This document shows, in pieces, positions 1 through 56,232 of a DNA stretch of 56,232 nucleotides. The stretch is taken from positions 1 through 56,232 of the forward strand of contig JAEEXY010000013.1 of assembly GCA_016288005.1 (NCBI GenBank). Reading direction: 5' to 3'. The notes beneath the pieces are model-generated. The model made no database searches. It saw only the letters and a list, made by a program, of their open reading frames with translations, and was not told the origin of the DNA. The position numbers and the translations under genes are program-made. Origin of the DNA: Lachnospiraceae bacterium. GTDB taxonomy: Bacteria > Bacillota > Clostridia > Lachnospirales > Lachnospiraceae. The first letter of the stretch is position 1. Each line of letters opens with the position of its first letter.

Positions 1-2
1 AG

Positions 3-725
3 GACTATATTGAACAGCTCAAGGTCAGTATGGCCAATGAGCGCTATATGCAGGAAAAAGAGCTGATGATGGAGGCACATCTTAAGGACGCACAGCTGCG
101 GTATTTGCAGGCCCAGATCAACCCGCATTTTCTTTTTAACACGTTAAATGCAGGGGCCCAGCTTGCAATGATGGAAGGTGCTGACAGAACTTATGAATAT
201 GTTCAGACTGTGGCTGACTTTTTCAGATATAATGTAAAAAATCAAAAGGATGCTGTTACTTTAAGGGAAGAGGTTACTTTAGTTGACAATTACATCCACA
301 TTTTAAATGTGCGTTTTTCAGGGGATATCGGTTACGAAAAACAGGTGGATGAAAGACTTCTTGATCACAAAATGCCAAGTATGATCCTTCAGCCAATTGT
401 AGAGAATGCTGTAAATCACGGTATAAGGGAAATGGCCGGGGATGGCAGGATTGTTCTTAGAGTTTACAGGCAGGATAAAGATGTTTGCATAAGTGTGAAG
501 GATAACGGAAAAGGCATCAGTAATGAGACTATAGAAAAGATCCTTTCAGGGGATTATGTAAGCGATGAAAACGCCTATGACAACAACGGAATAGGCATGG
601 ACAATGTCATTTCCAGAGTGAGGATCTTTGCCGAGAGAGACGATGCCATCGAAATAATAAGCCTTGGTGAGAACAAGGGCTGCGAAGTTATAATACGGCT
701 TCCCATGGAGGTGGAAAATGTATAG
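3..725 (+). CDS. YesM/LytS-family sensor histidine kinase, 5' end cut off
   Basis: The reading frame is open from base 3, so the N-terminal sensor part lies outside the window and the ATG at 30 is internal. The visible part is the cytoplasmic kinase core. The His_kinase phospho-acceptor box reads QINPHFLFNTLN, followed by an HATPase_c domain with N-box VENAVNHG, G1 box DNGKGI and G2 box GIGMDNV, all intact. In this family the histidine is autophosphorylated and the phosphate goes to an AraC-type response regulator. That partner follows directly: its ATG (718) lies inside the last codons of this gene (8-nt overlap), so the two are translationally coupled. The binding protein and sugar importer downstream suggest that the missing extracellular domain senses a saccharide. 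Codon use is more AT-rich here than in the next gene. Confidence 0.93.
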   Translation, partial: DYIEQLKVSMANERYMQEKELMMEAHLKDAQLRYLQAQINPHFLFNTLNAGAQLAMMEGADRTYEYVQTVADFFRYNVKNQKDAVTLREEVTLVDNYIHILNVRFSGDIGYEKQVDERLLDHKMPSMILQPIVENAVNHGIREMAGDGRIVLRVYRQDKDVCISVKDNGKGISNETIEKILSGDYVSDENAYDNNGIGMDNVISRVRIFAERDDAIEIISLGENKGCEVIIRLPMEVENV

Positions 726-2298
726 AGTTATGGTCGCTGATGACGAGGGGATCGTTATCGACTCCATGAAATTCATAATTGAAAAAGAGTTTGGCAACAG
801 CTGTGAGGTGGAGTGTGCCAAGAGCGGAAGAAACGTCATAGAGCTGGCAGAGAACTTCAGGCCGGACATCGCGGTTATAGATATCCATATGCCGGGCATC
901 AACGGTATCGACGCCATCAGGGAGATGAAGACCTTCTGCCACAACACCGTGTTCATAGTCATGTCTGCCTATGATAAGTTCGATTACGCGAAAGAAGCGA
1001 TGAAGCTCGGCGCGATCGAATATATCACGAAGCCCATGGAACGCGGCAGGATCGTATCCGCCCTCAAAAAGGCGATGGTCATGGTCACCGAGGAGAAGAA
1101 CCGGCGCTCGAACGACCTGATGATCAGGGAAAAGCTCGAGACCGTCATCCCGATACTCGAAAACGGCCTGATCTACAATATCCTGTTCCATGAGTATTTC
1201 GACGAGGACATAGACAATTACAAGACCATGCTCGGTCTCCACGCGGAGAACGCCTATATGATGGTGCTGGTATCGGGTGACGCGAAAGAGGGCAACCATA
1301 TGACCAACGCCCTCGGCTCGAGCGTTAAGCTGCAGCAGAACTACAGGGAGATACGTGAGTATATCAAGCTGTATTTCAGCGGCATCGTGGGCTCGGTAAT
1401 GAGCAACAAGATCGCGGTACTGGTGCCCTGCGACTACGAGGAGATGGAGTACGGAGAGCGAGTCAGGGTCATCACAAACGCTCGCGAGATGATACATAAG
1501 CTCAGCCATACCATGGACATCGCGTTCAGGGTAGGCATCGGAAAGGTCAACAGGCTGGCCAGGCAGGACAATTCCTACAGGGACGCGATCAACGCGCTGC
1601 TGATGACGACCAACACGGTCGCGCATGCCGACGATCTGCCGATAGGCTGCGATTTCGAGGGAGAATACCCGATCGATCTCGAACTGAGGCTCTTTGAGGA
1701 GATCGCGAAGGGGCGCACCGAGGCTGCGCTCAGTGTCGCGAGGGATTTCTTCGACTGGATCAAGACCAAGGACATCATGGATATCCGTCTGAAGATCCTC
1801 GAGTTCGTCATGCGCGCCGAGACCATAGCGTACGAAAAGGGACTTACCTATAAGATAGAGGACCGCCGCGATTATCTGCCGACGGTCATGCGCGCGAACG
1901 ACGCGGAGAGCCTCTGGGAGTGGTTCAAGGACAGGCTGATATTCTCGGGCACGAGCATTTCCGAGAAAAAGACCGAGACGACCAACGATGTCGTGGAGGC
2001 GTCAAAAGCCTATATCGAGGCCAATTACACAAAGAACATCACGCTCGACGACCTGTCGATGGCGGTAAACATCAGCTCGTATTATCTGAGCCGCATATTC
2101 AAGGAAAACACGGGCGAGAATTTCATCGATTATCTGACCAGACTGCGCATAGAGCACGCGAAGGAGCTGCTTTCCACCACTCAGTACTCGATGAAGGAGA
2201 TAGGCGTCATGTCCGGGTATTCGGACCCGAACTATTTCAGCAAGTCTTTCAAGAAAAACGTGGGTGTGACTCCCACGGAGTACAGGGAAGGCAAATGA
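718..2298 (+). CDS. AraC-family response regulator (YesN type)
   Basis: A 526-residue two-component response regulator. Residues 1-120 are a receiver domain: acidic pocket at D8-D9, phospho-acceptor D55 in VIDIHMPG, conserved Lys105 in TKPM. Residues ~120-400 are a linker of the kind seen in YesN proteins, with no motif I recognise. The last ~100 residues are an AraC double helix-turn-helix, with LSRIFKENTGENFIDYL in the first half and SGYSDPNYFSKSFKKNVGVTP in the second, split here by position only. It overlaps the kinase by 8 nt and is followed 22 nt later by a sugar-binding lipoprotein. It probably activates the chvE-mmsA-mmsB operon starting at 3541; that target is inferred from position. 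Confidence 0.94.
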   Translation: MYRVMVADDEGIVIDSMKFIIEKEFGNSCEVECAKSGRNVIELAENFRPDIAVIDIHMPGINGIDAIREMKTFCHNTVFIVMSAYDKFDYAKEAMKLGAIEYITKPMERGRIVSALKKAMVMVTEEKNRRSNDLMIREKLETVIPILENGLIYNILFHEYFDEDIDNYKTMLGLHAENAYMMVLVSGDAKEGNHMTNALGSSVKLQQNYREIREYIKLYFSGIVGSVMSNKIAVLVPCDYEEMEYGERVRVITNAREMIHKLSHTMDIAFRVGIGKVNRLARQDNSYRDAINALLMTTNTVAHADDLPIGCDFEGEYPIDLELRLFEEIAKGRTEAALSVARDFFDWIKTKDIMDIRLKILEFVMRAETIAYEKGLTYKIEDRRDYLPTVMRANDAESLWEWFKDRLIFSGTSISEKKTETTNDVVEASKAYIEANYTKNITLDDLSMAVNISSYYLSRIFKENTGENFIDYLTRLRIEHAKELLSTTQYSMKEIGVMSGYSDPNYFSKSFKKNVGVTPTEYREGK

Positions 2299-2320
2299 CC
2301 GGATAACGGAGGGGGAACAA

Positions 2321-3370
2321 GTGAAAAGACCGACAGCATTGGCTCTGGCCGCGATCGTGATGATTAGTGTCATGCTCGCGGGCTGCAAGCCGGGGGAAAA
2401 GACCGTTGAGAAAAACGACGGGGCTGAGGACGACCGCATAGAGATCGCGATGAGCTTCGACTCGTTCGTCATCGAGCGCTGGCAGCGCGACAGGGACGTT
2501 TTCGTTTCTACCGCAAAGGAGCTCGGCGCCACCGTTAATGTCCAGAACGCTAACGGCGACGTGGAAAAACAGAAGGAACAGATAGAGTATTTTATCAAAA
2601 AGGGCGTTGACGCCATCGTTATTGTCTGCATAGATTCCGACTCACTGAAGGAGACCGTTCAGAAGGCAAAGGATGAGGGGATAAAGATCATAGCCTACGA
2701 CAGACTGGTCACCAACGCGAACGCGGATCTGTACATTACCTTTGACAACGAGATGGTCGGCACGATGATGGCCGAGGCTCTGGCAGCAAACGGGGCTGAG
2801 GGCGGGAACGTGCTGATGCTGCAGGGTTCGCCGCATGATAACAACGTTCCGGCCGTGGAAAAGGGATTTAAGGCAGTCTGCGCCGATAAGGGAATGAGCA
2901 TTGCCGACGCCATTTTCTGCGACGGCTGGAGGGCAGAGATCGCGGGGGAGTACATCTATGAGAACGAGGATATCGTAAAGAGCGTTGACGGCATAATGTG
3001 CGGAAACGACAACCTCGCGGGACAGGTTATCAGGGCTCTGTCGGAGAAGAGACTGGCAGGAGAGATACCTGTGGTCGGGCAGGACGCGGACCTCGAGGCA
3101 TGCCAGAGGATAGTCGAGGGCACCCAGGCGATGACCGTGTACAAGCCGGTCGAAAAGCTCGCGAAGCGTGCGGCTGAGTGCGCGATCGCGCTGGTAAAGG
3201 GCGAGAGCATATTCAGCGCCGATCTGTCCACGATAAACGACGGGACCTACGATATCAGGTATATAGGCCTGACACCGATAGCGGTCACAAAGGAAAACCT
3301 TGACGAGGTCATCATAGGCAGCGGCTTCCATCTGAAAGAGGATGTTTATCTGAACGTGCCGGAGGACTAA
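2321..3370 (+). CDS. XylF-like sugar-binding lipoprotein (probable sensor partner)
   Basis: A 349-residue periplasmic-binding-protein-like (Peripla_BP_4) lipoprotein. It starts at a GTG preceded by a GGAGGGGG ribosome site. The signal peptide ends in a lipobox, LAGC, at residue ~23. The mature protein has the sugar-binding fold of the XylF/RbsB/ChvE class, with segments such as FVIERWQRDRD, AYDRLV, MCGNDNLAGQV and VVGQDAD. It sits in the same transcription unit as the kinase and response regulator and is cut off from the transporter genes by a strong terminator at 3391. A second, separate binding protein begins at 3541. The likely role is therefore to present sugar to the YesM-type kinase rather than to feed the permease. 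That is inference; the family assignment is firm. Confidence 0.88.
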   Translation: MKRPTALALAAIVMISVMLAGCKPGEKTVEKNDGAEDDRIEIAMSFDSFVIERWQRDRDVFVSTAKELGATVNVQNANGDVEKQKEQIEYFIKKGVDAIVIVCIDSDSLKETVQKAKDEGIKIIAYDRLVTNANADLYITFDNEMVGTMMAEALAANGAEGGNVLMLQGSPHDNNVPAVEKGFKAVCADKGMSIADAIFCDGWRAEIAGEYIYENEDIVKSVDGIMCGNDNLAGQVIRALSEKRLAGEIPVVGQDADLEACQRIVEGTQAMTVYKPVEKLAKRAAECAIALVKGESIFSADLSTINDGTYDIRYIGLTPIAVTKENLDEVIIGSGFHLKEDVYLNVPED

Positions 3371-3390
3371 TGGTAATTTTTTGCGTTTTG

Positions 3391-3432
3391 AATGCAGTGC
3401 ATGACAAAAAAGTGCACTGCATTTCTTTTTTT
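3391..3432 (+). terminator. Rho-independent terminator after the sensor operon
   Basis: A perfect 11-bp stem (AATGCAGTGCA / TGCACTGCATT) with an 11-nt loop is followed by a run of T with one C. It ends the kinase-regulator-binding protein unit and means that chvE-mmsAB at 3541 needs its own promoter in the ~110 bp that follow. Confidence 0.9.
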
Positions 3433-3540
3433 CAAAAGCAAGTGGGTAAAATAATCAAGATTCGTCAAAATTAATTCCTACCGGGGTATGGTATGCTTTT
3501 TTTGCAACAATTAATCACCACTATTTCAGGAGGGCATTTT

Positions 3541-4605
3541 ATGAAAAAGATTGTAGTTTTATTACTCGTTCTGGTCATGGGTCTTTCCACTCTGACCGCA
3601 TGCGGTAAGAGCTCGGGCGGAACCAAGGTTGGCGTTTCGATGCCTACAAAGGATCTGCAGAGATGGAATCAGGACGGCGACAACATGAAGGCAAAGCTTG
3701 AAGCAGCAGGCTACACCGTTGATCTTCAGTACGCTTCGAACGACGTTCCCACTCAGGTTTCACAGATCGAGAACATGATCAGCTCGGGCTGCAAGGTTCT
3801 GGTTATCGCATCTATCGAAGGCGATTCGCTCGGAACTGTTCTTGAGCAGGCTAAGGAAAAGAACATCAAGGTTATCGCGTATGACCGTCTTATCATGAAC
3901 TCTGACGCTGTTACCTACTACGCAACATTCGATAACAACATGGTAGGCGTTAAGCAGGGCGAGTACATTGAGTCACAGCTTAATCTGAAGAGCGGCGCAG
4001 GCCCCTTCAACATCGAGCTCATCACCGGTGACCCCGGCGACAACAACGCAAGATTCTTCTTCGGCGGCGCTATGTCGGTTCTTCAGAAGTACATCGACAA
4101 CGGACAGCTCGTTGTAAGGTCCGGTCAGAAGGATTTCGATACAGTTGCTACACAGAGCTGGTCGACAGAGAACGCACAGAACAGATTCGACGCTATCATC
4201 GCTGCTTACTATGCAGACGGAACACAGCTTGACGCTGTTATGGCTTCGAACGACTCAACCGCTATGGGTGTTACCAACTCCCTTATCGCCAACTACGAAG
4301 GCAACCACAGCAACTGGCCCATCATCACCGGTCAGGACTGTGATAAGGCTAACGTTAAGAACATGCTCATCGGCAAGCAGTCTATGTCGATCTTCAAGGA
4401 TACCCGTGACCTCGCAGCAAAGACCGTAGAGATGGTTGACGCTATCATGCAGGGCAAGGATGCTCCCGTTAACGATACCACGACTTACGACAACGGAAAG
4501 GGTATTGTTCCTTCATACCTTTGCGAGCCCGTATTCGCGGATGTTAACAACTACAAGAAGCTGCTCATCGACTCGGGCTACTACAAGGAGTCGGATATTC
4601 AGTAA
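3541..4605 (+). CDS. chvE: ChvE-like multiple-monosaccharide-binding lipoprotein
   Basis: The extracellular substrate-binding subunit of the MmsAB importer, 354 residues. The start at 3541 is set by an AGGAGG site a few bases upstream and by a clean lipoprotein signal peptide (MKKIVVLLLVLVMG, lipobox LTAC). An in-frame ATG at 3493 would add 16 residues ahead of the signal peptide and is rejected. The mature protein is a type I sugar-binding fold with the ChvE-class ligand segments RWNQDGDNM, AYDRLIM, TGDPGDNNA, ASNDSTAMG and TGQDCDKAN. Codon use is strongly biased (GTT, AAC, GGC, ATC), as expected for a highly expressed binding protein. Family members bind aldoses such as xylose, arabinose, glucose or galactose; the exact ligand cannot be read here. 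Confidence 0.92.
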   Translation: MKKIVVLLLVLVMGLSTLTACGKSSGGTKVGVSMPTKDLQRWNQDGDNMKAKLEAAGYTVDLQYASNDVPTQVSQIENMISSGCKVLVIASIEGDSLGTVLEQAKEKNIKVIAYDRLIMNSDAVTYYATFDNNMVGVKQGEYIESQLNLKSGAGPFNIELITGDPGDNNARFFFGGAMSVLQKYIDNGQLVVRSGQKDFDTVATQSWSTENAQNRFDAIIAAYYADGTQLDAVMASNDSTAMGVTNSLIANYEGNHSNWPIITGQDCDKANVKNMLIGKQSMSIFKDTRDLAAKTVEMVDAIMQGKDAPVNDTTTYDNGKGIVPSYLCEPVFADVNNYKKLLIDSGYYKESDIQ

Positions 4606-4615
4606 CCAATTAAAG

Positions 4616-4657
4616 ACGGATGCGCAGGCGGGCTCGTCCCGCCTGTTGCGCGTCCGA
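4616..4657 (+). other. Intercistronic hairpin after chvE
   Basis: A long GC-rich inverted repeat has inner arms GCGCAGGCGGG and CCCGCCTGTTGCGC (3-nt bulge). Outer pairing of CGGA with TCCG extends the stem. There is no U-tract. It lies between the binding-protein stop and the mmsA ribosome site. Such hairpins commonly protect the upstream message and lower expression of the permease genes. Confidence 0.7.
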
Positions 4658-4688
4658 GACACATAAAGATAGAAAGGGAGGATTAAAA

Positions 4689-6215
4689 TTGGCTAAGATT
4701 CTTCTCGAGATGAAAAACATAACCAAAACCTTCCCCGGTGTGAAAGCACTCAGCAATGTTAATCTGCAGGTGGAAGAAGGCGAGATCCACGCTCTCGTAG
4801 GCGAGAACGGTGCCGGAAAATCCACATTGATGAATGTCTTAAGCGGAATATATCCTTACGGTACTTACGAGGGGGACATCGTCTACGACGGCGAGGTTTG
4901 TAAGTTCAACCATATCAAGGACAGCGAGTCAAAGGGAATCGTTATCATTCACCAGGAGCTCGCGCTGGTTCCTTATATGACTATCGGCGAGAACATGTTT
5001 CTCGGAAACGAGCGCGGAAGCAGATTCCGCATTAACTGGAACGAAACGAACGAGCTTGCGGCAAAGTACATGAAGATGGTAGGTCTTAACGAGCAGCCGC
5101 AGGTTCTGATTAAAGATATAGGCGTGGGCAAGCAGCAGCTGGTAGAGATCGCGAAGGCGATGGCCAAAAACGCGCGTCTGCTTATCCTGGATGAGCCCAC
5201 CGCTTCACTTAACGAGGAGGATTCACACGCGCTGCTCAATCTGCTGATCAAATTCAAGCAGAACGGCCTGACCTCCATCATCATTTCACACAAGCTGAAC
5301 GAGGTTTCATACGTTGCGGACAAGATCACGGTCATCCGCGACGGCTGCACGATCGAGACGCTGGACAAGAATGTCGATGATTTCTCCGAGACACGCATCA
5401 TCAAGGGCATGGTAGGCCGTGAGATCGCGGACCGCTTCCCGAAGAGAGAGAAGCACATCGGAGACATCAAGCTCGAGGTTAAGAACTGGACGGCTTATCA
5501 TCCGATCTACGCGGGACGCAAGGTTGTCGACAATGTCGATTTCAATGTGCGCAAGGGCGAGATAGTAGGCATATCCGGACTCATGGGCGCGGGCCGCACG
5601 GAGCTCGCGATGAGCATATTCGGAAAGAGCTACGGCGACAATATTTCGGGTCAGGTATTCATTGACGGCAGGGAAGTTCACATGAACACCGTCAAAGAGG
5701 CGATCGCCCACAAGCTGGCCTACGTTACCGAGGACAGAAAGGGCAACGGACTGATACTTTCCAACACGATAAAGATCAACACGACGCTGGCAAATCTCGA
5801 CGGAGTCAGCTCGCACAAGATCATCGACAAGGACAAGGAGTTCGCCGCTGCCGATGAATACAAAGCAAAGCTCGCGATCAAGTGTCCTTCGGTAGAGCAG
5901 AACGTCGGCAATCTTTCCGGCGGAAACATGCAGAAGGTGCTTCTGGCGAAATGGATGTTCGCGAACCCGGATATCCTGATCCTCGATGAGCCCACAAGAG
6001 GTATCGATGTAGGCGCTAAATACGAGATCTACTGCATTATGAACCAGCTGGTGGCGGAAGGAAAATCGGTCATCATGATCTCTTCCGAGATGCCCGAGAT
6101 ACTGGGAATGTGCGACAGGATATATGTAATGAACGAAGGCAAAATGGTGGCCGAGCTCGATGCGTCCGAAGCATCGCAGGAAGCCATCATGTCACACATC
6201 ATCAAAGCCGGTTAA
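4689..6215 (+). CDS. mmsA: Multiple-monosaccharide ABC importer ATPase
   Basis: A 508-residue tandem ATPase of the MmsA/GguA/XylG class that powers sugar uptake from the inner face of the membrane. The start is a TTG at 4689, seven bases after AGGGAGG. The upstream in-frame start at 4620 lies in the hairpin and is rejected. The first ATPase half has Walker [10 protein letters not shown], signature GVGKQQL and Walker [12 protein letters not shown]. The second half has the degenerate Walker [11 protein letters not shown] typical of this family, signature LSGGNMQKV and Walker [15 protein letters not shown]. It follows chvE by 83 nt and precedes mmsB by 12 nt, in one operon. Confidence 0.94.
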
Positions 6216-6227
6216 GGAGAACTTAAA

Positions 6228-7415
6228 ATGACAAATACAAAATTACTTGATTTTACTAAAAAATATACGATGATCATCGTACTGGTCCTGGTATTCGGAC
6301 TGTTTGCCATTTTGACCGGAGGAAACATCCTTCTGCCGGCAAATATTTCCAACATCATTTCCCAGAACGCATACGTTTTCATCCTTGCGACAGGTATGCT
6401 GCTCTGTATCCTGACAGGCGGAAACATCGATCTTTCGGTCGGTTCGGTAGTATGCTTTGTCGGAGCCGTGGGAGCGAAGCTCATGGTTGAGCTCGGCGTT
6501 CCGATGATCCTCACGATCCTGATCATGCTGGTAGTAGGTACCGCGATCGGTGCTTTCCAGGCTTTCTGGATCGCTTATGTAAGAATACCTCCGTTCATCG
6601 TAACGCTGGCGGGCATGCTGGCGTTCAGAGGTCTGAGCAACGTAGTGCTGAACGGTCTTACCGTTTCGATCAAGGACTGCACTTCCTTCGTAAATCTGTT
6701 CGGCGGCGGCGCAAACTGCTATATCCCCGACGTTTTCCATTTCGACGGCATCAACGGACTCTGCCTGATCGTGGGAATCGTGCTGGCGATCGGATTTGTT
6801 GCGATACAGCTTAAGAGCAGACTTACCAAGATCAAGAAGGAGTACGAGGTTGAATCGGCTGTGGCTTTCTGGGTTAAGACCTTACTGATCGCGCTCGTTA
6901 TCTTCGCGTTCGCGTTCAGACTGGCACAGCACAAGGGTATCCCGACCGTACTTATCTGGGTATTCCTCGTTATCATCATCTACGCTTACATTACTTCCAA
7001 CACGACCGTCGGCCGTTCGTTCTACGCTGTCGGCGGCAACGAGAAGGCTACAAAGCTTTCCGGTATCAATACCAATAAGGTTTACTTCCTCGCATACACC
7101 AACATGGGTCTGCTTGCGGCACTCGCGGCAATGGTCACCATCGCGCGTCTGACCTCCGCACAGCCTACCTACGGGCAGAACTACGAGATGGACGCCATCG
7201 GCTCCTGCTTCATCGGCGGCGCTTCGGCTTACGGCGGAATCGGTACGGTTCCCGGCGTTATCGTCGGTGCGGTCCTCATGGGCGTTATCAACATGGGTAT
7301 GTCCCTGATGGGTGTTGACGCCAACATGCAGAAGGTTGTAAAGGGTATGGTACTTCTTGCCGCGGTTATCTTCGATGTAGTATCGAAGCGCGGAAAGTGG
7401 TTCGCAAAAGGCTGA
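6228..7415 (+). CDS. mmsB: Multiple-monosaccharide ABC importer permease
   Basis: A 395-residue BPD_transp_2-family permease of the MmsB/GguB/XylH class with about ten hydrophobic segments. It opens with a short cytoplasmic stretch and a first helix around MIIVLVLVFGLFAILTGG. Family motifs include GGNIDLSVGSV near residue 65 and the C-terminal GGASAYGGIGTVPGVIVGA, the loop that contacts the ATPase. A ~45-residue segment around residue 200 (LKSRLTKIKKEYEVES) is a charged cytoplasmic loop present in many MmsB/XylH proteins. The start ATG has an AAGGAGA site. It is the last gene of the operon and is followed by the long palindromic terminator at 7446. Confidence 0.94.
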   Translation: MTNTKLLDFTKKYTMIIVLVLVFGLFAILTGGNILLPANISNIISQNAYVFILATGMLLCILTGGNIDLSVGSVVCFVGAVGAKLMVELGVPMILTILIMLVVGTAIGAFQAFWIAYVRIPPFIVTLAGMLAFRGLSNVVLNGLTVSIKDCTSFVNLFGGGANCYIPDVFHFDGINGLCLIVGIVLAIGFVAIQLKSRLTKIKKEYEVESAVAFWVKTLLIALVIFAFAFRLAQHKGIPTVLIWVFLVIIIYAYITSNTTVGRSFYAVGGNEKATKLSGINTNKVYFLAYTNMGLLAALAAMVTIARLTSAQPTYGQNYEMDAIGSCFIGGASAYGGIGTVPGVIVGAVLMGVINMGMSLMGVDANMQKVVKGMVLLAAVIFDVVSKRGKWFAKG

Positions 7416-7445
7416 TCACGCTGATTACTGTTTCTTCATAATTTT

Positions 7446-7493
7446 CAGGGTGCCTGTCACCATAAACTTTTGTTTATGGTGACAGGCACCCTG
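7446..7493 (+). terminator. Long palindromic terminator with GGTGCCTGTCACC repeat
   Basis: A perfect 22-bp inverted repeat with a TTTT loop. The arm starts CAGGGTGCCTGTCACCAT. It lies 30 bp after mmsB. The same core recurs at 34813-34860, so it is a dispersed repeat as well as a terminator. The downstream side (ATTTTGT) is only moderately T-rich, but the stem is very strong. Confidence 0.8.
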
Positions 7494-7508
7494 ATTTTGT
7501 GGTATAAC
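7480..7508 (+). promoter_or_regulatory. Candidate promoter for the diguanylate cyclase gene
   Basis: GTGACA (7480-7485) and TATAAC (7503-7508) are 17 bp apart. The -35 box lies inside the right arm of the palindromic terminator. Placement about 45 bp before the GGDEF gene start fits, but the match is by eye only. Confidence 0.4.
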
Positions 7509-7551
7509 GGGATTAAGGGAAATTCTGAATAATATTCGGAGGCATGATGAT

Positions 7552-8532
7552 ATGATCGTGGCAGCTTCAGTCGATAATGCGATACGCAGTTTGTTCCAGA
7601 TGATGGTGATCGTTGACGGTGAGACGGAACGGTATGAGATCGTCGATCATAACAGCGAGCTCGACAGCATATCCACGGGCTCGGAGGAGGATACAAAGCG
7701 CGGAGATTTCAGGACGCTGTGCAAAAACTTTAAAAAGCATATCCACCCTGCGGACAGAGAGGAGTTCAGAGAGTTTACCGACAGGGAGCATTACGCCGGG
7801 CGGCTGGGGACTCATGTTCATGTTTCCATGGAATGCAGGATCAGGCATTCGGACAGGAAATATTACTGGTCGGAGCTCGTTATGTGCAACACCGCGGAAG
7901 AGGACAGCACCGCGGGGTGCGATTTTGTTTTCATGGTCAGGGACATCAATGAAAGAAAGAGAGCCGAGCTCGCGCGCGAAGCCGAAGACCGTGCGATACT
8001 TAAAAAGCTCCAGGATAAATACGACAAACTTTTCGAGGAGAACATGACCGATCAGCAGACCGGCTGCTATAACCGCAAGGGCCTGAAGTACTACTCGGAG
8101 ATCGTCATAGAGGACGCGAAGAAAAACGACAGGCATCTGTTTGTGTGTGTTGCGGACCTGAACGGACTGAAATACCTGAACGACACCTTCGGACATGCGG
8201 CCGGAGACGAGGCGATCGCCGTGGTATCGTCGGAGCTGAAAAACGCGGCTCCCACGGGCAGCAAAGCGGTCCGCATAGGCGGAGACGAATTCCTCCTGTT
8301 CGCATCGATCGATCCGGACAGCCCCGAGCCGGATGAATTTGCCGTAAAGCTGGACAGCGCGATCGAGGCGTACAACAAGTCACATTCCAATCCCTACAAG
8401 GTCGGCGCGAGCTACGGCTGGGTGCTGCTTCCCGCGAAAGAGGACATGACGGGACTGGACGAATATATAGAGATCGCGGATCAGAAAATGTACGAAATGC
8501 GCGTGATAAGAGACAAATACAGAAGAGAATAA
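7552..8532 (+). CDS. PAS-GGDEF diguanylate cyclase
   Basis: A 326-residue soluble protein predicted to make cyclic di-GMP from two GTP. Residues ~1-135 resemble a PAS/PAC sensor (charged HPADREEF segment, conserved end MVRDINERKRAE), followed by a coiled coil (~135-165). The GGDEF domain starts near TDQQTGCYNRKGL. The active-site motif GGDEF is intact at residues 243-247, and metal-binding Asp lies in CVADLNGLKYLND. No I-site RxxD was recognised just upstream of GGDEF. The start at 7552 follows CGGAGG by 9 nt; nearby ATGs at 7544 and 7547 are in other frames. It precedes a gene with an intact HD-GYP phosphodiesterase, so synthesis and breakdown of the same messenger are encoded side by side. 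Confidence 0.9.
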   Translation: MIVAASVDNAIRSLFQMMVIVDGETERYEIVDHNSELDSISTGSEEDTKRGDFRTLCKNFKKHIHPADREEFREFTDREHYAGRLGTHVHVSMECRIRHSDRKYYWSELVMCNTAEEDSTAGCDFVFMVRDINERKRAELAREAEDRAILKKLQDKYDKLFEENMTDQQTGCYNRKGLKYYSEIVIEDAKKNDRHLFVCVADLNGLKYLNDTFGHAAGDEAIAVVSSELKNAAPTGSKAVRIGGDEFLLFASIDPDSPEPDEFAVKLDSAIEAYNKSHSNPYKVGASYGWVLLPAKEDMTGLDEYIEIADQKMYEMRVIRDKYRRE

Positions 8533-8560
8533 AGTACTGCGGATAATGGCTGAGGAAGGA

Positions 8561-8588
8561 TTGCAGAAATTACCGATTGCGGTATAAT
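8561..8588 (+). promoter_or_regulatory. Candidate promoter of the HD-GYP gene
   Basis: TTGCAG (8561-8566), a 16-bp spacer and a perfect TATAAT (8583-8588) lie 28 bp before the ATG at 8616. This suggests that the HD-GYP/BMP pair is transcribed separately from the cyclase. Confidence 0.6.
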
Positions 8589-8615
8589 GCAATTAATGGG
8601 GAGGTTGAAAAACCT

Positions 8616-11600
8616 ATGAAAAAGTGGAAGACCTGGCAGATCATTCTGTTTATAGCAATGTGCGTATGTATGAATGTTTGCGGAAGGCTTATAGCCGTTC
8701 GCTTTGATTGGCCTATCTGGGCCGATTCGTTCGGCACCGCTCTGTGCGCCTACATCGCGGGACCCGTGTGCGGCGCGATGGTCGGACTTTCGGGAAACCT
8801 GGCATACGGCGTGGTCAATAACCTTTCTGTCGCCTACTGCATCACAAGTATCGCGCTCGGCGTTATCGTGGGCATCGCGGCCAAGAAGAAGTGGTTTGCG
8901 CAGTTCTTCGGTTTCATGATGGCTGCGTCTCTTACCGTGCTTACGGCACTGGTCGTTTCGGTTCCCATCAATTTTATCTTTAACAAAGGCTTAACGGGAA
9001 ACAAATGGGGCAACGGCGTTATAGCCTATTTTGTGACTAAAAAAGTGCCCTTCGTTCTCTGTGCCGTTATGGGACAGCTGGCCATCGAGTTTGCCGACAA
9101 AGTGCTTACGATCGCCGCTGTTTATATTGTTATTCTGATCAGACGCTGGTGGCGCAATGACCGCAGGGTAAAGGAGACCTTAAGCGGAGGATCCGCTGCG
9201 GCCGCAGTCATCATCATCTGTCTGTTTGCCGGCATTTCGAGCCCTTCGGCAGTTCATGCGGATACCGCGTATGTAACAGACACCACCGATTACAACGATT
9301 ATGTCCAGAGCGTCTACAGCAGCAACAACGGACTGCCCTGCGGTGAGGCGAACGACATCGCCCAGACCAATGACGGTGTTCTCTGGATCGGTACTTACGC
9401 AGGCCTCTACCGCTATAACGGACGTGAGTTCCGCTGGATAGACAACTATGAGAGCGTTAAGAACGTCAACTGCCTGTATGTCGATGAGGAAGGCCGTCTG
9501 TGGATAGGAACTAACGACAATGGTCTGGCCATCGTGATACGTGAGGAGGTAGTAAACGTACTCGACCAGTCTGACGGTCTGCCCTCCAATTCCGTGCGCT
9601 GCATCACGCGCGCTTCCGACGGATACTATTATGTCGGGACCACCGGCAGCATGCAGATACTGGCAATGAATAACGGCCTCAAGGCTGTGAATACACTCGG
9701 GGACATCAACTATGCCGACAGCATTTCCGCGGACGAGCGCGGACATGTGGCGACCGTTGCGTCTGACGGCAGGCTGTTCCTGCTCAAAGAAGGAGAAATA
9801 CAGGACTGCATTCAGCTTCCCGAGGGAGGCGAACTGTACAACTGCTGCGCATTCGCGCCCGGCGGGACACTGATGGTAGGTACCTCCACAAATCATATCT
9901 ATTGCTTTGATGTGAACGGTGATAAGTTTAAGGAACTCAGCATGATCACCTGCGAGGATGTAGCAAGTATCAACAACCTCAATTATCTCAGCGATGGAAC
10001 ACTGTTCATCTCCACTGACAGCGGCATTTCCTATATGGATGTTAACGGCTATCACCGCCTGAATACAAATGAGTTCAACAATTCGATCGACAACATGCTC
10101 TTTGACTATCAGGGCAATCTGTGGTTCACGTCATCGAGACTGGGACTCCTGCGTCTGGCCAAGTCGCCGTTCAAGGATGTGTACGGCGCGGTAGGCATGG
10201 AGCGCAGGGTGGTCAATGCCATCGTTTTCTGGCAGGGCAACTATTACATCGGCACCGATAAGGGGCTCGATGTGGTGGACAAGGCCTGCAGATACAGGAT
10301 AGAGAATACGCTTACCGAGGAGCTTGCGGGCAAGCGTATCCGATGCATGTATGTGGACAGCACCGGCCATCTGTGGGTATGCACCTATGGCAGCGGCCTG
10401 ATGGAATATGCGCCGAACGGCGAATCGTGGGCATACAATGCGGAAAACGGCAGCTTCGGCAGCCGCGCAAGGCTCGTGACCGGGCTCTCGGACGGTACTA
10501 TACTCGCGGCCGGAGATACGGGCATCAGTTTTATCCGCGATCATAAGATCGAAAAGACCGTCAAGAACGAGGACGGACTGATCAATTCGATGATCCTGAC
10601 AGCCACCGAAAGAGGCGACGGAACGATACTTGCGGGTACCGACGGAGACGGCATCGCCGTACTGAAGAACGGTGAGGTCGTGGACATGATCACGCGTGAG
10701 GACGGCCTGAGCAGCGGTGTTATCCTGCGTACCGTAAAGGATCCCAAATCGGAAGGCGTGTTCATCGTTACGAGCAACAGCCTCTGCTATATGGAGCCGG
10801 GCGGAACGATCAGGGTACTCGACCAGTTCCCGTATTTCAACAACTATGACATCTGGGTAAAGGATGAGGATACCCTCTTCGTTATGTCGAGCGCCGGAAT
10901 CTATGTGGTTGAGCGCGACGAGCTCGTTGCGGGCGTAGATATGGTATGGGAACTCCTCGATGCCAGAAGAGGTCTTGGTACATCCCTTACCGCCAACTCA
11001 TGGAACTATTACAACGGCAATGGTGAGCTGTTCCTTCCGTGCGATACCGGAGCATATATAATCGATGTGGAAAAATACAACAGTGATGTGCGTTCGTACC
11101 GTATGCAGCTGGCATCGATACGCGTGGACGGCAAGCTCCAGCCTCTGCCCCGCACCGGCGCCATCACGATCGGACAGGGTGTCAGCCGTATAGAGCTGGC
11201 TCCCGAGATCCTGAACTATACCATACAGGAGCCCAATGTAGGTTACTATCTCGAACACTGTGATCCCACATGGATCATTGTTCCGCAGAACAGCCTGAAC
11301 AACATCAGCTATTCGAATATTCCCGCGGGTTCTTACACTTTCAGCATCGCCATATTCGACAGTGCGGGTGAGCATATCCTCGAGAAACGCAGTTTTGAAC
11401 TGGTCAAAGAAGGTGAATTCTACGAGAAAAGGGGCTTTAAGGTCTATATGCTCTTGCTGCTCTCGACTTTCCTTGTATGGTGCACCTGGTTCATTGTACA
11501 GAGACAGCTGAACAAGCAGGAGATCAAGCTGAACATGGCAAACGAGACAGTACTTGCGATAGCGAAGGCCGTCGATGCCAAGGATGTGCGAACTCATCAG

Positions 11601-12305
11601 CACTCCATGCGTGTTGCGGAATACTCCGAGCTGATAGCGGAAGAGATGAACTGCTTCAAGTGGTGGGAGCGCAGAAAGGCCCTCTCAAATCTGAAAAAAG
11701 CCGCGCAGCTGCATGATATCGGCAAGATCGGCATACCCGACGTAGTTCTGAACAAGGTCGGACGACTGACCGACGACGAATACGCGAAGATGAAATCGCA
11801 TGTTGTGCGCGGAGCCGAGATACTCAAGGATTTCACGCTGGTGGAGCATGTTGAGGAGGGCGCCAGATTCCATCATGAGCGCTTTGACGGACGCGGCTAT
11901 CCTGACGGACTCAAAGGCGAAGAGATACCGCTGTTCGCCAGGATCATAGGCGTGGCCGACGCTTTCGACGCCATGACTTCAAACCGTGTTTACCGTAATC
12001 ATATGGACAGCGATTACGTTATGAACGAGATGAAGCGCGGCAGGGGCACGCAGTTCGACCCCGAAGCTCTCGATGCGTTCTTCCGCCTTGTGGATAAGCA
12101 CGTTATCGATCTTGACCGTCTCTATGCCGAAAAACGTGCGGAGATCCAGATGGCTGTCGATCAGGAGGCTCAGGAAGAGCTGAAACGCCGTGTGGAAGAG
12201 GACAAAAAGATACAGGCTGACGAGATGAAGAGCGGCCCGGATGAAGCCGCAAAGACCGAAACGGCCGGGGATGCCGCAGCGACCGGGAAAGGAGATAAGG
12301 TATGA
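8616..12305 (+). CDS. ECF-S-like membrane domain, beta-propeller, Y_Y_Y and HD-GYP fusion
   Basis: A 1229-residue membrane sensor predicted to hydrolyse cyclic di-GMP. The start at 8616 has a GGGGAGG site; an in-frame TTG at 8577 overlaps the promoter and is rejected. Residues ~1-195 are several membrane helices resembling an ECF-transporter substrate-binding (S) subunit, including IWADSFGTALCAYIAGP and GAMVGLSGNLAYG. A further helix follows at ~190-214. Residues ~235-820 are an extracellular propeller with repeats such as DGVLWIGTYAGLYRYNG and EEGRLWIGTNDNGL. A Y_Y_Y domain follows at ~828-930, then a helix (~943-962). The HD-GYP domain (~985-1165) keeps its key residues: HQHS, HDIGK (H1033-D1034), HHERFDGRGYP and ADAFDAM. 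The C-terminal tail is charged. The fusion of an ECF-S-like part to a propeller phosphodiesterase is unusual. The ECF-S assignment is by general pattern only. Confidence 0.85.
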   Translation: MKKWKTWQIILFIAMCVCMNVCGRLIAVRFDWPIWADSFGTALCAYIAGPVCGAMVGLSGNLAYGVVNNLSVAYCITSIALGVIVGIAAKKKWFAQFFGFMMAASLTVLTALVVSVPINFIFNKGLTGNKWGNGVIAYFVTKKVPFVLCAVMGQLAIEFADKVLTIAAVYIVILIRRWWRNDRRVKETLSGGSAAAAVIIICLFAGISSPSAVHADTAYVTDTTDYNDYVQSVYSSNNGLPCGEANDIAQTNDGVLWIGTYAGLYRYNGREFRWIDNYESVKNVNCLYVDEEGRLWIGTNDNGLAIVIREEVVNVLDQSDGLPSNSVRCITRASDGYYYVGTTGSMQILAMNNGLKAVNTLGDINYADSISADERGHVATVASDGRLFLLKEGEIQDCIQLPEGGELYNCCAFAPGGTLMVGTSTNHIYCFDVNGDKFKELSMITCEDVASINNLNYLSDGTLFISTDSGISYMDVNGYHRLNTNEFNNSIDNMLFDYQGNLWFTSSRLGLLRLAKSPFKDVYGAVGMERRVVNAIVFWQGNYYIGTDKGLDVVDKACRYRIENTLTEELAGKRIRCMYVDSTGHLWVCTYGSGLMEYAPNGESWAYNAENGSFGSRARLVTGLSDGTILAAGDTGISFIRDHKIEKTVKNEDGLINSMILTATERGDGTILAGTDGDGIAVLKNGEVVDMITREDGLSSGVILRTVKDPKSEGVFIVTSNSLCYMEPGGTIRVLDQFPYFNNYDIWVKDEDTLFVMSSAGIYVVERDELVAGVDMVWELLDARRGLGTSLTANSWNYYNGNGELFLPCDTGAYIIDVEKYNSDVRSYRMQLASIRVDGKLQPLPRTGAITIGQGVSRIELAPEILNYTIQEPNVGYYLEHCDPTWIIVPQNSLNNISYSNIPAGSYTFSIAIFDSAGEHILEKRSFELVKEGEFYEKRGFKVYMLLLLSTFLVWCTWFIVQRQLNKQEIKLNMANETVLAIAKAVDAKDVRTHQHSMRVAEYSELIAEEMNCFKWWERRKALSNLKKAAQLHDIGKIGIPDVVLNKVGRLTDDEYAKMKSHVVRGAEILKDFTLVEHVEEGARFHHERFDGRGYPDGLKGEEIPLFARIIGVADAFDAMTSNRVYRNHMDSDYVMNEMKRGRGTQFDPEALDAFFRLVDKHVIDLDRLYAEKRAEIQMAVDQEAQEELKRRVEEDKKIQADEMKSGPDEAAKTETAGDAAATGKGDKV

Positions 12306-13498
12306 AGCGTGTATATATCACAACTGCGCTGACCTGTCTGGTCGTACTTTTCGCATTCATAGGTCTTTTCAGGGCACTGGATCTGTCGGGCGGACGGAGC
12401 AGCCTGAAGGTGGGTTTCATCTACGACAATGATGAGAGTACGCCGTATACCTATAATTTCTCGCTGGCCAAGGACGCGCTCGAAAAGAAATACGGAGACC
12501 GCGTGAAGATATTTACCAGCAGCAATGTGCTGGACGATGAGATGGAAGAACCGCTCAGGGAAATGGCTGAGAAAGGCTGCGACATCATATTTTTCAACGG
12601 TTACAGCGAACTGGTCGTAAAACTGGCCCCCGAATATCCGGATATCGAGTTCTGTCAGGCCTCTTACAGAGACATGAACGGCGTCGAAGTCCCTGACAAC
12701 TACCACACATTCAAGGGCGAGGCCTATCAGGGCAGATACGTGAGCGGTATCGCGGCAGGACTTAAGATAGCCCAGCTGATCTCGGACGGTGTTATCACAA
12801 AGGATCAGGCCAATGTCGGATTTGTGGCCGCATTCCCCACATCCGAGGTTATCTCGGGATATACGGCCTTTATCCTGGGTGTGCGTTCCGTTGTTCCGGA
12901 AGCGACCATGCGTGTCTGCTACACTCATACATGGAGCAGCTACGCACAGGAAAAGAAAGCCGCAGAGAAAATGATAGCCAAAGGCTGCGTGATCATATCG
13001 CAGCACACCGATACGATAGGACCCGCCATAGCCTGCGAGGAGGCTCTGCAGGAGGGCAGACAGGTATATTTCGTCGGATATAACCAGAGTATGTCAGAGG
13101 TAGCACCGGGCTCGTCGCTTGTTACCTCGAGAGTATGCTGGGAGCCGTATGTGCTGGCGGCCGCGGAGGCTCTTTTCAAGAATAAGCCGATAGAGACAGT
13201 GGTTGCGGGACATATTCACGGACACGACGTTTCGGCCGGATTTGAGAGAGGCTGGGTGGAAATGCTGGACCTGAACGAGCAGGTTGCCGCGCCCCGCACC
13301 CAGACGGCCATGAACAACGCGATAGATCAGTTTAAGCGCGGAGGCGGAGATTTCGTATTCCGCGGCAATTATATCGGAGTCGATCCCGATGAGCCCACAA
13401 ATACGATCAGTCTGAAGGGCGGCTACTCCGAGAACGCGAACACCTCGTATCCGCTGTTCGGGTACATACTGACGGATATCATAACGATAGAGGAATAA
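12302..13498 (+). CDS. Membrane-anchored BMP/PnrA-like binding protein
   Basis: A 398-residue protein whose ATG overlaps the stop of the HD-GYP gene by 4 nt (ATGA), so the two are made together. An N-terminal hydrophobic segment (TTALTCLVVLFAFIGLF) has no lipobox Cys and looks like an uncleaved anchor. The rest is a BMP-family (basic membrane protein, PnrA-like) fold: VGFIYDND, KGCDIIFFNGYSE, FCQASYRD, GEAYQGRYVSGIAAG, VGFVAAFP, GCVIISQHTDT and VGYNQSM. Characterised relatives bind purine nucleosides as transporter subunits. No ABC permease or ATPase follows here. It may instead deliver ligand occupancy to the ECF-S-like or propeller part of its partner. The ligand is unknown. Confidence 0.82.
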   Translation: MKRVYITTALTCLVVLFAFIGLFRALDLSGGRSSLKVGFIYDNDESTPYTYNFSLAKDALEKKYGDRVKIFTSSNVLDDEMEEPLREMAEKGCDIIFFNGYSELVVKLAPEYPDIEFCQASYRDMNGVEVPDNYHTFKGEAYQGRYVSGIAAGLKIAQLISDGVITKDQANVGFVAAFPTSEVISGYTAFILGVRSVVPEATMRVCYTHTWSSYAQEKKAAEKMIAKGCVIISQHTDTIGPAIACEEALQEGRQVYFVGYNQSMSEVAPGSSLVTSRVCWEPYVLAAAEALFKNKPIETVVAGHIHGHDVSAGFERGWVEMLDLNEQVAAPRTQTAMNNAIDQFKRGGGDFVFRGNYIGVDPDEPTNTISLKGGYSENANTSYPLFGYILTDIITIEE

Positions 13499-13504
13499 AA
13501 AAGA

Positions 13505-13524
13505 AGGGTGCCTGTTGGCACCCT
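13505..13524. terminator. Bidirectional terminator between convergent genes
   Basis: An 8-bp stem (AGGGTGCC / GGCACCCT) with a TGTT loop is followed on the + strand by GTTTTCATTTCTTTTT and preceded by an A-rich stretch that serves the minus strand. It lies between the stops of the BMP-like gene (13498) and the leftward dtxR-like gene (13529). It also contains the GGTGCCTG start of the dispersed palindrome core. Confidence 0.75.
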
Positions 13525-13528
13525 GTTT

Positions 13529-13906
13529 TCATTTCTTTTTCTCAAGATCCTTCGCGTGAGCCTTGATCGCGTCAAAGGTCTTATCGCTGATATAATGCTC
13601 GACCCTGCAGGCATCCTCGGCGGCTGTCTCCGCGTCAACGCCCAGGTCGGTAAAAAGCTTTGTGAGCACGGTGTGGCGCTCGTAAATGCGCTGCGCCAAG
13701 ATCTCGCCTGCCTTGGTAAGCTTTAAAGACCCGTCATCGTCCTTTTTGACGAGGCCCTCATCCTTTAAGAGTCCGATGGCACGGCTGACGGAAGGCTTAG
13801 AAAAACCCATGTGCTCGCCGACATCTATCGCGCGAACGGAACTCGACTCCTGTGACAGAACATAGATCGTCTCCAAATACATTTCTCCGGATTCCATCAG
13901 TGACAT
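13529..13906 (-). CDS. DtxR/MntR-family metal-dependent repressor, short form (1)
   Basis: A 125-residue protein with an N-terminal winged helix (SSSVRAIDVGEHMGFSKPSVSRAI, split by position here) and a metal-binding and dimerisation region. Candidate ligands lie in HTVLTKLF and EDACRVEHYIS, matching the family helix E..C..EH. It ends after this region, so it lacks the SH3-like third domain of long DtxR proteins, as in MntR. The start at 13906 has a GAGGGGGG site 7 nt away; an in-frame ATG at 13930 has none. It is divergent from feoA and is the obvious candidate to bind the GTTAG-N6-CTAAC sites in between. Which metal it senses is not readable; the feo genes point to iron(II). Confidence 0.9.
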   Translation of the reverse strand: MSLMESGEMYLETIYVLSQESSSVRAIDVGEHMGFSKPSVSRAIGLLKDEGLVKKDDDGSLKLTKAGEILAQRIYERHTVLTKLFTDLGVDAETAAEDACRVEHYISDKTFDAIKAHAKDLEKKK

Positions 13907-13943
13907 ATCGTAACCCCCCTCAAGCAACATCTTATCATATTAG

Positions 13944-13952
13944 ATTATACCA
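13944..13952 (-). promoter_or_regulatory. Extended -10 promoter of the first dtxR-like gene
   Basis: On the minus strand TGG-TATAAT forms an extended -10 element about 40 bp before the ATG at 13906. There is no convincing -35 box and no GTTAG-N6-CTAAC site on it, so this repressor gene is probably not under the palindrome. Confidence 0.5.
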
Positions 13953-14000
13953 TACAAATTACGAGTTGGGAAAAAATATTAAAAAAAAATAAAAAAGTGC

Positions 14001-14029
14001 TTGACAGGTTAGCTACGTCTAACTATAAT
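14001..14029 (+). promoter_or_regulatory. Consensus promoter of the feo operon
   Basis: A perfect TTGACA (14001-14006) and a perfect TATAAT (14024-14029) are exactly 17 bp apart. The whole spacer is filled by the first operator copy, so a repressor bound there would block RNA polymerase directly. Confidence 0.92.
14008..14023. promoter_or_regulatory. Metal operator copy 1 (feo promoter spacer)
   Basis: A 16-bp palindrome GTTAG-CTACGT-CTAAC between the -35 and -10 boxes of the feo promoter. It is the best-placed repressor site in the window. Confidence 0.82.
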
Positions 14030-14037
14030 GAGGAACG

Positions 14038-14053
14038 GTTAGAGCAGACTAAC
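14038..14053. promoter_or_regulatory. Metal operator copy 2 (feo leader)
   Basis: GTTAG-AGCAGA-CTAAC, starting 30 bp after copy 1 and covering roughly +2 to +18 of the feo transcript. The spacing is close to three helical turns, so repressors would sit on the same face of the DNA. Confidence 0.78.
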
Positions 14054-14071
14054 TTTTTTGTTTGCACCTGA

Positions 14072-14087
14072 GTTAGATACGGCTAAC
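14072..14087. promoter_or_regulatory. Metal operator copy 3 (feo leader)
   Basis: GTTAG-ATACGG-CTAAC, 34 bp after copy 2 and 23 bp before the feoA ATG. Third of the cluster at this promoter. Confidence 0.76.
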
Positions 14088-14110
14088 AAAACGAAAAAGG
14101 GAGGAATAAC

Positions 14111-14323
14111 ATGATGCCCCTTATTTATGCGGAAGCGGGACAGCCCCAGATCATCAAAAAGATCGGCGGGAGTCCGGAAGTTAAAAAGCACCTGGAAGAT
14201 CTGGGCTTTAATGTAGGCGGCGAGGTAAGCGTAATGAACTCACTCGGCGAGAATCTGATCGTAAAGGTCAAAGAGAGCCGTGTGGCTGTCAGTGATGAAC
14301 TTGCCAGAAAAATAATGGTCTGA
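14111..14323 (+). CDS. feoA: FeoA-family iron transport accessory protein (1)
   Basis: A 70-residue SH3-like FeoA domain that in characterised systems helps the FeoB iron(II) channel at the cytoplasmic face. Conserved features: hydrophobic start, KHLEDLGFNVGGEVSVMN and a C-terminal VAVSDELARKIMV. A GGGAGG site precedes ATGATG at 14111. It is the first gene of the feo operon, downstream of a consensus promoter with three palindromic operators. It is one of two unequal FeoA copies. This one keeps the LGFNVGGEV turn and the other has MGITKNTEI. Confidence 0.92.
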   Translation: MMPLIYAEAGQPQIIKKIGGSPEVKKHLEDLGFNVGGEVSVMNSLGENLIVKVKESRVAVSDELARKIMV

Positions 14324-14336
14324 GGAGGAGAAAACA

Positions 14337-14558
14337 TTGAAAACACTGAGAGACGTAAAGATCGGACAGACGGTCAAGGTTGTTAAGCTTCATGGCGAAG
14401 GCGCGGTAAAGCGCAGGATCATGGACATGGGGATCACCAAGAATACGGAGATCTATGTCCGTAAGGTCGCACCCCTGGGAGATCCCATCGAGGTAACGGT
14501 CAGGAATTACGAGCTGTCTCTGCGTAAGGCTGACGCGGAGATGGTAGAGGTTGAATAA
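14337..14558 (+). CDS. feoA: FeoA-family iron transport accessory protein (2)
   Basis: A 73-residue second FeoA domain protein starting at TTG (14337), 7 nt after GGAGGAG and 13 nt after the first feoA. Motifs: LRDVKIGQTVKVVKLHGEG, RRIMDMGITKNTEIYV, and a C-terminal YELSLRKADAEMVEVE that matches the FeoA SH3 end. Paired small FeoA proteins before FeoB are common in clostridia. The pair probably forms a complex with FeoB rather than acting separately. Confidence 0.92.
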   Translation: MKTLRDVKIGQTVKVVKLHGEGAVKRRIMDMGITKNTEIYVRKVAPLGDPIEVTVRNYELSLRKADAEMVEVE

Positions 14559-14561
14559 TAC

Positions 14562-14577
14562 GTTAGCATGAACTAAC
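14562..14577. promoter_or_regulatory. Metal operator copy 4 (between feoA and feoB)
   Basis: GTTAG-CATGAA-CTAAC in the 62-bp gap between the second feoA and feoB. No strong promoter is visible beside it, so it may be a roadblock site or mark a weak internal promoter. Confidence 0.7.
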
Positions 14578-14620
14578 AAAAGATCAGTAAGCGAATGATA
14601 ATTGAAAGGACATAAATAAG

Positions 14621-17107
14621 ATGAACTTACGTATTGCACTTGCAGGAAACCCGAACAGCGGTAAAACGACCCTGTTCAATGCCCTGACCGGTTCGAATCA
14701 GTTTGTCGGCAACTGGCCCGGAGTAACCGTGGAGAAAAAGGAAGGTAAATTAAAAAAGCACGATGATATCACCATCACCGACCTTCCCGGAATCTATTCA
14801 CTTTCTCCCTATACACTGGAGGAAGTTGTTGCCAGAAACTATCTGCTCGGCGAGCGTCCCGACGCGATCCTGAACATCGTTGACGGTACCAACCTTGAGA
14901 GAAACCTGTATCTTACCACACAGCTTACCGAGATCGGTATCCCGGTAGTCGTAGCGATCAACATGATCGATGTTGTCAGAAAGAACGGCGACAAGATCGA
15001 CATCGCAGAGCTTTCCAGACAGCTCGGCTGTAAGGTTGTTGAGATCTCCGCCCTGAAGGAGACCGGCATCATGGAGGCAGCCGAGGCTGCCATCGACGCG
15101 GCAAAGAATACAAAGACGGTTCCCCAGCACACCTTCTCGGGTCCCGTTGAGCATGCGATCGCGCATATCGAGGAAGCGATCGTTCACGATATGCCTGAGG
15201 AGCAGCAGAGATGGTACGCCATCAAGATCTTCGAGCGTGACGACAAGGTGCTCTCTTCAATGAATATCCCTTCGGACAAGCTCGCGCATGTTGAAAAGGA
15301 TATCGCAGCGGCAGAGAAGGAGCTCGACGATGACGCGGAGAGCATCATCACCAACGAGCGTTATGTATATATCGCAGAGGTCATCAAGGCCTGCTATAAG
15401 AAAAAGAAGGCGGGCGCCCTGACAACGTCCGATAAGATCGATAAGATCGTGACCAACAGATGGCTCGGACTTCCGATATTCGCAGTTGTTATGTTCCTGG
15501 TTTACTGGATCGCGATGGTCGGTGTCGGCGCATCGGCTACCGACTGGGCAAACGACGGACTGTTCGGTGACGGATGGCATCTGTTCGGTATCGGCGGCAG
15601 AGCGGCCGATGAGGCAGCAGAAGAGTACGGCGACGCTATGAGCGCTATCGGCGCATATCTTGAAGTAGACGCTGAAGACGAAGAGTTTGACGCCGATGCG
15701 GCTATCGCCGAACTGGAAGGCATCACCGGTCCCGCAACTTCCACCGTTGAGGTAGAGGATGAGGAAACGCTCGCGGTAGACGAGATGACGGTATACTACG
15801 ATGCTGTTCCCGAGGACGCTGACGAAGGCGTTATCGGAATGTCCTTTAAGGATGCGGTCGCTTATGTTAAGGAGAACGGCTTTGAGGAGCCCGATCCCGC
15901 GGACTACGGCGTATGGGTACCCGGCGTGCCTGTTCTTATCGAGAGCCTTCTCGACAAGATCGGAACCGCAGACTGGCTCAAGAGCCTTATCCTGGACGGT
16001 ATCGTAGCCGGCGTAGGCGCGGTACTCGGATTTGTTCCCCAGATGCTCGTACTGTTCCTGATGCTTGCGTTCCTTGAGGCTTGCGGCTACATGGCGCGTA
16101 TCGCATTCGTGCTCGACCGTATCTTCAGACGTTTCGGTCTTTCGGGCAAGTCCTTCATTCCCATGCTGGTCGGCACCGGCTGCGGTATCCCCGGCATCAT
16201 GGCATCACGTACCATCGAGAATGAGCGTGACCGCCGTATGACGATCATGACCACGACATTTATCCCCTGCGGCGCTAAGGTTCCCTTCATCGCGATGATC
16301 GCAGGCGCGATCTTCGGCGGCAGCGCATGGATCTCGACAGGCGCATATTTCATCGGTATGGCGGCGATCATCATCTCCGGCGTAATGCTTAAGAAGACAA
16401 AGATGTTCGCGGGAGATCCCGCTCCCTTCGTTATGGAGCTTCCCGCTTACCATATGCCGACACTCGGCAATGTACTCCGCTCCATGTGGGAGCGCGGCTG
16501 GTCCTTCATCAAGAAGGCAGGCACGATCATCCTTATCTCGCAGATCGTTGTATGGTTCCTTTCGGGCTTCGGCTTCGCGGAGGACGGCTTCAGGATGCTT
16601 GAGGAGGATGAGATCTCGATCTCGATCCTTGCAAAGGTCGGAAATGCCATTGCATGGCTGTTCACTCCTCTCGGATGGGGCAACTGGCAGGCAGCGGTCG
16701 CATCGTTTACAGGTCTCGTAGCTAAGGAGAACATCGTAGGTACGATGGGCGTTCTCTACGGAGGCGGAGAAGAGGGCCTCTATGCTACACTCGCAGGCGT
16801 ATTCACCGGAGTTACCGGTATGTCGTTCCTGGTATTCAATCTTCTGTGCGCACCCTGCTTCGCTGCTATCGGTGCCATCAGACGTGAGATGAACAACGCG
16901 AAGTGGACCTGGTTCGCTATCCTTTATCAGTGCGGTTTCGCATATGTGATCGCTCTTATGATCAACCAGTTCGGCGGCCTTTTCACCGGCAATGCGAACG
17001 TACTCGGCCTGATCTTTGCGATCGCATTACTTGCGGTTATCGTTTACATGCTGTTCTTTAAGAAGTATACTGAAGCTGCAAAGCTTACAAAAGAAGTTAA
17101 GATCTGA
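14621..17107 (+). CDS. feoB: Ferrous iron transporter FeoB with large acidic insertion
   Basis: An 828-residue membrane GTPase for iron(II) uptake. The N-terminal G domain has G1 GNPNSGKT (9-16), G3 DLPG (54-57) and G4 NMID (114-117), then the helical spacer domain. The first membrane helix starts near residue 290. Gate motifs LEACGYMARIAFVLDR, GTGCGIPGIMASRTI and FIPCGAKVPFIAMIAG, with the conserved Cys, are present, and the C-terminal helices follow. Residues ~327-431 are an extra loop of about 100 residues rich in Asp and Glu, between the first helix and LILDGIVAGVGAVLGF. Typical clostridial FeoB lacks such a large loop, which explains the length. It would lie outside the membrane. The gene is preceded by operator copy 4 and followed by a Cys-rich partner gene. 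Confidence 0.95.
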   Translation: MNLRIALAGNPNSGKTTLFNALTGSNQFVGNWPGVTVEKKEGKLKKHDDITITDLPGIYSLSPYTLEEVVARNYLLGERPDAILNIVDGTNLERNLYLTTQLTEIGIPVVVAINMIDVVRKNGDKIDIAELSRQLGCKVVEISALKETGIMEAAEAAIDAAKNTKTVPQHTFSGPVEHAIAHIEEAIVHDMPEEQQRWYAIKIFERDDKVLSSMNIPSDKLAHVEKDIAAAEKELDDDAESIITNERYVYIAEVIKACYKKKKAGALTTSDKIDKIVTNRWLGLPIFAVVMFLVYWIAMVGVGASATDWANDGLFGDGWHLFGIGGRAADEAAEEYGDAMSAIGAYLEVDAEDEEFDADAAIAELEGITGPATSTVEVEDEETLAVDEMTVYYDAVPEDADEGVIGMSFKDAVAYVKENGFEEPDPADYGVWVPGVPVLIESLLDKIGTADWLKSLILDGIVAGVGAVLGFVPQMLVLFLMLAFLEACGYMARIAFVLDRIFRRFGLSGKSFIPMLVGTGCGIPGIMASRTIENERDRRMTIMTTTFIPCGAKVPFIAMIAGAIFGGSAWISTGAYFIGMAAIIISGVMLKKTKMFAGDPAPFVMELPAYHMPTLGNVLRSMWERGWSFIKKAGTIILISQIVVWFLSGFGFAEDGFRMLEEDEISISILAKVGNAIAWLFTPLGWGNWQAAVASFTGLVAKENIVGTMGVLYGGGEEGLYATLAGVFTGVTGMSFLVFNLLCAPCFAAIGAIRREMNNAKWTWFAILYQCGFAYVIALMINQFGGLFTGNANVLGLIFAIALLAVIVYMLFFKKYTEAAKLTKEVKI

Positions 17108-17126
17108 TAATATGTAGTTTATGATC

Positions 17127-17154
17127 CCCGGCAGCCGGAACTAAGGCTGCCGGG
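17127..17154 (+). other. Intercistronic hairpin after feoB
   Basis: A perfect 10-bp GC-rich stem (CCCGGCAGCC / GGCTGCCGGG) with an 8-nt loop and no U-tract, between feoB and its small partner gene. More likely an mRNA processing or stability element than a terminator. Confidence 0.6.
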
Positions 17155-17179
17155 ATAAGAGTGAGAAGCGGAGGATAAT

Positions 17180-17350
17180 ATGCTTGAGTTTTTATCCGAA
17201 AATCTCGGAACTATCATTGTTGCGGCGGTTTTGCTCGTTATCGTATTTTTTGTCGTAAGAAGCATGATCGTCTCGAAAAAGAAAGGAAAAACCACCTGCG
17301 GGTGCGGCTGCGCGAACTGCGCGATGAACGGCACCTGCCATAAAAAATGA
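17180..17350 (+). CDS. FeoB-associated Cys-rich membrane protein
   Basis: A 56-residue protein with a GGAGG site shortly before its ATG. Residues ~10-30 form one membrane helix (GTIIVAAVLLVIVFFVVRSM), followed by a Lys-rich stretch. The tail CGCGCANCAMNGTC has five cysteines, a likely metal-binding cluster in the cytoplasm by the positive-inside rule. It matches the FeoB_associated family, small proteins found next to FeoB in Firmicutes and thought to play a FeoC-like role. It is the last gene of the feo operon and is followed at once by a terminator. Confidence 0.85.
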   Translation: MLEFLSENLGTIIVAAVLLVIVFFVVRSMIVSKKKGKTTCGCGCANCAMNGTCHKK

Positions 17351-17386
17351 AAGATTTAACCCTGAAGTTAAGTCTTTTATTTTTTA
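17351..17386 (+). terminator. Terminator of the feo operon
   Basis: A 10-bp stem (AAGATTTAAC / GTTAAGTCTT with one G-U) around a CCTGAA loop, followed by a long T-rich tract. It starts directly after the stop of the Cys-rich gene. Confidence 0.85.
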
Positions 17387-17394
17387 AATGTACA

Positions 17395-17410
17395 GTTAGA
17401 CAAGGCTAAC
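17395..17410. promoter_or_regulatory. Metal operator copy 5 (second dtxR-like gene)
   Basis: GTTAG-ACAAGG-CTAAC, 27 bp before the ATG at 17438 and just after the feo terminator. It suggests that the second repressor gene and the genes behind it are metal-regulated, possibly autoregulated. No clear promoter boxes were found around it. Confidence 0.78.
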
Positions 17411-17437
17411 TGCCTGAAAAGGGGTTTAAAAGGATAT

Positions 17438-17827
17438 ATGGTACTGACTGCTACTAATAATTCTACCGAGGATTATCTGAAAAATATTTTGATCCTGCAT
17501 ACCAGAAACGGCTGCGTAAGGGCTGTCGACCTGGCTGCGGAACTGGGAGTGACGAAACCCAGCGTCAGCGCGGCAATGAAGAGACTCCGCGCGAAAAAGC
17601 TGGTATTCATAAACGAAAACGGTCATATATGCCTCACCGAGGCCGGCAGGGCCATTGCCGAAGAGATCAACAGCAAACATGAGCTGATCAAGCATTTTCT
17701 CATGAACATAGGCGTAAATGAAAAAACTGCGGCAAAAGAAGCATGCAGCATCGAGCATGCCATAGGTGAAGAAACATATGCCCGTTTGGGGGAATTCTGC
17801 AGCAAAACTATGCTCGGTCTTAAATAA
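17438..17827 (+). CDS. DtxR/MntR-family metal-dependent repressor, short form (2)
   Basis: A 129-residue paralogue of the repressor at 13529, again without an SH3 domain. Winged helix: EDYLKNILIL, VRAVDLAAELGVTKPSVSAA and LVFINENGHICLTEAGR. Metal region: SKHELIKHFLMNIGV and KEACSIEHAIGEET, with the C..EH pattern. An AAAGGA site precedes the ATG. It lies directly behind operator copy 5 and 26 nt before a methyltransferase gene, so it probably leads that operon. Two similar repressors with one operator type raise the question of which one reads which metal. Confidence 0.9.
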   Translation: MVLTATNNSTEDYLKNILILHTRNGCVRAVDLAAELGVTKPSVSAAMKRLRAKKLVFINENGHICLTEAGRAIAEEINSKHELIKHFLMNIGVNEKTAAKEACSIEHAIGEETYARLGEFCSKTMLGLK

Positions 17828-17853
17828 GACGGGATCATCAACAGGAGGTAAAA

Positions 17854-18645
17854 ATGAAAGCTGATTACAAAAACTGGATGCCGAAGGGCATGGTACTCAC
17901 AACAGCGTGCGGAGCGGGGATCGCGCTGATACTCTATATCGTATTCGGGATCGCTCCGGTGCTGCAGGAAGGGACTTTAAAAACGGTCCTCGGCATCGTA
18001 TTTCTTGTACTTACGATCGTACTGGCGCTGGTTGCCTTGTGGATGTTCCTGATGTACAGGGCATTTTCGTACAACGGAAAGAGGCAGATGTCAAAGCAGA
18101 TCATTGAAGGCATCGCGGCATATGTGAAGATTCCCGACGGAGGAAAAGGACTCGATGTGGGATGCGGAAGCGGAGCCCTCGCGATAGCCTGCGCCAAAAG
18201 AAATCCGAAGGCAGAGATGGTCGGTATCGACCGCTGGGGCAAGGAATATGCTTCTTTTTCAAAACAGCTCTGCGAGAACAATTCAAAGGCTGAAGGAGTC
18301 AGCAATACTTCGTTCATGCAAGGCGACGCCTGCAAGCTGCCCTTTGAGAACGAGACCTTCGACGCGGTGACCAGTAATTACGTGTATCACAATATCCCGA
18401 GCAGAGACAGGCAGGGCATTCTTCTCGAAACCCTGCGCACGCTTAAAAAGGGCGGCACTTTCGCCATACATGACATCATGTCCAAAGCCAGATACGGGGA
18501 TATGCAGGCATTTGCGAAGAAACTGAAGGACATGGGCTATTCCGAAGTACAGCTCATCGACACCACGAACGGAAAGTTCATGACCCGGTTCGAGGCCCTC
18601 TGGATGGAGCTTTCGGGCTCGACGCTGCTCGTAGGAAAGAAATGA
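17854..18645 (+). CDS. Membrane-anchored class I SAM methyltransferase
   Basis: A 263-residue protein with a strong AGGAGG site. Two N-terminal membrane helices (residues ~12-33 and ~43-68) tether a cytoplasmic Methyltransf_11-type domain. SAM-binding motif I is LDVGCGSGALAIA near residue 100, the acidic motif II is VGIDRWG, and motif IV is FDAVTSNYVYHNIP. The end is FEALWMELSGSTLLVGKK. A substrate cannot be named; small-molecule or lipid methylation is possible. It follows the second dtxR-like gene by 26 nt and probably shares its metal control. Confidence 0.85.
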   Translation: MKADYKNWMPKGMVLTTACGAGIALILYIVFGIAPVLQEGTLKTVLGIVFLVLTIVLALVALWMFLMYRAFSYNGKRQMSKQIIEGIAAYVKIPDGGKGLDVGCGSGALAIACAKRNPKAEMVGIDRWGKEYASFSKQLCENNSKAEGVSNTSFMQGDACKLPFENETFDAVTSNYVYHNIPSRDRQGILLETLRTLKKGGTFAIHDIMSKARYGDMQAFAKKLKDMGYSEVQLIDTTNGKFMTRFEALWMELSGSTLLVGKK

Positions 18646-18666
18646 AGATTAAGGATTGAATTTTTA

Positions 18667-19449
18667 ATGAAAATACATGAGTTTGGAAAGGAAAACTTAC
18701 AGGTCATAGTGCTGGTACATCCTTCGATCGTTATGTGGGATTACTTTGAATACGTTATCCCGTTGATGGAGAAAAAATATCATCTGGTCATTCCGGCCAT
18801 TCCGGGATACGATCCTGAGGTGAAGGGTGATTTTTCGAGTGTTGAAGAGATATCGGCAGAATTGGAAGACTGGCTTATTGGGAATGATCTTCGGGATGTG
18901 GCTTGCATCTACGGATGTTCCATGGGCGGAAGCATTGTCGTGAGAATCCTGGCGGATAACAGGCTGAATATCCGGAGTGCCGTTATCGACGGCGGGATCA
19001 CGCCGTACCAATTCCCTTGGATCATTACGAGATTTATAGCGATAAAGGACTTTTTGCTGATATATACAGGCAAGATCGGCGGAGCGAAGCTCCTGGAAAA
19101 GGCGTTTTCTACGGATGAGCTGTCAGAAGAGGATGTTCAATATGCCGCTAAGGTATTAAAGATGATCAGTGCGAAGACCATCTGGAGGACATTTGAGTCC
19201 TGCAACAATTATTCTATGCCGGGAGATATCAGGACAGACTGCAAACACATTGAATACTGGATTGCGGAGAAGGAAGTTAAAGATCGCAGAGGTGATGTGG
19301 CTTACATAAAGGAAAACTTTCCGGACACAAAATTCAGAAAGATCAAAGCTGTCGGACACGGAGGATTGGCACCTTTTAACCCGGAAAAATTTGCAAGAGG
19401 AATAGATCGGGCCGTTAAGGAAGCTATGCCGGGCTTACCAGACATGTGA
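18667..19449 (+). CDS. Alpha/beta hydrolase (1)
   Basis: A 260-residue cytoplasmic alpha/beta-hydrolase fold without a signal peptide. Oxyanion region VLVHPSIVMWDYF; nucleophile elbow YGCSMGGSIV (Ser near residue 85); likely catalytic His in VGHGGLAPFNPEKF near residue 230. Esterase, lactonase or peptidase activity cannot be told apart. It follows the methyltransferase by 21 nt; the ribosome site is weak (AAGGAT). It is the first of three unrelated-looking alpha/beta hydrolases in 5 kb. Confidence 0.82.
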   Translation: MKIHEFGKENLQVIVLVHPSIVMWDYFEYVIPLMEKKYHLVIPAIPGYDPEVKGDFSSVEEISAELEDWLIGNDLRDVACIYGCSMGGSIVVRILADNRLNIRSAVIDGGITPYQFPWIITRFIAIKDFLLIYTGKIGGAKLLEKAFSTDELSEEDVQYAAKVLKMISAKTIWRTFESCNNYSMPGDIRTDCKHIEYWIAEKEVKDRRGDVAYIKENFPDTKFRKIKAVGHGGLAPFNPEKFARGIDRAVKEAMPGLPDM

Positions 19450-19510
19450 ATTTTATCAGGCGTTCCGATCTTTCGGACGGACCTGCCTGCTATGATGAGG
19501 TGATAAGGAA

Positions 19511-20437
19511 GTGAAAGGAATTCAGTTTGATCCGGTAAAGGATGGTTTTTACGGAACATGGTACGAGAACCCGAAAGGATCCGATTGTGCCATGATCGGA
19601 TTGTTTGGGGATGATCCAAATGATTATATGGCCAAATGCGGCGCAAAATGGCTTCATAAACAGGGCGTGAACTGCATGGCGATGTCTCCCGGCAAGAAGG
19701 ATTACAGTCATGTAAACTGCCCGCTTGAGAGGATAGAAACTGCCATTAACTGGTTAAAAGGACACGGTAATAAAAAGATCGGCATCATGGGAATGTCCAC
19801 GGCCGGGATGCATTCTCTGGTGGCTGCGTCGTTTTTTTCCGATATTACCCTGACATTCGGTATCACGGCAAGTGATTTTGTTTGGCAGGGATTTGAACAG
19901 GGGAAAAAGGACGGATGCAAGGAGTGGCCGGTTCCGAACGCTTCAACCCTTTCGTGGAATGGCGAGCCTCTCCCGTATATGCCTTTTGTATATAAGCATC
20001 CCGAGTACTGGCAAAAAATTCAGGAAGAGACGAAGGGGTCGGGAGATTTTATCCGCTCTTCAAATCTGTTTATTGATTCGGAAAAAGCACGACCTCATAC
20101 CGAAGAGGAAATGATAAAGATCGAAAACATAAACGGGAAACTGATCCTGATCGGTGCGGACGATGACGGCTTGTGGGAAGCGGGCAAATATGTGCGGCGC
20201 ATGGACGAGCGCTTAAAGAGCAGACCGCATAAATGTGAGTATGAGGCGGTTGCTTACAAATACGGTACGCACTTTGTATTGCCTGAAGGATTATTGAGAA
20301 TTGCGATGCCGGTCGGGTTAAAGTTCATACTGCGTTTTATGTTTAAGTCTGCGAAGGAACACCCGAATGAGTGCGAGGAAACCAGAAGGGATATTGACAG
20401 AAGGCTTTCGAAGGCACTAAAAGAGTGGAAAACTTAA
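19511..20437 (+). CDS. Alpha/beta hydrolase (2), BAAT acyl-thioesterase-like
   Basis: A 308-residue protein starting at GTG (19511), six nt after GAGGTGAT, a near-perfect ribosome site. The core resembles the C-terminal domain of bile acid-CoA:amino acid N-acyltransferase/acyl-CoA thioesterases: GKKIGIMGMSTAGMHSL-like elbow (here KKIGIMGMSTAGM, Ser near 96), ITASDFVWQGF, and a late LILIGADDDGLW and THFVLPEGL (likely Asp and His). The elbow reads GMSTAG, so the second Gly of GxSxG is shifted. Function beyond a serine hydrolase is not supported. Confidence 0.8.
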   Translation: MKGIQFDPVKDGFYGTWYENPKGSDCAMIGLFGDDPNDYMAKCGAKWLHKQGVNCMAMSPGKKDYSHVNCPLERIETAINWLKGHGNKKIGIMGMSTAGMHSLVAASFFSDITLTFGITASDFVWQGFEQGKKDGCKEWPVPNASTLSWNGEPLPYMPFVYKHPEYWQKIQEETKGSGDFIRSSNLFIDSEKARPHTEEEMIKIENINGKLILIGADDDGLWEAGKYVRRMDERLKSRPHKCEYEAVAYKYGTHFVLPEGLLRIAMPVGLKFILRFMFKSAKEHPNECEETRRDIDRRLSKALKEWKT

Positions 20438-20455
20438 GCGAAGGAGAATCGGACC

Positions 20456-21151
20456 ATGCAGACTGATTACAGTAAACCTGATTGGGAAAGAATAGCACAT
20501 TTATTTAAACTAGGGATCATTTCATCTCTTCTGGCGCTTATAGGCGGCGATATGCTGCTGGGATGGGGAACCGCCGATATGTCACTGACAGGCATGGCCC
20601 GGTATTTCTCCAGATATAGCGCGGTTTCGGATACAAGGATCTTCTGGGCGGCCACGCTGGGGATGATAGGGATCGCGATAGAGACATTGTGCTTCTTCGG
20701 AGTATACCGCGTCATTGCTGCGAGGTCCGATAAATATGCACATGCTTTCAGGGCGGGACTGATCGGGATGATGTTATTCGGACCGTTTTGCCACGTTATG
20801 TGCTGCGCGGTGATATATCATCATAACGCTGTGACAGGAATAGACCCGGATATAGCGATAGATGAGGCCCTGCAGTTCGCAAAACTATTTCTTCTGCCTG
20901 TTACGGTTATCTTTTTCATATTCTTTATGATCATGAATATAGTCCAGATAACGGCATTCGCAAAAGGGAAAACCCCTTATCCGAGATGGTGTGCGGTGTT
21001 TACGATGCTGACCGGAATTATTGATATAGTGATCTTGAAAGCGGTCGGCAATCATGCGTGGGCTTGTGCACTGTCAACCGGATGGCTAAGCTTCGGCAGC
21101 ATGATCACATTTTCGGGGCTCTTACTGAATATCCCCCAGAGAAAGGGGTAA
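20456..21151 (+). CDS. Six-helix integral membrane protein (DUF6796-like)
   Basis: A 231-residue polytopic protein with about six hydrophobic segments: residues ~20-40, 63-85, 98-122, 140-165, 178-195 and 205-225. It resembles the uncharacterised DUF6796 family; this is from memory of the family look, not a search. A GAAGGAG site precedes the ATG, and the gene follows the BAAT-like hydrolase by 18 nt. Cys-Cys and His-His pairs (MCCAVIYHHNAV) sit at the outer end of a helix and could bind metal, but that is only suggestive. Confidence 0.75.
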   Translation: MQTDYSKPDWERIAHLFKLGIISSLLALIGGDMLLGWGTADMSLTGMARYFSRYSAVSDTRIFWAATLGMIGIAIETLCFFGVYRVIAARSDKYAHAFRAGLIGMMLFGPFCHVMCCAVIYHHNAVTGIDPDIAIDEALQFAKLFLLPVTVIFFIFFMIMNIVQITAFAKGKTPYPRWCAVFTMLTGIIDIVILKAVGNHAWACALSTGWLSFGSMITFSGLLLNIPQRKG

Positions 21152-21187
21152 ACGAACATGAGATTTCTGGCGCGGAGAGGAAGAAGC

Positions 21188-22159
21188 ATGAGGACTTTGG
21201 TTTTCGGAGTGGGAGTAATAGGAGCGTATCTGGCGCATGCTCTGTGCAAGGGCGGTAATAAAGTATGCATACTCGCCAGGGAAGAGCGTGCCGCGTCTCT
21301 GAACAGGAACGGTCTGGTCATATATCATCATCTGCAGCATAAGACCACAAAAGACAGGGTCGAAGCCGTGACGGATATTGCCGGGCGCGAATTCGACGCA
21401 GCCTTTGTAGTTATGCCTTATCACAAACTTGAAAAGGCGCTGCCTCAGATCTGTGAGATCAAGACAAAAGTGCTGATCCTCGTCGGAAACGATCTGTCGC
21501 CGGCAAAGATCCAAGATCATATAAAGAGAAAAGCTCCCGATATAAAGCGCATAATGTTCGGCTTCCAGGTTTCGGGAGGGAAAAAAGAAGCGGACCGTTT
21601 TGTATGCGAGCGTTTCGGCGGAAGCTGGATGGATATCGGCATGCTGCACGGCGAGACTTCTCCGAAACTGAAAACGTACATCGAGAGGATGTTTACAGGA
21701 ACCGGCTATAAGATAAACTGGCAAGGCGATATGGAAGATTACCTGATCTGCCATCCTGCGGCGATCCTTCCGATAGGTTATCTCTCGTATATCTGCGGCG
21801 GAGATCTGAGAAAGTCGACCAGGGAACAGCGTAAAATGATGTTTGACGCATCAGCCGAGGCGTATGCGTTTTTACGGGCCAAGGGCGTAACGGTCTATCC
21901 GACAGGCGATGACAGGTTTTACGGAAAAGGACCGAAGGGCCTGTTGATGAAATTCCTGTATTTCATCATGGCAAAGTCAGCCATAGGAGACCTCGTTGCA
22001 TGCGAGCATTGCAGGAACGCCGTGTCGGAAATGGAGCAGATAGACAGTTTCTATGAAAAACTGATGGAAGGCTATCCCAAAGATAAACTCAAGGTCTGGA
22101 ACAGGCTTCGCTCTATGATGCCGACATGGGATGAATTACACGAAAGGTACGGGAATTGA
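21188..22159 (+). CDS. Ketopantoate reductase-family (PanE/ApbA-like) oxidoreductase
   Basis: A 323-residue NAD(P)-dependent reductase fold. The dinucleotide motif is at the very N-terminus when read from 21188: MRTLVFGVGVIGAYLA, then the NADP-type LAREERAASLNRNGL. An in-frame ATG at 21158 adds 10 residues (MRFLARRGRS) and also has a G-rich stretch upstream. I chose 21188 for its GGAGAGG site and the normal family start. Middle part FVVMPYHKLEKALPQI. The C-terminal helical domain is shorter in recognisable motifs than true PanE, so pantothenate synthesis is not claimed. It probably reduces a small keto acid in the same pathway as its neighbours. Confidence 0.8.
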   Translation: MRTLVFGVGVIGAYLAHALCKGGNKVCILAREERAASLNRNGLVIYHHLQHKTTKDRVEAVTDIAGREFDAAFVVMPYHKLEKALPQICEIKTKVLILVGNDLSPAKIQDHIKRKAPDIKRIMFGFQVSGGKKEADRFVCERFGGSWMDIGMLHGETSPKLKTYIERMFTGTGYKINWQGDMEDYLICHPAAILPIGYLSYICGGDLRKSTREQRKMMFDASAEAYAFLRAKGVTVYPTGDDRFYGKGPKGLLMKFLYFIMAKSAIGDLVACEHCRNAVSEMEQIDSFYEKLMEGYPKDKLKVWNRLRSMMPTWDELHERYGN

Positions 22160-22163
22160 CATT

Positions 22164-22661
22164 ATGCTTTTAACGATATTTCTTACGGTCATATTTTGTG
22201 CGGCAATAACGCTGATGATGTTTGCTGCGGTGGCATTTATTCAGGACAAGAAGTTCTTTTCCTCGGCGCCGAAAGAAGCGCAGGAAGCGTTGCTCCCCAG
22301 GAATAAGGAACTCTTCTATGGAGCGCGGACGATCGGATGGACACTAATGGTTTTCAGTTTTCTCATGATCATCGGCGTCGGAGTGATCTCGATCTGGGAC
22401 GGCTTCAGGAGCGGTTTTTCTTTTTGGCAGTTCTTTTTCAGATTTGTATTCATCTTCTCGGTTTATAAGATCTACGATATGATCTGCTTTGATTACTTTT
22501 TGCTTATGAAGTTCCGGTTTTTCCAGTTCTATTTCCCGGAAGTGGAAAGTGTGTATTCGAACAGAAAGTATGGATATAACATCAAGAGCCAGCTGATAAA
22601 ACTGCTGGTTATCTTTCCTGCCGCATCGGCTCTTGCGGCATGGATCTGCTCACAATTCTGA
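22164..22661 (+). CDS. Small integral membrane protein of unknown function
   Basis: A 165-residue protein with about four hydrophobic segments (residues ~2-25, 53-75, 85-108, 140-160). I do not recognise a family. The start at 22164 is four nt after the reductase stop; an in-frame ATG at 22131 would overlap that gene by 29 nt and precede the first helix with 11 polar residues. The ribosome site is weak (AAAGG within the previous gene), consistent with translational coupling. Confidence 0.65.
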   Translation: MLLTIFLTVIFCAAITLMMFAAVAFIQDKKFFSSAPKEAQEALLPRNKELFYGARTIGWTLMVFSFLMIIGVGVISIWDGFRSGFSFWQFFFRFVFIFSVYKIYDMICFDYFLLMKFRFFQFYFPEVESVYSNRKYGYNIKSQLIKLLVIFPAASALAAWICSQF

Positions 22662-22708
22662 GATCAAAGAGAAAGAGCAGTTGAATTAATTATTGTGGAG
22701 GAGTAAAA

Positions 22709-23476
22709 ATGCAGTTCGAAGAAATGGGAAATATGTCGGGAAAGACACTGATGCTGCTGCCCGGAACCTGCTGTGACTGGCAGACAAACTTTGGGACAGT
22801 GATTCCTTTTCTCTCGGAGAAATATCACCTGATCTGTGTGAATTATGACGGATTTGACGGAAGTGACGCGATATTCCCTGACATGATAACAGTCACTGAG
22901 AAGATCGAGAAATATATTCTTGAAAAACACGACGGACGTATCGACGGAGCGATCGGATCGTCGCTGGGTTCCAGTTTTGTCGGACAGCTGATCATGAGGA
23001 AGAAGATCCACATGGATCATGGCATTTTTGGCAGCCCCGACCTCGACCAAAGCGGAAAGGTTTCGGCCAAACTTCAATCCATGCTGGTGGTTCCGCTTCT
23101 TACAAGTTTTACCAAGGGTGAGAAGAAGCGAAACAAGACCAAGGAGAAGCTTAAGAGTATCTTCCTTATGGACGATGATGCAGCGGAGAAATTCGTGAAC
23201 TGTTTCTCCAAATTCAGCCCCGAATCTATCAAGAACGAGTACTATACCGACCTGCTCACACATCTTGAAGACGATATTCAGGTCGAGCACACGAAAGCGC
23301 ATTTTATCTACGCCAATAAGATGGGCGAGAAATATCTGAAGCGTTATAAAAAGTATTTTCATGATCCTGACATACGCGAATTTAACATGCAGCACGAACA
23401 ATGGCTGTTTGGCGGAGCGGAATTTGCCGCGCCGGTCTTGAAGGCGATAGATGAGTTTATGGAAATGCCGGTGTAA
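22709..23476 (+). CDS. Alpha/beta hydrolase (3)
   Basis: A 255-residue cytoplasmic alpha/beta-hydrolase with a GGAGGAG site. Oxyanion region LLPGTCCDWQTNFG, nucleophile elbow GAIGSSLGSSFVG (GSSLG, Ser near residue 86). The end is shorter than typical, with no clear GHG; the catalytic His may lie in MQHEQWLFGGAEF. It is related in layout to the hydrolase at 18667 but not closely similar. It is followed 18 nt later by an ATC-hydrolase-family gene. Confidence 0.78.
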   Translation: MQFEEMGNMSGKTLMLLPGTCCDWQTNFGTVIPFLSEKYHLICVNYDGFDGSDAIFPDMITVTEKIEKYILEKHDGRIDGAIGSSLGSSFVGQLIMRKKIHMDHGIFGSPDLDQSGKVSAKLQSMLVVPLLTSFTKGEKKRNKTKEKLKSIFLMDDDAAEKFVNCFSKFSPESIKNEYYTDLLTHLEDDIQVEHTKAHFIYANKMGEKYLKRYKKYFHDPDIREFNMQHEQWLFGGAEFAAPVLKAIDEFMEMPV

Positions 23477-23494
23477 GGAAAGGGGCTGATTGCC

Positions 23495-24139
23495 ATGATG
23501 AAATACAAAGGAGCATTTATAAAGCTGTTTCCGCCCATGCTTAAGAAGTACATGATCGAGCAGTATGGGAAGGAAGTAACCCGTAAAGCCTTTAAAGGAG
23601 CCCCCGCTATATACAGGGAGATGCTTGCGGATTGCGATGACATCGGGGCGGATAATCCGATGGCCAAGAATATCTATATGTGCTTTGTTTTTCTTGCTAT
23701 CTGGAAAGCTGCAGACGGAGCTGTTGATCCGGATGGTCTTCGGGTTGTGATCCGAAAATGGATGAAGAGCAAACTGGTCGGAAAGCTGATGGGCGGCAAA
23801 GATCTGAATAAGCCCGAGGATATGGAAAGCGCCAAAAGAAGATTTCATGCCATGCAGGCTTGGGCGGATGCACATCCTGAGTACAGGGATAAGACATGGG
23901 ATTTTAATTTTGATGAGACTAAGCATAGGGATGGAAGCTATTATCACTTTACCAGATGTCCTATCGAAGCTTTTGCGAGAAAGAACGGATATCTGGAAAT
24001 ACTTCCCGTCTGTTGTGACATAGATTATCTGACTACGGAATTATCGCACGGAGTGCTTCACAGAGAGCAGACTTTGGCTACCGGCGGTGAAATGTGTGAT
24101 TATTGGATCGTTCCGGACAGGCTTAAAGATCCAAAGTGA
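23495..24139 (+). CDS. L-2-amino-thiazoline-4-carboxylate hydrolase family protein
   Basis: A 214-residue protein matching the ATC_hydrolase family. The founding member opens a thiazoline ring to give a cysteine derivative, but most members are of unknown function. Signature segments: FHFTRCPI-type motif (YYHFTRCPIEAFARKNG near residue 150), then EILPVCCDIDYLTTEL. The conserved Cys residues after LPV are present. Position between a hydrolase and a membrane gene in a metal-regulated cluster suggests work on a thiazoline- or cysteine-containing small molecule. That is inference; the family call is fairly firm. The sequence after its stop stays open in another frame (see 24140). Confidence 0.78.
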   Translation: MMKYKGAFIKLFPPMLKKYMIEQYGKEVTRKAFKGAPAIYREMLADCDDIGADNPMAKNIYMCFVFLAIWKAADGAVDPDGLRVVIRKWMKSKLVGKLMGGKDLNKPEDMESAKRRFHAMQAWADAHPEYRDKTWDFNFDETKHRDGSYYHFTRCPIEAFARKNGYLEILPVCCDIDYLTTELSHGVLHREQTLATGGEMCDYWIVPDRLKDPK

Positions 24140-24239
24140 TGAAGTATCACAGAAGATCAGAGAAGAAAACGGCATAGTTACAGCCGCAGATGCTATAGAG
24201 AATTATTTTTCGGAGAAAGACGCAGGCGGAAGAAAATGA
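24140..24239 (+). other. Open frame remnant between two genes
   Basis: In the frame two bases off the ATC-hydrolase-family gene, this stretch reads coding-like without a start codon, through QKIREENGIVTAADAIE, and ends at a TGA overlapping the next gene's ATGATG. It may be the tail of a frameshifted gene or a lost small gene. I do not recognise it. Confidence 0.3.
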
Positions 24240-24733
24240 TGCTTATTGTAAAAGTTATTATCGAGGGACTCGGACTCGGATTTCTGTTGTATCTTATGTG
24301 CGCCATAGGTATCAGAAACGGCGCAATTGGCATGGTTCACCTCTATAGCAGCGAGGTGCAAAAACGTGTGATCGAAAACGGGCTTACCACGGCAGAAGAG
24401 ATAAAAAGAAGGAGCATTCTTTTTAAGGCTTTGTGTATCCCTGGGTATTTCATTTATGTCCTTGTATGCGCTTATGCGATCAACGGCGCGAGAGGTTTTA
24501 TAAGCGGTTTCTGGCAGATGTTTGCAATTCTTTCTATCATGAATATCATTGACAGGCTCCTTGTGGACGGATATTGGGTAGGCCATACGGATGCATGGAA
24601 TATACCCGGGACTGAGGATTTGAAGCCTTATATCACGGCCAGGGATAAGATGAAAAAATGGATCATGGGCACAGCCGGAATGGCGGTCATATCTGCCGCG
24701 CTTTCCGGGATCATGTGCCTGATCTTAAAGTGA
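24236..24733 (+). CDS. Small integral membrane protein of unknown function
   Basis: A 165-residue protein with about four hydrophobic segments (residues ~3-25, 62-82, 88-108, 142-163) and a soluble loop with WVGHTDAWNIPGTEDLKPY between the third and fourth. No family recognised. It starts at ATGATG, so 24236 or 24239. The ribosome site is weak (GGAAGA), and the start overlaps the open remnant before it. It is the last recognisable gene of the metal-linked cluster before operator copy 6. Confidence 0.65.
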   Translation: MMLIVKVIIEGLGLGFLLYLMCAIGIRNGAIGMVHLYSSEVQKRVIENGLTTAEEIKRRSILFKALCIPGYFIYVLVCAYAINGARGFISGFWQMFAILSIMNIIDRLLVDGYWVGHTDAWNIPGTEDLKPYITARDKMKKWIMGTAGMAVISAALSGIMCLILK

Positions 24734-24769
24734 TCGTTCTCGAAGGAATAACAGTAAGGAGAGCGTAAG

Positions 24770-24913
24770 ATGAACAGACTTATAAAAACAACGTGCGCTA
24801 TTGCCGCTGAGGAAATAGGTGCGGATAAGGCAGACAGGATCGCAGGCAACGCGATGCGTTTTTATAATGTATTGTTTTGCCTTTTAAAACGGTGCATAGT
24901 TAGCGAGTGCTAA
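24770..24913 (+). CDS. Possible 47-residue small protein ending in an operator
   Basis: A small frame with a good AAGGAGAG site five nt before ATG. The translation starts MNRLIKTTCAIAAEEIGADK and ends LLKRCIVSEC. Its last codons and stop lie inside operator copy 6. It could be a real small protein, the remains of a longer gene, or an upstream peptide. A TATAAT at 24863-24868 lies inside it and may be the -10 box for the ABC transporter, which argues against strong coding constraint. Confidence 0.35.
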   Translation: MNRLIKTTCAIAAEEIGADKADRIAGNAMRFYNVLFCLLKRCIVSEC

Positions 24914-24914
24914 C
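24899..24914. promoter_or_regulatory. Metal operator copy 6 (ABC transporter)
   Basis: GTTAG-CGAGTG-CTAAC, 32 bp before the ATG of the first ABC half-transporter and about 30 bp after a TATAAT. It links this exporter pair to the feo regulator. Confidence 0.78.
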
Positions 24915-24945
24915 TGTTTAAAACATTAAACAAGGGAGGAAGGAA

Positions 24946-26691
24946 ATGTTTAAAAAAGTCGCTCCGTATATCGGAGAGTACAAAAAATACACTGTCTGGG
25001 CGGCCATACTGATGTCACTCGGTATCCTGGCCAATGTTACGCCTTATTATTTTCTATACCAGATAATCGCGCCTTTGACCAGGGGCGAGAAGATAGAGCT
25101 GTCCTATGTGCTGGTAAGGGTTGCGGCTGTGGCTGTATGCGAGATCATATTCTCGTTCAGTTATGTTCAGGGACTGACCTTTTCACATGTCAGCGCATAC
25201 AACACATTAAAGAACCTGCGTATTTCACTGCAGGGGAAGCTTGAAAAGCAGCCGCTGGGCAATATCAGGGAACTCGGTACCGGACGGATCAAGAAGGTAT
25301 TTACCGACGATATCGATCAGGTGGAGTTGCTGCTCGCGCATGCCATTCCCGAGGGGATCGCCAATATCGCCATACCCGTTGTCATCATTGTCATGATGTT
25401 CGTGACGAGCTGGAGGCTGGGGCTTTTGTCTCTGGTGCCGCTCGTGGTCGGAATGCTCGCAATGGGCATGATGATGAAATCCGGCTTTTCAAAGATGAAC
25501 GCTTACTACGAATCGGCGGCCAGGATGAACAATACGATCATCGAGTATGTCAACGGCATGGAGGTCGTAAAGGTATTCAACAAGGACGGCGATTCATATA
25601 AGCGGTTCGGTGATGTGGTAAGGAGCTACAGGGACTTTACCATTGACTGGTATAAGGTGTGCTGGCCGTGGATGGCGATCTACACGAGCGTACTTCCGTG
25701 CCTGGTGCTCCTGATGCTGCCCTTCGGGTCACTTATGGTGCTGGGCGGCACGATCACGCTCGATAAGATGATCCTGGTGTTCTGCATGTCCTTTGCGGTG
25801 GGACCGTCATTCCTGAAAGCGCTGAATTTCGCCGGCAAATTCCCTCAGTTGAACTATAAGATCGCGGAGCTGGAAAAAATGATGGATCATCCTCCGCTGA
25901 AAGAGGGAACATCGGGCTTTAGCGGCAGCAGCCTCGATGTTGAGTTTAAGGATGTGCATTTCGGATACGCGGACACCGAGGTCCTGCACGGGGTGGATCT
26001 TTCGTTGAAGCAGGGGACCACGACCGCGCTCGTCGGGGAATCGGGCAGCGGAAAATCGACGCTCGCGAAGCTCCTCGTACACTATTATGACCTGAATTCC
26101 GGAAGTATTACCATAGGCGGTCAGGATATCACAGATATGTCTCTAAAGGCGCTGAACGACAAGGTTGCTTTTGTATCCCAGGAGCAGTTCCTGTTCAATA
26201 CGTCTCTTTATGAGAATATCCTCATAGGAAATCCCACTGCAACAAGGACTGAGGTCCTCGAGGCGGCGGAGCGGGCTCAGTGCATGGAATTCATCAACAG
26301 ATTCCCGGACGGGCTCGAAACGCAGGCGGGTGACGGAGGAAAGCAGCTTTCGGGCGGTGAGCGGCAGCGGATATCCCTGGCCAGGGCGATACTGAAAAAC
26401 GCGCCCATCATCGTTCTCGACGAAGCGACGGCCTTTATGGATCCCGAGAATGAAGAGAAGATGAACGCAGCGATCGATGAGATAATGAAGGATAAGACAG
26501 TGCTCGTTATCGCGCACAGGCTCTCGACCATTAAAAATGCGGATAAGATATGCGTGATGAAGGAAGGCGAATGCATTGCCGCGGATACTCATGACAGGCT
26601 TCTCGAAACCTGCAGTGATTACAGAAAGCTGTGGGAAGCATCCATTTCGGCAAGCACATGGAAGATAAAGGAGGCGGGGGACAATGCTTAA
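24946..26691 (+). CDS. ABC half-transporter with ATPase domain (A)
   Basis: A 581-residue fused membrane-ATPase half transporter with an AGGAGG site. It has six membrane helices (residues ~18-300) and an ATPase domain: Walker A GESGSGKST near 364, Q-loop VSQEQFLFN, signature LSGGERQR near 468, Walker B IIVLDEATAFMD, H-loop VIAHRLSTI. It overlaps the next gene by 8 nt, so the two form a heterodimer. Pairs of this type next to iron genes include the IrtAB and YbtPQ importers of ferric siderophores, which have exporter-type folds. With the operator upstream, iron or metallophore transport is the best guess. Direction and substrate are not shown by the sequence. Confidence 0.88.
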   Translation: MFKKVAPYIGEYKKYTVWAAILMSLGILANVTPYYFLYQIIAPLTRGEKIELSYVLVRVAAVAVCEIIFSFSYVQGLTFSHVSAYNTLKNLRISLQGKLEKQPLGNIRELGTGRIKKVFTDDIDQVELLLAHAIPEGIANIAIPVVIIVMMFVTSWRLGLLSLVPLVVGMLAMGMMMKSGFSKMNAYYESAARMNNTIIEYVNGMEVVKVFNKDGDSYKRFGDVVRSYRDFTIDWYKVCWPWMAIYTSVLPCLVLLMLPFGSLMVLGGTITLDKMILVFCMSFAVGPSFLKALNFAGKFPQLNYKIAELEKMMDHPPLKEGTSGFSGSSLDVEFKDVHFGYADTEVLHGVDLSLKQGTTTALVGESGSGKSTLAKLLVHYYDLNSGSITIGGQDITDMSLKALNDKVAFVSQEQFLFNTSLYENILIGNPTATRTEVLEAAERAQCMEFINRFPDGLETQAGDGGKQLSGGERQRISLARAILKNAPIIVLDEATAFMDPENEEKMNAAIDEIMKDKTVLVIAHRLSTIKNADKICVMKEGECIAADTHDRLLETCSDYRKLWEASISASTWKIKEAGDNA

Positions 26692-28420
26692 GATACTGCA
26701 CAGGCTGGTCGGCATGACCGGAAAGTATAAGGGCCGTATTCGCGCCTCATACATAACTGCATTCTTTAAGGGGCTGATGCTGAAGGCTCCGCTGGTTTTA
26801 TGCTTCATCTGCATAAGTCTGTTTATGAGTCATGAAATGGACGGAACAAAAGCCCTGTATCTCGGGATTGCCGTTCTGGCAAGCGTTATCCTCGAAGCGG
26901 TCTTCGAACATGTCTCAAATGTACTGCAGTCGGCAACGGGATACATGGTATTTGCGGACATGCGCTTAAGACTCGGAGATCATTTGAGAAGACTTCCGAT
27001 GGGTTATTTTACTGAAGGCAATATCGGAAAGATAAGCTCCGTGCTGGCGACGGACATGGTCTTTATCGAAGAGAACTGCATGGGCGTGCTCTCCGAACTG
27101 GTGACCTTCATGATATCGCAGGGGCTCATGACCGTGATGATGTTCGTTATGGATATCAGGCTCGGACTGCTGTCCCTGTTGGTGGTCGGCGCATTTATCC
27201 TGGTCGGCAATCTGATGCTGAAGACAACGCTTGAACATTCGGTCAAAAAGCAGGAGAACAGTGAGACTCTCACGGAGGAAGTTCTTGATTTTGCGGAAGG
27301 TATCGGGATCATCAAGTCTTATAACCTGCTCGGGGAGAAGTCGAAGAAGCTTTCCGGCGAATTCGAAAAGAGCTGCAGGGAAAGCATTGCTTTTGAAGTG
27401 GATTACGGCCCCTGGGCACGTGCGCTTTATCTGACCTTCGGTATAGGGACCGCGTTGGTGCTTGCTCTTTGCGGATACCTTTTCGGTACCGGCGCGATCA
27501 CGGACGTATATATGGTCGGTATGGCGCTGTTCCTGTTCGATATGTTCGTGTCGATCAAGAGCTATTACAGCCAGATGGCCCGCCTTACTGTCACAAATGC
27601 CAGCCTCGACAGGATAGAAGAGGTGTTCGCAGCTGAGGAACTTCCGGATGAAGGAAAGCAGGAATTTGGGGGCAACACCGGAGAAAAGTCGGGTGCAGCC
27701 GAGATCGAGTACGATAATGTAAGTTTCGGATACACGGACAAAGATGTTCTGAATAATGTTTCGTTCAGTATCAGGCAGGGCGAAATGACCGCGCTTGTAG
27801 GACCTTCCGGAGGCGGAAAATCTACGATCGCTTCGCTGCTGGCAAGATTCTGGGACGTCAGGGACGGCAGTATACGAGTGAAGGGGAAAGACATACGTGA
27901 TGTGTCTCTCGGAAGCCTTATGGACCAACTGAGCATGGTATTCCAAAGGGTATATCTGTTTCAGGATACCGTCTATAACAACATAGCCATAGGCCGGCCC
28001 GATGCGACCCGGGAAGAGGTCGAAGAGGCTGCGAAAAAGGCCAGATGCTATGATTTTATCATGGAACTGCCCGACGGGTTTGATACCGTGATAGGCGAGG
28101 GCGGTGCGTCCCTTTCGGGCGGAGAGCAGCAGAGGATATCGATCGCCAGGTGCATACTTAAGGATTCGCCAATCGTGATCCTCGATGAAGCGACAGCCAG
28201 CGTGGACGCGGATAACGAGAGAGCCATTCAGGAGGCGATCTCCGAACTGTGCCGCAATAAGACGCTTCTGGTCATTGCGCACAGGCTGAAGACCATAAAA
28301 GACGCGGACCAGATATTGGTAGTATCCGGCGGCCGCATCATCGAGAGAGGAGACCACGCGGCACTCATGAACATGGGCGGAACGTATGCGCATATGGTCT
28401 CGCTGCAGACCGCGCAGTGA
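26684..28420 (+). CDS. ABC half-transporter with ATPase domain (B)
   Basis: A 578-residue partner of the gene before it. Six membrane helices, then Walker A GPSGGGKST near residue 372, Q-loop VFQRVYLFQ, signature LSGGEQQR, Walker B IVILDEATASVDADNE and H-loop VIAHRLKTI. Both ATP sites of the heterodimer look canonical, unlike many heterodimeric exporters where one site is degenerate. The gene ends 3 bp before a terminator. A long minus-strand frame across it is a codon shadow. Confidence 0.88.
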   Translation: MLKILHRLVGMTGKYKGRIRASYITAFFKGLMLKAPLVLCFICISLFMSHEMDGTKALYLGIAVLASVILEAVFEHVSNVLQSATGYMVFADMRLRLGDHLRRLPMGYFTEGNIGKISSVLATDMVFIEENCMGVLSELVTFMISQGLMTVMMFVMDIRLGLLSLLVVGAFILVGNLMLKTTLEHSVKKQENSETLTEEVLDFAEGIGIIKSYNLLGEKSKKLSGEFEKSCRESIAFEVDYGPWARALYLTFGIGTALVLALCGYLFGTGAITDVYMVGMALFLFDMFVSIKSYYSQMARLTVTNASLDRIEEVFAAEELPDEGKQEFGGNTGEKSGAAEIEYDNVSFGYTDKDVLNNVSFSIRQGEMTALVGPSGGGKSTIASLLARFWDVRDGSIRVKGKDIRDVSLGSLMDQLSMVFQRVYLFQDTVYNNIAIGRPDATREEVEEAAKKARCYDFIMELPDGFDTVIGEGGASLSGGEQQRISIARCILKDSPIVILDEATASVDADNERAIQEAISELCRNKTLLVIAHRLKTIKDADQILVVSGGRIIERGDHAALMNMGGTYAHMVSLQTAQ

Positions 28421-28422
28421 AA

Positions 28423-28454
28423 AATATTCCCGGCTATTGACAGGCCGGGATATT
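28423..28454 (+). terminator. Terminator of the ABC pair, overlapping a promoter
   Basis: Stem AATAT(T)CCCGGC / GCCGGGATATT with one bulged T, followed by TTGTATATT. The loop region contains the TTGACA of the next promoter. Confidence 0.65.
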
Positions 28455-28465
28455 TTGTATATTAT
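28437..28465 (+). promoter_or_regulatory. Promoter of the DUF2325 gene
   Basis: TTGACA (28437-28442), 17 bp, TATTAT (28460-28465), immediately followed by operator copy 7. The -35 box sits in the loop and arm of the preceding terminator. Confidence 0.75.
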
Positions 28466-28466
28466 A

Positions 28467-28482
28467 GTTAGCAGATGCTAAC
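28467..28482. promoter_or_regulatory. Metal operator copy 7 (DUF2325 gene)
   Basis: GTTAG-CAGATG-CTAAC, starting one base after the -10 box, so it covers the transcription start. Repressor binding here would block initiation. Confidence 0.82.
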
Positions 28483-28512
28483 CGGACGCATTTATGAAGG
28501 GAGGGCGTTTTT

Positions 28513-28797
28513 ATGAGCGTTGTGATATTGGGCGGTAACGAGTGCATGGAACGGAACTACTGCGAGCTCTGTAAGAAATTCGGGTACAGCGCGAAGGTGT
28601 TCTGCAAACCCTGCACGAATATGAAGAGCAGGGTGGGATCGCCGGATCTGGTGGTTCTTTTTACAAATACCGTTTCGCATAAGATAGTGCGTGCGGTCGT
28701 TGACAATCTGGACAAAGCGATAACGGTCGTCAGGTCGCACAGCAGTTCAATGGCTTCGCTGCAGAAGATACTCGATGAAAATACCGCCGCGTGCTGA
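28513..28797 (+). CDS. DUF2325 protein
   Basis: A 94-residue cytoplasmic protein with a GGGAGG site. It matches DUF2325, a small Rossmann-like family often seen in metal-regulated operons of Firmicutes. Features: MSVVILGGNECMERNY start, LVVLFTNTVSHKIVRAV, VVRSHSSSMASLQKIL. The cysteines at ECMERNYCELCKKF and FCKPC are a possible metal or redox site. It is alone between its own promoter with operator copy 7 and a terminator that contains copy 8. Function unknown. Confidence 0.82.
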   Translation: MSVVILGGNECMERNYCELCKKFGYSAKVFCKPCTNMKSRVGSPDLVVLFTNTVSHKIVRAVVDNLDKAITVVRSHSSSMASLQKILDENTAAC

Positions 28798-28807
28798 TTT
28801 TTTTTTG

Positions 28808-28843
28808 AAAACGGGAGTTAGGTGAAGCTAACTCCCGTTTTTT
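28808..28843 (+). terminator. Terminator whose stem contains the metal operator
   Basis: A 14-bp perfect stem (AAAACGGGAGTTAG / CTAACTCCCGTTTT) with a GTGAAG loop, followed by TTTTTTG. It ends the DUF2325 gene. The top ten bases of the stem are the GTTAG/CTAAC arms of operator copy 8. Confidence 0.88.
28817..28832. promoter_or_regulatory. Metal operator copy 8 (inside terminator, before ZIP gene)
   Basis: GTTAG-GTGAAG-CTAAC. As DNA it covers the region just before the -10 box of the ZIP gene, where a -35 contact would be. As RNA it is part of the upstream terminator hairpin. Confidence 0.78.
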
Positions 28844-28844
28844 G

Positions 28845-28853
28845 TGTTATAAT
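28845..28853 (+). promoter_or_regulatory. Extended -10 promoter of the ZIP transporter gene
   Basis: TGT-TATAAT, an extended -10 element, 25 bp before the ATG at 28878. No good -35 box is seen; operator copy 8 occupies its place. Confidence 0.6.
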
Positions 28854-28877
28854 GTTTTAAACGGAGGACGTATCATC

Positions 28878-29657
28878 ATGAAGACAGTGATCATCGGTTT
28901 ACTCATACCTTTTATCGGAACTGCGCTCGGCGCGGCATGTGTATTCTTTTTGCAAAAGGAACTGAAACTCAACGTTCAGCGCGCGCTGACCGGCTTTGCC
29001 GCGGGCGTGATGGTCGCGGCCTCTATCTGGAGCCTTATCGTTCCGGCGATAGAACAGTCGTCGGATAAGGGCAGATTTGCCTTTCTTCCGGCATTTATCG
29101 GATTCTGGGCGGGCATACTCTTCCTGCTCATTCTGGACCATATAATCCCGCATCTGCACGCAAGCTCGAACGAGACCGAGGGACCCAAGAGCAAACTCAC
29201 GAGGACCATCATGCTGGTCCTGGCGGTCACGCTGCACAATATCCCTGAGGGTATGGCCGTAGGCGTTGTGTACGCGGGACTGGTGAGCGGATCCGCGAGC
29301 ATTACGGCGGGCGGCGCGCTGGCACTGGCACTGGGTATTGCCATACAGAACTTCCCCGAGGGCGCGATCATTTCGATGCCGCTCTTCGCGGAGGGAAAGA
29401 GCAAGCCCAAGTCATTTGTGCTGGGAGTATTGTCGGGCGCGGTAGAGCCGGTATTCGGCGGGCTGACGGTGCTCATCGCGGGACTGGTAGTTCCGGCCAT
29501 GCCGTATCTGCTCTCATTCGCGGCAGGCGCGATGCTTTACGTGGTCGTTGAGGAGCTGGTGCCCGAGATGTCTCAGGGAGAACATTCACATATAGGAGTT
29601 ATAGCATTTGCGATAGGTTTCAGCCTGATGATGGCGCTCGATGTGGCGCTCGGCTGA
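28878..29657 (+). CDS. ZIP-family metal transporter
   Basis: A 259-residue divalent-metal importer or exporter of the ZIP/ZupT type with about eight membrane helices. The metal site is in HNIPEGMAVGVVYAG (helix 4) and NFPEGAIISMPLF (helix 5). A short His-bearing loop (IIPHLHASSNE) follows helix 3. The start at 28878 has ACGGAGG upstream; an in-frame ATG at 28842 lies in the promoter and is rejected. Family members move zinc, iron or manganese, usually inward. The DtxR-type operator in front suggests that it belongs to the iron or manganese response. Confidence 0.88.
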   Translation: MKTVIIGLLIPFIGTALGAACVFFLQKELKLNVQRALTGFAAGVMVAASIWSLIVPAIEQSSDKGRFAFLPAFIGFWAGILFLLILDHIIPHLHASSNETEGPKSKLTRTIMLVLAVTLHNIPEGMAVGVVYAGLVSGSASITAGGALALALGIAIQNFPEGAIISMPLFAEGKSKPKSFVLGVLSGAVEPVFGGLTVLIAGLVVPAMPYLLSFAAGAMLYVVVEELVPEMSQGEHSHIGVIAFAIGFSLMMALDVALG

Positions 29658-29674
29658 GCAGGGAGGAATCAAAT

Positions 29675-32062
29675 ATGAAGTTTAACAGGAAGCAGGCCGG
29701 TGTACTGTTACTGGCCTGCTTAGTCTGCATTTTGGGGATTGCGGGCTGCAGGAAAAATGATGTAAGGGATCCGCAGGTGATCTCATCGGAAACAACACCC
29801 ACCACAGCGGCAAGCACGCCGACACCGACGCCGATGCCGACACCGACGCCGACTCCGGAGCCGTGGGAGCTATACGAGCGGATCGGGGAAACAAACGCAT
29901 ACCGTGTGCCGGTCGAAGAGATAAAGCCCGGTCTGCAGATCGTTGAAAGCAGTATGGCCGGAGATTATGCCCTTTTACATATGTGGGGGCCGGAATGGTC
30001 GCAGTATCTGCTGCTCCGTCCCGCGCTCTCGGGCGAGGCGGCTGCTTTTGAGACCGATATGCAGGTCAGGTCGATGTACGTTCTCGCGGACGGCACGGTC
30101 TTTCTTGAGGACGGCTGGGACGGTGCGATACATATTTACGACCGCACATTTACCGAGACCGGTACGATAGTGCCGGACGAAAATACACACCCTCTGTTGA
30201 TGGCAGTTACCGAAGACGGGCATATATGGAGATCCGATGATGAGCACAGCAGCCTGATCTTCAGCGACAGGAACGGCGGGAATGCGCAGATATTCGAAAC
30301 TGTTGAGGGACGCAGCGTATATCAGGATCTGGGCGGCAGTGACGGGAAACGGTATTTTCTGGCGATGAATCAGGGGGAAGGATATACTTCCGATGTGATC
30401 CTGTGCGCGGATGAGGCGTCGGGGACCGTGACGGAGCCGGACGAGGAGATCATCAATGTTACGATGGCGGAGAAGGCCTCGTATCTGCCGGTGACGGGGA
30501 AAACACTGTACGATCTTTCGAACGAGACCTGGTATCTGCATCTGCTCGCGGGCAGCGGGCACCGTATCGCCCTGCCTCACCGCTACCAGTACGAGATCAT
30601 CGATTCTCTGTACAGGGATTCTCTGTGCGTGAGCGGATATATCTGGGGCAGCAGCGGAGAGCTGACATCGTGGATAAAGCCGAGCGGCTGTGCCGTGTAT
30701 GATATTGCGAACGGGACCATGCTCGGGGAGCTCACATCGACAGACCTGGCTGCGTATAAGAGCGTGCGCGCGCTGGGGCGGCAGGATAACGGTATGGTGC
30801 TGGTCGCTGCGGGCAATCCCAATGATGACGGGTTTCAGAATGAAGAACTGCTGATATGGAACATTGGGGCGCAGGAGCCTGCGCCGGTCACGGGTTTCTT
30901 TGACCTTACCGAAGAGGATCCCGCCGACTGTCTCTCGCGGCTGATAGAGGACTACCGCGAGAAATACGGGATAGTTTATGAGCCGAGTGAGATGAAGACC
31001 ATACCCGGCGATGAAAAATACATTACCCTGCAGCGCATGGATTTCTTTAACAGGCTCGCGCGCGGCATAGCGCAGAACCCGGAAGAGTTTCCTCGCGGCG
31101 AGGACGGGACGGCACTGCATCTTGAGAATGTCAACGGACATGAGCGCGGGCACGCGCAGTTTGAACCGCATATCTTTTCCGACATGAGCAGGGATTTCTA
31201 CGGGGAAGAGCAGGAGCAGTCATTTTACAATATGGTCGATGCCATACGCGCCGGCGAAGACACGTTTGACAGCAGCGAGAGGATACTCTACAACTGGTCT
31301 GTCGCACGTTTTTCCACATGGTATTATCCCGTGTCGACGGCGTGCATAGAGACTTCCTACAGTTTTTACGACAAAGAGCAGTGGAAGAACGGCAAGGGCC
31401 TGATCCGTTATACGGTCACGCCCGAGGAGGCGGCCGGCCTGATACGTGAGTTTGAGCAGCTGATATGCGATACGCTGGACGACTGCATCGCCGATGATTA
31501 CACGGATTTCGAGAAGGCGCTGGCGCTGTACGAGTATATCACGGAAAACTGGACATACGATCACGAGATGTATGAGCATATAAATGAGTACGAGTGGACG
31601 AGCAAGGGCTCGATATACAGGTGCCTCAAGGAACGCCTGGGTATCTGCTGGGAGATCGCGGGCCTGTACGAATATCTGCTGCTGCAGTGCGGGATCGGCG
31701 CCGAGGACGCGGAAGGCACCAATACGGTGCTCGATGAGCTGCATGCGTGGGCATACATTACGCTCGGCGAAGAGGGATACAATGTCGACCCCACATGGGG
31801 CCTGTCCGACGGACGCGCGCCGGAGCTGCGGTATTTCTGCTTCACCGATAAGGAACGCGAGGAGCGCGACAATTTCCCGTTCGACACATGCTTCATACTC
31901 GGAACGGATGAGATGATGCGCCCGGAGCAGGGTATATTCGCGAACGATGAGACATACGCGGAGCTGTGGCCCGGGTATTATATCGGCCTCGACCGCACGG
32001 CGAAAAAGGTCATCTACGAGGACGTGGACGGCATACTGCACGGGTTTGCGTATGAAGGCTGA
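29675..32062 (+). CDS. Cell-wall lipoprotein with transglutaminase-like domain
   Basis: A 795-residue exported lipoprotein. The signal peptide ends in lipobox IAGC near residue 25. A wall linker TPTPTPMPTPTPTPEP follows (coded by a short tandem GC-rich repeat). Residues ~75-420 contain repeated beta-like stretches compatible with a propeller (for example DGTVFLEDGWDGAIHIYD), which is a guess. The C-terminal third is a transglutaminase-like cysteine-protease fold with a complete triad: Cys in RLGICWEIAGLYEYLL, His in LDELHAWAYI, Asp in YNVDPTWGL. Such domains process peptides or cross-link surface proteins. A GGGAGG site lies 17 nt after the ZIP gene, so read-through from that promoter is possible. 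Confidence 0.84.
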   Translation: MKFNRKQAGVLLLACLVCILGIAGCRKNDVRDPQVISSETTPTTAASTPTPTPMPTPTPTPEPWELYERIGETNAYRVPVEEIKPGLQIVESSMAGDYALLHMWGPEWSQYLLLRPALSGEAAAFETDMQVRSMYVLADGTVFLEDGWDGAIHIYDRTFTETGTIVPDENTHPLLMAVTEDGHIWRSDDEHSSLIFSDRNGGNAQIFETVEGRSVYQDLGGSDGKRYFLAMNQGEGYTSDVILCADEASGTVTEPDEEIINVTMAEKASYLPVTGKTLYDLSNETWYLHLLAGSGHRIALPHRYQYEIIDSLYRDSLCVSGYIWGSSGELTSWIKPSGCAVYDIANGTMLGELTSTDLAAYKSVRALGRQDNGMVLVAAGNPNDDGFQNEELLIWNIGAQEPAPVTGFFDLTEEDPADCLSRLIEDYREKYGIVYEPSEMKTIPGDEKYITLQRMDFFNRLARGIAQNPEEFPRGEDGTALHLENVNGHERGHAQFEPHIFSDMSRDFYGEEQEQSFYNMVDAIRAGEDTFDSSERILYNWSVARFSTWYYPVSTACIETSYSFYDKEQWKNGKGLIRYTVTPEEAAGLIREFEQLICDTLDDCIADDYTDFEKALALYEYITENWTYDHEMYEHINEYEWTSKGSIYRCLKERLGICWEIAGLYEYLLLQCGIGAEDAEGTNTVLDELHAWAYITLGEEGYNVDPTWGLSDGRAPELRYFCFTDKEREERDNFPFDTCFILGTDEMMRPEQGIFANDETYAELWPGYYIGLDRTAKKVIYEDVDGILHGFAYEG

Positions 32063-32076
32063 TCAGGAGAGAGTTT

Positions 32077-32763
32077 ATGATAAAGACCGTTTTATGGGAT
32101 GTGGACGGGACGCTGTTAGACTTTAACGCGGCTGAGCGGGCGGCGATCCGTACACTGTTTGCCGAATTCGGGCTCGGAGAGTGCAGCGAAGAGATGCTGG
32201 CCCGCTATTCGAAGATAAATATAAGTTTCTGGGAGAGACTCGAGCGCAACGAGATCACAAAGCCGGAGGTCCTGCGCGGCAGGTTCGAGCAGTTCTTCGG
32301 CGAGTACGGGATCGATGTGAGCCTGGCGGTGCCTTTTAACGAGAGATATCAGATGACGCTCGGGGACACCATAGTTTTTCTCGATAACAGCGCAGAGATA
32401 GTTAAATCCCTCATGGGCAAAGTAAGGCAGTACGTTGTCTCGAACGGAACTGTGGCCGCCCAGACGAAAAAGCTCGACAGATCGAAGCTCGGCGAGATGA
32501 TGGACGGCATATTCCTGTCGGAAAAGCTGGGCGTGGAGAAGCCGAACAGGGCATTTTTCGACAGGGTATTCGATGCGATCGGCCCCTGCAATCCCGCTGA
32601 AGTGCTGATCGTCGGGGATTCGCTCACCAGCGATATCCGCGGCGGCATGAACGCCGGGATCAAAACCTGCTGGTACAACCCTGCGGGAAAGCCCGTACCC
32701 GGGGGGTACCGGATCGACTATGTGATAGGCGATCTGGGGGAGATATATGAAATCGTGGAATAA
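32077..32763 (+). CDS. HAD hydrolase, YjjG-like pyrimidine nucleotidase
   Basis: A 228-residue haloacid dehalogenase-type phosphatase. Motif I WDVDGTLLDF (nucleophile D10), motif II VVSNGT, motif III Lys in GVEKPNRAFFD, motif IV VGDSLTSDIRGGMNAG. The alpha-helical cap follows motif I. The sequence fits the YjjG/YfnB family, which dephosphorylates noncanonical pyrimidine nucleotides. An AGGAGAG site and 14-nt spacing place it behind the lipoprotein gene, probably co-transcribed. Confidence 0.87.
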   Translation: MIKTVLWDVDGTLLDFNAAERAAIRTLFAEFGLGECSEEMLARYSKINISFWERLERNEITKPEVLRGRFEQFFGEYGIDVSLAVPFNERYQMTLGDTIVFLDNSAEIVKSLMGKVRQYVVSNGTVAAQTKKLDRSKLGEMMDGIFLSEKLGVEKPNRAFFDRVFDAIGPCNPAEVLIVGDSLTSDIRGGMNAGIKTCWYNPAGKPVPGGYRIDYVIGDLGEIYEIVE

Positions 32764-32798
32764 TAGGTGACTAACACCAAAACGGTCGGAGGGGAACT

Positions 32799-34805
32799 AT
32801 GAATTATTCGGATATCATATGTACTGCAAGATCCGTGCATGATGCGGGCAGCGGTTACGTTCAGGCAAACGCGACGGGGCTTAGGTTCGATATTTTTCCG
32901 GCTGCAGATAATGCTGAAAATGGGAACGGCTCTTTCTGCACGAATGTGAAGGTGCGGATCACGAATGCTTCAGCGGCGGATTTTTCCGGGGTGATCCATA
33001 TTAAGCTTATGAGCGGCGAAAGCGAGCCAAAGGTTTTTATGCCCGGATATATGTATAATACAAATACGGCGGACAAGCCTTCTTCGGGCAGAAAAGCATT
33101 CCCCAGACTGAAAAAGGCTCCCGCCGGCATGCCTGAATCAGACTTTTTCATGACTAGGAGCGACAGGCTGGCAGCGCCGGTGAGCCTTATATACGGTTCG
33201 GGCAGGGTTAGTGGCATAGCGGCTCCTCCGTACTGGGTATCGGAGAACGGAACGCCCATGCCCGTATCGTTCGAAAACGGGAAAAAGAACCCTGCGGCTG
33301 CCGAATTTCTGCAATACGGCGGCTTCACCTGCAATATCAATGATAACGGGCGGGTAAGCGTCGGTTATACGCTGGGATATGAAAACGCACCCTGGCTCTT
33401 TGTCCAGACCGCAGCCGTATATGACAGGGCGGAACTCAGTGAGGAGAATTCTTTCCGAATTGCGGCAGGAGAGTCGGTTGAGTTCCCCATGATCATCTAC
33501 GACTATGAGGGAGAGGACGAGAGAGCGATCTACACGGCGCTGCGGCATACATACAATGTTTTTCACGAAACGCCGAGAAGTATTGACGGAATGGATCCGG
33601 AGAGGGCATTGACGCTGCTGGGCGGCGCGATACGGGACAATGCGTGGCTTGAACAGGAAAAGATGTATTCGGGCTTTGTATATGACAGAGAACAGGGTCC
33701 GAAATATAACAAGATCGGGTCCCTGACATGGACTAACGGCCTGTCTGTGGCTGTTCCGATGCTGCTGGCGGCCAACAGACTGAACGATGACAGGGCAAGA
33801 GCTCAGAGCCTCGCATTTTTGGAAAATGTCATCAAAAACAGCTATAATCCCCGTTCCCACCTGCTGTACGAGGCTGTGGAAGACGGGAAATGGTCTGTAC
33901 GCGGCTGGTGGTACAACGGTATGCACAGCGGAGGTCACAGCGCTTATCTGAACGGACAGGCCGTGTACTATATCATCCTGGCTTATATCGGAGAAAAGAG
34001 TGCGCGCAATGCGGTACATGATGACTGGCTGGACTTTGTCGCTCCGGTCATCGCCAAGATGAACGCCGAGATGAATTCGGACTGCGAATATCCTTTTGCG
34101 ATGTCGGAATATACCGGCGCAGGTATCGAATACGATTCGATGGGCGGAGCGTGGTGCCTTGCGGCAACGGCGCTGTACGAATCGGTAAAGAAAGATACAG
34201 GATACCTTGAGAAGCTCAAAGCGAGCGAACGGCACTATTACGAAGCGTTCGTAAAGAGGTGCGAATGCTACGGAGGTCCGCTCGATACCGACAAGGCGGT
34301 AGATGATGAGGGAATACTGGCCTATATCCGCGCGGTCAGGCTGCTGCACGAGCTGACGGGGGAAGACAGTTATCTTGAGCATCTGCGGGATGCGCTCTAC
34401 TACGAGTGCAGTTTTAAATTGTGCTACAATACCCCTGTTTCCGTTCCGCCGCTCAGCAGCGTTCACTGGTCTTCCTGCGGAGGCAGCATTACGTCTGTGG
34501 CCAATCCGCATATTCATCCGATGTCGAGTACGATTATTCCCGAAATGAGGTATTATGCGGATGCAACGGGTGATGAGTATATCGGATCCCGCCTTGAAGA
34601 TACGGTTAAATGGAGTCTGCAGACCTTTAATACATATCCGAAGGAATACGGATATGGCGGCCCCGGATGGATGTCGGAAAGATTCTGCTTCTGTCAGGGA
34701 TTGCTTACCGAGAAATATCCCGACGGTTCTCCCGCAAGTACATGGTTCGCGCTGATGCCGTGGGCGGCGGGCAGCATAATCGAGGGACTGGCTGGAGTGC
34801 AGTGA
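32799..34805 (+). CDS. Six-hairpin-glycosidase-like cytoplasmic protein
   Basis: A 668-residue protein with a GGAGGGG site and no signal peptide. The N-terminal ~250 residues look like a beta-sandwich. From ~270 to the end there are repeated helix pairs with aromatic and acidic patches, such as WTNGLSVAVPMLL, GWWYNGMHSGGHSAYLNGQAVYY, EYDSMGGAWCLAATALYE and GGPGWMSERFCFCQG, the pattern of an (alpha/alpha)6 barrel. This suggests a glycoside hydrolase or related enzyme acting on oligosaccharides inside the cell. I cannot place it in a numbered GH family. It ends at a bidirectional terminator. Confidence 0.7.
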   Translation: MNYSDIICTARSVHDAGSGYVQANATGLRFDIFPAADNAENGNGSFCTNVKVRITNASAADFSGVIHIKLMSGESEPKVFMPGYMYNTNTADKPSSGRKAFPRLKKAPAGMPESDFFMTRSDRLAAPVSLIYGSGRVSGIAAPPYWVSENGTPMPVSFENGKKNPAAAEFLQYGGFTCNINDNGRVSVGYTLGYENAPWLFVQTAAVYDRAELSEENSFRIAAGESVEFPMIIYDYEGEDERAIYTALRHTYNVFHETPRSIDGMDPERALTLLGGAIRDNAWLEQEKMYSGFVYDREQGPKYNKIGSLTWTNGLSVAVPMLLAANRLNDDRARAQSLAFLENVIKNSYNPRSHLLYEAVEDGKWSVRGWWYNGMHSGGHSAYLNGQAVYYIILAYIGEKSARNAVHDDWLDFVAPVIAKMNAEMNSDCEYPFAMSEYTGAGIEYDSMGGAWCLAATALYESVKKDTGYLEKLKASERHYYEAFVKRCECYGGPLDTDKAVDDEGILAYIRAVRLLHELTGEDSYLEHLRDALYYECSFKLCYNTPVSVPPLSSVHWSSCGGSITSVANPHIHPMSSTIIPEMRYYADATGDEYIGSRLEDTVKWSLQTFNTYPKEYGYGGPGWMSERFCFCQGLLTEKYPDGSPASTWFALMPWAAGSIIEGLAGVQ

Positions 34806-34812
34806 ATAATTG

Positions 34813-34860
34813 AAAAGGTGCCTGTCACCATGACGAAACTCATGGTGACAGGCACTTTTT
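34813..34860. terminator. Bidirectional terminator with GGTGCCTGTCACC repeat
   Basis: A 21-bp stem with one G-U pair, arms from AAAAGGTGCCTGTCACCATGA, and a CGAAAC loop; A-run at the left and T-run at the right. It lies between convergent genes. The 16-base core GGTGCCTGTCACCAT is shared with the palindrome at 7446. Confidence 0.85.
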
Positions 34861-34878
34861 GGTTGGCATCTTTTTACA

Positions 34879-36459
34879 TTACTTCGCCTCTACGGTTCCG
34901 ATCTTGCCGAAGAGTTTCTTGTAGCTCTTGAGCTTTGACGAAGGAACCGTGAATGTGATCCCGTCGCCTGCCGAACCGGCCTTGGTCCATACGGAGGTTC
35001 CGATATTGGCAGATTTGAGCTTCTTGCTCTTGATGATCACTTTTTCGAGTCCTGTGGCCTTATAGAAGGCCTTGTTGCCGATGGAAGTGATATATTTGCC
35101 TATCGTTACCTTCTTGAGCGTTTTATGGCCTTTAAACGCGTTGGCGGCTATGCTCGTTACCTTGTAGGTGATTCCGTCGATCTTAACCTTGGAGTAAACG
35201 GTGTGCTTAGCTTTCTTTTTGATCGGAGACAAGTACTCGAGGACGCCGACCTTGCCGTTGACGTCACCGCCTTCGATGATCTTGTATTTCGCGTTGTACT
35301 TTGAAGAAGTAAGCTTACTTCCGGCCTCGGTAAACTCCGCAACATCGGTGTATGCCAGGATGAACGGCGAGCATGAGCTAAACTGCACGGAGGCCTTCAT
35401 GGTCTTGGTGCTTACGTTGACCGGCAGTACTTCGGTCTTGCCGTCAGCCTTCGGATGGATCATGAAGAATATCCTGCGAACGAGCGGATCGGTATTCTTT
35501 AACGCCTTGTCGATCTTGAACCTGACAGTCATCATTGCGGAACCGAGATCATGGATCTCGACCGGCTTATTGCTGCCAATCTTCAGTGAAACCGTGAAAT
35601 CATAAACTTTAACGATATTGATCGCGGGCTTGCCCGTCTCGCCTGCTTCGTCGGCGGGAGCAGAGAGGTTTCCTGAGAATACCGCTTCGAGCTCTTCGGA
35701 GACTTCGATATCCTTATCCGCCGCGTCGGGATCGGTCATCATGGCCTCTAAGGTTTCGGTGTTTTCCTCGCAGGTCTTTTCTTCAGCGGAGGAGAGGTCT
35801 GAGGTTGATACCGAGAGAATGAGCTCAACCGGCTCGCTCTGGATCGCTGCCTGCTGTTCATCGGTGAGCACCGCATCAAGCAGGGCCGCGCCGTTCTCGT
35901 CTTCGGGATTCGGAACTACGGACATCTCAGTCGGCTCTTCGCCGATCTCACCTGCGTCAAATACTGCATTGACGCTGTCGCTGCCTTCCTCCGCGATTAT
36001 TTTGTCGAATGCGGGCTCGGGAGTGGGGGCGGCGGTTGCTGCAGGTGCCTCGGTGGGCTCGGGAGTGGTCTCGGCGGGAGTGTAGCTGCTGCCGGAATCA
36101 TCGGAAGGCGTGTAGCTGCTGCCAACGGTGGCTGTGGTCGTGGCCCAGGAACCGCCTTCGTAGTCTGCGACGGAGATGGTGTAAGTCGCTCCGGCCGTGA
36201 AGGATACGTTTTCGAGCGATGCTGAGAAATCACCGTTTGAATCGACTGCAAAGCTCTGCAGAGTGATCACCTCGTTAGAGGCATCTTTTATTCTTACCAT
36301 GACCGCTTTTGCACTGGTATGTCCGGAAACAACTGCGGAAGAAGTTGTTAATGTACATGAAATGTCAGTAACTAAATTATTCTTTGCACTGACCGGAACA
36401 GCCGCCGGAATGATCAGACATAAGGTCAGCAGTATAGCTAGTATTGTTTTTTTCATCAT
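34879..36459 (-). CDS. Secreted leucine-rich-repeat (BspA-type) protein
   Basis: A 526-residue exported protein. The start at 36459 (or 36456, the next ATG) follows AAGGGGG; an in-frame ATG at 36510 would add 17 polar residues before the signal peptide and is rejected. The signal peptide (MMKKTILAILLTLCLIIPAA) ends near VSA-K. Residues ~25-115 form a beta domain; a Pro/Thr/Glu linker (TPEPTEAPAATAAPTPEP) and a long acidic middle part follow. The last ~110 residues hold LRR_5 repeats: SIAANAFKGHKTLKKVTIGK and SIGNKAFYKATGLEKVIIKS. No sorting signal is present. It is the third gene of a leftward set of three exported proteins. Confidence 0.82.
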   Translation of the reverse strand: MMKKTILAILLTLCLIIPAAVPVSAKNNLVTDISCTLTTSSAVVSGHTSAKAVMVRIKDASNEVITLQSFAVDSNGDFSASLENVSFTAGATYTISVADYEGGSWATTTATVGSSYTPSDDSGSSYTPAETTPEPTEAPAATAAPTPEPAFDKIIAEEGSDSVNAVFDAGEIGEEPTEMSVVPNPEDENGAALLDAVLTDEQQAAIQSEPVELILSVSTSDLSSAEEKTCEENTETLEAMMTDPDAADKDIEVSEELEAVFSGNLSAPADEAGETGKPAINIVKVYDFTVSLKIGSNKPVEIHDLGSAMMTVRFKIDKALKNTDPLVRRIFFMIHPKADGKTEVLPVNVSTKTMKASVQFSSCSPFILAYTDVAEFTEAGSKLTSSKYNAKYKIIEGGDVNGKVGVLEYLSPIKKKAKHTVYSKVKIDGITYKVTSIAANAFKGHKTLKKVTIGKYITSIGNKAFYKATGLEKVIIKSKKLKSANIGTSVWTKAGSAGDGITFTVPSSKLKSYKKLFGKIGTVEAK

Positions 36460-36516
36460 AAGTCCCCCTTGGGTTACTGTTTTTTGTTTTATCTGGCTAT
36501 ATGGCATCATGTGTAT

Positions 36517-39429
36517 TTAATACCAGGAAATCTTGCCGTCCCAGTATATTCCCTGACCGGAACCGATCTGAGCACCGCCAAAGCTGTCGTCGTTATTCCA
36601 GCCGGCATTGAGAACACTGGCGTGGAAACCGCCGAAGTCTGCCCTTAATTCATCGCCGATCCATATGTTATCCTTGAATGTTGTGGCATGTGTAAACCCA
36701 ATCAGGAATATTGTAGTTGCGACCGAATCGTTTGTGGCTGCGAGTCTGCCGTTAAAGCCTCTGTTACCTTTTCCACTGGCACCTCTTCCGGCGCTGCCGA
36801 TGGGATCGTCATTATCAGCGGTGATAACGCGATGTGTTCCGTCATCAAAGGTCAAGTAGAGTGAGAGATCGGAGGTGTTTTCTGTAGGATCGTTTGAAGG
36901 AGTGTAATAAATACCATATACTACAATCTGCTCACCTGCATAATAGTCATACTTTAACAGGGTCTTCTCATTTGTGCTGTCAGAGCCTAATTCAATAGTA
37001 TCAGGACGGTCACTGGCCTCATGTTTACTTCCGGAAAGATACCCATACTGTATTACGAGTCCCACACGGTTGATGGTCAATTTCTCGGTTCGTGTGGCGC
37101 TGCCATCCGAATATGTGATATTTATCGGGATGGAAGAATAGAAATTCGAGTCAAAGGTGATCTTAATATCACTTAAATTGTCAGCATTAATATGCACGCC
37201 TGCTTCAAACGATGCATCCGCAAGCTCGACAGCGGTGATCTCGCGTACGGAGATTCCTGTTTCCGGCGCCAGAGGTTTAAGATGCAGGATATTATGACCT
37301 ATATATACATTGGCTCTGGGGTCACCGTTACTGCGTGTGTTCCAGACGGAATCTGTACTATAGCCGTTGAGATTAAGTCCGCCATATCTTTTTGTTTCGC
37401 CTTCGCCTGTCAGTATTACATAGGTTTCCGACTCGATCATGACTCGAACTAACGTGCCATAATTAACAGGATCAGTATTCGAACTTGCACCGCGTTCCTG
37501 ATCCGCATTCAGCCAACGGGAGTTGAAGCTGAATGTGAAAATATTGTCCATGTTTGAAACTGCTGTATCACCACCCATGCCTCCGGCTACAATCTTCTTC
37601 GGGTCGATGGATGATACAAGAACGAGAATTGCTGAATCTCCACCGCCATCGAAACGAACTTCGTCTGCACGGCTGCGGATATAGAAGGTACTTCCGGTGC
37701 CGTTATCCTTGTTAAAGTCTGTACAGATAAGGAAATCTTCCAAATTAGGCAGAGTATAAACAGGGATATTGCTTACTACTGGATCACCGTTTTCAATGTC
37801 ATGCCCCCAATTGACCGTGTAATTGTTTACTGGTATTATAACATCATTTCCGTTTTTGTCTTTTGCACTAATGGTGCCTGGATTTCCATCAATGGTTATA
37901 CGAGATACAAGTTCATTTATGTTTGCAACATTATCTTTTATTTCGTTCCCATTTTCATCAACGCATACATGCCCGCTTTGATCAAAGAGTAAAGCATCAA
38001 GCCCAAAACTCTCGTGCATAGATACCCAGATAAAGCGATTGTATAGCTCGGTGGCAAGGTAGCGTTTAATCGTCGCTTCATCTGCACCTGCATAGGCGTA
38101 CAGATAATTATTAACGGTATCTATTATGTCAGACACGCCGGCATTAGGGTAATTCAAAGAAATAGTTATTGCACTATTTAAATTGAAGGTACGTTCAAGT
38201 TCCATGCCTGAAGCTGAAATACCGTCATGTTGAATGTCAAATTCGCGTTCCCTGGGAGCCCAGCATGCCATGATCTTGTTTGAATTTGCAGCAGGACTAA
38301 AGGTTATCTTAAGATCTACGGTAGTTGTATTCTGGGCAATATTATCTAATGAGATTACGTAGTTTGCCGTATCACCTTCGTATCCGGTGGGGGTCGTTAC
38401 TGCATTTACATAAGATCCGGTAGAATCTCTATACTGAACAGCTATGCTTTCATGGTTCGGATCGAAACCGCCAACGTATAAATAGAATGCAGGCACGGTA
38501 GTGTCATAGGGGCATATCCATTTTGAAGCAGTGCTGTCATATCTGAATTCAAAATCTGCATAATTGTTGGTCCTGGGATCAGCATAGAAGTGCGAAGATA
38601 CATCATCAGCATTTGGTCCAGAGTAGAGTGAAAGTCCTGTTACTCTGGATCCGCGACATACTCGCATATAGTGGTCCTCGCCCGAGCCTGTGACAGTGCC
38701 GCCCTCATCAACTTTAAGTGAACCTTCTACCAACAGATAACCGCGGTCTTCAACGTAGATATGACCACCTGAGAGGACATGAATGTCGTTATAACCCATC
38801 CAATTACCATCGATAATCTGATGTCCTTCTTCATCTAACACCGGCCTGTTTTGGTTATCATACTTCGGAATTCCGGCAAGCGTGAAATTGCCGCTAACGG
38901 TAAGGTCGTAGGAACGACTCCAAATCTGGCGATCGGGATCAACAAAATAAGGTGTTCCTTCAGCTTCATAATGTGCTTGGAGTCCTGTTACTGTTATAGC
39001 ACCTTGTGATACGGCGTACGAAGTAAACCTGGACTCGGTTGAAGATAAAGTAAAGTCAGCGTAAATGAGGCTGCTGTCTCCGGACAGCTTAAACTCTCCC
39101 ACATCAACATTACCTGCTGTTATAGCAGCATTATCAGCAATAATAAGTTTATCTCTATCCTCTTCGATAAGCGCATAATTTCCGCCGATTATAAATTTTC
39201 CGATCAGATCTTTACCCGCTACTGTTGCGTCACCTGAAACCAGTTCAAGTTCGGTTGGACCATTATTTGTGTTGTGACCATAGATTTTCCAAACTGTTGC
39301 CGTGTCATCTGCATGAACCTGTATCCTTATACCGTTCATACTCGGAATTACCAATGCGAAAACAAGCAGCATAACCCAGAAGGTCTTAAAATATCTGCTC
39401 CTTATTCCCTTTCCAGAATTATTATTCAT
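36517..39429 (-). CDS. Large exported protein of unknown function
   Basis: A 970-residue protein with an AGGAGG site 8 nt before the ATG. An N-terminal signal sequence (FWVMLLVFALVIPSMNG) ends near VHADD. The rest is rich in Asn, Asp, Gly, Ser and Thr and looks all-beta, with stretches such as IIGGNYALIEEDRDKLII, GGHIYVEDRGYLLVEGSL and ITITYSDGSATRTEKL-like segments. I recognise no catalytic motif, no LPxTG and no S-layer domain. It may be a surface or matrix protein. Codon and base use is clearly more AT-rich than in its neighbours. It lies 66 bp behind the Cys-rich lipoprotein gene and 57 bp before the LRR gene, all on the minus strand. Confidence 0.75.
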   Translation of the reverse strand: MNNNSGKGIRSRYFKTFWVMLLVFALVIPSMNGIRIQVHADDTATVWKIYGHNTNNGPTELELVSGDATVAGKDLIGKFIIGGNYALIEEDRDKLIIADNAAITAGNVDVGEFKLSGDSSLIYADFTLSSTESRFTSYAVSQGAITVTGLQAHYEAEGTPYFVDPDRQIWSRSYDLTVSGNFTLAGIPKYDNQNRPVLDEEGHQIIDGNWMGYNDIHVLSGGHIYVEDRGYLLVEGSLKVDEGGTVTGSGEDHYMRVCRGSRVTGLSLYSGPNADDVSSHFYADPRTNNYADFEFRYDSTASKWICPYDTTVPAFYLYVGGFDPNHESIAVQYRDSTGSYVNAVTTPTGYEGDTANYVISLDNIAQNTTTVDLKITFSPAANSNKIMACWAPREREFDIQHDGISASGMELERTFNLNSAITISLNYPNAGVSDIIDTVNNYLYAYAGADEATIKRYLATELYNRFIWVSMHESFGLDALLFDQSGHVCVDENGNEIKDNVANINELVSRITIDGNPGTISAKDKNGNDVIIPVNNYTVNWGHDIENGDPVVSNIPVYTLPNLEDFLICTDFNKDNGTGSTFYIRSRADEVRFDGGGDSAILVLVSSIDPKKIVAGGMGGDTAVSNMDNIFTFSFNSRWLNADQERGASSNTDPVNYGTLVRVMIESETYVILTGEGETKRYGGLNLNGYSTDSVWNTRSNGDPRANVYIGHNILHLKPLAPETGISVREITAVELADASFEAGVHINADNLSDIKITFDSNFYSSIPINITYSDGSATRTEKLTINRVGLVIQYGYLSGSKHEASDRPDTIELGSDSTNEKTLLKYDYYAGEQIVVYGIYYTPSNDPTENTSDLSLYLTFDDGTHRVITADNDDPIGSAGRGASGKGNRGFNGRLAATNDSVATTIFLIGFTHATTFKDNIWIGDELRADFGGFHASVLNAGWNNDDSFGGAQIGSGQGIYWDGKISWY

Positions 39430-39458
39430 GTGTTTTCCTCCTCGTTTTTTATATTATC

Positions 39459-39486
39459 GGCAGGTTATAACGCTCGGGAACCTGCC
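39459..39486 (-). other. Intercistronic hairpin
   Basis: Perfect 8-bp arms GGCAGGTT / AACCTGCC with a 12-nt loop, no T-run on the minus strand. It lies between the Cys-rich lipoprotein gene and the 970-residue protein gene and probably tunes their relative expression. Confidence 0.55.
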
Positions 39487-39495
39487 CGGGATTGG

Positions 39496-40821
39496 TTATT
39501 GTATATCTTTCGGATCGATGTATCCCGTGCCCAAACACATTGAGCACACACCCTTTTTGTGCGCGCCCTGTTCCGTGCACATTCCGCATGGAGTGACGCC
39601 CGTTCCTTCGCAGGCGGGGCAGGTATCGGTATAATGACCGCCGCAGACGTTGCAAAGGAATTTTCCCTGACCCTGACAGGCGGGACACCAGTTGGGATTG
39701 TCGATCTCTTTTTCAAAGGTTTCGGTGCGGTATTCGACTTTGTCACCGGGGTGGTGGCAGTAGATCTCGCATGAGCCGTCACCTTCATGACCTGTGCCGT
39801 TGCATTCGTTGCAATGCTTTTTGCCTGTTCCGTCGCAGCGCCCACAGTTTACCCACTCTTTTGTTTTGTCAGAAATGCCTCCGCCTTTTCCGCCGCACTC
39901 GGTACAGAATGTCCGGCCCTCGCCGCCGCACATGTGGCAGGGATTAAAGTATTGGCCGGTACCGTTGCAGAGCGGGCAGGGCGCGTCGCGTTTGTCCCTT
40001 GGATAGCCGCATCTGGTGCAGTATTCCACTTCCTCCGTTACGGTAGCAACGATGAACTGCTCGGATTCGGTATTGCCGCCGCAGCTGTAGCAGGTTATAT
40101 AGCCTTCGTCGCAAAATTCGCAGAATGTTGCGCCTTTTCCGAAGCACAGCTCGCAGGGGCCGCAGGTATCGCAGTAAATGCATTTGCCTGAGCCGAGGCA
40201 GTCGGGGCAGAGGACCTTTCCGTGCTGTTTAAGCTCGGCCGCCACGACGTTAACGGACATGTCATGCTGTGCGGCAGTAACGTTTACGGTTTCCAGAGTC
40301 TTTTCAAGGAGTGCGCCGCTGTCGGCACTTTCGTCGAGAATTGCGATATCTACTTTTACTTCCTTGCCCGCAGTCAGGTATTCCCGGTCTATCGCGGCTT
40401 CGATGACGAGTTTGGTGCACTCATCGATGGAATTGCCGGAAAAACTGATGTCGGAATACGCTTTCTGCGCGTCATCGTTCAGGCAGTCGGCGTAGATGAC
40501 TATATTGTTCTCATCTACATAGAGTGCCAGCTCAGGGTTTATCGTAAGATATACCACTGCGGCGCTCTGACGGGCCAATGCCTGCTTGTCGACTTCACCG
40601 GAGAGCTTAAGCGGCGGTCCGGTAGGGGTCGGCCGTGTGCCGGATAGATCTGCTGTCGTATCGCCGTCGGGATTCGAAGCTGTTTCCGAACCTACAGCGG
40701 ACTGCTGTGTTTGGGTCTCGTTATCCTGTGCATTTTTTGAACAAGCCGTAAATGCGGTGCAGAGCAGCAGGATAACAGCCAATATAGATATGGTTTTCCT
40801 GATATGTTTTCTGATTATCAT
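39496..40821 (-). CDS. Lipoprotein with RsgI-like domain and 35-Cys zinc-finger array
   Basis: A 441-residue exported lipoprotein. The start at 40821 follows AGGGAGG; the in-frame ATG at 40860 is rejected. The signal peptide ends in lipobox TAC near residue 27, followed by a polar linker. Residues ~75-190 resemble the extracellular middle domain of RsgI-type anti-sigma factors: VVYLTINPELALYVDENN, YADCLNDDAQKAY, NSIDECTKLVIEAAIDREYL. The C-terminal ~245 residues hold 35 cysteines, mostly CxxC pairs with Gly-rich turns such as CPDCLGSG, CPLCNGTG, CGRCDGTGKKHC and CPACEGTG, the DnaJ zinc-finger pattern. Such an array outside the cell is unusual. It heads a leftward unit of three exported proteins. 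Confidence 0.83.
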   Translation of the reverse strand: MIIRKHIRKTISILAVILLLCTAFTACSKNAQDNETQTQQSAVGSETASNPDGDTTADLSGTRPTPTGPPLKLSGEVDKQALARQSAAVVYLTINPELALYVDENNIVIYADCLNDDAQKAYSDISFSGNSIDECTKLVIEAAIDREYLTAGKEVKVDIAILDESADSGALLEKTLETVNVTAAQHDMSVNVVAAELKQHGKVLCPDCLGSGKCIYCDTCGPCELCFGKGATFCEFCDEGYITCYSCGGNTESEQFIVATVTEEVEYCTRCGYPRDKRDAPCPLCNGTGQYFNPCHMCGGEGRTFCTECGGKGGGISDKTKEWVNCGRCDGTGKKHCNECNGTGHEGDGSCEIYCHHPGDKVEYRTETFEKEIDNPNWCPACQGQGKFLCNVCGGHYTDTCPACEGTGVTPCGMCTEQGAHKKGVCSMCLGTGYIDPKDIQ

Positions 40822-41099
40822 TACCTCCCTTTTATAAGGAAATGAAGGAACAGATATCAATTGCTCCCGGAAGTTGCATTTGATGTACAGACTTCACGAA
40901 AACAAAATATATCTGTAGCCTTTTGTAAATTGTAACATTTATATCGTCAAAACCATAGTCAGCATATGTACAGTTTTGAGTTTAAACGTGTTTGATTATG
41001 GATGGGGTGACTGATTTGAGTACTAACCGGGTTGCGGGAGGACTGGATTTGGTATAAATTTGGAGAGTAAACAGACGGGTTTTGTTGTTTGGAGGCATG
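40822..41099. other. Divergent intergenic region
   Basis: 278 bp between the leftward lipoprotein gene and the rightward LuxR gene. It is AT-rich. For the rightward gene there is TATAAA at 41053-41058 with a poor -35 (TTGCGG at 15 bp). For the leftward gene TTACAA and TATATT occur about 18 bp apart. Neither is convincing, and no RNA gene or repeat was found. Confidence 0.45.
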
Positions 41100-42512
41100 A
41101 TGAAGGCTTTTATCTCAAAAAACAGGAATTTCATATTTTGCTGTGTGATCATAGCGGCGGTATATCTTCTGGATTCGCTGTTATTTTTTTCGCAGTTTTA
41201 TTTAATGTATGATTTCTACAGCGAAAAGACTATCAATGCCGTATCTACCGGATGGGCATATCTGGCGCAGGGCACGGGACTGGTACTTTTCATGCTCCTG
41301 TACAAAACCCGCAGCCGCCTGTCTGCCCGCAGAGTGTTCCAGGTATTGCTGTTTCTTATAGAAGTTCCGGTGATCATCGCGTCGATCCTGATACCCGGCA
41401 GGATATTGCTGATGTTTATGATCGTTATCCTTAATATAATAATAGGACTGCACACGGGGTTTACCTTTACCCTGGCTGCGGCGCACGCGCCCACATCACG
41501 GCTGGGACTCTGCTACGGTCTGGCTTACGCGGTCGGCGCTTTCGGTACCTGGCTGATATCCGAGATCAGCGGAGGACTGATGACATCCTATCGTATTATT
41601 TTTGCGGACAGCCTCTTGATAGCGCTTATCGTGGTCATTATACTCATGTACAGGGACGCGTTTGAAAACGGACGGGATGGGGAAAATGCCGATACAGAGG
41701 CCCCTCAGACAGCGGACGGGATATCACCGGATACTGCGAGGGGAAGAAAGATACTGATCTTACTGTGCCTGGTCATAGCGATAATGGCGCCTATCTCGAG
41801 CATAGGTACCAATAATAACCTGTATGTCGAATACAGCCGTGAGTTCATCCTGCTGGCGCAGCGCAGCTTTTACGCGGTGGGACTGATAGCCGCGGGCCTG
41901 ATCTTTGACAAAAACCGTATGATCGGCGGGATCTGTACTATAGTAAGTCTCATATATCCGATCGTGCTGATCATGGTATATCAGGAGAGCGGGCTGGTAA
42001 TGCCTGTCATCGGAATGTCATATGTTATACTGGGATTCTTTGCCGTATACCGTGCAGCGTCATTGATGACACTGGCGGCGGACAGCAAAAAACTGCAGCT
42101 GGCACCGCTCGGACTGGCCGTAGCGCGTATCTGCGAGGCTGTTTCCGTGCTGGCGATCATTGAGATCGGGTGCGATGAGCTGGCGTCAGTGATACTGGTG
42201 AGCGTCCTGTTCATACCGCTCGTAATACTGTTTTTCCTGATGGTAAAAGAGCAATATACCCCTCCCGCGGCTGCGGCCGGGGCGCCGAGGGAACTCAGCG
42301 CCGATGAACGACGCGCGGCTTTCGCGGAGCAATACGGACTGACACGACGCGAAGAAGAGATAGCCACGTTCCTGTCGGAGGGACGCTCGAACGGTGAGAT
42401 AGCGGACCTGCTCCAGCTTTCGGAAAATACGGTGCGATTTCATGTATCCAATATATTAAAGAAGACCGGGATGAAGGACAGAAATGAGGTAAGCAGGGCC
42501 TACAGACAGTGA
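41100..42512 (+). CDS. Membrane-embedded LuxR-type regulator
   Basis: A 470-residue protein. About twelve membrane helices (residues ~8-390) in an MFS-like layout are followed by a short Ala-rich linker and a LuxR_C/GerE helix-turn-helix: LTRREEEIATFLSEGRSNGE and IADLLQLSENTVRFHVSNIL. Such proteins bind DNA from the membrane and sense a small molecule through the transporter-like part. The GGAGG site is only 4 nt from the ATG at 41100; the TTG at 41082 and ATG at 41097 are closer or upstream and less likely. It is followed 23 nt later by a short-chain dehydrogenase gene, a possible target or partner. Confidence 0.85.
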   Translation: MKAFISKNRNFIFCCVIIAAVYLLDSLLFFSQFYLMYDFYSEKTINAVSTGWAYLAQGTGLVLFMLLYKTRSRLSARRVFQVLLFLIEVPVIIASILIPGRILLMFMIVILNIIIGLHTGFTFTLAAAHAPTSRLGLCYGLAYAVGAFGTWLISEISGGLMTSYRIIFADSLLIALIVVIILMYRDAFENGRDGENADTEAPQTADGISPDTARGRKILILLCLVIAIMAPISSIGTNNNLYVEYSREFILLAQRSFYAVGLIAAGLIFDKNRMIGGICTIVSLIYPIVLIMVYQESGLVMPVIGMSYVILGFFAVYRAASLMTLAADSKKLQLAPLGLAVARICEAVSVLAIIEIGCDELASVILVSVLFIPLVILFFLMVKEQYTPPAAAAGAPRELSADERRAAFAEQYGLTRREEEIATFLSEGRSNGEIADLLQLSENTVRFHVSNILKKTGMKDRNEVSRAYRQ

Positions 42513-42535
42513 TCCGATCACGGGAGGTATTGTTT

Positions 42536-43312
42536 ATGGTTGCGGTAGTTACGGGCGCCAGCTCGGGTTTCGGGTATGAAGTTTGCGCACAGCTGATCGA
42601 AAAGGGCTATACGGTCTACGGCATCAGCAGGAGGGAGCATGCGCCGGACGGAGTGAGGGCACTGTGCGCCGATGTTTCGGACGAGAACGCCATACGATCC
42701 GCGATCGCTGAGGCAGCACGGCGTGAGGGACGGATCGATCTGCTGATCGCCAACGCCGGCATGGGCATATCAGGTCCGGTAGAGTTTACCCCCAAAGAGT
42801 CTTCATGGCGTATCATCGACGTCAATTTCTTCGGACAGGTCTACGCAGCGCAGGCCGTCCTTCCTTATATGCGCGCGCAGAAAAGCGGCACGATCGTTTT
42901 TGTGAGTTCTGTCGGCGCTCCTATCGCGCTGCCTTATCAGGCTTTCTATTCCGCGAGCAAATCTGCGGTCAATTCTATAGCCCTCGCGCTTCGAAACGAA
43001 GTGCGTGAATTCGGCATACACGTTACGGCAGTCATGCCGGGAGACGCCAGCACCGGATTCACGGACGCGCGGGTCAAAAATCATGACAATTCTATGTATC
43101 CCGGGTGCGACCGCGCCGTCAGTTCCATGGAGAAGGACGAGCGGAACGGCATCCCTGCGTCGCGCGTGGCCTCTGTGATCGTTCGCGCGGCCGGCAAAAA
43201 GAACCCCGCGCCTCTCTACGTAGCGGGCTTCAAATACCGTCTGCTTCTGTTCCTTTATAACATTCTGCCCGCGAGGATCGCAGTGTGGCTCGTAGGGAAA
43301 TTTTATACCTGA
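42536..43312 (+). CDS. Short-chain dehydrogenase/reductase
   Basis: A 258-residue classical SDR. Cofactor motif TGASSGFGYEV at the N-terminus, NAGMGISGPVE (NNAG equivalent), catalytic Ser in VFVSSVG, and YSASKSAVN (Tyr near 138, Lys near 142). The start at 42536 follows CGGGAGGT by 8 nt; an in-frame start at 42509 overlaps the LuxR gene and is rejected. The C-terminus is hydrophobic (FKYRLLLFLYNILPARIAVW), as in some membrane-associated SDRs acting on lipids. Substrate unknown. Confidence 0.88.
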   Translation: MVAVVTGASSGFGYEVCAQLIEKGYTVYGISRREHAPDGVRALCADVSDENAIRSAIAEAARREGRIDLLIANAGMGISGPVEFTPKESSWRIIDVNFFGQVYAAQAVLPYMRAQKSGTIVFVSSVGAPIALPYQAFYSASKSAVNSIALALRNEVREFGIHVTAVMPGDASTGFTDARVKNHDNSMYPGCDRAVSSMEKDERNGIPASRVASVIVRAAGKKNPAPLYVAGFKYRLLLFLYNILPARIAVWLVGKFYT

Positions 43313-43366
43313 ACATGTAAATTTTTTACTTTGTGCAAATTGTACATTTTTGGGGATGAATAATTA

Positions 43367-43395
43367 TTGACATTGGGCGAAAGTACAATTATACT
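43367..43395 (+). promoter_or_regulatory. Strong promoter of the saccharide importer operon
   Basis: TTGACA (43367-43372), 17 bp, TATACT (43390-43395). It predicts an untranslated leader of roughly 130 nt before the ATG at 43534. Confidence 0.82.
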
Positions 43396-43430
43396 CGAAT
43401 TGTAAGGTAAAACGATTTACCCGACCGCCT

Positions 43431-43522
43431 TTTTTGTGCATTTTTGTGCAGGGCCCGCCGGAGCGGTCGTTTTGACTTACATATAGCCCAAAAAGGGCTG
43501 CAAAAATTTTTTGCGAAGGGAG
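43431..43522 (+). other. Leader with tandem 10-mer and hairpin before the ribosome site
   Basis: TTTTTGTGCA occurs twice in direct tandem (43431-43450). Sequences around it (AAAACGA...ACCGCC before, GCGGTCGTTTT after) can pair imperfectly. A second hairpin GCAAAAA / TTTTTTGC (43500-43514) directly abuts the GAAGGGAG ribosome site. A three-codon frame, ATGAAAAAATGA at 43525, precedes the real start. It may be a regulatory leader. Confidence 0.4.
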
Positions 43523-43533
43523 CATATGAAAAA

Positions 43534-45045
43534 ATGAAAAATGGTTTCAAAAGGGGAATCACGATTTTCCTGGCATTAGTCATGATCGTAGGACTCATGG
43601 CATGCGGGAAAAAGGGCGACGATGCCGGTAACGGCGGCACCACAAGCAGTGATGGGGGCTCAAAGTCAGGCGGCTATGTAAAGCTCGTGTTATGGGGTAA
43701 CGGCAGTGCCGATACCGCAGACTGCGAAGCGGTTGCCGAGGCTGTAAGCAAGATCACCCGTGAGAAGATCGGCTGCGAGATCCAGCTTGTCCGCGGACAG
43801 GATGCTGAGCAGATCCAGCTTGCACTTACAACAGGTGAGCCTATCGACCTTCTCTGCTACAACAACATCAGCGGTCAGTTCAATACCGTAGTTAACAACA
43901 ACTGGGCATATCCTCTCGATGAGCTGCTTGACAAGTTCGGACAGGGCGCAAAGGCTTTCATCAACCCCAACGACCTTGATGCCTGCAGATACAACGGAGT
44001 TCTCTATGCACTTCCTAACCAGAAGGATACTTCCCGTGCAGCAGGTTTTGCTATGCGTAAGGATATCTGCGATGCACTCGGCATCACAGTTCCCGAGTAT
44101 GGCACATATGATCAGATGCATGACATCCTTGTAAAGGTTCATGCAGCTTATCCCGATATGTATCCCCTCGTTCCCACATGGGCAAACGGCGGAATGCAGA
44201 CCACACTTCCCGCAGATCCTCTCGGCGACAGCCTTGGTGTTCTTGAGGATTGCCGTGAATCGAGCACTACAGTTGTAAACCAGGCCGAGACAAAGTCTTT
44301 CCAGGATCTTTGCTACATGATGTGGCAGTGGAATCAGGAAGGCCTGATCATGCCTGATGCAACAACAACCACAGAGAACGCTCTTCTTTCTTCCAACGGC
44401 TTCGCTATGTACGAGAACTGGAAGCCCGGTAAGGAGCTCGAGGTTTACAAGGGCAATGGTAAGGAAGTTTACTTCATGAAGATACATGGCCCTATCAAGC
44501 ACACAGCTATCCCTAACGGTAACTCATGGATCATTCCTTACTGCTCGAAGCATCCTGAGGAAGCTATGAAGATGTGGAATCTTATGTACACCGATCCCGA
44601 GATCTCCAACCTTCTTATCAACGGTATCGAGGGCAAGCACTGGGTATATGCAAATGATGCACACACCATGATCAAGTCCCCTGAAGGCGTTGACCCCAAC
44701 GCTTCCGGTTACTCGTCTATGGACTGGGCTTGGCCTAACCAGCAGATCACTCCAGTTTGGGAAGGCGCTGAGGATCCCGATCTTTGGAAGAAGCTTAACG
44801 AGTTCAACAACAGCGGCGTAGCAAGTCCTGCAATGGGCTTCATTTGGGACAGCAGCTCTGTTATGAACCAGGTAACCGCTTGCAACAACGTTGCATCTGA
44901 GTACAGAACCGCTCTTTCTTGGGGCGCTATCGATCCCGCAGAGAATCTTCCTAAGTACATTCAGGCTCTTAAGGATGCCGGCATCGACGATATCATCGCC
45001 GAGAAGCAGAAGCAGCTGAATGAATTCCTTGCGAAGAAGAAATAA
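43534..45045 (+). CDS. Family 1 extracellular solute-binding lipoprotein (LplA/YtcQ type)
   Basis: A 503-residue binding protein of a complex-saccharide importer. The start at 43534 follows GAAGGGAG by 11 nt and gives a normal lipoprotein signal (ITIFLALVMIVGLMAC); the upstream frame start at 43444 is in the leader and is rejected. The mature protein begins with a Gly/Ser linker. The fold fits the LplA/YtcQ class: LVLWGNGSADTADCEA, QLALTTGEPIDLLCYN, LPNQKDTSRAAGFAMRKDI, and PNGNSWIIPYCSKHPEEAMK. Codon bias is strong, so it is probably abundant. Family members import oligogalacturonides, alditols or other oligosaccharides. No neighbouring hydrolase reveals the substrate. Confidence 0.88.
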   Translation: MKNGFKRGITIFLALVMIVGLMACGKKGDDAGNGGTTSSDGGSKSGGYVKLVLWGNGSADTADCEAVAEAVSKITREKIGCEIQLVRGQDAEQIQLALTTGEPIDLLCYNNISGQFNTVVNNNWAYPLDELLDKFGQGAKAFINPNDLDACRYNGVLYALPNQKDTSRAAGFAMRKDICDALGITVPEYGTYDQMHDILVKVHAAYPDMYPLVPTWANGGMQTTLPADPLGDSLGVLEDCRESSTTVVNQAETKSFQDLCYMMWQWNQEGLIMPDATTTTENALLSSNGFAMYENWKPGKELEVYKGNGKEVYFMKIHGPIKHTAIPNGNSWIIPYCSKHPEEAMKMWNLMYTDPEISNLLINGIEGKHWVYANDAHTMIKSPEGVDPNASGYSSMDWAWPNQQITPVWEGAEDPDLWKKLNEFNNSGVASPAMGFIWDSSSVMNQVTACNNVASEYRTALSWGAIDPAENLPKYIQALKDAGIDDIIAEKQKQLNEFLAKKK

Positions 45046-45076
45046 TTCTGTTTAACAAAAAAATATAAACACTATC

Positions 45077-45112
45077 GTGCAGGTGCCAAAACTATGCTTT
45101 TGACACCTGCAC
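45077..45112 (+). other. Intercistronic hairpin after the binding-protein gene
   Basis: A 9-bp stem GTGCAGGTG / CACCTGCAC extended by five more pairs past one mismatch, no U-tract. Same position relative to a binding-protein gene as the hairpin at 4616. Confidence 0.68.
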
Positions 45113-45146
45113 ATATTGATAGCGTTAGAAGCGGAGGGGCGCAGGT

Positions 45147-46064
45147 GTGAAGAAGTTTGCAAAAAAGATGAAGCATTTTTGGCCGCTGTATATAATGTTT
45201 TTACCCGGCGCAGTATATCTTTTCATCAATTGCTATATTCCGATGTTCGGAATACAGATAGCCTTCAGAAATTATAAGGCAAATATGGGTGTATACGGCA
45301 GCCCTTGGTGCGGATTGGATAACTTTAAGTTCCTCACCCGTACCAAAGACGCCTGGATCATGATCAGAAACACCGTGCTTTATAATCTTGTATTTATAAC
45401 ATTAGGCACGATTCTGGCTGTGGCAACAGCGATCATCCTTAATGATATACGTTCTAAAAAGGGAAAACAATTATATCAGACGATCATTCTGATCCCTTTC
45501 CTGATCTCGATGGTTATCGTCAGCTATCTTGCTTTTGCTTTCCTGAGCACCAGTAACGGATATATCAACAATACACTGGTCAAGCTGTTCGGAATAACGG
45601 CTATAGACTGGTATAATAATCCAAAATATTGGCCTGTCATACTAGTGCTGATAAATATCTGGAAAAACCTGGGATATAATATGATCCTATATTATGCTAC
45701 CATCTGCGGTATCGACGGAACGCTGTATGAAGCGGCGGTCGTGGATGGAGCAAGCCGCTGGCAGAGAGTAAAGTATGTTACGCTGCCCGGCCTCAAATCA
45801 ACTATCATCGTACTGACACTTATGGCACTCGGCGGAATCTTCCGCTCGGATTTTGGTCTTTTCTATCAGGTTCCTCAGAACTCCGGTCCGCTTATCAGCG
45901 TGACCCAGACTATCGACACCTACGTATACCGCGGTCTGATGCAGAACAACAATATCGGTATGTCCTCGGCTGCAGGTCTCTATCAGTCGGTTGTCGGGTT
46001 TGTGCTGGTATTTACCGCTAACTGGGTAGTTAGAAAGATTGACAACGAAAGTTCGCTGTTTTAA
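45147..46064 (+). CDS. Saccharide ABC importer permease (LplB/YteP type)
   Basis: A 305-residue permease with six membrane helices, starting at GTG after GGAGGGG. The inner-membrane component motif EAAVVDGASRWQRVKYVTLP (EAA loop) is complete and contacts a shared ATPase. The N-terminal segment FLPGAVYLFINCYIPMFGIQ and the loop GLDNFKFL are typical of this family. No ATPase gene is in the operon; these importers use a multitask MsmX-type ATPase encoded elsewhere. Confidence 0.92.
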   Translation: MKKFAKKMKHFWPLYIMFLPGAVYLFINCYIPMFGIQIAFRNYKANMGVYGSPWCGLDNFKFLTRTKDAWIMIRNTVLYNLVFITLGTILAVATAIILNDIRSKKGKQLYQTIILIPFLISMVIVSYLAFAFLSTSNGYINNTLVKLFGITAIDWYNNPKYWPVILVLINIWKNLGYNMILYYATICGIDGTLYEAAVVDGASRWQRVKYVTLPGLKSTIIVLTLMALGGIFRSDFGLFYQVPQNSGPLISVTQTIDTYVYRGLMQNNNIGMSSAAGLYQSVVGFVLVFTANWVVRKIDNESSLF

Positions 46065-46078
46065 GGGGAGGGGAAAAC

Positions 46079-46966
46079 ATGATACAAAAAGACAAAGGAT
46101 TTCAGATCTTCGCAAATGCACTGATGATCTTCCTGGTCATCTGTGTACTTGCACCGTTCTTCCTTATGCTCATGTCATCGCTTACGGATGAACAGTCATT
46201 GATCGCAAACGGATACAGTTTCTTCCCTAAGAAATTCAGCCTTTATGCTTATAGATATCTGCTGGTTCAGTCCGGCTCCGTTGGACGAGGCTATTTCATA
46301 TCGGTTATGATCACGGTGATCGGAACCATTGCAAACCTGTTCTGTACCATTTTATATGCATACCCGCTTTCGAGAAAGAATCTTCCCGGAAGAACATTCT
46401 TCGCGTTTTATCTGTTCTTCACGATGCTCTTCTCCGGCGGTCTTGTTCCCGCATATCTGATGTGGACACAGACATTCCATATCCGAAATACATGGATCGC
46501 ATTGCTGGTTCCCGGACTTCTGATGAGTTCGTTTAACGTAATCATGATGCGTACATACTTCACGACGAACATTCCGGATGAAGTTATCGAAGCGGCCAGG
46601 ATTGACGGCGCCAGCGAGTTCAAGATCGTTTATAAGGTAGTATTCCCTATGGCGGTGCCGATCACCGCGACCATTGCACTTCTGGTAGGACTTGCTTACT
46701 GGAACGACTGGATGAACGGTCTGTACTATATCAACGATGATAAGATGTACAGTATTCAGGTACTGCTCATGAAGATCCAGCGAAATCTGGATCAGCTGCG
46801 ACAACAGGCTCAAAACGGCAGCGGAAATGTCAACCTGGCGGAGCTGCCATCTACTTCGGTTCGAATGGCACTGACGGTTCTGGGTATTCTGCCCGTTATG
46901 ATCATATATCCGTTCCTGCAGAGATATTTCGTAAAAGGAATTACGATCGGTGCTGTAAAGGGATAA
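46079..46966 (+). CDS. Saccharide ABC importer permease (LplC/YtcP type)
   Basis: A 295-residue second permease subunit with six helices and a GGGGAGGGG site 14 nt after the first permease. EAA loop: EAARIDGASEFKIVYKVVFP. Family markers include LTDEQSLIANGYSFFPKKFS near the start and the C-terminal PFLQRYFVKGITIGAVKG. It completes the binding protein-permease-permease operon and ends at a terminator. Confidence 0.93.
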   Translation: MIQKDKGFQIFANALMIFLVICVLAPFFLMLMSSLTDEQSLIANGYSFFPKKFSLYAYRYLLVQSGSVGRGYFISVMITVIGTIANLFCTILYAYPLSRKNLPGRTFFAFYLFFTMLFSGGLVPAYLMWTQTFHIRNTWIALLVPGLLMSSFNVIMMRTYFTTNIPDEVIEAARIDGASEFKIVYKVVFPMAVPITATIALLVGLAYWNDWMNGLYYINDDKMYSIQVLLMKIQRNLDQLRQQAQNGSGNVNLAELPSTSVRMALTVLGILPVMIIYPFLQRYFVKGITIGAVKG

Positions 46967-46987
46967 TAACCATAAGTTGCATATATG

Positions 46988-47014
46988 CGCCTCCCGCTGT
47001 CACGGGGGGCGTTT
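46988..47014 (+). terminator. Terminator of the saccharide importer operon
   Basis: Nine-bp GC-rich stem CGCCTCCCG / CGGGGGGCG with one G-U pair, CTGTCA loop, then TTT. The T-run is short but the stem is strong. Confidence 0.7.
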
Positions 47015-47078
47015 GCATTATACGCCTTTGTAATGGTATATTGTATTTATTGGGAAGCTATATTTATGGGAGCGGGAT

Positions 47079-48278
47079 ATGATCACTATCACAAAACAAC
47101 AGGCAGCACGGTTTATCCTGGCCGTGCAGGGACTGATCGGCCCGTATCGGTTTACGGGGAAAATAGGAGCGTATGATTACGTGCGCCGGGCAGGATGCAT
47201 ACAGTTCGATCCGGTCGACGTCTGCGGCAAAAATGCCGAGCTGACACTGCAGTCGAGGGTCAAAGGCTTTACGAAATCAATGCTTGGGGAACTGCTTTAT
47301 GAGGACCGTAAACTGGTAGACTACGTAGATAAGGAACTGTCCATATGGCCGGCGGAGGACTGGCCGTATTTTGCGGTTTTCAGGGAGCGCGGACGGCAGC
47401 TGGGAGATACTTTTGAGGGCCTGCAGGAACTGAAGGAAGAGGCTCTGTCCTATATCAGAGAGAACGGCCCGGTCTGCAGCGATACACTGCCGATCGAAGG
47501 CGAGATATACTGGCATTCTTCGATGCACTGGAGCGGCAACTGGCATAAAAAGTCCCCTGCGGCGAGATCTGTCCTGGAACAGCTGTATACCGAGGGGGAG
47601 CTGGTCATCCATCATAAAAACGGCAGCCGAAAGTATTACGATCTGGCGGAGAGATACCTGCCAGCCGGTATTTTAAAGGCCGATGATCCGTGCAAAGATG
47701 AGTTCGAGCGGATATCCTGGCGTGTGCTGCGCAGGATCGGCGCGGTAGGTCTCCTGTGGGACAAGAGCAGCGCAGCGTTTTTGGGCATCGATCTGAAAGC
47801 TGATATGAGGAAACAGGTGCTGGCAAAACTGCTGGCGGATAATAAGATCGCAGCGGCTGCGGTAGAGGGGATAAAGGTACCTTTTTACTATCGGACTGAA
47901 GATGAAGAACTCATGAGGGAGATCCTGGACGGAAGCGCTGATCTGAAGCCGAGGATGTCGTTTATCGCGCCTCTCGATCCGCTTATGTGGGATAAGGCGC
48001 TGATCCAGGCACTGTGGGGGTTCACTTATTCGTGGGAGATATATACTCCTGCGGTCAAGAGAAAGTACGGCTATTATACGCTGCCGATCATATACGGAGA
48101 CCGGTTTGTCGGGCGGATAGAGGCAGTTCCGGACCGCAAAGAAGGCATTCTGCGCGTAAAAGGCCTGTGGTGGGAGCAGGGGGTCAGACAGACGAAAGCG
48201 CTCAGATCGGCGCTGGAGCGGGCCCTCAGAGATTTTGCCAAATTCAATGACTGCAAGGCTGTGAACCTGCCGGATTAA
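47079..48278 (+). CDS. YcaQ/AlkX-type DNA glycosylase
   Basis: A 399-residue winged-helix protein of the HTH_42 (AlkZ/YcaQ) family, which removes alkylated bases and unhooks interstrand crosslinks. The catalytic QxD motif is seen as Q42-F43-D44 in CIQFDPVDVCGKNAEL. This places it with the YcaQ/AlkX branch rather than the AlkZ branch (QxQ). Other family segments: LVDYVDKELSIWPAEDWP, HWSGNWHKKS, and the C-terminal FIAPLDPLMWDKALIQALWGF and YGYYTLPIIYGDRFVGRIE. A possible promoter (TTGCAT, 18 bp, TATATT at 47037) lies just before it. It seems to be a single-gene unit. Confidence 0.86.
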   Translation: MITITKQQAARFILAVQGLIGPYRFTGKIGAYDYVRRAGCIQFDPVDVCGKNAELTLQSRVKGFTKSMLGELLYEDRKLVDYVDKELSIWPAEDWPYFAVFRERGRQLGDTFEGLQELKEEALSYIRENGPVCSDTLPIEGEIYWHSSMHWSGNWHKKSPAARSVLEQLYTEGELVIHHKNGSRKYYDLAERYLPAGILKADDPCKDEFERISWRVLRRIGAVGLLWDKSSAAFLGIDLKADMRKQVLAKLLADNKIAAAAVEGIKVPFYYRTEDEELMREILDGSADLKPRMSFIAPLDPLMWDKALIQALWGFTYSWEIYTPAVKRKYGYYTLPIIYGDRFVGRIEAVPDRKEGILRVKGLWWEQGVRQTKALRSALERALRDFAKFNDCKAVNLPD

Positions 48279-48318
48279 GGTATATTGAAAATAATGACTT
48301 TTCCAAGGAGATGAGAAA

Positions 48319-48891
48319 ATGGCTAAACGACGTTCGGTTGATCCCATATATTCCATGTGCGTTCAGCCGTCTTTTATCATAGGCACAAACAATGAGGACG
48401 GCACGGCTAACTTCGCGCCTATCACATGGGCCAGCGCGACGCATGAGGAGGGCGACGGATATCTGTTCGTTATCAGTATGTCCGGGACCAAGATGACTAA
48501 GAAAAATGTCCTGAGGACCGGCATTTTCAGCGCCAATCTTGTCAGCACGGATATGCTGCCGCTCATGGATTATTTCGGATCGAAGCATGCCGGGGACGGC
48601 GCCAAGAATGATATTCCCTACGAGGTTGTCCGCGGGGAGGTTTTGGATGTTCCCGTTTTGAACGAAAGCCGCTGGGTATACGAATGCGAGGTCGCAAAAA
48701 CCGTCGAGACCGGGGATTCGAGTACATTTTTCTGCAGGATACGCAATATACAGATGGATGAAAATCTTGTATGCGAAGATATATTTGATGTTGACCTAAA
48801 AGTGCTCGACCCGGTCATTTATTCCGGCAGATATTACAGTCTTGGGGAAATGCTCGGAAGGATCGGCGATCTTGCGGAAAGGAAAAGATAA
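48319..48891 (+). CDS. Flavin reductase-like (flavoredoxin-type) FMN protein
   Basis: A 190-residue split-barrel FMN-binding protein of the flavin reductase/flavoredoxin family. Segments: FIIGTNNEDGTANFAPITW near the N-terminus, FVISMSGTKMTKKNVLRTG and FSANLVSTDM in the flavin-binding part, then CEVAKTVETGDSSTFFCRI. A strong AAGGAGATGAG site precedes the ATG. It acts in the cytoplasm as an electron-transfer or reductase protein; the partner is not shown. Confidence 0.84.
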   Translation: MAKRRSVDPIYSMCVQPSFIIGTNNEDGTANFAPITWASATHEEGDGYLFVISMSGTKMTKKNVLRTGIFSANLVSTDMLPLMDYFGSKHAGDGAKNDIPYEVVRGEVLDVPVLNESRWVYECEVAKTVETGDSSTFFCRIRNIQMDENLVCEDIFDVDLKVLDPVIYSGRYYSLGEMLGRIGDLAERKR

Positions 48892-48930
48892 AGAGAAAAA
48901 GGATTTGGGATTCGAACAGTGAGGGTATCA

Positions 48931-49689
48931 ATGATCGATCATAGGGTAAAAGCGCAGCTTGCACTTGAGTTTAACTGCAGGCCTGAGGATTTTGAACGTG
49001 ATGAAAATGTCATCACAAAAAACTGTCTGCATGATGACAGAAGAAAGTTTTCAGATGATCCGTTTTTCCTTCAGATGGCAACATTTGGGCGGAATGCCGT
49101 GATCTCAGCCGATGAAGAGCTGCATCTGTGGCTTAATGAATGGGTAAAAGGAAAACGTGGATTCTGGCTTTTTGAACAGCATAATTTCTATGAGCTCGAG
49201 CGTGAACTCAGGAAGCACGGGTTTAAAATGGCGCTTACTCATCATATGTTCCTGCCTGAAAAGGATACTTCCGATCTCAAAACGGATATGAAGATCAGAT
49301 GGCTGGAGCAGGAGGATATTCATCCTTTTTACGGAAAGGAAGAGTTCTCAAATGCGCTGTGCGACAGGTTCAGGCCGGAAAGACCCGACGTGCTCGCGGT
49401 GATCGCACTTGACGGGGAGAAGGTAATGGGAATGGCCGGCTGCTCTGCGGATACGCCCCTTATGTGGCAGATCGGAATAGACGTGCTGCCCGAATACAGA
49501 GGCCGCGGGATCGGGAAAACACTGGTCACTATGCTCAAGAATGAAGTAATACGAAGAGGTGCGATACCCTATTACGGAACGAGTCTTTCCAATATCTTTT
49601 CATGGAAGATCGCGTTGGAAAGCGGATTTGCACCCGCATGGATCGAGACGGAATCAAGACCTTGCGATGATAATGAATTTGCGAAATGA
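48931..49689 (+). CDS. GNAT-family N-acetyltransferase
   Basis: A 252-residue protein. The C-terminal half is a GNAT domain with the acetyl-CoA loop VLPEYRGRGIGKTLVTML and a following YYGTSLSNIFSWKIALESG. The N-terminal half (about 120 residues) is an extra domain found in a clostridial GNAT subfamily. I chose the ATG at 48931 (GAGGG five nt upstream); a GTG at 48919 in the same frame would add four residues. Target unknown. Confidence 0.82.
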   Translation: MIDHRVKAQLALEFNCRPEDFERDENVITKNCLHDDRRKFSDDPFFLQMATFGRNAVISADEELHLWLNEWVKGKRGFWLFEQHNFYELERELRKHGFKMALTHHMFLPEKDTSDLKTDMKIRWLEQEDIHPFYGKEEFSNALCDRFRPERPDVLAVIALDGEKVMGMAGCSADTPLMWQIGIDVLPEYRGRGIGKTLVTMLKNEVIRRGAIPYYGTSLSNIFSWKIALESGFAPAWIETESRPCDDNEFAK

Positions 49690-49767
49690 CAGCTTCATGA
49701 AGAGAAAAAATGGGGAATGACGAGAGACGGGCTTTGCAGTAGGTTTTAAGAAAGAAGGGATGGTTTC

Positions 49768-50562
49768 ATGGAAAAATATATCGAAGGAAATAAAGCGGCA
49801 TGGGAAGAGGCGTTTGATAACAGAGACGCATCATGGGGCGCTGATATAACAGAACGTATACGGAAGGAAGACTACCCGTTTTTTGAAAAAGAAATGGTTG
49901 AAGTTTTGCGAAACATCGACACGGAAGGAAAGACCGTCGGCCAGTTCTGCTGCAATAACGGCCGTGAACTGCTTTCGCTGGTGAAAAGCGGAAAGGCGGC
50001 ACAGGGGATCGGCTTTGATATTGCCGAAAACCAGGTTGCCTTTGCAAACGAAAAGGCAGAAGAACTGAACCTGCCGTGCATATTTGAAGCGGTAAATGTC
50101 TATGATATTGATGAGCGTTATGAAAAAAAGTTTGATATTGTTATCATTACCATAGGCGCACTGTGCTGGTTCGAAGATCTGAACAGGTTTTTTGCAATCG
50201 TGGCAAAATGCATGAAGCCCGGAGCCGTGATCGTACTTAACGAACAGCATCCGTGCACGAATATGCTTGCCTCGGAAGGTGATGCGGAATTTGATCCGGA
50301 ACACAGGAAGGAATGTCATTTTTCATACTTCGAGCATAAATGGACCGGAAACAGCGGCATGTATTATATGACGAAGAAGAGCTACCATTCGAAGACATTT
50401 ACCGATTTTACTCATTCGATGTCAGAAATAATCTCAGGAATGTGTAATAACGGAATTGTTATTACCGGGCTTTGGGAGTTTGATTACGATATAAGCGGCG
50501 GGTTCGCTGCGATAGATCATAGTGGTTTCCCACTCTCTATGATCCTGAAGGGGATGAAATGA
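49768..50562 (+). CDS. Class I SAM-dependent methyltransferase
   Basis: A 264-residue soluble methyltransferase. The SAM-binding motif I is the atypical VGQFCCNNGRELLSL near residue 58, followed by GIGFDIAENQVAFA (acidic motif II) and FDIVIITIGALCWFEDL. The FCCNNG form is typical of a subfamily annotated only as methyltransferase-domain proteins. Unlike the methyltransferase at 17854 it has no membrane helices. Confidence 0.85.
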   Translation: MEKYIEGNKAAWEEAFDNRDASWGADITERIRKEDYPFFEKEMVEVLRNIDTEGKTVGQFCCNNGRELLSLVKSGKAAQGIGFDIAENQVAFANEKAEELNLPCIFEAVNVYDIDERYEKKFDIVIITIGALCWFEDLNRFFAIVAKCMKPGAVIVLNEQHPCTNMLASEGDAEFDPEHRKECHFSYFEHKWTGNSGMYYMTKKSYHSKTFTDFTHSMSEIISGMCNNGIVITGLWEFDYDISGGFAAIDHSGFPLSMILKGMK

Positions 50563-50600
50563 CGGTTGAAGCGGGAAGACTCCTGCTTGAGCTTAACTGA

Positions 50601-50747
50601 AGTAAGCTGACAAGAGAATATACCGAGATCAGCGAGGAATATAAACCTCTTGTAAATGATATATATGCTGGTGATGGAGGCAAAAAGCATTCGGAATATA
50701 GCATAAAAATAAATTCAAGCTGCAGAGGAGAGAGTACATGGATTTGA
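50601..50747 (+). other. Possible gene remnant
   Basis: An open frame of 48 codons without a start, reading LTREYTEISEEYKPLVND, between the methyltransferase and the next membrane-protein gene and running into its first codons. Stops precede it in the same frame. It looks like the tail of a lost gene; the family is not recognised. Confidence 0.3.
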
Positions 50748-51352
50748 ATAAGACGATATCAAAAGCAGGTTCAGCAATCGTAACGGTGACAGTATTTTTG
50801 TTTGCGTTATTTCTGATAATCAATTTACCTATGGGCTACTTCTTTGTCTGCCTGATTTTGCCGATAGGTTTTATCATGATGACAGCAGGTCTTCAAAATG
50901 AGTGTGAAGGTGACCGCAAAATCGCCGCGAATATTGGTTTGATCCTTGCAGCGGTGTATGCCACATTTATCATGCTCGTCTACTTTGCACAGTTGACTAC
51001 GGTAAAGAATGAGCTGCTGAACGAACAGGCGGCAAAACTGTTGGTATTCGGCAAGTTCGGGCTTATCTTCAACTACGACCTGCTCGGTTACGGGGTAATG
51101 GCACTTTCGACCTTCTTCACGGGGCTTTCGATGAAGCCGGAAAACAGGACGGATAAGTGGCTCAGAGCGTTGTTGATGATACACGGAGTGTTCTACTTCA
51201 GCTGCACGTTTATGCCGATTACGGGAATGTTCGCAAGGATGTCCTCCGGGGGCGACGGAATCGGCGGAAGGCTTGCTCTGGTTGTTTGGTGTGTATATTT
51301 TCTGCCCATCGGAATACTTTCATTTCTTCATTTTCATTTTAGAAATCCTTAA
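50738..51352 (+). CDS. Six-helix integral membrane protein of unknown function
   Basis: A 204-residue protein with about six hydrophobic segments (residues ~12-33, 36-50, 65-87, 105-128, 142-162, 175-198) and a GAGGAGAG site. It resembles small DUF998/DUF4386-like membrane proteins in layout, but I cannot assign a family. No signal peptide or enzyme motif. Confidence 0.7.
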   Translation: MDLNKTISKAGSAIVTVTVFLFALFLIINLPMGYFFVCLILPIGFIMMTAGLQNECEGDRKIAANIGLILAAVYATFIMLVYFAQLTTVKNELLNEQAAKLLVFGKFGLIFNYDLLGYGVMALSTFFTGLSMKPENRTDKWLRALLMIHGVFYFSCTFMPITGMFARMSSGGDGIGGRLALVVWCVYFLPIGILSFLHFHFRNP

Positions 51353-51630
51353 TAGCTTGTAAAGGATCATAATAATGGCGTACGAAAATCCGGGCATAGT
51401 TCAAGATACTGCTAAAAAAATGATTGAAACATGCTGAGAGCACTTTGTGCGATGCAGAGTGCCTTTTTTGATAGGAGTTTGGAAGAAACGGTACTATAAT
51501 CTGTTTAGAGTTTTGAAGAAACGGAACAAAACTGTTTTGAGGAGATAATATGTTCAAAAGAAAAGCTTTAGAACGGGAGAAAAATACGTGGTGGTGAACA
51601 CAAAAAAATATTTAATGTGAGACTGAAAAT
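51353..51630. other. Intergenic region without a recognised gene
   Basis: 278 bp. A 20-codon frame (ATG at 51375) is too short to support. A terminator lies at 51440. The rest is AT-rich, and no clear promoter boxes for the adenosine deaminase-like gene were found. Confidence 0.5.
51440..51469 (+). terminator. Terminator after the six-helix membrane protein gene
   Basis: Nine-bp stem GCACTTTGT / GTGCAGAGTGC-type pairing with two G-U pairs (51440-51462), loop GCGAT, followed by CTTTTTTG. Confidence 0.75.
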
Positions 51631-52569
51631 ATGGATTTTATAGAAGCGCTAAAAATAGGAGACATGGAAGCAATCCGCAAATGTCCCAAGGCTGATCTGC
51701 ACAACCATTTTGTGCTTGGAGGAAGCCGCAAATTTTTGTTTGAACATTCCGGTCGGGATATACGGCCGATTACCAACCCTCTTAATTCTATGGATGAGAT
51801 GCACGCATGGAACGGAGAGAACATAGGAAGTTTCTTTGATACGACTGAAGGTCGTAGAATGCTGATAAATGCTACCTTTACCCAGGCAAAAGAAGATGGT
51901 GTTACTATTCTTGAAATCGGTGAAGATGTTTGGGGGCTGGGTGCATTTTTCAATAACGACATCGATGAACTGGTGGATGCGTTTGAATCCGCTCATCGGG
52001 AAATTGCACCGGAGATAGAACTCAGGCTTCAGATTGGAATGTCGCGCCACTGTGATATTGCGTATTTAGAGGATTGCCTGTCTCATTTCTGGGGATGCAA
52101 AGCCTTTTATTCGATAGATTTATATGGAGATGAGCTGGCGCAGCCCATAGAAAACTTTATCCCCATCTATAGACGGGCTAAGGCTGAAGGTTTGAGACTG
52201 AAAGCTCACGTTGGAGAATGGGGGACGGCGGAGGATGTACGCCGGGCTGTAGAATGTTTGGAACTTGATGAGGTCCAGCACGGGATCGCGGCGGTAAATG
52301 ATCCTTCTGTAGTCCGTTTTCTGGCAGATCATAAGATTCGGCTAAACATTACACCATCGAGCAACTATCTTCTTGGAAGGGTTAAAGACTTGAAGACTCA
52401 CCCCATTGCTGAGCTTTATCATAGCGGTGTGGATGTAACCATCAATTCAGATGATGTATTGATTTTTGATTCGGACGTATCCAAGGAATACCTCCGTTTA
52501 TATCAGAGCGGATGTCTGACTGCGGAGGAACTGGACAATATCAGAATCATTGGGTTAGATGCAAATTAA
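51631..52569 (+). CDS. Adenosine deaminase-family protein
   Basis: A 312-residue amidohydrolase of the adenosine/adenine deaminase family. Metal site HxH is in KADLHNHF (H24, H26); substrate and metal residues lie in KAHVGEWGTAEDVRRAVE (His near 192, Glu of VGE), EVQHGIAAV, and INSDDVLIF. These match the family HAGE, HG and DD motifs. It is shorter than typical (~340 residues), and the N-terminal FVLGGSRKFLFEHSG differs from classical enzymes, so the substrate could be another purine. The ribosome site is weak. Confidence 0.8.
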   Translation: MDFIEALKIGDMEAIRKCPKADLHNHFVLGGSRKFLFEHSGRDIRPITNPLNSMDEMHAWNGENIGSFFDTTEGRRMLINATFTQAKEDGVTILEIGEDVWGLGAFFNNDIDELVDAFESAHREIAPEIELRLQIGMSRHCDIAYLEDCLSHFWGCKAFYSIDLYGDELAQPIENFIPIYRRAKAEGLRLKAHVGEWGTAEDVRRAVECLELDEVQHGIAAVNDPSVVRFLADHKIRLNITPSSNYLLGRVKDLKTHPIAELYHSGVDVTINSDDVLIFDSDVSKEYLRLYQSGCLTAEELDNIRIIGLDAN

Positions 52570-52583
52570 AGCAACAAAAACAC

Positions 52584-52613
52584 TTCCTGTACTCTGAAAC
52601 CGGGGTACAGGAA
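52584..52613. other. Stem-loop after the adenosine deaminase-like gene
   Basis: Perfect 9-bp arms TTCCTGTAC / GTACAGGAA with a 12-nt loop, 15 bp after the stop. A-runs on both sides; no T-run on the + strand, so termination is uncertain. Confidence 0.4.
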
Positions 52614-52626
52614 AAAATATATCTCA

Positions 52627-52650
52627 AACAAGACATACAGTTGTCTTGTT
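52627..52650. promoter_or_regulatory. Palindromic operator before the WYL regulator gene
   Basis: Perfect 8-bp inverted repeat AACAAGAC / GTCTTGTT around ATACAGTT, 33 bp before the ATG at 52684. A symmetric site here is the natural operator for autoregulation by the WYL regulator. No other copy was noticed in the window. Confidence 0.65.
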
Positions 52651-52683
52651 TGCTCTGGTAAGATAAACAGGAAAGGTGAACAT

Positions 52684-53604
52684 ATGAAGATTGACAGGTT
52701 GATCGGAATATTATCGATACTGCTGCAAAAAGAGATAATAACGGCGCCTGAGCTTGCGGAGCATTTTGAAGTGTCTCGAAGAACGATAGGCAGAGATATA
52801 GAAGCTCTTTGCAAGGCGGGAATACCGATTCGCACTATGCAAGGATCCGGAGGTGGTATCACCATTATGAGCGGATACCGAATGGACAGGACTCTTTTGA
52901 CATCCCGGGATATGCAGATGATCCTTGCCGGACTTCGGAGTTTGGATAGTGTGAGCGGAAGCCGATATTACGGTCAATTGATGGAAAAGATTCAGGCAGG
53001 TTCATCCGAACTTATCAGTGGGAGGGATTCCATCTTGATCGATCTGTCCTCCTGGTACAAAACATCGTTGGCCCCCAAGATAGCAACCATACAGGATGCA
53101 ATAGAGAACAGACATATACTTGAGTTTTACTACTATGCTCCGTCGGGAGAAAGCAAACGTTCTATAGAACCATATTATGTTGTTTTCAAATGGACCAGCT
53201 GGTATGTGTATGGATGGTGTCTGAAACGTAAAGATTACAGGCTGTTTAAGCTGAATCGCATGGATAAGGTAAAAGAAACAGAACAGGGATTTGTATGCAG
53301 AAATGCACCGGTTCCTGACCTTACATCTGAATTGGCATTTCCAAGGAATATTGTTCTCAGAGCATTATTTGAGCCGGATATGAAATGGAGATTGGTGGAG
53401 GAATTTGGACCGGACTGCTATGAGGAGCAGGAAGATGGAAGACTTCTTTTGATTCAGGACTACAGTGATATAAACGATCTTACTATGTGGATGCTTACCT
53501 TCGGAGAAAAGGTTGAGGTTATTGAACCGATAGAAGTACGAGAAAAACTTAAAAGAATTGCAGAATCTATGATTAAAACCTATGGAGGGAAAAGAAATGG
53601 GTAA
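52684..53604 (+). CDS. WYL-domain transcription regulator (YafY type)
   Basis: A 306-residue regulator. The N-terminal HTH_11 winged helix (ITAPELAEHFEVSRRTIGRD) is followed by the ligand-binding WYL domain (ILEFYYYAPSGESKRSIEPY and WTSWYVYGWCLKRKDYRLFK) and a C-terminal WCX region. It overlaps the RidA-like gene by 8 nt, and a palindrome lies just upstream, so it likely controls its own operon with RidA and GyrI-like proteins. A GGAAAGGTG ribosome site is present. Confidence 0.88.
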   Translation: MKIDRLIGILSILLQKEIITAPELAEHFEVSRRTIGRDIEALCKAGIPIRTMQGSGGGITIMSGYRMDRTLLTSRDMQMILAGLRSLDSVSGSRYYGQLMEKIQAGSSELISGRDSILIDLSSWYKTSLAPKIATIQDAIENRHILEFYYYAPSGESKRSIEPYYVVFKWTSWYVYGWCLKRKDYRLFKLNRMDKVKETEQGFVCRNAPVPDLTSELAFPRNIVLRALFEPDMKWRLVEEFGPDCYEEQEDGRLLLIQDYSDINDLTMWMLTFGEKVEVIEPIEVREKLKRIAESMIKTYGGKRNG

Positions 53605-53962
53605 AATTGAAAGATACGAAGTTAATGAACAGTGGGCACATTCCGGAATCATCAAGGCTGGTGACTTTTGCTTTTTGGGTTATTGTGTGGGAAATATCGG
53701 AGGCTCCATAGAAGAACAGATCAATGGGGCGTTTAACAACATGGAAGAAAGGCTTGCCATGGTTGGCCTTACTCTTGAATCTGTAGTTCAGATGGATTGT
53801 CTTTTCAGAGACGTTTGGAATATCCCAGTCATGGAAAAAATCATAAAGGAAAGATTTGGCGGAAAGTATCCGGTGAGAAAATCAATACAGACCGAATTTG
53901 CGCATGTGGGTGGCAAGGACGGCCTGCAATTTCAGGTCGATGCGGTTGCATACTGCGGATAA
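53597..53962 (+). CDS. RidA-family protein
   Basis: A 121-residue RidA/YjgF-fold protein. Family members deaminate reactive enamine/imine intermediates. The start at 53597 follows GGAGGG and overlaps the WYL gene; an in-frame ATG at 53582 precedes that site and is rejected. Segments: GSIEEQINGAFNNMEERL, MDCLFRDVWNIPVMEKI and PVRKSIQTEF, where the Arg matches the RidA substrate-binding Arg, then LQFQVDAVAY. It is part of a three-gene operon. Confidence 0.87.
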   Translation: MGKIERYEVNEQWAHSGIIKAGDFCFLGYCVGNIGGSIEEQINGAFNNMEERLAMVGLTLESVVQMDCLFRDVWNIPVMEKIIKERFGGKYPVRKSIQTEFAHVGGKDGLQFQVDAVAYCG

Positions 53963-53990
53963 AAGAATTTTGGCACAGGGGGTAAGTGTG

Positions 53991-54629
53991 ATGGCATTTG
54001 ATTTTAAGAAAGAATACAAAGAGTTTTACATGCCAAAAGATAAGCCGACAATAATATCGGTTCCAAAGATGAATTATATTGCGGTTCGTGGCAAAGGCAA
54101 TCCAAACGATGAAAATGGTGAATATAAAGCTGCAATCGGACTGTTATATGGGATTGCTTTTACTATCAAGATGAGCAAGAAAGGCGACCATCAGATAGAT
54201 GGATTCTTCGATTATGTGGTTCCGCCATTGGAGGGCTTTTGGTGGATGGACGGCAAGGACGGTATTGATTATGCACACAAGGAAGATTTTCGCTGGATTT
54301 CTGTGATACGCCTTCCCGATTTTGTGAGCGAATATGATTTCAATTGGGCAGTAAATGAGGCAACAAAAAAGAAAAAACAGGACTTCTCTAAAGTCGAGTT
54401 CCTGACAGTTGAAGAGGGCTTATGTGTCCAATGCATGCATATAGGTTCCTATGATGATGAGCCTGTGACAGTAGAGACAATGCATGCATATATAGAAAAA
54501 GAGGGGTATGTTCTTGATATTTCTGATAAAAGGCTGCATCATGAGATATATCTGAGTGATGCAAGAAAAGTTGCCCCTGAGAAATTGAAGACGGTGATTC
54601 GGCACCCTATCAGAAAGAAAGATAATTAA
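53991..54629 (+). CDS. GyrI-like small-molecule-binding protein
   Basis: A 212-residue cytoplasmic protein of the GyrI-like family (SHS2 fold). Segments: VPKMNYIAVRGKGNPNDENG, YGIAFTIKM, YVVPPLEGFWWM and GLCVQCMHIGSYDDEPVT, then HHEIYLSDARKVAPEKLKTV. The start at 53991 follows a G-rich site; an in-frame ATG at 53898 lies inside the RidA gene and is rejected. Members bind or hydrolyse hydrophobic small molecules and are common partners of WYL and MerR regulators. Confidence 0.85.
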   Translation: MAFDFKKEYKEFYMPKDKPTIISVPKMNYIAVRGKGNPNDENGEYKAAIGLLYGIAFTIKMSKKGDHQIDGFFDYVVPPLEGFWWMDGKDGIDYAHKEDFRWISVIRLPDFVSEYDFNWAVNEATKKKKQDFSKVEFLTVEEGLCVQCMHIGSYDDEPVTVETMHAYIEKEGYVLDISDKRLHHEIYLSDARKVAPEKLKTVIRHPIRKKDN

Positions 54630-54661
54630 TAAAAACTGCGGGAACAGAGGATTTTTAAAGA

Positions 54662-54700
54662 ATGATAAGAATTTTATTCATCTGCCACGGCAACACGTAG
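54662..54700 (+). pseudogene. 5' remnant of a low-molecular-weight tyrosine phosphatase gene
   Basis: The frame encodes MIRILFICHGNT and then a stop. That is the start of LMW-PTP proteins (family start like M-I-x-V-L-F-V-C-H-G-N-I-C-R-S), cut just before the catalytic Arg. Only the phosphate-loop Cys-His-Gly-Asn remains. The following bases do not continue the family in any frame. Confidence 0.7.
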
Positions 54701-54860
54701 TTGGGGGCTTGCATATAAGCGCAGAACCGCGGCATAATGCGGCATATCTTGCCCGATTAATATTTTCTTACTACGGTTTTACTACGTTTCACGAAAGATA
54801 AAGCTCAATGAGAATGGCATCAGCGAGAAGTAATAAGGGGGATGGATATGGCTAAAGAAA
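54701..54860. other. Non-coding scar region
   Basis: 160 bp following the phosphatase remnant with no gene. TTACTACG occurs twice within 18 bp (54769-54786), and a short frame (ATG 54848, with AAGGGGG upstream) stops after 15 codons. The abrupt change after the phosphatase start suggests an insertion or deletion junction. No integrase or inverted repeat was found. Confidence 0.45.
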
Positions 54861-54992
54861 ATGAAATTGTTGTCAGAAAAGGCAGAGATAAGTAGGCAAG
54901 GAAAGAATTGGTATATTTGTATCGAAGGATGCATTATTACCGTGAATGCTAGCAGTTATACAATTATTACAGCACACAAAGAAAAGAGATAG
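54861..54992 (+). pseudogene. C-terminal remnant of a DUF3781 gene
   Basis: A 43-codon frame ending ISRQGKNWYICIEGCIITVN and SYTIITAHKEKR. This resembles the end of DUF3781 proteins (GKNWY...ITVN.YSYTIITAHK); the family's N-terminal part is missing. It may be a remnant or a very short derivative. Confidence 0.55.
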
Positions 54993-54997
54993 TTAGG

Positions 54998-55606
54998 ATG
55001 GAACGCCCGAAGTTTAACGAAATAAAAGACTACGACGAATTTTGCAAATATTATTGGTATCGAGAAGAACTGATCAAAATATGTAAAGAGCTTGGACTTA
55101 AGGCCAATGGAAGCAAAATAGAGTTGAACGATGTTATTAAGGCATATTTCTCCGGTGAAAAAGTCCTGCCTGAAAAGAGAAGAATAAAATGTACAAAGAC
55201 TGCGGTAAAGGAACTGACTCTTGATACAGGTCTTATAGAGTGTGGATTTACATTTGGTAACAGATTTCGGGAGTTCTATGCAGAGCAGACAGGGGTAAGA
55301 CCATTCAAGTTCAATGTTGACATGGTTGCATCTGCTAAGGCAGTAAAGGAAAATGGCGATGAGTCTTTTACATTGGGGGATCTTTTGGATATCTATTATG
55401 GAAATAGAGCATATGTCAAATATGATAAATCAGCCCTTCAATGGAATAAATTTGTGAAAGATTTTTGTGCGGATGATTCAACGAAGATATTTGATGAAAG
55501 ATTGAAAGCAGCCGCATTTCTTTGGCGGATCGTAAGAGACTCGGATATGAAAAAAGAGTATTCACACGAGCTATTTGAAAAATACAAAGATAGTATTACG
55601 ATTTAA
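54998..55606 (+). CDS. SAP-domain protein (DUF6434-like C-terminus)
   Basis: A 202-residue protein. The N-terminal ~50 residues match a SAP-type nucleic-acid-binding helix pair (YREELIKICKELGLKANGSK and IELNDVIKAYFSG). The remaining part (RIKCTKTAVKELTLDTGLIE, TFGNRFREFYAEQTG, FTLGDLLDIYYGNRAY) resembles the uncharacterised DUF6434 region that often follows SAP in Firmicutes. The ribosome site is weak (TTAGG). It lies after a stretch of gene remnants, in AT-rich DNA. The role is unknown. Confidence 0.75.
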   Translation: MERPKFNEIKDYDEFCKYYWYREELIKICKELGLKANGSKIELNDVIKAYFSGEKVLPEKRRIKCTKTAVKELTLDTGLIECGFTFGNRFREFYAEQTGVRPFKFNVDMVASAKAVKENGDESFTLGDLLDIYYGNRAYVKYDKSALQWNKFVKDFCADDSTKIFDERLKAAAFLWRIVRDSDMKKEYSHELFEKYKDSITI

Positions 55607-55664
55607 TTACAGGATAATTTACTACGAGGGATGAGACGATTTGAGGGAACAAAAGGAGTTGTAG

Positions 55665-56232
55665 ATGGTAAAAGTTTTTAATGTAGAAGACAGAAAAAGC
55701 ACATTGAATTATATACTTTCAACATCCCGGGATTGTCCAAAGATAGTTTCTTTGGTTCAAGTAGGATCCGGAGCCGAAGGTTTCCATGATGAAAAGTCTG
55801 ATTTGGATTTTGTAATAGCATATGATTCCAGCGAATCCATGTCAGAAGTTATGGATTACATGCATAAAATGATTTCTGAGAAGTACAGTGTTTTATTCTT
55901 TACACAATCTGCAGAGAGACATCTTCAAGTTTATGTATTGGATAATCTTTTGGAGATAGATATAGGATATGGGTGTTATGAGCATGCAGCAGCTTTAAAA
56001 CCTGCATTTAAGGTTCTTTTTGACAATTCAGGTGTCGTAGAAGATAAAATGATCCAGTCCAGAACTACTATGGATGAGCAAATATATGGCAGTAAACAGA
56101 AGAATGATCTGGAAACTGCTCGTAATTATGCATGGACACATTTGATGCATGCAGCAGTAGCTATTAAGCGAAACAATTATTTTCGTACTGTAGGGGAACT
56201 TGAATTTGTTAGAAAAATATATATTGATCTTT
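55665..56232 (+). CDS. Nucleotidyltransferase-domain protein, 3' end outside window
   Basis: A frame open to the right edge of the window (189 codons visible), with an AAAAGGAG site 6 nt before its ATG at 55665. It encodes a nucleotidyltransferase (Pol beta-like) fold: the motif VGSGAEGFHDEKSDLDFVI holds the GS and the D-x-D metal site, and VYVLDNLLEIDIGYG holds a third acidic position. The later part (ETARNYAWTHLMHAAVAIKR) is helical. Members include aminoglycoside and lincosamide adenylyltransferases and toxin-antitoxin enzymes; which one cannot be decided. AT-rich like the gene before it. Confidence 0.8.
   Translation, partial: MVKVFNVEDRKSTLNYILSTSRDCPKIVSLVQVGSGAEGFHDEKSDLDFVIAYDSSESMSEVMDYMHKMISEKYSVLFFTQSAERHLQVYVLDNLLEIDIGYGCYEHAAALKPAFKVLFDNSGVVEDKMIQSRTTMDEQIYGSKQKNDLETARNYAWTHLMHAAVAIKRNNYFRTVGELEFVRKIYIDL

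Follow-up and report, generated by a model that had tools for sequence, protein, structure and literature searches.

The receptor gene described here and the gene that follows it are believed, with a probability of roughly 0.6, to constitute a two-gene nutrient-sensing operon, in which the receptor, with a double propeller and a Y_Y_Y domain outside the cell and an HD-GYP phosphodiesterase inside, would owe its membrane part to the capture of an ECF S-component from a nucleoside-type uptake family. A membrane-anchored BMP-family protein, the product of the second gene, would bind its ligand, a purine-like compound or another of nucleoside type, at the cell surface. Binding by the S domain, by the BMP protein or by both, with the BMP protein presumably in contact with the receptor, would rearrange the propeller, the Y_Y_Y domain and the transmembrane helix and thus switch cyclic-dinucleotide hydrolysis on or off, with c-di-GMP as the presumed substrate. 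With its S-like membrane part and a nearly constant nutrient-binding neighbour, the system looks like an uptake protein turned nutrient sensor. Receptors with the S-component fold are themselves already known, as described by Partipilo & Slotboom 2024 (PMC11109136). The features are listed in Table 1 by their positions in the window, i.e. the whole stretch of 56,232 nucleotides of Lachnospiraceae DNA that was analysed.

Table 1. Features of the receptor locus, in window coordinates
Feature	Position	Strand	Basis
PAS-GGDEF gene directly upstream of the receptor	7552..8532	+	
ECF-S / propeller / Y_Y_Y / HD-GYP gene, 1229 aa	8616..12305	+	
ECF S-component domain, residues 1-190, six membrane helices	8616..9185	+	
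Signal-peptide-like segment, ~residues 186-216, possible cut after A215 (between AVHA and D)	9171..9263	+	
Double beta-propeller, ~residues 245-817	9348..11066	+	Reg_prop E=2e-24; model strands
Y_Y_Y sandwich, ~residues 828-931	11097..11408	+	PF07495 25.7 bits; model
Membrane helix and start of cytoplasmic linker helix, ~residues 939-965	11430..11510	+	sequence; model helix 939-987
HD-GYP domain, ~residues 978-1170	11547..12125	+	metal ligands; R992 at PmGH E185 place
BMP/PnrA-family binding protein, N-terminal hydrophobic anchor	12302..13498	+	PF02608 E=5e-24

At least 470 relatives were listed, of which 80 loci were kept; A2 denotes 74 of these with the window and A3 36 of them with the window. 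The pooled counts used below (85 BMP proteins, 91 class A receptors) contain duplicates because six class A loci were taken as identical to loci of the 80-locus set. A chance fusion or an assembly error is ruled out because the architecture recurs in the relatives. The earlier note would have given up its reading for an architecture already widespread and described; it is common in ruminant Lachnospiraceae, and a literature search found no published description of it. Among the 16 other class A loci, one (L052) has a GGDEF-like gene directly upstream, at 26% identity; the PAS-GGDEF gene is thus probably not part of the system and was rejected as a member. The sugar ABC operon upstream was likewise rejected, close copies of its genes being present beside L044 only.

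The N-terminus was thought in the earlier note to resemble ECF S-components, and both its sequence family and its modelled fold bear this out. The six-helix domain is modelled with the S-component fold (pLDDT 93), the best 21 rows of the Foldseek matches in the PDB are all S-components, and the NCBIfam CD3073 ECF-S model (NF045596) matches with E=6e-17. No curated ECF-S family was reached at its cut-off (NF045596, 61.8 bits against 180; PF12822, E=0.31), and the domain is, by sequence, a relative of the CD3073 family and not an equivalog. A MASE or 5TM sensor is rejected on family and fold, Pfam giving no MASE or 5TM match for the N-terminus, and none to PF07694 (5TMR-LYT) for the window protein, up to E=1. 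Some relatives have weak PF07694 matches below the cut-off, as expected from a common fold (the ortholog L046, 19.4 bits against 24.6). The 5TMR-LYT sensors (BtsS, YpdA, LytS) are likewise membrane receptors of S-component fold with modular outputs including GGDEF and EAL, according to the receptor material drawn from PMC11109136. The window protein differs from them in lacking both the PF07694 match and the extra N-terminal helix H0 (the model opens with helix 6-29 and has none before the S-component set), in matching a named ECF-S family and sharing a tree with transporters, and in adding an extracellular propeller, a second membrane pass, an HD-GYP output and a BMP partner gene.

Residues N20, W35, D37, N129, W131, D161 and K162 of the S domain are identical in 74/74 class A rows, and the full GN-x-WG pattern around N129 and W131 is present in 70/74. 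The motif occurs in all 17 transporters of the adjoining clade; it is not universal, being carried by 34 of 45 further long receptors outside the 80-locus set. In helix 1, the class A receptors have A/S/T at position 14 in 67/74 rows and C/S/G/A at position 18 in 65/74. Pro14 is found in none of 129 fused rows as against 24 of the 28 stand-alone rows that have this position filled. In this table the cut proteins L138 and L146 were placed in the mid-size class by length, and fragments of L048, a broken receptor, count as stand-alone together with the general ECF-S genes L042 and L043. The candidate AxxxA-like docking motif of helix 1, in a presumed register to ThiT, keeps small residues in class A and has lost Pro14; the idea that a lost AxxxA proves uncoupling is not borne out, because class A retains small residues at those positions. 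The CD3073-family ECF transporters have a homologous S domain and share N129 and W131, but theirs is a stand-alone S component with EcfT/EcfA, whereas that of the window is fused to signalling parts, has no adjacent EcfT and has lost Pro14.

In the tree, the window S domain adjoins 17 true ECF transporters (stand-alone frames of about 200 aa, E up to 1e-52), all of which sit with EcfT/EcfA. Among their neighbours, taken as up to five genes on the same strand and identified through BLAST against a small set of reference proteins, a nucleoside phosphorylase is found near 11/17, a NiaR-like regulator near 9/17 and an isochorismatase-type gene near 4/17; the L160 transporter has no such neighbour of the nucleoside or niacin kind, and riboflavin genes are 590 nt away from it. 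This gene neighbourhood is pointing to a nucleoside-type ligand for the receptor. NadA is present in one of 17 genomes with that transporter versus 160 of the remaining 380 (p=0.002 by Fisher's test, kinship ignored). It is no rarer in genomes with class A receptors (13/34, chosen by eye as frames no shorter than 1170 aa and with E no higher than 3e-50) than elsewhere (148/363), so that niacin auxotrophy was rejected as a correlate of the receptor and a niacin-nucleoside reading is unsupported by the receptor's own hosts. The window's own genome has no NadA and no 3H/NiaR matches, which is compatible with several readings. The trees in the part of Partipilo & Slotboom (PMC11109136) drawn on here could not settle the history of the S-component fold in receptors. 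The present transporters and receptors are similar enough for one tree, with the propeller receptors beside an identified transporter clade, which makes the transition testable, ligand included.

The domains and their order are as the earlier note gave them for a single chain of 1229 residues, but that they make one protein is doubtful. The segment between the S domain and the propeller resembles a signal peptide, its hydrophobic core being short and an AxA-type site coming next, and the mature form may therefore consist of two chains. Once TM1-6 are inserted, residues 186-216 would serve as a signal peptide inside the chain, to be cut by signal peptidase I after AxA. The products would be an S-component-like receptor on its own and a propeller-HD-GYP protein of type-I membrane topology; this reading falls slightly short of even odds. 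In the full model the segment is an 11-residue helix in a region of pLDDT <50 (182-245). An [AVST]xA site, scored up to 17 aa beyond the hydrophobic core and with short S-domain matches left out, is present in 89/91 pooled class A receptors (shuffled mean 64.9) and 29/30 other long receptors (19.8). Controls gave 7/91 for TM1 (shuffled 11.1) and 12/91 for TM3 (30.9) in class A, 4/30 (5.3) and 7/30 (5.9) in the other long receptors, 5/85 (3.6) for BMP anchors and 2/8 (2.6) for receptors without propeller. On the other hand, the region is so rich in alanine that shuffling alone gives 71% for class A and 66% for the others, class A has a weak basic stretch ahead of the core (+1 as median net charge, against +3 in the others), one control runs in the opposite direction (TM1 of the propeller-less receptors, 5/8 against 2.1), and the positive control, for which two propeller proteins lacking ECF-S were used, says little at 0/2, one being a fragment and one having G at -3. 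The motif could also be a relic of fusion. Such cleavage has a precedent in FbcH, the cytochrome b/c1 polyprotein of Bradyrhizobium; it would fit alongside the operon reading and alter which parts are physically joined.

The BMP gene, the start of which overlaps the receptor stop, had escaped the earlier note. Its product scores 85.2 bits against PF02608 (cut-off 24.1). It is the next gene in 72/72 loci of the 80-locus set with enough sequence (70 by ORF, and L080 and L131 by tblastn; the other eight end at a contig edge) and lies directly downstream in 15 of 16 further class A loci, six of which share contigs with the 80-locus set and whose S domains are 33-67% identical; no BMP gene was seen beside the class A-like L051. 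Pocket residues Y49, E182, W211 and D237 are present in 85/85 and H235 in 83/85 pooled proteins; they align with Tyr45, Glu165, Trp194, Asn220 and Asn218 of AtzT, which hold guanine, while AtzT Ser97 and Phe98 fall at a gap. The best match is 3s99, deposited with adenine (PMC6834077). The partner therefore shares its family and most pocket residues with these purine-binding proteins, but has H/D where AtzT has N/N (H/D also in 3s99) and a hydrophobic N-terminal anchor in place of a lipobox, the lipobox pattern being absent from the window protein and present in 6/85. No ABC permease was seen by eye among the genes after it in the window. The conserved pocket and the strict pairing would also suit a BMP protein that is the sole ligand sensor, with the S domain merely an anchor or dimer module. 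This is unlikely given that the S domain has invariant polar and aromatic positions, a putative pocket, and that no BMP gene was seen beside 30 further long receptors whose S domain is of this kind (seven with <1.2 kb of downstream sequence).

The ectodomain, in which the Y_Y_Y part scores slightly below the PF07495 cut-off of 26.6, is the double propeller and Y_Y_Y of hybrid two-component systems (4a2l, BT3049 type); the window protein differs in having an S-component domain in front and HD-GYP replacing the histidine kinase. The earlier note gave histidine kinase and GGDEF as the normal outputs of propeller-Y_Y_Y proteins; HD-GYP is an ordinary output of this ECF-S-propeller front, which also occurs with a histidine kinase or with GGDEF. 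The catalytic core, previously called intact, retains the HD pair (H1033, D1034), the motif HHERFDGRGYP and seven of the eight metal ligands (H996, H1033, D1034, H1062, H1086, H1087 and D1115, all invariant across 37 aligned proteins), and has lost one. Of the eight ligands of PmGH, as named in the portion of PMC4159591 used, E185 is replaced by R992, so that the full trinuclear set is absent and another substrate preference is possible. From PmGH and PA4781 the protein differs also in its wholly different sensory part. The HD-GYP part should, as predicted from its residues, degrade a bacterial signal molecule. That this is not chiefly c-di-GMP, the domain preferring 3'3'-cGAMP or pGpG or being regulatory, would agree with the lost ligand and with V-cGAP3 as best sequence match (5z7c, E=6e-42); it is rather improbable in view of the seven remaining ligands, the GYP motif and the 3 PilZ and 20 HD-GYP matches in the genome, which indicate a cyclic-dinucleotide network.

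The S domain stands, as the earlier note supposed, without the usual energising module beside it: the only EcfT match in the genome is on a different contig from the receptor, and the stretches around 16 further class A loci have none (general ABC ATPases lie near six). A dual-function transceptor, the S domain docking this single EcfT and importing its ligand as well as signalling, would draw on that gene and on the small residues of helix 1, but is very unlikely considering the missing Pro14, the lack of EcfT around the class A loci and the bulky C-terminal extension, which should impede toppling by an argument in the part of PMC11109136 drawn on here.

The two-gene nutrient-sensing operon would give a bacterial family of the ruminant gut a defined input to cyclic-dinucleotide control, and the receptor gene offers a possible case of processing by signal peptidase within such a gene. 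More tentatively, and at well below even odds, a nucleoside-type (possibly nicotinamide-riboside-type) uptake component may have become a receptor at least twice, as a polyprotein split by signal peptidase with the BMP protein as co-receptor. If the split and the co-receptor are real, the system would form a pathway from nutrient to c-di-GMP in which cleavage makes the parts equimolar.

The fusion architecture reported in the earlier note is real and conserved in other genomes. A scan with the S domain retrieved at least 470 relatives, of which 80, by title mostly from Lachnospiraceae or Butyrivibrio of ruminants, were kept; S domain and propeller are joined in 80/80 of these frames, and an HD domain is also present in 72/80. 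A family-wide draw gave an S-domain match at E <=1e-6 in 146/397 genomes and a frame of >=1170 aa at E <=3e-50 in 34/397. In a class-wide draw 10/391 passed 1e-25; all three long frames come from the same family as the window, and a different family holds two frames of 719 aa. Partipilo and Slotboom (PMC11109136) described S-component folds for 5TMR receptors, whose numerous outputs include GGDEF and EAL; neither HD-GYP nor a propeller was found in a passage search of the main text of that paper. A search of the open-access literature found no description of an ECF transporter domain fused to HD-GYP, of HD-GYP with a two component regulator propeller, or of the ECF-S/propeller/HD-GYP receptor.

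Thirty long receptors outside class A (the window receptor's own kind) carry Reg_prop (29), response regulator (21), HisKA (19), HATPase_c (16), HD (7) and GGDEF (3) matches. In six loci (L061, L064-L068) adjacent genes encode three proteins: one of ~650 aa, an HD-GYP-like one of 448-450 aa (assigned by BLAST only) and one joining ECF-S to a propeller, which in L065 has HisKA and a receiver without a HATPase_c match. Two general ECF-S loci of the window's genome, L042 and L043, are much alike by eye, and both lie two ORFs from a GGDEF-like gene.

The HD-GYP core, described earlier as intact, keeps seven of the eight metal ligands on alignment to PmGH (H996, H1033, D1034, H1062, H1086, H1087, D1115), while the place of PmGH E185 (PMC4159591) is occupied by R992, which suggests a metal centre of the two-metal type. 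The window's genome contains 20 HD_5 and three PilZ matches.

Coordinates of the features
Feature	Position	Remarks
BMP/PnrA-family binding protein	12302-13498	start overlaps receptor stop; PF02608, 85 bits
FeoB-like gene between two DtxR-type regulators	13529-17827	regulators on opposite strands; FeoB and second DtxR named by eye from sequence
Interrupted receptor copy	L048:9098-12820	in-frame stop; BMP gene retained
GN-x-WG transporter	L160:2737-5625	590 nt from riboflavin synthesis genes; its kin differ

A BMP gene lies directly downstream in 70/80 kept relatives by ORF and, by tblastn, in L080 and L131, so that all 72 testable loci have it; the remaining 8/80 end at the contig end. A second set of 16 class A loci, six sharing contigs with the first, has it in 15. 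None was seen beside the 30 other long receptors, 7 of which have <1.2 kb of downstream sequence. The window BMP protein begins with a hydrophobic anchor, and its sequence has no lipobox. Its closest solved structures are 3s99, modelled with adenine, and AtzT, in which guanine is held by Tyr45, Glu165, Trp194, Asn218 and Asn220 (PMC6834077). By our own mapping (AtzT chain position + 5) these align with Y49, E182, W211, H235 and D237, conserved in 85/85 sequences except H235 (83/85), duplicates included; AtzT Ser97 and Phe98 fall opposite a gap.

Between S domain and propeller a short hydrophobic core precedes an AxA-type site (...SSPSAVHA followed by D in the window receptor). [AVST]xA occurs <=17 residues from the core in 89/91 class A receptors (shuffled mean 64.9) and 29/30 other long receptors (19.8), against 7/91 and 4/30 at TM1, 12/91 and 7/30 at TM3, and 5/85 at BMP anchors; TM1 of propeller-less receptors (5/8) runs against the trend. 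In class A the residues ahead of the core carry little net charge (median +1), and the predicted structure has only an 11-residue helix at the segment. The motif pattern and this helix make it a serious possibility that signal peptidase cuts the receptor into two chains, offered as a hypothesis since alanine is abundant in this region and the positive control gave no information.

In an unrooted tree of 91 S domains, a branch (support 100/99) sets 17 stand-alone transporters on one side, adjoining all propeller receptors included (95/87); the 720-aa receptors fall elsewhere, close to transporters with sugar-kinase neighbours. Receptors probably arose more than once, because constraining them to one clade was rejected, at a modest p=0.0285 and in the presence of long branches. 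The propeller-less ECF-S/HD-GYP proteins L038, L040, L041 and L077 (594-739 aa), including three complete ones of 719-739 aa in the window's genome, seem to represent a second S-domain capture.

All 17 transporters carry the GN-x-WG motif and are accompanied by EcfT and EcfA genes. Their neighbours include a nucleoside phosphorylase (11/17), a NiaR-like regulator (9/17; the one searched matches PDB NiaR, E=5e-31) and a gene of the isochorismatase family (4/17), which includes nicotinamidases; only L160 has none of the three. NadA is present in 1/17 of their genomes vs 160/380 others (Fisher p=0.002, ignoring kinship). These operons look like NAD-precursor (riboside or niacin) transporters, and a nicotinamide-riboside-type substrate fits. 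Just 25% of niacin-auxotrophic gut genomes are reported to carry a known niacin transporter (PMC6593275).

Transport has been tied to AxxxA in helix 1 of S components (PMC11109136). A helix-1 proline is found in 24/28 stand-alone rows, 17/17 nearest transporters and 0/129 fused rows, yet class A retains small residues at both helix-1 places; the S domain of the receptors is likely uncoupled from EcfT. N129 and W131 are kept in 74/74 class A receptors, the full GN-x-WG in 70/74 and in 34/45 of a second set of long receptors. Since class A host genomes show no NadA bias (13/34 with NadA), we infer for the receptors only that the ligand is a nucleoside or nucleobase; purines and NAD-precursor nucleosides are the first candidates.
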